From positions 1 to 21,174 of the IMG/VR virus record IMGVR_UViG_3300044675_008313: a stretch of DNA of 21,174 bases, one strand, 5' to 3'. A program made the translations under genes and the position numbers. Numbering within the stretch: position 1 is the stretch's first letter; each line of letters opens with the position of its first letter. Origin of the DNA: a virus. Under the pieces are notes generated by a model, which saw nothing but the letters and a program-made list of their open reading frames with translations, was not told the origin of the DNA and searched no databases. This document shows positions 1 to 21,174 of the stretch, piece after piece.

Positions 1-407
1 TCATCACATACCAACCTTCAACAGAGGGTGTTGGTTGGAGTGTTTTTCTCTTAGACCGACCTTCAAGTCTTTTGGATGGGAACAGCGTTCTTGGAAACGA
101 TGCAACAAACCTTGGTGGTCTACCAGCAGGTATTGACTCGTTCGCTAGATGGCAAGTTGAAACAGGATATTACGGTCATAACGCTGGAACGGTTGAGGCG
201 ATGGTAAGCGCTGTGGGGAGAAGCCTCACGGGGGATAGAACAGTCAACTACACACTGTCAACTAATACCATAGCGTTCACTACTAAACAGTCTGAAACCT
301 TTGGGACAGTAGTTGGGGATATTGGATCGTCCACTCCTGCCGTTTTAAGTTTGGTTGAGCCAGCACGACCTTTGGGGATGATTGTCACTCACACATTGAC
401 TGCTTGA
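1..407 (+). CDS. C-terminal part of a phage structural protein (5' truncated)
   Basis: The reading frame is open from the first full codon at base 3 to a TGA at 405-407, with no stop upstream, so the gene begins before the window. A TTG at 72 lies in frame but is unlikely to be the start. The visible 134 or so residues are rich in Gly, Thr, Ser and Ala with short beta-type segments, and end in a conserved-looking stretch (EPARPLGMIVTH) before the stop. There is no enzymatic motif. Its position just upstream of tail-type genes suggests a virion or tail structural protein. I do not recognise the family. A candidate promoter hexamer for the next gene overlaps its 3' end. Confidence 0.6.
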   Translation, partial: ITYQPSTEGVGWSVFLLDRPSSLLDGNSVLGNDATNLGGLPAGIDSFARWQVETGYYGHNAGTVEAMVSAVGRSLTGDRTVNYTLSTNTIAFTTKQSETFGTVVGDIGSSTPAVLSLVEPARPLGMIVTHTLTA

Positions 408-416
408 TGTAGAATA
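404..416 (+). promoter_or_regulatory. Candidate promoter -10 region (TAGAAT at 410-415)
   Basis: TTGATGTAGAATA at 404-416 contains a TAnnnT-type -10 hexamer (410-415), 28 bases before the ATG at 444. The same 13 bases occur at 7033-7045 in another intergenic gap. No well-spaced -35 is visible: a TTGACT at 396-401 is only 8 bases upstream of the hexamer. A transcript starting near 422 would include the GGAGG ribosome site at 435-439. Confidence 0.35.
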
Positions 417-443
417 GTTAAGCAACTTTAAAATGGAGGATCC

Positions 444-704
444 ATGGAAGAGGAAAATTCTCAGAGTTCTGTGGATAAAGAAATTGAGGATCTCCTTCGG
501 GATTCATTACCTCAAGGTCTTGTAACCAATTTTGTTGTTATTGCAGAAGTGGCTTCAAACTCACAACAAGAACTAGTTCTGTCCATATCTGATTCAATGA
601 CGCCATGGCTTGCACATGGTATGTTGGAGTTTGCCATGGACATGATGCGTTCTGGAGAATATCAATTCCCTATCACGGAGGAAAACAATGGACAAGAATA
701 TTAA
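444..704 (+). CDS. Small acidic protein of unknown function
   Basis: An 86-residue protein. The start is supported by a strong ribosome binding site, GGAGG at 435-439, four bases before the ATG. The N-terminal 20 residues are very acidic. The middle (residues about 25-48) looks like a beta pair, and residues 53-68 (PWLAHGMLEFAMDMMR) could form an amphipathic Met-rich helix. There is no signal peptide or clear membrane span. It overlaps the following membrane-protein gene by 17 bases, so the two are probably translated together. The position between structural genes and a holin-like gene suggests a virion-assembly or lysis-region role, but this is only inferred. I do not recognise the family. 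Confidence 0.7.
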   Translation: MEEENSQSSVDKEIEDLLRDSLPQGLVTNFVVIAEVASNSQQELVLSISDSMTPWLAHGMLEFAMDMMRSGEYQFPITEENNGQEY

Positions 705-930
705 AGCAAATGTCAGTGACCAAGCAGTAAAAGGTGCGCTTTTGGGCGCTATCGGATATTGCGCCAACAAGTACGGTGTATCAGCAGAAATCGTTGCGGT
801 AATTATGCCGATCGCTTTGACCGCGCTGGCTTGGGTATCTACAAAAATCGGTGACAAGGGCACAACCGCACTTTTCTCGGTAGTGACTGCCGTTGTTGAA
901 GCACAATCAAAAAGCAAGAAAAAGGCATAA
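688..930 (+). CDS. Small membrane protein, possible holin
   Basis: An 80-residue protein with GGAGG at 677-681, six bases before the ATG. Residues about 31-51 form a clear hydrophobic span (VSAEIVAVIMPIALTALAWV). Residues 14-28 and 59-71 are weaker hydrophobic helices, and the tail is lysine-rich (residues 74-79). A small size, one or two membrane helices and a basic cytoplasmic tail fit phage holins, which form pores that release the endolysin. No endolysin is visible in this window, so the holin call rests on architecture alone. Another small membrane-associated phage protein is equally possible. Translation is probably coupled to the upstream gene through the 17-base overlap. Confidence 0.5.
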   Translation: MDKNIKANVSDQAVKGALLGAIGYCANKYGVSAEIVAVIMPIALTALAWVSTKIGDKGTTALFSVVTAVVEAQSKSKKKA

Positions 931-1010
931 CTCTTCAAATCCTAAAGATACAAGTGTTGTATTCTTGTAAGGGTAGAGGCTTTTGCGTGCCCCTAACAGA
1001 GTGAGGATCA
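931..1010 (+). other. Intergenic leader with small inverted repeat
   Basis: This 80-base gap contains a 6-bp inverted repeat, TACAAG (949-954) and CTTGTA (964-969), with a 9-base loop and no U-tract, so it is not a convincing terminator. GAGG at 1003-1006 is the ribosome site for the gene at 1011. No confident promoter is seen; TATTCT at 960-965 is a weak TAnnnT match inside the repeat. Confidence 0.25.
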
Positions 1011-1361
1011 ATGCTTGCAGGTAGATACAACATGGTGTGCGACCAAGGGTCAACTTTTGAACGCATCATAGAGATCAAGGATGCCGATGGGGTGGTTTTC
1101 CCATTGACTGGCTATACGGCTCGCATGCAAATACGGCGCGATATTGATGCCACCACTGCACTGATGGAGTTAACCAATGCCAATGGTCGCTTATCCATCA
1201 ACGGAGCGCTTGGAGCGATAACCGTGACGCTGACACCAACTCTGACCGCAACCCTGACGAGAAGCGGTATCTACGATTTGGAGATAGTAAAAACTTCCAC
1301 TAGTGAAGTTCATAAAGTGTTGCGTGGAGAGTTCCGTCTAGAGAAAGAAGTTACTAGATGA
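1011..1361 (+). CDS. Phage baseplate/tail-type beta protein
   Basis: A 116-residue protein with an opening typical of a widespread small phage protein: an N-terminal GRYNMVCDQGSTFER stretch, then LTGYTARMQIRR (residues about 32-43), then a LTPTLTATL segment and a C-terminal strand ending in LRGEF. In related phages such proteins sit among tail and baseplate genes and are predicted to have an immunoglobulin-like or BppU-N-like beta fold, acting as connectors between baseplate and fibre. I judge this from remembered family resemblance and cannot confirm it. GAGG lies four bases before the ATG. The stop overlaps the next start by four bases (ATGA), showing translational coupling. Confidence 0.6.
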   Translation: MLAGRYNMVCDQGSTFERIIEIKDADGVVFPLTGYTARMQIRRDIDATTALMELTNANGRLSINGALGAITVTLTPTLTATLTRSGIYDLEIVKTSTSEVHKVLRGEFRLEKEVTR

Positions 1362-1555
1362 GCAATGTAACCCAAATAACTATTGGCAACGCGGATTACA
1401 ACGCCATAGTTGAAGACCAGCGCAATATTGTTGAAATCCTCCATCAGGAGCCAAATACTGTGGTTGTAACGGTTCCGGGTGTTTCTAGTCTTTCAGCACG
1501 AACCAATGTTTCTTATGGCGAAGGCGCTCCTTGGACAATTGAGGTAGTGATTTAG
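1358..1555 (+). CDS. Small tail-associated protein, function unknown
   Basis: A 65-residue protein starting inside the stop of the upstream gene (ATGA overlap). The sequence has short beta-type segments (VTQITIG, NTVVVTVPG) and ends in WTIEVVI. There is no cysteine, signal peptide or membrane span. The position between a baseplate-type gene and a fibre-module gene suggests a small virion component or adaptor. I do not recognise the family. The next gene starts two bases after its stop, so these three genes form one translational unit. Confidence 0.55.
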   Translation: MSNVTQITIGNADYNAIVEDQRNIVEILHQEPNTVVVTVPGVSSLSARTNVSYGEGAPWTIEVVI

Positions 1556-1556
1556 T

Positions 1557-1904
1557 ATGCCAGCACAACCATCCGAGTACGGAAACATTGGTGACATATA
1601 TATTGACGTACTTACTGGCGATTTTTATGGTCCAAAAACTAGTGCTGGCTGGCCGGATACGCCATTCTTTACCGCTTTGTCTTCCGCGACCATTGACGCC
1701 GCTGTACTCAACGACAGGAAGATACACACCCAAAGTAGCGCCTCGTCCACATGGAACATCACGCACGAATTAGGCGGAAGACCGTCTGTAACCATCGTGG
1801 ATAGTGCAGGAACAGTAGTGGTTGGTGATGTAGTATATAATAGCAACACAAGTATAACGGTTTCATTTTCAGCCCCCTTTTCTGGTTTCGCTTATTTGAC
1901 GTAA
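1557..1904 (+). CDS. Small tail-fibre-type protein
   Basis: A 115-residue protein of two parts. Residues about 8-35 carry a GDIYIDVLTGDFYGPKTSAGWP element, a module common in phage fibre proteins that recurs in variant form in several neighbours here. Residues about 60-115 form a beta domain (TWNITHELGGRPSVTIVDSAG, then YNSNTSITVSFSAPFSGFAYL). The same domain type closes the 487-aa fibre at 1917-3380 (FAIVHNFN ... VSFSVAPDAGAYTVV). The likely role is a structural, possibly receptor-facing, tail component. It begins two bases after the previous stop and has no strong ribosome site of its own. Confidence 0.6.
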   Translation: MPAQPSEYGNIGDIYIDVLTGDFYGPKTSAGWPDTPFFTALSSATIDAAVLNDRKIHTQSSASSTWNITHELGGRPSVTIVDSAGTVVVGDVVYNSNTSITVSFSAPFSGFAYLT

Positions 1905-1916
1905 GGATTTAAATAA

Positions 1917-3380
1917 ATGGCACAAAAATTCGTAACAAATTTAAATCTCAATCAAAACCAGTTAATTAACGGTAAATTTGAGGTTCTAGCATCTGATCCT
2001 TCAACCGACAACTTTGAAGGTCGTTTAATTTATAACAGCACCGAAAAAACCATCAAGGTTTATACGGGTTCTGCATGGCGCAAGATGCTTCACGGCATCA
2101 CCAGCACTGGTGATCAATCCGAAGCACTAACGATCTCTGAAGCCAATGGTGCTGTAACGATTCAGCCAAACCTCGCTACATCGTCCAATGACGGTGTCAT
2201 GTCGGCTGCTGATAAAACAAAACTTGATGCGTCAACAGCAACAGAAACTGCTAACACTCTTGTTTTGCGCGACGGTAACGGTCGTTTCAAAGCCGCAACC
2301 CCTTCTGCTGATCTAGATGTTGCAAACAAGGGATATGTTGACGCGGCTCGCACGGGTCTTGACGTCAAGGCATCCGTAAAAGTTGCGACAACAGCGCCTA
2401 TCACTATTGCTACTGGTCTTGAGGCTGGCGATGTTATTGACGGGTACACGCTCGTCGCTGGCGACCGTGTTCTTGTTAAGAACCAAAGTACCGCTTCGGA
2501 AAACGGTATCTATATTGCTTCCGTCACTGGTGCACCATCTCGTGCAACTGATGCAGATAATAATGCTGAAGTCACACCGGGCATGTTCACCTTCGTTGAA
2601 AACGGAACAACTAACGCAGACAGCGGTTGGGTTCTCATCACCGATGGCGACATCACGGTTGGTACAACTGGTCTTGCGTTCTCACTTTTCTCAGTAGCGG
2701 GAAACATTCTTGCAGGTGACGGTCTTTCAAAAACTGGCGATGTTCTTAATGTCAATACAGGTGTTGGTATTGAGATCCATTCTGACGCTTTGCGCATCAA
2801 GTCAGATGCCGCTGGTGACGGTCTTGGTTATGACGCAGGTGTCCTTTCTGTAACGATTGGTGGTAGCACTGGTCTTGCAATCACCTCGGACGCTGTTGGT
2901 ATCAAACTTGACGCAGGGATTGCTGGTCTTGCTACCACCTCTGATGGTCTCAAGATCAAGTCGGACATTGCTGGTGATGGTCTCACATACACGGCAGGTG
3001 TTCTCAGCAGAAATGTCATTGACCTTGGACAAGGCTCTGATGACACCACAGGAACACTCCCTGTTGATCAGGGCGGTACTGGTGCCACAACCGAATCAGC
3101 AGCCCGTGAAAACCTTGCTGTTGGTGGTGACACAGGAACCCGTACTTCCACAACCCCAACCCTTGCCCGCAAAACCACTCAAGTTATTGGTGACGCAAGT
3201 GCAACATCTTTCGCAATTGTTCACAACTTCAACACTCGCCTTGTGCAAACTGAAGTTTTTGATTCTGCAACATTTGACACAGTTATCGCCGATGTTGTAC
3301 GAACCAACGTGAACACCGTTACGGTCAGTTTCTCTGTTGCACCCGACGCTGGCGCATACACGGTTGTAATAACAGGTTAA
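1917..3380 (+). CDS. Tail fibre protein with short beta repeats (487 aa)
   Basis: AAGGA upstream of the ATG supports the start. Domains in order: an N-terminal head with a GRLIYNSTEKTIKVYTGSAW element (residues about 35-54); a spacer with DKTKLD and ANKGYVDAA motifs known from phage fibres (about 98-143); a module around residue 181 containing GDRVLVKNQ and ENGIY, also found in the 1033-aa fibre downstream; a set of imperfect repeats of type AGDGL..xxGVL and SDAL.IKSD (about 265-370); a VDQGGTGATT linker; and a C-terminal beta domain (about 425-487) like that ending the protein at 1557-1904. It is probably a trimeric host-recognition fibre or fibre-proximal protein. A hairpin terminator follows. 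Confidence 0.8.
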   Translation: MAQKFVTNLNLNQNQLINGKFEVLASDPSTDNFEGRLIYNSTEKTIKVYTGSAWRKMLHGITSTGDQSEALTISEANGAVTIQPNLATSSNDGVMSAADKTKLDASTATETANTLVLRDGNGRFKAATPSADLDVANKGYVDAARTGLDVKASVKVATTAPITIATGLEAGDVIDGYTLVAGDRVLVKNQSTASENGIYIASVTGAPSRATDADNNAEVTPGMFTFVENGTTNADSGWVLITDGDITVGTTGLAFSLFSVAGNILAGDGLSKTGDVLNVNTGVGIEIHSDALRIKSDAAGDGLGYDAGVLSVTIGGSTGLAITSDAVGIKLDAGIAGLATTSDGLKIKSDIAGDGLTYTAGVLSRNVIDLGQGSDDTTGTLPVDQGGTGATTESAARENLAVGGDTGTRTSTTPTLARKTTQVIGDASATSFAIVHNFNTRLVQTEVFDSATFDTVIADVVRTNVNTVTVSFSVAPDAGAYTVVITG

Positions 3381-3393
3381 GAATTCACAAAAC

Positions 3394-3420
3394 AAACACC
3401 TTGAGGGGTGTTTCATATTT
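3394..3420 (+). terminator. Candidate rho-independent terminator
   Basis: AAACACC (3394-3400) pairs perfectly with GGTGTTT (3407-3413) around a six-base loop, followed by the AT-rich run CATATTT. The stem is short (7 bp) and the U-tract is interrupted, so termination may be partial. Its place just after a fibre gene and before the next start at 3447 fits. Confidence 0.45.
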
Positions 3421-3446
3421 TGAAAAACGGTTGAGGCTGAATTTCT

Positions 3447-4055
3447 ATGACAAAATTTGTTGGAACACCGCTTCGCGGGTTTGACTTTAATACTGTTGCA
3501 TCTGAGGCACTCTCTGCAAGAGTTAGTTCTGACAGTGTTGCAAGAATCCGTATTGATGCTGGCGGAAAAATCACTTGGGGTTCAGGTTCAGCCACTGGTG
3601 ATACGAATCTTTACAGGAGTGGCTCAAACACCCTGACAACGGATGATGTTTTTGTTGCTACTGGTGGCATGGTCACATTGACAACAAATGGTGCCCCTAA
3701 CGCTTCCCTGCCAAACGGTGCGCTCGCTGTTGATACAACGAACCACGTTTTCTACTATCGCTCCAACTCAACTTGGACACAAGTATCAGCGGGAGAAGGC
3801 GGTGGTGGTGGTGGTGGTGGTGGTGCAAATGTAACCATATCTTCAACCGCCCCAACATCACCAGAGAACGGAGATCTTTGGTATAACAATGTGGGAAACC
3901 TCCTTTACATTTACGACAGTGGTTCGTGGGATACTGTAAGTGGCGCTGTTGCGCTTCCAGATCTAGACGGAGGGGACATTTTGTTACCTGAACTCTATGA
4001 GGCTGAAGTGACCAACGGCGTGATAGCGGTATTTGATGGAGGAATAGCGGCATGA
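3447..4055 (+). CDS. Fibre-associated structural protein with polyglycine linker
   Basis: A 202-residue protein. The N-terminal part (about 25-112) has the IRIDAGGKITWGSG..TGDTNLYRSGSNTL pattern and DTTNHVFYYRSNSTW, both familiar from minor tail proteins of actinobacterial and other aquatic phages. Residues 118-126 are nine consecutive glycines encoded by GGC plus a (GGT)8 microsatellite, a flexible hinge. Residues about 142-162 carry a second NGDLWYNNVGNLLYIYDSG element. The acidic C-terminus ends in VFDGGIAA. It overlaps the large fibre gene by four bases (ATGA), which suggests a dedicated partner of that fibre. The ribosome site is weak (GAGG about ten bases upstream). Confidence 0.65.
   Translation: MTKFVGTPLRGFDFNTVASEALSARVSSDSVARIRIDAGGKITWGSGSATGDTNLYRSGSNTLTTDDVFVATGGMVTLTTNGAPNASLPNGALAVDTTNHVFYYRSNSTWTQVSAGEGGGGGGGGGANVTISSTAPTSPENGDLWYNNVGNLLYIYDSGSWDTVSGAVALPDLDGGDILLPELYEAEVTNGVIAVFDGGIAA
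3801..3824 (+). repeat. (GGT)8 triplet microsatellite
   Basis: Eight perfect GGT copies in frame, coding glycines of the polyglycine hinge. Slippage would lengthen or shorten the hinge without breaking the frame. Confidence 0.9.
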
Positions 4056-7000
4056 GTGTAAAAATTCAACTTAAAAGAACTACCGCTTCTGCGTGGACGT
4101 CTCTCAACCCGACACTTGATAACGGCGAGTTTGGTTACGAAACCGATACCGCCAAATTCAAGATCGGTAACGGCTCAACTGCTTGGACAAGTCTTTCCTA
4201 TGCCAATGCCAACCTTTCTGTTGCTTCGCTTGATGCACTTTCTGATGTCACGATCACCAGCGCAACTAACGGTGATTTTTTGCGATGGAACGGATCTGCA
4301 TGGATTAACGATGCGGTAAACCTGTCCACTGACACAGTTGGTTCCTATGTTGAATCTCTTGTTGCGGGTACTGGTGTTACGGTAACTAATAACTCTGGAG
4401 AGGGTGCTGCGCCGACAATTGCCATCGGTCAAGATGTTGCATCTTCCGCCACTCCGACATTTGCTGGTTTGAATCTAAACGGAAGCATTGTTTTTGAAGG
4501 GACAACTGCCAACGAATTTGAGACAACTCTTTCGGTCGTTGATCCAACCGCTGACCGAACCATCACCTTTCCCGACGCAACAACAACGGTTGTTGGTACA
4601 GACACAACTCAGACTCTTTCCAACAAAACTCTTACTACTCCTGTAATTAATGGACCGACAATTACTGCTACTGGTCAAACACCAGTCATTCACGGTATTT
4701 TGCTTCCAGTAACACATAACATCATTTTTGAAGGCGCGACAGATAACGATTTTGAAACAACACTGTATGTTGTAGACCCAACTGCCGATAGGACTGTAAG
4801 TCTCCCTGATGCAACGACCACGCTTGTCGGCAAGGACACAACAGACACCCTAACCAATAAAACGCTAACATCTCCAAAAATCAATGAGGATGTTGCCCTT
4901 ACGGCATCCGCTACAGAGTTGAACATTCTTGACGGTGCCACTCTTTCAACAACAGAACTCAACTATGTAGATGGCGTAACTTCCGCCATACAGACACAGA
5001 TTGATACTAAGGCTCCAAGCAATTCGCCGACATTCACTGGAACGGTAACAATTCCCGACAACACTGTGGCTCTTGGGACAAAGACCACTGGTGATTATGT
5101 TGCCTCGCTTGTTGCAGGAACTGGTGTCACTCTCACCAACAACTCTGGAGAAACGGCAACTCCAACAATCGCGATTGGTCAAGCAGTTGCGACGAATAGC
5201 AATGTCACCTTCAATGACTTGACGGTAAGTGGAAACCTAACAGTTTCTGGCACGACGACATCAATTAATACCGAAACTCTTACTGTTAACGACAACATTG
5301 TTGTTCTTAACAACAATGTCACTGATTCCCCTACAGAGAACGCAGGAATTGAAGTTGAGCGCGGAACTTCCGCAAATGTGTCTGTGCGCTGGAATGAAAC
5401 AAACGATAAGTGGGAAGTAACAAACGACGGAACCACATACGGGAATGTAGTTTCAACATCTGACACCGGAACAGTAGCAACCGCCATGATTGCGGATAGT
5501 GGTGTAACAACAGCAAAAATCAACGATCTTGCTGTTACTGTCGGAAAAATTAATGATCTTGCTATAACCAATGCAAAGATCAGTGAATCAGCAGCGATTG
5601 TTGATACAAAACTTGCGACTATCGCTACGGCTGGCAAAGTTTCAAACTCTGCAACAACAGCAACTGACGCAAATACGGCTAATGCAATTGTCGCCCGTGA
5701 TGCATCTGGTAACTTTACTGCTGGAACAATCAGTGCTGCTTTGACAGGGAATGCATCTACTGCAACCACGCTTGCTACTGCTAGGAATATCGCAGGTCAG
5801 TCTTTCAACGGTTCAGCAAATATCTCTATCGCACCGACTGATCTGACTGGAGTGACTTCTACCGCCGCTGAAATTAACATTCTTGACGGTGCTACTCTTT
5901 CTACAGCAGAACTGAACATTCTTGATGGTGTAACCGCTTCCGCTTCAGAGTTAAATATTCTTGACGGTGCGTCTTTGACGACAACGGAACTCAATTATGT
6001 TGACGGCGTAACCTCCGCAATCCAAACACAATTGGATACAAAGGCTCCGCTTAATGCACCAACCTTTACTGGAACTGTTTCGGGCATCAGCAAGTCAATG
6101 GTTGGGCTTGGTAATGTTGACAACACTTCGGATGCCAACAAGCCAGTATCTACCGCTCAACAGACTGCTATTGATCTTAAGGCAAATATTAATTCCCCGA
6201 CTTTTACGGGTACTGTCAGCGGAATAAATTCTACGATGGTTGGTCTTGGAAGTGTTAACAATACTTCTGACCAAGACAAGCCAATTTCTACAGCAACTCA
6301 AACTGCTTTAGACCTAAAAGCACCGCTTGCTTCTCCAACCTTTTCAGGGACACCAAGTCTGCCAACTGGTACAACTGCCATAACGCAGACAGCGGGCAAT
6401 AATACGACGGCACTTGCGACAACAGCATTTATTCAAACTGCGTTGGGTAACTACCGACGGATGACTGCTTCTGATACGGCTCCTACCGTTGATGTAACCA
6501 CAGGTGATTTCTGGTATGACACTTCTGGTTTGAATCTTTACCTATATTTTGGTTCTGCATGGATTCAGATAACAATTGATGAGCCCATTTTCTTTGAACT
6601 GGCAGAACTCGTTGGTGTTGTTATTGATGAGGATCTTGCCACGAATCAAACCTTGCGGTTTGACGGGGTTAGCGGAAACTGGGTTAATTCGTTCCCACGC
6701 CAAAATGTTTCCAATTCTTCACTAACCACATATGGGGTTACATCTGCGAATACTGGGGGCATCGTCGTCCTTGATTCTTCTTCAGCCGTTTCTGTCAACT
6801 TGGGTACATGGACAGATGCGAATATCGGGGAAAAAGTTGACATCGTTCAAAAGGGAACTGGTCAGGTATCAATCACCGTTTCTGGTGCGGTATCGGTAGT
6901 TTCCCCAAGCAACTCAGTAACTACACGAGTGAGATACTCCACGGTGACGGCAACCTGCATTGGGGCGAACCTATTTTTGCTCTCAGGCGACTTAGCCTAA
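4052..7000 (+). CDS. Large tail fibre protein (982 aa)
   Basis: Residues 1-50 (IQLKRTTASAWTSLNP, GEFGYETDTAKFKIGNGSTAW) resemble the N-terminal domain of phage Mtd-type receptor-binding proteins and many fibres. Next come two copies of a module with FEG.T.N.FETTL, VDPTADRT and NKTLT.P (starting near residues 146 and 224), then TELNILDGATL / NYVDGVTSAIQTQ.DTKAP repeats (near 288 and 609-660). Two PTR-like phage tail repeats (MVGLGNVDNTSDANKPVST and MVGLGSVNNTSDQDKPIST) lie near 682 and 727, followed by an ATTAFIQTAL segment. The C-terminal region has a GDFWYDTSGLNLYLYFGSAW element and a terminal beta domain likely to be the distal tip. It is a paralogue of 7249-10350. The role is host adsorption. 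No lyase or hydrolase motif was recognised. Confidence 0.85.
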   Translation: MSVKIQLKRTTASAWTSLNPTLDNGEFGYETDTAKFKIGNGSTAWTSLSYANANLSVASLDALSDVTITSATNGDFLRWNGSAWINDAVNLSTDTVGSYVESLVAGTGVTVTNNSGEGAAPTIAIGQDVASSATPTFAGLNLNGSIVFEGTTANEFETTLSVVDPTADRTITFPDATTTVVGTDTTQTLSNKTLTTPVINGPTITATGQTPVIHGILLPVTHNIIFEGATDNDFETTLYVVDPTADRTVSLPDATTTLVGKDTTDTLTNKTLTSPKINEDVALTASATELNILDGATLSTTELNYVDGVTSAIQTQIDTKAPSNSPTFTGTVTIPDNTVALGTKTTGDYVASLVAGTGVTLTNNSGETATPTIAIGQAVATNSNVTFNDLTVSGNLTVSGTTTSINTETLTVNDNIVVLNNNVTDSPTENAGIEVERGTSANVSVRWNETNDKWEVTNDGTTYGNVVSTSDTGTVATAMIADSGVTTAKINDLAVTVGKINDLAITNAKISESAAIVDTKLATIATAGKVSNSATTATDANTANAIVARDASGNFTAGTISAALTGNASTATTLATARNIAGQSFNGSANISIAPTDLTGVTSTAAEINILDGATLSTAELNILDGVTASASELNILDGASLTTTELNYVDGVTSAIQTQLDTKAPLNAPTFTGTVSGISKSMVGLGNVDNTSDANKPVSTAQQTAIDLKANINSPTFTGTVSGINSTMVGLGSVNNTSDQDKPISTATQTALDLKAPLASPTFSGTPSLPTGTTAITQTAGNNTTALATTAFIQTALGNYRRMTASDTAPTVDVTTGDFWYDTSGLNLYLYFGSAWIQITIDEPIFFELAELVGVVIDEDLATNQTLRFDGVSGNWVNSFPRQNVSNSSLTTYGVTSANTGGIVVLDSSSAVSVNLGTWTDANIGEKVDIVQKGTGQVSITVSGAVSVVSPSNSVTTRVRYSTVTATCIGANLFLLSGDLA

Positions 7001-7032
7001 TTTTAAATATATGTTTAATACACCCATTCTTT

Positions 7033-7063
7033 TTGATGTAGAATAATACTGTATTATTGCTGT
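7033..7063 (+). promoter_or_regulatory. Candidate promoter(s) for a leaderless gene start
   Basis: TATTAT (7052-7057) lies exactly six bases before the ATG at 7064, and there is no Shine-Dalgarno sequence, which fits a leaderless transcript. A second hexamer, TAGAAT (7039-7044), sits inside TTGATGTAGAATA, the 13-mer shared with 404-416. No clear -35 is visible. The flanks are very AT-rich, so some TAnnnT matches are expected by chance. Confidence 0.4.
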
Positions 7064-7249
7064 ATGGCTGTTACCTTTCCATCTAACCCTGCGAACGGCG
7101 ACCAGTTCACGGCAGGTAATAAAGTATTTCAACGCTTCGGAACCAGATGGCGACGGGTGGCGGCAATACCAGTATGGGAATCAGGGACAGCATCTAACTC
7201 AACGATCAGTACAGATCCGTTGGACGAAATTGACGGAGGAAACGCGTAA
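7064..7249 (+). CDS. Small fibre-associated protein (61 aa)
   Basis: A 61-residue protein beginning FPSNPANGDQFTAGNKVFQRFGTRW, a short version of the GD..-..F/Y..G.W element seen in neighbouring fibre proteins. Its acidic C-terminus ends DEIDGGNA, echoing the DGGIAA end of the protein at 3447-4055. Both proteins directly precede a large fibre gene and overlap its start, here by one base (TAATG). This suggests that each large fibre has its own small partner, adaptor or chaperone, although this one is much shorter and lacks the N-terminal tail module. No ribosome site is visible; a leaderless start is likely. Confidence 0.55.
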   Translation: MAVTFPSNPANGDQFTAGNKVFQRFGTRWRRVAAIPVWESGTASNSTISTDPLDEIDGGNA

Positions 7250-10200
7250 TGGCGTACAAAAAGATCATACTGCGACGAGACACAGCAGCGAACTGGACAT
7301 CTGCCAACCCTACGCTTTCTGGTGGTGAAATAGGTGTTGAAACTGACACCCTACAGATCAAACTTGGCAATGGTTCAACTGCGTGGAACTCTCTCGGCTA
7401 TTACGCTCCACCAACCTTGAACGAAGTTGGCGATGTAACAATCACAAGTGCTTCTAACGGTCAATTCCTGAAATGGAACGGATCAGCGTGGGTTAACGAC
7501 ACCATTGATCTTGGAACAGACACCGCTGGTGGATATGTTGCTTCGCTTGTTGCAGGAACGGGTGTATCTCTTTCAAACAACTCTGGTGAGACCGCAACAC
7601 CAACAATTGCTATCGGTCAGGCTGTTGCCACGGATAGTAATGTGACCTTCAATGATGTAACCGTTTCAGGAAACCTTACAGTTTCCGGAACCACTACGAC
7701 TTTGAATACTGAAACATTGACCGTAAACGACAACATCATTGTTTTGAACAACAATGCTTCTGGCGCACCTTCCGAAAATGCTGGTATTGAAGTTGAGCGC
7801 GGATCATCAACAAATGTTCAAATCCGTTGGAATGAAACCACCGATGTTTGGGAAGCAACAGTAGACGGTTCGGTTTATTCACCGATTATTACTGAGTTGA
7901 CTCTTGAGGAGCGGTTTGGTGAAGAGCACTGGCACCGTCCTGCCGACCTAGCAACGCATGCTGTGCTTCCACAGACACCTACATACTCTGCTGGAACAAC
8001 TGACTTAGACGGCGGAACAGGTATTGGTGCAACTCTTACTGGTACATCTAATGCCCGCCTTGTAATTGACGGTGTTAATGCTTCCACTGGTGACAGAATC
8101 TTGGTAAAAAACCAAGCAGATGCAAAACAAAATGGTTTGTACAATGTGACAGCCCAAGGTTCTGCTAGCGCCACATATGTTTTGACACGAGCATTGGACT
8201 TCAACGGTTCTACCGCTGGTCAAATAACGATCAACGAAACTATCGGTGTATCAAACGGAGATGTCAACCACCTTCAGACTTTCGCTATCAGCAATGATGG
8301 TTCAGGCACTAACGGTGCACATGTCATCGGCACAGATGACATCACCTTCCAGCAGACAACTGGTCCTGGCTATGCGTTTGAAGTTGGTTCTGGTTTGTCC
8401 AATACCAACAACACGATAAATGTTGTCAGTGCTTCTAGTGGTCGTATTGTTACAAACGCTGACAACATTGACCTTGCAGAAGTTGCACGAACAAACTCTA
8501 GTGGTTCTGCAACAAGCACATTTATGACCTCTGTAACAACAGATGCCTACGGTCGTGTCACTGCATCCACATCGGCTGAAGCAACCATTGCCCTTGGAAC
8601 ACAAACCACAGGTGATTATGTTGCAACCATTACTGGCGGAACAGGTGTTTCCTCAACCGCAGCAACAACTGGCGAAGGAACTGTTCACACTCTTTCAATT
8701 GGTCAAGCAGTAGGAACAACAGATGCTGTTTCATTTGCAAGCGTATATCTCACTGGTGGAATCACCCTTGAAGGCGCAACAGCGAATGAGTATGAAATGT
8801 TCGTTACAACCGCAGACATAACGGCTGACCGCACTGTAACTTTCCCTGATGCAACAGGAACCGTTGCACTAACATCGGATCTTAACGCATACGCTCCGCT
8901 TGCTTCACCAACTTTCACTGGAACCGTGTCGCTTCCTGCAAACACGATTTCGCAGTCCATGATGGCTGATGATTCTGTTGGCACAAACGAAATTGCTGGT
9001 TCAGCAGTTACTACGGCAAAAATTGCTGACGGAGCAGTAACTTCAGCAAAAATTGCTGACGGCACAATCGTTGATGGTGACATTAATGCATCCGCCGCGA
9101 TCGCAGACACAAAACTTGCAACTATCGCAACTGCGCTAAAAGTATCAAACTCTGCTACGACAGCAACTAATGCAAACACGGCTTCAGCAATTGTTGCTCG
9201 TGACGCAAGCGGAGACTTCAGTGCTGGTACAATCACTGCGTCGCTGACAGGTAACGCAAGCACAGCGACAACCCTTGCTACGGCACGAAATATTGCTGGA
9301 CAGTCATTTAACGGCTCAGCGAACATTTCTATCGCACCGACAGACTTGACTGGCGTGACTGCAACTGCCGCAGAGATCAACATCCTTGCATCAACATTGG
9401 TTTCTGCAACCGAACTCAACTATGTTGATGGTGTTACCTCGGCTATTCAGACACAGTTGAACGATAAGGCTCCTCTTGCGTCTCCTGCGCTCACAGGAAC
9501 GCCTACAGCGCCTACAGCGGAAGCAGCGACAAATACGACACAGATCGCTACTACAGCGTTTGTTCGTGCTGAAGTTGCCGCGCTTGTTTCTAGCGCTGGC
9601 TCAACGCTTGACACATTGAATGAAATCGCTACCGCTCTTGGTAACGACCCAAACTTTGCTACAACAATCACCACGTCACTTGGAACAAAAGCACCACTCG
9701 CTTCACCAACCTTCACAGGTACGGTAACGATCCCTACGGGTGCTTCAATCACGACTCCTACTGTTGCTGGTGGAATCAACCACTCTGGTTCAACATCGGG
9801 AACAACGACGTTGCAGGCTTCCGCTATTGCTTCTGGCACGATCACTTTGCCTGCGGTAACAGGAACTGTTGTCACGACAGGTGACACTGGAACAGTTACC
9901 AGCGCCATGATCGCAGACGGAACGATCGTTAACGCCGACATCAGCGCCTCGGCTGCGATTGCTTACTCCAAACTCAACCTTGGAACTTCTGTAACAAATA
10001 GCGACATCTCAACAACAGCAGCGATTGACCTTGGGAAACTAGCCGACATCTCAACAAACGGTCAAACAGCCTCCTACACACTCGTTTTGGATGACAAAAA
10101 CAAGATTGTTGAAATGAATGTCGCCAGCGCGAACACAGTCACCGTGCCACCAAACTCATCTGTCGCCTTCCCTGTCGGAGCCCAAATACAGGTTTTGCAG

Positions 10201-10350
10201 ACAGGATCGGGTCAGTGCACCATCACCGCTGGCGCAGGTGTGACAGTAAACGGAACACCGGGTCTTAAAGTTCGGTCACAGTGGTCATATGTTACACTAA
10301 TCAAACGAGCAACAGATTCTTGGGTTGTCGTAGGAGACTTGAGCGCATAA
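7249..10350 (+). CDS. Large tail fibre protein, paralogue of 4052-7000 (1033 aa)
   Basis: Residues 1-52 repeat the Mtd-like N-terminal module (IILRRDTAANWTSANP, GEIGVETDTLQIKLGNGSTAW). Residues about 95-215 closely match the paralogue's region near 347-470 (LTVNDNI.VLNNN, ENAGIEVERG..., RWNET). A segment near 220-390, absent from the paralogue, contains HWHRPADLATHAVLP and GDRILVKNQADAKQNGLY, the latter module shared with the fibre at 1917-3380. Further on are a FEG/LEGATANEYE module (near 505), ARNIAGQSFNGSANISIAP repeats, TELNYVDGVTSAIQTQLNDKAP and TTQIATTAFVRAE. The C-terminus (about 950-1033) is a beta domain probably at the tip. It is a long host-recognition fibre, followed one base later by the repeat-protein gene. 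Confidence 0.85.
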   Translation: MAYKKIILRRDTAANWTSANPTLSGGEIGVETDTLQIKLGNGSTAWNSLGYYAPPTLNEVGDVTITSASNGQFLKWNGSAWVNDTIDLGTDTAGGYVASLVAGTGVSLSNNSGETATPTIAIGQAVATDSNVTFNDVTVSGNLTVSGTTTTLNTETLTVNDNIIVLNNNASGAPSENAGIEVERGSSTNVQIRWNETTDVWEATVDGSVYSPIITELTLEERFGEEHWHRPADLATHAVLPQTPTYSAGTTDLDGGTGIGATLTGTSNARLVIDGVNASTGDRILVKNQADAKQNGLYNVTAQGSASATYVLTRALDFNGSTAGQITINETIGVSNGDVNHLQTFAISNDGSGTNGAHVIGTDDITFQQTTGPGYAFEVGSGLSNTNNTINVVSASSGRIVTNADNIDLAEVARTNSSGSATSTFMTSVTTDAYGRVTASTSAEATIALGTQTTGDYVATITGGTGVSSTAATTGEGTVHTLSIGQAVGTTDAVSFASVYLTGGITLEGATANEYEMFVTTADITADRTVTFPDATGTVALTSDLNAYAPLASPTFTGTVSLPANTISQSMMADDSVGTNEIAGSAVTTAKIADGAVTSAKIADGTIVDGDINASAAIADTKLATIATALKVSNSATTATNANTASAIVARDASGDFSAGTITASLTGNASTATTLATARNIAGQSFNGSANISIAPTDLTGVTATAAEINILASTLVSATELNYVDGVTSAIQTQLNDKAPLASPALTGTPTAPTAEAATNTTQIATTAFVRAEVAALVSSAGSTLDTLNEIATALGNDPNFATTITTSLGTKAPLASPTFTGTVTIPTGASITTPTVAGGINHSGSTSGTTTLQASAIASGTITLPAVTGTVVTTGDTGTVTSAMIADGTIVNADISASAAIAYSKLNLGTSVTNSDISTTAAIDLGKLADISTNGQTASYTLVLDDKNKIVEMNVASANTVTVPPNSSVAFPVGAQIQVLQTGSGQCTITAGAGVTVNGTPGLKVRSQWSYVTLIKRATDSWVVVGDLSA

Positions 10351-10351
10351 T

Positions 10352-10918
10352 ATGGCAACGAACAGCAATGCGAATGATTCTGGTGGCAAGCAACCAAGTG
10401 CACCAACAGTCGGTACGCCGACAGTTAACAATGTTGCTAACGACACGGCAGGAAATACTGCACAGACCGTTACTGTTCCGTTCACTGCTCCTGCCTACCT
10501 TGGAAAAACTGGTACTGTTTCTTCCTACACGGTAAGATCAAGTGGTGGTCATGTTGCAACGGGTGCATCTTCACCTTTGACTGTCACTGGTTTGACATCA
10601 AATACTGCTTATACGTTTACTGTGACTGCTACGAGCAGTAGTGGTCCTGTTAGTCCTGCTTCAGCAGCGAGTGCATCGGTAACACCGCCTTATTTCCCGC
10701 CTTATTTCCCACCATATTTTCCTCCGTACTTCCCTCCATTTTTCCCTCCTTTCTTCCCGCCGTATTTCCCGCCATACTTCCCGCCATACTTTCCGCCGTT
10801 TTTCCCACCTTTCTTCCCGCCGTTTTTCCCTCCATTCTTCCCTCCATTCTTTCCACCATTCTTTCCACCATTTTTCCCACCATTTTTCCCTCCGTTCTTC
10901 CCACCGCGATTTAAGTAA
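10352..10918 (+). CDS. FnIII-like domain plus (PPYF/PPFF)18 repeat protein
   Basis: A 188-residue protein. Residues 1-16 are a polar leader. Residues about 17-110 look like a fibronectin type III domain (VPFTAPAYLG..., SYTVRSSGG, then TGLTSNTAYTFTVTATSSSGP). Residues 112-183 are 18 uninterrupted tetrapeptides: PPYF in units 1-4 and 7-9, PPFF in units 5, 6 and 10-18. That gives 36 Pro, 29 Phe and 7 Tyr in 72 residues, ending in PPRFK. Pro-Pro pairs should favour an extended polyproline-II-like rod with an aromatic surface. It starts one base after the big fibre gene, so it is probably a virion fibre or tip component. The following genes are prolyl-hydroxylase-type oxygenases, making the repeat a candidate substrate (inference). 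The family is not otherwise recognised. Confidence 0.8.
   Translation: MATNSNANDSGGKQPSAPTVGTPTVNNVANDTAGNTAQTVTVPFTAPAYLGKTGTVSSYTVRSSGGHVATGASSPLTVTGLTSNTAYTFTVTATSSSGPVSPASAASASVTPPYFPPYFPPYFPPYFPPFFPPFFPPYFPPYFPPYFPPFFPPFFPPFFPPFFPPFFPPFFPPFFPPFFPPFFPPRFK
10685..10900 (+). repeat. 18 tandem 12-bp units coding PPYF/PPFF
   Basis: Eighteen in-frame 12-base units with no interruption. The protein repeat is perfect apart from the Y/F choice, but the DNA units vary at synonymous positions: Pro codons CCG, CCA and CCT are mixed and CCC is absent, and TTT/TTC and TAT/TAC alternate. Units 1-2 and 16-17 are identical neighbours. The complementary strand reads as a long Gly-Gly-Lys-Asn pattern, which is a shadow. 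Confidence 0.95.
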
Positions 10919-10931
10919 CAGAACCTTCTAG

Positions 10932-10949
10932 TACTGCTAGGATCTGTGT
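10932..10949 (+). promoter_or_regulatory. Candidate leaderless promoter for the oxygenase operon
   Basis: TAGGAT (10938-10943) lies exactly six bases before the GTG at 10950, and no Shine-Dalgarno sequence is present. GCTAGGAT is shared with the site before 15059. A small inverted repeat, TCTAG (10928-10932) and CTAGG (10937-10941), overlaps the hexamer and could be an operator. No -35 is evident. Confidence 0.4.
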
Positions 10950-11591
10950 GTGGAATTGGCGCACAAATCATTCGGTGAAGGTCCGTGGAACATAAAACCC
11001 GGTGCGTTTGGGACTGGCTCAGAAAACATCCACATAATTGAAAACTTTATTGATCCTGACGACGTATCAAAGATCATAGATTTTTCGCGGAACATTAAGC
11101 GTTGGCATAACGACCAATTAGAAGACACATTCAACGAAGAGGGTGTCTGCACATATGATGCCTCGTATTGGAACGACCGTCAATGTACTAGCACGATTCT
11201 CAAAGAATTAAACCCACAGATATTTGACATAATCAATTTCTACATTGACAAAATGGGAAAAACTATTGAAGGCATATTCGGTGTAGAAGTGAGTACTCGC
11301 CCACCATGCATAATCAGATGGTTTGGGGGGATAGAACAACAACCGCATGCGGACAAACAGTTGAACGATGGATCACCAAACCCCTTCCCTGATTACGACA
11401 TTAATTCACTTTTTTATTACAACGATGACTTTGAGGGTGGCGAACTTTACTATCCAGAGCATGACATTATTGTCAAACCCAAACCCGGTTTGGCTGTTCT
11501 GCACCCGGGAGACTTCTACTACATGCATGGAGTAAAGCCGGTTACGAGTGGTGAGCGTTACACCACACCAGCGTTTTATACGGTTGTCTGA
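10950..11591 (+). CDS. 2OG-Fe(II) oxygenase, prolyl-4-hydroxylase type (1)
   Basis: A 213-residue protein starting at GTG. It has the double-stranded beta-helix signature of P4H-type dioxygenases: iron ligands H133 and D135 (QPHADK), the conserved YYNDDFEGGELYYPE block (156-170), KPKPGLAVLHPGD (176-188), distal iron ligand H193 and 2OG-binding R203 in HGVKPVTSGERY. Such enzymes couple 2-oxoglutarate decarboxylation to hydroxylation of a peptide or other substrate, using Fe(II) and O2. The length is about that of a minimal P4H catalytic domain, without a signal peptide or peptide-binding domain. It is the first enzyme after the PPYF/PPFF gene, with its own leaderless-type promoter, and the next gene starts two bases after its stop. 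The substrate is unknown. Confidence 0.9.
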   Translation: MELAHKSFGEGPWNIKPGAFGTGSENIHIIENFIDPDDVSKIIDFSRNIKRWHNDQLEDTFNEEGVCTYDASYWNDRQCTSTILKELNPQIFDIINFYIDKMGKTIEGIFGVEVSTRPPCIIRWFGGIEQQPHADKQLNDGSPNPFPDYDINSLFYYNDDFEGGELYYPEHDIIVKPKPGLAVLHPGDFYYMHGVKPVTSGERYTTPAFYTVV

Positions 11592-11593
11592 TC

Positions 11594-12352
11594 ATGATCA
11601 AGCCAGATGATTTTGGCATTCCCCCACCAAGGGACAAATATCCTGTAATTGCGATATACAAAGATTTTATACCCGAAGATGATCATAAAAAACTCCTTGA
11701 TTATTTCAGCAACAACGACTCGCTATTTTGGTGGGGTCAATCGGACGAACCTTCGCCTAAAACAAACTCGCCAGTTCGCTACAAGTTAGTGAAACACAGC
11801 AAAGACGATTCTTTGAAGTACCTGAGAACCGTCATATTGAACGATGAGTATTTTGAAAAGTTAACTGCCTCAGAGGTAGATGAACCGTTCCCCGAGGGTT
11901 TGCAGAATAAAGTGGATTGGTGCATGGTTCTGCACACCACAGAGAATCAGGAGATTCTTGACATAATAAAACAAATTGACATTGCGGTTGAACAACAAAT
12001 ATACGATGTGTACGGGCAGAGGGTAGAGTGCACATTCCCACCTATGTTCACAAAGATAGATCAGGGGAGATCAATCCGCCTGCATTGCGATGGCTACGAT
12101 TTTGATGGAGATAGAAAGTACAAAGAATCAATCTGCCATTTCTCTTCTGTTTACTATATAAACGATGATTATGTTGGTGGAGAAAACTACACCCCTTATT
12201 TGGGTTTTTCATATAAGCCTCGCGCAAATTCGCTAATCCTAAACTCCACCCCATGGGACGAAGATATGGCTCACGAGGTTCTCCCTGTTACTTCGGGAAA
12301 AAGATTTGTGAGACAACACTTTTGGATATTAAAAAACGATGACAACGCCTAA
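11594..12352 (+). CDS. 2OG-Fe(II) oxygenase, prolyl-4-hydroxylase type (2)
   Basis: A 252-residue protein. Iron ligands are H164 and D166 (IRLHCDGY). The core block is SVYYINDDYVGGENYTPY (185-202), followed by KPRANSLIL, distal H227 and 2OG-binding R237 (AHEVLPVTSGKRF). The N-terminal 150 residues begin with the AIYKDFIPEDD element typical of the family, followed by a longer helical region than its neighbours have. It is most similar to the next gene: the two share the YYIN-D-VGGEN and PRANSL blocks, with Asn after Glu in place of the usual Leu. The next gene begins 14 bases before its stop. Substrate unknown. Confidence 0.9.
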   Translation: MIKPDDFGIPPPRDKYPVIAIYKDFIPEDDHKKLLDYFSNNDSLFWWGQSDEPSPKTNSPVRYKLVKHSKDDSLKYLRTVILNDEYFEKLTASEVDEPFPEGLQNKVDWCMVLHTTENQEILDIIKQIDIAVEQQIYDVYGQRVECTFPPMFTKIDQGRSIRLHCDGYDFDGDRKYKESICHFSSVYYINDDYVGGENYTPYLGFSYKPRANSLILNSTPWDEDMAHEVLPVTSGKRFVRQHFWILKNDDNA

Positions 12353-13010
12353 AAGATTTCCAGCGTTCTCATTATTCAAGGAATTCCTTGATGAGGCAAG
12401 TCATCAAACCATTCTTGAATATGTTAGTAATGATCGTGAATTTTCTGAATTAAAAGACTCTTTTTACGAAACACGGTTTGAGTTGATCAGTCATTCAAAA
12501 AAACCTGAATTGGTTTACCTTAGACCTTATGTTGCTGTTGATGGGAACATATCTGATTCGGATTATTTGCCCGAACCTTCTAGTTGGCTATATCTAAGGA
12601 ATTATCCTTCAGATATTGAAATTTTGCAGGCAATTGACAAGATTGATAGGCAGGTGCAAAACACGATTAAGGAACTATTTGGTCTTTCGGTCAAAGGTGT
12701 GTATGCCCCTTTTCTGCTTAAATTTTCCGACGGTTGCGGTCTTCGTTTACATACTGACACTTTTAAAGAGGACGAAATAACTGACTATAAAAATATATCT
12801 TACTTTTCAAGTACATACTATATAAATGAAGATTTTGTTGGTGGAGAAAATGTTTTCCCGTACTATGGTACAAAACTGCAACCTAGAGCGAATTCCCTTT
12901 ACCTGACAACAGACATCAATAACGAAGACATGATTCATGAAATAAAACCAGTTATATCAGGGGCGCGGTACACAAGACAGCAACTTTGGCAACTAGACTC
13001 GGAAGCATGA
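12339..13010 (+). CDS. 2OG-Fe(II) oxygenase, prolyl-4-hydroxylase type (3)
   Basis: A 223-residue protein and a close sister of the upstream gene. Iron ligands H138 and D140 (LRLHTDTF), core block STYYINEDFVGGENVFPYYG (158-177), LQPRANSLYL, distal H200 and 2OG-binding R210 (IHEIKPVISGARY). The N-terminus has the FSLFKEFLDEA element. The shared FSS-x-YYIN and PRANSL segments point to a tandem duplication within the phage lineage. The ATG at 12339 overlaps the upstream gene by 14 bases, and the stop overlaps the next start (ATGA). Function is inferred from complete active-site conservation; the substrate is not evident. Confidence 0.9.
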   Translation: MTTPKRFPAFSLFKEFLDEASHQTILEYVSNDREFSELKDSFYETRFELISHSKKPELVYLRPYVAVDGNISDSDYLPEPSSWLYLRNYPSDIEILQAIDKIDRQVQNTIKELFGLSVKGVYAPFLLKFSDGCGLRLHTDTFKEDEITDYKNISYFSSTYYINEDFVGGENVFPYYGTKLQPRANSLYLTTDINNEDMIHEIKPVISGARYTRQQLWQLDSEA

Positions 13011-13666
13011 AAAATCCTCTATTTTTAGGTGACCCAAAATTCGGAATTCTTCTATACAAGAACGAACTCCCTAAATCCCTACGCCTTCCCGAGCGGTTGG
13101 AAGAAACAATCGGGGATAGCAAATCTGCACCGTACATGTGGATGGAGGCGTTGGTTGGGTATAACCAAAAAATGCCTGAATACAGAGATTGCGTTGATTG
13201 CAAGATGGGAGAAATGCACATCAAGAACTGTCCGCCACAGTTTTCTGAACTTGTCAACATCTACAACGACACCAAAACCCCACTCAAAGAGTGCGTTGAG
13301 GATTACGAAAAGCGCTACAACATTCACCTTGGTTACATGGAAGCCATTAACTACATTCGCTATGGCACGAATCAGCACTTCCAAGTACACACCGACCACG
13401 GTTTTTCTTACACTTGCACGACATCATCGTGCATGTATTTGAACGATGACTATGAAGGTGGAGAATTATGGTTCCCTTATCTTGATTTAACATTCAAACC
13501 AGATTATGGGGACATTGTTCTGTTCCCGTCAACATACATTTATGCTCACGCCGCCAAACCAGTGCTTTCAGGCACAAAGTATTCAGCGGTAACCATGTTT
13601 GACTACAACGACAACAACCATGACTTGACCCGTCAGGCAAGTTATAGCCAAGAGAAAAATTACTAA
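13007..13666 (+). CDS. 2OG-Fe(II) oxygenase, prolyl-4-hydroxylase type (4)
   Basis: I chose the ATG at 13007, which forms an ATGA overlap with the upstream stop, over an in-frame TTG at 12986. The protein has 219 residues. Iron ligands H128 and D130 (FQVHTDHG), core SSCMYLNDDYEGGELWFPYLD (140-160), KPDYGDIVLFPS (164-175), distal H181, and K191 in the 2OG-binding position (AHAAKPVLSGTKY). Lysine is the residue used by animal and plant collagen-type P4Hs, while most enzymes in this cluster have Arg. The N-terminal half has several Cys residues (62, 65, 75, 96), unusual for the cluster. The stop overlaps the DUF6065-like gene by one base. Confidence 0.9.
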   Translation: MKNPLFLGDPKFGILLYKNELPKSLRLPERLEETIGDSKSAPYMWMEALVGYNQKMPEYRDCVDCKMGEMHIKNCPPQFSELVNIYNDTKTPLKECVEDYEKRYNIHLGYMEAINYIRYGTNQHFQVHTDHGFSYTCTTSSCMYLNDDYEGGELWFPYLDLTFKPDYGDIVLFPSTYIYAHAAKPVLSGTKYSAVTMFDYNDNNHDLTRQASYSQEKNY

Positions 13667-14385
13667 TGTCAAAAGTACATCTACTCAAAACCCAAACCAA
13701 TCCACCACAAATCGCTCAATCTAGGTTGAAGCGTGAGTGGATGGATAACACATACAATAAGCACGCCTACCAATGTCTCCCAATGACTTATGCAAATGTT
13801 TATGGTTGGGAGTTGCAACTTGAACAGGATGTTGTCGTTGAATGGAGCGGGCACAACGTCCCACCCAAGATAATCTCGGGTGACAAAATAGACCAAAAAA
13901 ATGGGGCTATTAAAGTAATTGCCCACTCAAGCATTATTGGCATGATTTCATTTTCAACTCAATATGTTTTCCGAACTGACCCCAATTATGACATTTGGAT
14001 AAGTGGCTCCCCAAACTATATGGTTGATGGGGCGTCACCGCTTTCAGCGATTATTCCAAGTTCGTGGTGGCCGGATGAGTTCCAAATGAACTGGATGATC
14101 AACAAAATTGATACCCCTGTTGTCTTTCCAGCAGGAATGCCGTTTATGTTTTTTACAGTTTTTGACAACAGGGTGTTGGAAGAAACAACCTTTGAGGTGT
14201 CTAGTCTTTGGGATGACGAAGAATTAGTGAAACAGCGCCAAAAGTATGGCGACATGAAGTCCAAGAATCAAATAGAGAATCCTTGGACTTGGACAAAGGG
14301 TATAAAAACTGGGCTTGATGCTGACGGGAATAGAATCGGACCGACTTTTACAGGAGTGCCGAAACTTACAGTTCCAGAGCGGTAG
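13666..14385 (+). CDS. DUF6065-like protein
   Basis: A 239-residue protein without the HxD...H oxygenase motif. Residues about 33-62 (HAYQCLPMTYANVYGWEL, then VVVEWSGHN) and the central VFPAGMPFMFFTVFD segment match my memory of the DUF6065 family. That family is of unknown biochemical function and often sits beside 2OG oxygenases or glycan-related genes in phages and bacteria. It is rich in Trp and aromatic residues and has no membrane span. It lies between two oxygenases with a one-base overlap upstream (TAATG) and a two-base gap downstream, so it is part of the operon. I cannot assign an activity; a partner or binding protein for the oxygenase system is one option. Confidence 0.6.
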   Translation: MSKVHLLKTQTNPPQIAQSRLKREWMDNTYNKHAYQCLPMTYANVYGWELQLEQDVVVEWSGHNVPPKIISGDKIDQKNGAIKVIAHSSIIGMISFSTQYVFRTDPNYDIWISGSPNYMVDGASPLSAIIPSSWWPDEFQMNWMINKIDTPVVFPAGMPFMFFTVFDNRVLEETTFEVSSLWDDEELVKQRQKYGDMKSKNQIENPWTWTKGIKTGLDADGNRIGPTFTGVPKLTVPER

Positions 14386-14387
14386 TC

Positions 14388-15005
14388 ATGTCAATGCTAG
14401 ACCACCGAGATTTGCTTAGAGCAAATGTCCATGTTGTTGATGGTTTTGCAACTCAAGACGAGTTGACCAAAATCCTTGACGAATGTCTCAAATTTGAGAA
14501 GTGGGATAACACTTGGGTTGAGAATGTAGACGGGTTGAGGGATGATGGAGTACCTGTCTGTGCGGAAAGTGTTGCAGTATCTTCTAGGGCTTTGTTTTTT
14601 GTATCCGCGAAAATCGGTCGCAGGCTTTCTTTCCTCTATCATCCATATCTGAGAAAATACCCGGCTGGTTCATACCTCAAAATGCACGCCGATTCTGAAG
14701 GTTTCTACGAGGACGGTGCAGACCCGTTGAGATACTACGACCCAAACAATCTGGTATCTGAAGTTTTGAACGAGTATTCATCAATACTGTATTTGAACGA
14801 TGATTATGAAGGTGGAGAACTTTATTTTGAAGAATTAGATGTATTGATCAAGCCAAAATCAAACCAATTAGTATTTTTCCCTAGCGGATGCGAGTTCAGG
14901 CATGAAGTGAAACCTGTATTAGACGGGGATAGATACACCCTTGCTTCTTTCTATTCCACAGATAAATTAATTGGGTTGCACGGCAAAATAAGGGAGTTAA
15001 TCTAA
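14388..15005 (+). CDS. 2OG-Fe(II) oxygenase, prolyl-4-hydroxylase type (5)
   Basis: A 205-residue protein. Iron ligands H100 and D102 (LKMHADSE), core SSILYLNDDYEGGELYFEELD (131-151), KPKSNQLVFFPSG (156-168), distal H172 and 2OG-binding R182 (RHEVKPVLDGDRY). The N-terminus has the VHVVDGFATQDEL element. The core block is closest to oxygenase 4, separated from it only by the DUF6065-like gene. Two start codons are possible (14388 or 14394); the first lies two bases after the upstream stop. It is the last gene before a 53-base gap with a hairpin and a new promoter candidate, so it may end the first transcription unit. Confidence 0.9.
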   Translation: MSMLDHRDLLRANVHVVDGFATQDELTKILDECLKFEKWDNTWVENVDGLRDDGVPVCAESVAVSSRALFFVSAKIGRRLSFLYHPYLRKYPAGSYLKMHADSEGFYEDGADPLRYYDPNNLVSEVLNEYSSILYLNDDYEGGELYFEELDVLIKPKSNQLVFFPSGCEFRHEVKPVLDGDRYTLASFYSTDKLIGLHGKIRELI

Positions 15006-15023
15006 ACCCGACAGAAGGGGTTT
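15004..15023 (+). terminator. Weak hairpin, possible terminator
   Basis: AAACCC (15004-15009) pairs with GGGTTT (15018-15023) around an eight-base loop. The hairpin overlaps the stop codon of the upstream gene. The following bases are C-rich, not a U-tract, so intrinsic termination is doubtful. Confidence 0.25.
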
Positions 15024-15040
15024 CCCAATATCACCCTTAT

Positions 15041-15058
15041 TTGGGCTAGGATAATTTC
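15041..15058 (+). promoter_or_regulatory. Candidate leaderless promoter
   Basis: TAGGAT (15047-15052) is exactly six bases before the ATG at 15059, within GCTAGGAT, the same octamer as before 10950. There is no Shine-Dalgarno sequence. This would start a second transcription unit of the enzyme cluster. Confidence 0.45.
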
Positions 15059-15268
15059 ATGGTTATCGGAGAGTTCAACTACGAAAAAGCGAAGTCCAAA
15101 GCAAAGATCTTCTTGGAAGAGTCAATATTTGTTCTTAGTAAAATAATGGATGTTGACAGTTCCTCTGTTGATGCGGATTCACCGAACCCATACGATGTTC
15201 GTGAACCTCTTTATATAAGTTTTGAGTGCTTGAAGAAAGAAATTTCAGCACTCAAAAAGTTGGGTTAA
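15059..15268 (+). CDS. Small helical protein of unknown function
   Basis: A 69-residue protein, probably two helices: residues 8-31 (basic then hydrophobic, SKAKIFLEESIFVLSKIM) and 50-68 (LYISFECLKKEISALKKLG), separated by an acidic Ser/Asp/Pro-rich loop. There is no signal peptide. It follows a leaderless-type promoter and is four bases from the next gene. I do not recognise it. It resembles the many small regulatory or accessory proteins of phages, but nothing in the sequence fixes a function. Confidence 0.5.
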   Translation: MVIGEFNYEKAKSKAKIFLEESIFVLSKIMDVDSSSVDADSPNPYDVREPLYISFECLKKEISALKKLG

Positions 15269-15272
15269 TCTC

Positions 15273-15455
15273 ATGGATCCCAAGAAGGAAAAAGATGAGC
15301 CAACTAGGTTTGGGGAAGCCGACACAGATTTGCCGAAATTTGATGTTGGGGTTATCTATTTTGAAAGCGAAACAGGCAGGTGGCTGTCCGATGGCGAGTG
15401 GGTAACAGACTGCCACACCATTGATTACACGGTTGAAGGTAGTTCTGATGAATGA
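15273..15455 (+). CDS. Small acidic protein of unknown function
   Basis: A 60-residue, strongly acidic protein. The centre (VGVIYFESETGRWLSDGEWV, residues about 26-45) could be a small beta sheet and vaguely recalls the GD..Y....G.W element of the fibre proteins, but too weakly to assign. It has one Cys and no membrane span. The gene lies four bases after the previous one and overlaps the next start by eight bases (ATGAATGA). Function unknown. Confidence 0.45.
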   Translation: MDPKKEKDEPTRFGEADTDLPKFDVGVIYFESETGRWLSDGEWVTDCHTIDYTVEGSSDE

Positions 15456-15741
15456 AACATATGATGCCTCATCTGATTTCTCCTATGCATCCGAGAGTAT
15501 CGCCTGCGTTCTTTACACGCTTGGCTACGAACCATCAGAGTTTGGGAGTGTCTCGTTTGATGAAGTGATTGAACGAATTCGTTCTGTTTATGCCTATAAA
15601 CCTTCGCACCAGATAAACGCTCGTGTAGAGAACTATGCGGTATATGAATATCTGAAAAGTTTAAACATACTGCTCACTCGTGTTTTTAGGCGTTCGTATT
15701 TTGATCTACAGATATCTTCGTATGAGTTGTCAAATGTCTGA
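15448..15741 (+). CDS. Small protein of unknown function
   Basis: I placed the start at the ATG at 15448, giving an eight-base ATGAATGA overlap with the upstream stop; an in-frame TTG at 15421 would extend it by nine residues. The 97-residue product appears mostly helical: IACVLYTLGYEPSEF, VSFDEVIERIRSVYA and AVYEYLKSLNILLTRVFRR, with a basic aromatic end. It has no known motif. The next gene overlaps its stop in the same eight-base arrangement. Function unknown. Confidence 0.5.
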   Translation: MNETYDASSDFSYASESIACVLYTLGYEPSEFGSVSFDEVIERIRSVYAYKPSHQINARVENYAVYEYLKSLNILLTRVFRRSYFDLQISSYELSNV

Positions 15742-16483
15742 AAATAAGCGTTATGAGTTGGATCAGTTATTTGATCTAAGCAATTTCACGGATATGCCAT
15801 TGGCTGATTTTGCTGACGCTTGCATAGATCAGGATTGCGAGCAGTCAGTTCTTGTTGGGGAATACATGTTCAATACCGTTGGTGTTGACCGTAGGAACAT
15901 CGCAACTGGTGGTGCAAGTGATTTTGATTACGTCATCCATCAGCCCCACGCAAAATTGCATAAGGGGTACTCAAGCCCGCAATGGCTTTCTTTGTCCTTA
16001 GTTTTTGCGATGTTTGATGTGAAGAGAATGAAAAGTGTTTTGTCTATATCTGGATATTTGGACAGATTTAAATATGATGCTTTGGTCAATCAGTATGGTG
16101 CAGAACTTTCAATACTCAACTCAAAGAGGCTTTTGTATTATGAGCGCTTTGCAAAAGGTGTTTCCAGTATCCTCCCTGATGTTCCATACAAAATGGTTAC
16201 AAGACAAGAGGTTGAATTAGATGAAGACACTAAATACGATCTAATTTTAGGTTGGTCTTCGGATATGGAAAACCCATTTCTTAGCCCATCAACATATGTT
16301 GACAGACTGAACAGCGGTGGGGTAATGCTGATTCAGAACAGTTCAGACTCTTCGTTTTTGTACCACAACAAAACAGTTGTCAGTCCTGCGTGGGAATGGC
16401 ATTACGAACTCAAACATAACGAGTGGTGCAATGTTTACCATATTCCAGTTTTCTACGGTCTTACGATAGTGGTGAAAAATTAA
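15734..16483 (+). CDS. Possible SAM-methyltransferase-like protein
   Basis: A 249-residue protein with no oxygenase motif. Start at ATG 15734 (eight-base overlap ATGTCTGA with the upstream stop); ATG 15722 is an alternative. Residues about 85-201 suggest a Rossmann-like order: a VLSISGYLDRF strand-loop where motif I would be but without GxGxG, a helix-strand pair ending SILN, then KYDLILGWSS (167-176) and YVDRLNSGGVMLIQN (188-202), the pattern of motifs IV-VI in class I methyltransferases. The C-terminal region is rich in Trp, His and Tyr. The degenerate motif I makes SAM binding uncertain. It could be a methyltransferase, a diverged non-catalytic relative, or unrelated. It lies one base before the next oxygenase. 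Confidence 0.45.
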   Translation: MSENKRYELDQLFDLSNFTDMPLADFADACIDQDCEQSVLVGEYMFNTVGVDRRNIATGGASDFDYVIHQPHAKLHKGYSSPQWLSLSLVFAMFDVKRMKSVLSISGYLDRFKYDALVNQYGAELSILNSKRLLYYERFAKGVSSILPDVPYKMVTRQEVELDEDTKYDLILGWSSDMENPFLSPSTYVDRLNSGGVMLIQNSSDSSFLYHNKTVVSPAWEWHYELKHNEWCNVYHIPVFYGLTIVVKN

Positions 16484-16484
16484 C

Positions 16485-17450
16485 ATGTTTATACAAGACG
16501 ATTTCTTTGATGAGGCAACGCTGAACGCTATTTTTAGCGACGAGTCTTTCTTCCCTGCGTCTATGGGGGGAGGGGAGAAGGTTGCATCTGAACCAAACAT
16601 GTACAACGATCCAAATGGTTCAGTTTTTTCACCCTATATGTTTTGGGATGGATGGTGGAAAAGTCCGATGGATACTCTCAAAAAGAAACTCATAAAAAGG
16701 ATTTTTGAGGGAAGAATTAACACTAACGATGTAGTCGGGTTTGAATATTGGACGCGGACATACCAAGAGGGTCAATACATACAACCACATGTTGATGCCG
16801 ATACCGCAAGATACATCCACGACAAGTCATTAGGTACGCCGGTTCTCGGCTCAGTTTGGTGGGGAGTTGAGAACGAAGAGCCAAGTTTCTTTGAAATTTA
16901 CCCACATCCACTAAAGAGAGATTCAATTGGTTCTTTGGAAAAAAGTTTCATAGATCAGATCTTGGACAGCAGTCCTGTTGAGAGTCGCGAAAGAATAAAA
17001 TACAAAAGCAACCGCTTGATCATTTTTGATGCTGGTCACGAACTCCACGGAACCACACCATCCTCATCTGGAATAAAACAATCCTTAATCGTGAATGTTT
17101 GGGGTAAGGAATGTCCCCCTCTTGGATTGCTAAAAGGTGGCTTCCACTATGAAACTGGATCTCCCGTTTTCGGCAAGTCTTACCGATTGACAGTTTCAAC
17201 ACCTTTAGGAAATGAGACCGTGTCTGTGGTTTTTGATACGGATACAAAAGCCAAAATTGAGCAAGGAAAGTACTCTACGGATATTCAATACTCCTTAGAG
17301 GAAGGAAAGTTCATCTCTGATTACAAAGTTTCAACACCCATGATCGCAAATGTATCTTTGAACCTTGTTGAAGATAATGGGAATGTGAGCGGTTATATGA
17401 AGATCAACGATTACTCTACGCTTAATGTCAAGGGAGTTATTTCAGTATGA
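16485..17450 (+). CDS. 2OG-Fe(II) oxygenase with extra C-terminal domain (6)
   Basis: A 321-residue protein, the longest and most divergent oxygenase here. Iron ligands H102 and D104 (IQPHVDADT), then a core in which the usual LNDDYxGGEL block is replaced by GSVWWGVENEEPSFFEIYPH (122-141). YKSNRLIIFDAG (173-184) precedes distal H188, with K198 in the 2OG position (LHGTTPSSSGIKQS), giving the same 10-residue spacing as the others. Residues about 207-321 are an added, beta-rich region (YRLTVSTPLGNETVSVVFDTDT and following) that none of the neighbours have; it may bind substrate. The gene follows the methyltransferase-like gene by one base and overlaps the next by four. Oxygenase assignment is fairly secure; the substrate is unknown. 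Confidence 0.8.
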   Translation: MFIQDDFFDEATLNAIFSDESFFPASMGGGEKVASEPNMYNDPNGSVFSPYMFWDGWWKSPMDTLKKKLIKRIFEGRINTNDVVGFEYWTRTYQEGQYIQPHVDADTARYIHDKSLGTPVLGSVWWGVENEEPSFFEIYPHPLKRDSIGSLEKSFIDQILDSSPVESRERIKYKSNRLIIFDAGHELHGTTPSSSGIKQSLIVNVWGKECPPLGLLKGGFHYETGSPVFGKSYRLTVSTPLGNETVSVVFDTDTKAKIEQGKYSTDIQYSLEEGKFISDYKVSTPMIANVSLNLVEDNGNVSGYMKINDYSTLNVKGVISV

Positions 17451-18040
17451 TAATTGATCACCCGACAACTGGCGGCATTCACATATTGGACGATTTCATT
17501 GATACGGAGACGGCAACAATTCTTGAAAAAATGCTGATTGCTCTCCCTAAGAAAGTTCAAACAGAACTTAGCGATGACGGAGTTAACTTTTATTCGTCCA
17601 AGAAGGATGAAAGGGGTGAGGAATACAATCAGCCCTCATTAGTTGTAGAAAATACAGGGCAACTTGACGAATTTTTTGTTCCAATAATTGAGAAAATTCA
17701 TAGAAGTATTGAGTTTATTTGGGATCGCAAGGTTGGATTAGAAAAAAATTTTAATGTTTGCGGATACCAAAAAGGTGAAAAGTTACGTTCTCACTACGAT
17801 GGTCTAAAACCTGATCTCGCAACGCCAGCAGGATATGAAAGTCGCGATGTGAGTTCTGTCCTTTATCTGAATAGCGGATTTACTGGTGGAACTTTGCACT
17901 TTGATAATTTGGGGGTAAGCGTTAATCCTAGAAGGGGGATGCTTGCCTTGTTCCCATCTTCGGAGGTTTACACCCATCATGTTGATGCCGTTGAATCAGG
18001 AGTCAGACTTTTTGTGACACAGTTTTGGTGCCTTCAATGA
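17447..18040 (+). CDS. 2OG-Fe(II) oxygenase, prolyl-4-hydroxylase type (7)
   Basis: A 197-residue protein. N-terminal HILDDFIDTETA element, iron ligands H116 and D118 (LRSHYDGL), core SSVLYLNSGFTGGTLHFDNLG (136-156), NPRRGMLALFPSS (160-172), distal H177 and 2OG-binding R187 (THHVDAVESGVRLF). Two adjacent His (177-178) occur at the distal site; alignment with the next gene (THYVNKITSGMK) marks the first as the ligand. It is closest to oxygenase 8, sharing the IW/LWDR, NF.V.GY..GE, YTH/FTH and FWC/LWC-x-Q C-terminal features. The stop overlaps the next start by four bases. Substrate unknown. Confidence 0.9.
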   Translation: MIIDHPTTGGIHILDDFIDTETATILEKMLIALPKKVQTELSDDGVNFYSSKKDERGEEYNQPSLVVENTGQLDEFFVPIIEKIHRSIEFIWDRKVGLEKNFNVCGYQKGEKLRSHYDGLKPDLATPAGYESRDVSSVLYLNSGFTGGTLHFDNLGVSVNPRRGMLALFPSSEVYTHHVDAVESGVRLFVTQFWCLQ

Positions 18041-18639
18041 ATAGGGCGCATTTTGATTCCGTTCATATCATTGACGGTTTCATTGATGAAATTTCGTTGG
18101 ACTATATTGCAAAAATGATTGCAAACTCCGAATATGGGGACAGTACGGCAAAACCACAAGGAGAAGATGGATACAGAGATTCATCTCATGGCGAAAACAT
18201 CCTTGATTCAATAGCAAGGTATTCACCAGCAAGCGTGATTCTCAAACCAAGCGAGGATTATCCAATCAGACCAGCGATTGACCCAATAATGCTAAAAATA
18301 CATAGCACCATCCAAAAGTTGTGGGATAGGGAATGTTTCTTGGAAACAAATTACTCTGTGTTGGGGTACAAGGTCGGTGAGTCACTCAAAGCACATCACG
18401 ATGCGATCTATAATCTAAAAACCAATACTGGCTACCCGAGGTGCGATATTTCGGCTGTTCTTTATCTAAATGATGACTACTCTGGCGGTGAGTTGAGTTT
18501 CGTTAAACAAAAAATCAAGATCAAACCCAAAGCAGGAAGCGTCGTGATATTTCCATCAACAGAAAAATTTACCCATTATGTGAACAAGATTACTTCTGGT
18601 ATGAAATTTTTTGTTCCTAGTTTGTGGTGTTTCCAATGA
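18037..18639 (+). CDS. 2OG-Fe(II) oxygenase, prolyl-4-hydroxylase type (8)
   Basis: I chose ATG 18037 (ATGA overlap with the upstream stop) over TTG 18025. The 200-residue protein has iron ligands H120 and D122 (LKAHHDAI), core SAVLYLNDDYSGGELSFVKQ (139-158), KPKAGSVVIFPST (163-175), distal H180, and K190 in the 2OG position (THYVNKITSGMKFF). It is paired by sequence with oxygenase 7, and both end with a Trp-Cys-x-Gln tail, pointing to tandem duplication followed by an Arg/Lys switch at the cofactor site. The next gene, a glutathione-peroxidase-like protein, starts within its stop. Confidence 0.9.
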   Translation: MNRAHFDSVHIIDGFIDEISLDYIAKMIANSEYGDSTAKPQGEDGYRDSSHGENILDSIARYSPASVILKPSEDYPIRPAIDPIMLKIHSTIQKLWDRECFLETNYSVLGYKVGESLKAHHDAIYNLKTNTGYPRCDISAVLYLNDDYSGGELSFVKQKIKIKPKAGSVVIFPSTEKFTHYVNKITSGMKFFVPSLWCFQ

Positions 18640-19253
18640 ACTCGGCTTTTGATATCAAAATTGCTTCGGCTGATGGACTGACAGATGATGTTTTATCCAC
18701 CATTCGTGGCAGAACATGCATGATTGTCAACATCGCAACTAAAGCAAAATACGAGCCAAAAACAAGTGCAATATGGTCTTATGCTAGAACCGCTAGACAG
18801 TTATGGGAACTTCAAACGGTTCATGATATGTATGAGGATTTTTCTGTTGTTGGAGTTCCATGCAACCAATTTGGGTCACAGGATCCAGCAACAAATAAAG
18901 AAATAGCGTCATTTGTTAAAAAAGCATACCCGTGGGTAACTTTTCCGATCACGGAAAAAGTTGAAGTAAACGGGGAGAATGAGCACCCGTTGTTTTCTTT
19001 TTTGAAGGGAACAGCAAAAAGGGTTGCTAGTGACACGAGGGCAGATAATTCAGCAGAAGCATCTCATGGTCATAATGTCGCCAATCAGGCTCTTCACCGA
19101 GTCCCTCATAACTATGAAAAGTTTATTTTAGACACATCTGGTAGGGTTATACGACGGTTCAGTTGGGGAGAGTTTCCTCTAGCATTGGAGAGACTAACTG
19201 ACCAAAGTTCTGGAACAATATTGGAAGCGTTAAAGGAAATTTTTGGTGAATGA
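18636..19253 (+). CDS. Glutathione-peroxidase-fold protein lacking the peroxidatic Cys
   Basis: A 205-residue protein. ATG 18636 overlaps the upstream stop (ATGA); GTG 18624 is an alternative. The family landmarks are clear: MIVNIATKAKY (29-39), DFSVVGVPCNQFGSQDP (68-84), KVEVNGENEHPLFSFLK (108-124), and NYEKFILDTSGRVIRRF (159-175). In active enzymes the first motif reads NVAS-x-(Cys/Sec)-Gly; here the catalytic position is Ala37 and the following Gly is Lys. The catalytic Gln (Q78) and Asn (N159) remain, but the Trp of the tetrad is His158. An insertion relative to typical members lies near 40-60. It is therefore probably not a peroxidase by the normal mechanism; a binding or regulatory role, or use of Cys28 or Cys76, is possible. 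It sits inside the oxygenase operon. Confidence 0.8.
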   Translation: MNSAFDIKIASADGLTDDVLSTIRGRTCMIVNIATKAKYEPKTSAIWSYARTARQLWELQTVHDMYEDFSVVGVPCNQFGSQDPATNKEIASFVKKAYPWVTFPITEKVEVNGENEHPLFSFLKGTAKRVASDTRADNSAEASHGHNVANQALHRVPHNYEKFILDTSGRVIRRFSWGEFPLALERLTDQSSGTILEALKEIFGE

Positions 19254-20118
19254 TAAAAAACCACTTGAGCCAAGACATCTTGGTGGCGGAACAGTACTTT
19301 TTGAGAACGCGATAACTGTCCCTCAGAACGACTTGATCTCATATCTTGAAAATGAAAAAGAGTTATGGCGAAAGGAAAACTTCACCGTAATTTACGATGA
19401 CAACGGTGAGCCTATCCACGCCATCAACAAAGGTGGATTCATATACGGTCTTGATTCATACAAATCTGCACCAGTCAGAATACAGAACCTAACCCACCCA
19501 TTCTTCAAGGAATGCGACGACCGTGTATATGACGCACTGCTTTCCTATATTGAGATGTTCCCTGCAATTCTGCAATGTTTATGGTGGAAATCTGGTGGGC
19601 ATGTTCTTTGCTATGACGAAGGCGCGAGTCTTGGGTTTCATTCAGACAACGATGTCAACTACCGATATGGGGCGATGCCCCAACTAGATCACGCAACAAG
19701 GAATGTCGTTTCGGCACTTGTTTATTTCAACTCATGTACTGATGATGGGAGTGAATGCGATTATGGCTTTAGTGGTGGACACATGTCTATCCCGTACTTT
19801 GATATTGACATTGTCCCTCATACTGGCTCAATCCTTCTAATGCCAGCAAATTATCTAGGCGCTCATCAAATACATGAAATAACCAAGGGTTCCCGCTATT
19901 CGTACCTTCTTTGGTTTGCCCAAGGTGTTCCCGCCCCAGAACACGGCGTTAACCCTGTTGCCCCTGATGGTGATTACCATTCTGGTGGTCAATGGTGGCT
20001 TGAGACATTAGTTGAGGATTACGAAAAATACATAAATGAAAAGTACCCGCTTGGGTCTAGTAGACCAGATAATCTTACTTTATTCAAAAGTAGAGCGAAA
20101 GACCATTACACAAAATGA
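19246..20118 (+). CDS. 2OG-Fe(II) oxygenase, longer subfamily (9)
   Basis: I start this gene at GTG 19246, which gives the eight-base overlap GTGAATGA with the upstream stop and has AAGGA about eight bases upstream; TTG 19243 is the alternative. The 290-residue product begins with HLGGGTVLFENAI, a signature of this subfamily. It has a KGGFIYG element near 62, iron ligands H132 and D134 (LGFHSDND), SALVYFNSC and the core FSGGHMSIPYFD (175-186), HTGSILLMPAN, distal H207 and 2OG-binding R217 (AHQIHEITKGSRY). A C-terminal extension (about 225-290) is rich in Pro, Trp and Tyr. It is paired with the next gene. Substrate unknown. Confidence 0.85.
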   Translation: MNDKKPLEPRHLGGGTVLFENAITVPQNDLISYLENEKELWRKENFTVIYDDNGEPIHAINKGGFIYGLDSYKSAPVRIQNLTHPFFKECDDRVYDALLSYIEMFPAILQCLWWKSGGHVLCYDEGASLGFHSDNDVNYRYGAMPQLDHATRNVVSALVYFNSCTDDGSECDYGFSGGHMSIPYFDIDIVPHTGSILLMPANYLGAHQIHEITKGSRYSYLLWFAQGVPAPEHGVNPVAPDGDYHSGGQWWLETLVEDYEKYINEKYPLGSSRPDNLTLFKSRAKDHYTK

Positions 20119-21002
20119 TTTTTAACAAGATTGACGGCAAAGACCTAGGTGGTGGAGTAGTCCTATTCAGCAATGCGTTTAGTATTGACTGGGAATCAAC
20201 TAGGGAATTATTTGAGGAATTTGTTTCTGCCGAACGTAAATCAATGTACACAGAGGGAATAAACCCCGAAACTGGCGAAGCGTGCTATGTAAACCGTAGT
20301 GGTTACATTTTTGACAAAGAAGGCGTTGACATGATGCCTCGGCGAGCAGCAAATGCGCATCAAGATAAGCGAAGTGAAGTAATTGAATTATTCAACTTTT
20401 TGGAATCTGCACGCGACAAATGCTTACTTGAGTATTTGACACGGTTCCCGCTTGCTTACAAAAATATTTGGTGGAAGGTTAAAGGGCACATAGTCTCCTA
20501 CTCTGTTGGGAGGGGTGGCTTATTTCTTGGAACACATTCCGACTCAAGCGTTGACTATATGTACGGGATTGATCATCCTAAAGAGCAACTACCTGTAAAA
20601 AATACTTTGTCTGTCGTAATGTATGTCAATGATTGTGTTGATATCGCAGATGTTTCGGAAGAAACATTCAGTGGCGGGGAGCACTCTTTTGATTACCTCG
20701 GTATTACTTACTCCCCTCGCAGAGGAGATATTCTGATGTTCCCATCTAATTTCATTGCCTCGCATGAGGTCAAGCCTGTAACTGGTGGAACTAGATACAG
20801 TTATCTTGGTTGGTATTCGCATGGTTCACCAAACCCCGAACTAAACGAAACGATAGTAGACCCGAATACGGATCCCGAAGAGGCGCAAAGGGCTACAAAT
20901 ATTTATATGCCAAGTCTTCGTGATGATTTCCGCAGTTACCTAAAACAGAATGTTCCCGACGAATCTCATCTTGGCTTTACTCTTACTTCACGGATGAACT
21001 GA
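20115..21002 (+). CDS. 2OG-Fe(II) oxygenase, longer subfamily (10)
   Basis: A 295-residue sister of oxygenase 9: DLGGGVVLFSNAF (10-22), RSGYIFD (61-67), IWWKVKGHIVSYSVG, iron ligands H141 and D143 (LGTHSDSS), SVVMYVNDC and FSGGEHSFDYLG (185-196), SPRRGDILMFPSN (200-212), distal H217 and 2OG-binding R227 (SHEVKPVTGGTRY), plus a similar C-terminal extension ending in a LRDDFRSYLKQN helix. It starts inside the upstream stop (ATGA), and its own stop overlaps the next start by one base (TGATG). All active-site residues are present; the substrate is unknown. Confidence 0.88.
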   Translation: MIFNKIDGKDLGGGVVLFSNAFSIDWESTRELFEEFVSAERKSMYTEGINPETGEACYVNRSGYIFDKEGVDMMPRRAANAHQDKRSEVIELFNFLESARDKCLLEYLTRFPLAYKNIWWKVKGHIVSYSVGRGGLFLGTHSDSSVDYMYGIDHPKEQLPVKNTLSVVMYVNDCVDIADVSEETFSGGEHSFDYLGITYSPRRGDILMFPSNFIASHEVKPVTGGTRYSYLGWYSHGSPNPELNETIVDPNTDPEEAQRATNIYMPSLRDDFRSYLKQNVPDESHLGFTLTSRMN

Positions 21003-21174
21003 TGCAAGCAACTCATCTTGGTAGCGGAATAATTCTTTTCAAAAATGCTTTTGATGTGGATAGCGAATTTTTTTCTTCATTCATGGAGAGGATGTATGAA
21101 AACTCACCCCCGACAATCTATGGTCTTGCCAATGATGATCCAACAGTTAAAAACAATGGTGGATATGAATTCAA
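21002..21174 (+). CDS. N-terminus of an eleventh oxygenase-family gene (3' truncated)
   Basis: An open frame runs from ATG 21002, overlapping the upstream stop by one base, to the end of the window: 57 complete codons. The opening HLGSGIILFKNAF and a later NGGYEF match the N-terminal signatures of oxygenases 9 and 10 (HLGGGTVLFENAI / GGFIYG and DLGGGVVLFSNAF / SGYIFD). The catalytic region lies outside the window, so activity cannot be judged, but by homology and position this is a third member of the same subfamily. Confidence 0.75.
   Translation, partial: MQATHLGSGIILFKNAFDVDSEFFSSFMERMYENSPPTIYGLANDDPTVKNNGGYEF

Follow-up and report, generated by a model that had tools for sequence, protein, structure and literature searches.

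The 205-amino-acid product of one gene in the 21,174-nucleotide stretch of viral DNA analyzed here (the window; Table 1), which we call GPX-A, belongs to the glutathione peroxidase (GPx) family by fold and homology, yet it fails the tests that define the enzyme. The peroxidatic cysteine, the resolving cysteine, and the tetrad tryptophan are all replaced, and the gene lies in an operon of 2-oxoglutarate (2OG)-Fe(II) oxygenases. The explanation we favor, to which we give about an even chance of being correct, is that GPX-A has ceased to act as a thiol peroxidase and is a conserved, putative binding partner of the co-encoded 2OG oxygenases.

GPX-A matches Pfam GSHPx (PF00255) at 78.9 bits (2.5e-22; cut-off, 27 bits), its only strong family match, and scores below the cut-offs of the NCBIfam equivalogs PRK10606 (79 against 270 bits) and gpx7 (69 against 207 bits). 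A search of the PDB with GPX-A returned GPx structures and nothing else. An AlphaFold model built with an alignment of 49 phage relatives (mean pLDDT 82, pTM 0.82; low confidence in the loop at about 126-157) aligned to poplar Gpx5 (2p5q) with a Z score of 18.7 and an rmsd of 2.4 over 151 residues, and human GPX7, GPX4, and GPX8 were nearly as good structural matches. From the PDB matches and these alignments, we conclude that the fold is that of GPx; together with the Pfam match, this makes GPX-A a member of the family. In the model, helix alpha1 spans residues 45-65 and is lengthened by a GPX-A-specific insert of 13 residues (43-55), which was found in 0 of 80 cellular GPx proteins and is also absent from the GPX-B and GPX-C paralogues described below. 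We considered whether conservation is highest in the inserts of GPX-A and ruled this out, as their entropy is average compared with the rest of the protein. The gene overlaps both neighbors, as the preliminary description of this DNA had claimed: by 4 bases on the upstream side (ATG at 18636; preceding stop ending at 18639) and by 8 bases on the downstream side (GTG of the next gene at 19246; GPX-A stop ending at 19253).

TABLE 1 Features of the window and GPx-like genes of related contigs (coordinates without a contig prefix refer to the window)
Feature	Coordinates	Strand	Basis or remark
fn3-domain fiber-like protein with C-terminal (PP[FY]F)n; candidate hydroxylase substrate	10352..10918	+	
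Four 2OG-type genes, together	10950..13666	+	clustering; HxD...H...R/K motifs
2OG-type gene 1 of these	10950-11591	+	
2OG-type gene 2	11594-12352	+	
2OG-type gene 3	12339-13010	+	
2OG-type gene 4	12986-13666	+	
DUF6065 protein	13666..14385	+	PF19541, 154 bits
2OG-Fe(II) oxygenase	14388..15005	+	PF13640, 49.3 bits
Conserved neighbor, cluster c12 (21/50 neighborhoods)	15421-15741		no Pfam match
Conserved neighbor, cluster c9 (29/50 neighborhoods)	15680-16483		no Pfam match
2OG-type protein, HVD...H...K, with C-terminal barrel domain (~17148-17447)	16485..17450	+	motif; phmmer 4.3e-12 (barrel)
2OG-Fe(II) oxygenase	17447..18040	+	PF13640, 47.1 bits
2OG-Fe(II) oxygenase directly upstream of GPX-A	18037..18639	+	PF13640, 51.8 bits; HHD...H...K; ORF listed from TTG at 18025
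GPX-A, 205-aa GPx-fold protein without peroxidatic and resolving Cys	18636..19253	+	ORF, Pfam, alignment, model
Codon 37, peroxidatic position (Ala here; C/A/T/F/L/Y/S in relatives)	18744..18746	+	alignment
GPX-A-specific 13-aa insert, lengthens helix alpha1	18762..18800	+	alignment, model
2OG-Fe(II) oxygenase directly downstream of GPX-A	19246..20118	+	PF13640, 32.9 bits; HSD...H...R
2OG-Fe(II) oxygenase	20115..21002	+	PF13640, 42.8 bits
GPX-B	L041:9065-9688		
GPX-B	L044:70-672		
GPX-B	L067:4519-5199		
GPX-B	L084:5798-6424		
GPX-B	L093:3873-4529		
GPX-C	L022:1485-2351	-	
GPX-C	L025:13413-14474		
GPX-C	L053:1695-2591	-	

At the catalytic site, NIATK-A37-K38-Y39-E40-P41 aligns onto the cellular N(V/T)ASKCGFTP, and the register at residue 37 is anchored by N32, K36, Y39, and P41 as well as by relatives that have NIASKCGYEPKCS here. 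The replacement of the peroxidatic Cys by Ala within a GPx fold, first proposed from the letters of the sequence, is therefore borne out by the Pfam match, the alignment register, and the fold of the model; the alignment likewise agrees with the proposed state of the tetrad, in which Gln78 and Asn159 are retained and His158 takes the place of Trp. Trp occurs at this position in 0 of 61 GPX-A family members, compared with 80 of 80 cellular enzymes. The resolving Cys of the EIxxFC helix, characteristic of two-Cys, thioredoxin-dependent GPx, is Val94 in GPX-A and is Cys in none of the 61. The cellular set was collected by patterns excluding the residue-37 site, and Cys37, Gln78, the resolving Cys, Trp, and Asn are all kept in 80/80. 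The change from Trp to His also occurs in relatives that bear Cys37 and is thus not tied to loss of the cysteine. A substitute for Cys37 within GPX-A was ruled out: the only cysteines of the protein are Cys28, which is variable within the family, and Cys76, the ordinary cysteine of the GPx motif PCNQF (present in 77/80 cellular enzymes), and the window's clade has no cysteine in the active-site loop. Of the new role originally suggested, peroxide sensing through another Cys is accordingly not supported, whereas binding to the oxygenases would be in keeping with the data; what stands is a GPx fold maintained without use of the peroxidatic Cys in a 2OG-Fe(II) oxygenase operon.

To follow residue 37 across the family, we used 61 distinct GPX-A sequences, namely that of the window and IMG/VR relatives, of which IMG/VR holds several hundred. 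The residue is Ala in 19, Cys in 13, Thr in 12, Phe in 7, Leu in 6, Tyr in 3, and Ser in 1, leaving 48/61 without Cys, and the Cys count is biased upward because the scan pattern that collected these sequences contained Cys37; a scan on other motifs, blind to the site, found Cys in 5/58 distinct proteins and another residue in 53/58. By entropy, residue 37 is the 28th most variable of 205, and it is surrounded by invariant residues (N32, Y39, P41, S44, W47, S48, and R51). The window protein has Ala37 and its nearest relative Thr37. All 7 distinct proteins of the window's clade (81 to 100% identity, from different contigs) lack Cys37, so that no close homologue within the clade has an intact Cys; it is carried by homologues with about 50% identity. 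As for phage homologues with the same substitution, a point raised in the preliminary description, the absence of Cys37 holds throughout the clade, but the residue varies and there is no fixed Ala. Columns 37 and 43 were left out when the maximum-likelihood tree was built. Along this tree, Cys37 appears or disappears at least 6 times, each change being forced by branches with good support, and the identity of the residue changes at least 17 times; swaps separate close proteins (Ser/Cys at 95% identity; Phe/Cys or Tyr/Phe at 88 to 92%). The tree count does not distinguish repeated loss from regain, and regain of Cys37 is possible, since the basal GPX-A branches (with a cellular-GPx root) are without Cys.

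Values of dN/dS for GPX-A are mostly 0.03 to 0.10, indicating strong purifying selection, and are rough, with silent sites close to saturation in many of the pairs. On a plain reading, a low dN/dS despite a variable Cys site means that the protein is needed and its peroxidatic Cys is not. Several catalytic residues have been lost, as would be expected of a decaying hitchhiker, a pseudogene, or an assembly error; given this selection, an intact frame with overlapping starts, and the presence of the gene in many contigs, such an origin is hardly credible. A pseudogene or sequencing error is in fact refuted by the selection data and the many contigs, and a single sequencing or assembly variant is excluded by the 7 distinct Cys-less clade proteins from different contigs.

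Phage GPx is read in the virome literature as a defense against ROS (PMC6802176), and GPX1 has been counted among viral auxiliary genes (PMC12724203); GPX-A might accordingly be taken for an ordinary peroxide-detoxifying auxiliary metabolic gene, the more so as both Pfam and BFVD name it GPx and some relatives keep Cys37. We consider this very improbable, as the window protein is without Cys at 37, 43, and 94, Trp is missing family-wide, and most of the family is without Cys37. The reactive Cys is absent in about 9/10 of the distinct sequences from the site-blind scan, and the host-protection reading is therefore probably wrong for the GPX-A family.

The main rival to a partner role is relocated thiol chemistry, in which the reactive Cys has moved from position 37 to Cys43, GPX-A is a thiol-redox or disulfide-linked protein, and the window's clade is a secondary derivative that lost Cys43. 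This cysteine, six residues past 37, is present in 54/61 family sequences and was lost once on the tree, in the window's clade only, where it is Thr (window) or Ile; the model puts residue 43 just ahead of helix 45-65, the usual setting of the reactive thiol in this fold. However, the 7 distinct proteins of that clade (support 100/100, long branch) remain under purifying selection with Thr or Ile at 43, and no resolving Cys or Trp occurs anywhere in the family, so we regard relocation as unlikely. The family-wide Cys43 and its loss in the window's clade had been missed by the preliminary description, as had the 13-residue insert and the loss of the resolving Cys. GPX-A could also be a non-covalent ligand binder or sensor, its Gln78/Asn159/Cys76 pocket binding peroxide, a hydroxylated product, or a small molecule and signaling to the oxygenases. 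Gln78, Asn77, and Cys76 are each invariant (61/61), and Asn159 is present in 50/61; but Cys76 and Asn77 are general residues of the GPx fold, in many relatives the pocket would be occupied by a bulky Phe, Tyr, or Leu at 37, and the protein has no signaling domain, all of which makes this reading quite improbable.

We return to the partner role and to the gene neighborhoods. The window carries tail-fiber-like genes followed by co-directional genes from 10352 to 21002. PF13640 oxygenases were present in 49/49 family records examined, with 2 to 12 in each, compared with 3/49 control contigs, which were fetched by an arbitrary 14-mer and not matched for habitat. A 2OG-type gene lies directly downstream of GPX-A in 44 of the 49 neighborhoods having a downstream gene (downstream clusters c7 and oxy13 were confirmed by Pfam and c11 by its HND...H motif), and the window's clade has a 2OG oxygenase gene immediately upstream as well. 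The oxygenases of the window keep HxD...H and the 2-oxoglutarate-binding Arg/Lys (by visual inspection for 14388-15005, 18037-18639, and 20115-21002), and those around GPX-A therefore appear to be active, judging from these motifs. Because GPX-A is mostly without the reactive Cys and constantly found among their genes, it probably helps the oxygenases rather than destroying peroxide.

Other genes recur in these islands. The DUF6065 protein is a near-constant member (44/50 neighborhoods), and in 30/50 neighborhoods the gene directly upstream of GPX-A encodes either a protein of about 100 amino acids, c5, or an oxygenase ending in a c5 domain. A model of c5 (L041:4539-4844) shows a beta barrel of eight strands (pLDDT 89), resembling minimal eight-stranded barrels, including Cap15 (Z 12.7, 14% identity). 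A c5-related domain also ends the window's oxygenase-like protein at 16485-17450, which has no Pfam match and whose L041 orthologue scores 24.5 bits against PF13640, below the cut-off. For the T4-like major capsid protein gp23 (PF07068), there was no match in 14 records and none in the control either.

In several of the clusters there is another GPx-like gene, GPX-B or GPX-C, in which the peroxidatic Cys is kept and Gln and Trp are lost, the reverse of the GPX-A pattern. One contig (L022) has GPX-C together with a GPX-A about 82% identical to that of the window. In another (L075:2332-3759), GPX-B is fused behind a domain that, by eye, resembles a nucleotidyltransferase. An 81-kb virus contig (L410) encodes a canonical 162-amino-acid GPx with Cys, Gln, Trp, and Asn intact, as well as PP[FY]F repeats and oxygenases.

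A candidate substrate adjoins the oxygenases, namely the fiber-like protein that ends in (PP[FY]F)n; such repeats occur in 20 other sequences among the 50 neighborhoods, and proline repeats beside prolyl-hydroxylase-like enzymes suggest a pairing of enzyme and substrate. A scan for the PP[FY]F repeat alone gave more than 120 stretches, and fn3-bearing fiber-like proteins with this ending were seen in many aquatic phages (L017, L020, L023, L097, L115, and others; L290-L369). Among records found by the PP[FY]F pattern only, PF13640 was present in 42/49 and a GPx match in 14/49; with GPx in so few, GPX-A is not required for all 2OG/PP[FY]F systems.

If GPX-A is a partner of the oxygenases, the GPx fold would have been retained for protein binding, and it would assemble with, stabilize, or present substrate to at least one co-encoded prolyl-hydroxylase-like 2OG oxygenase, whose likely targets would be the phage's own fiber proteins, e.g., the (PP[FY]F)n tail. 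GPX-A may then work like PDI, the thioredoxin-fold beta subunit of collagen prolyl 4-hydroxylase (P4H). Members of the family with Cys43 may contact the partner through it, in principle by PDI-like disulfides, and in the window's clade binding would do without any thiol at position 43. A stronger version, in which GPX-A is an obligate, non-catalytic, Cys-less subunit of a phage prolyl-hydroxylase complex, with the (PP[FY]F)n tails of the phage's own fibers being hydroxylated, and hence an independent, GPx-derived viral counterpart of PDI in P4H, seems to us distinctly unlikely. The prolyl hydroxylase of a chlorovirus reportedly acts without a partner, which counts against a partner role. In collagen P4H, the catalytic subunit depends on PDI for its solubility and activity, and the contact includes intersubunit disulfides formed by the active-site cysteines of PDI (PMC9676403); the GPX-A of the window cannot form such disulfides, which speaks against the parallel. 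Should the partner role be correct, the natural series from Cys37 plus Cys43, through Cys43 only, to neither would lend itself to a study of the passage from thiol enzyme to structural partner. With a candidate PP[FY]F substrate adjoining, the family also makes the 2OG-Fe(II) oxygenase islands of aquatic phages, so far unexplained, accessible to testing.

In the open literature searched, there was no report of the GPX-A family in phages, of a system for hydroxylating PP[FY]F repeats, of a GPx family with a freely variable catalytic Cys, or of a tie between GPx and phage 2OG islands. Searched by tblastn, INPHARED phage records gave hits of 26 to 33% at best, mostly BtuE-like or in unannotated records, and on these values no cultured phage member was identified. 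An entry of BFVD, A0A6J7WVP6 (BtuE glutathione peroxidase of an uncultured Caudovirales phage), belongs to the GPX-A family at 51% identity, its GPx name coming from automatic annotation only. With the GPx family at large (BtuE type, Gpx5, GPX4/7/8), GPX-A shares the fold, the motif frame N-I-x-x-K-x-G-Y-x-P, and the motifs PCNQF, VNGxNxH, and NYEKF; it differs in having no peroxidatic Cys, resolving Cys, or Trp and in its 13-residue insert in helix alpha1 and long loop at about 126-156, which is of low confidence in the model. Ciliates have GPx isoforms with an incomplete X/Q/W/N tetrad, Cys-less ones included (PMC7409322), and these resemble GPX-A as GPx genes without the catalytic Cys. Unlike GPX-A, they are eukaryotic, scattered isoforms that keep the Trp and lie in no oxygenase operon, with no evidence for a freely variable site. 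For prolyl hydroxylation encoded by a virus, a chlorovirus provides an earlier example (Eriksson 1999, as cited in PMC9301287). Like the system proposed here, that one pairs a virus-encoded P4H with proline-rich viral peptides as substrates; it differs in belonging to an algal virus, and we know of no GPx partner for it. PDI in collagen P4H is a parallel in way of working, and by analogy only, as a member of the thioredoxin superfamily that pairs with a 2OG oxygenase of P4H type; it is built of four domains and makes its contact through CGHC cysteines, and its homology with GPX-A goes no further than the fold.
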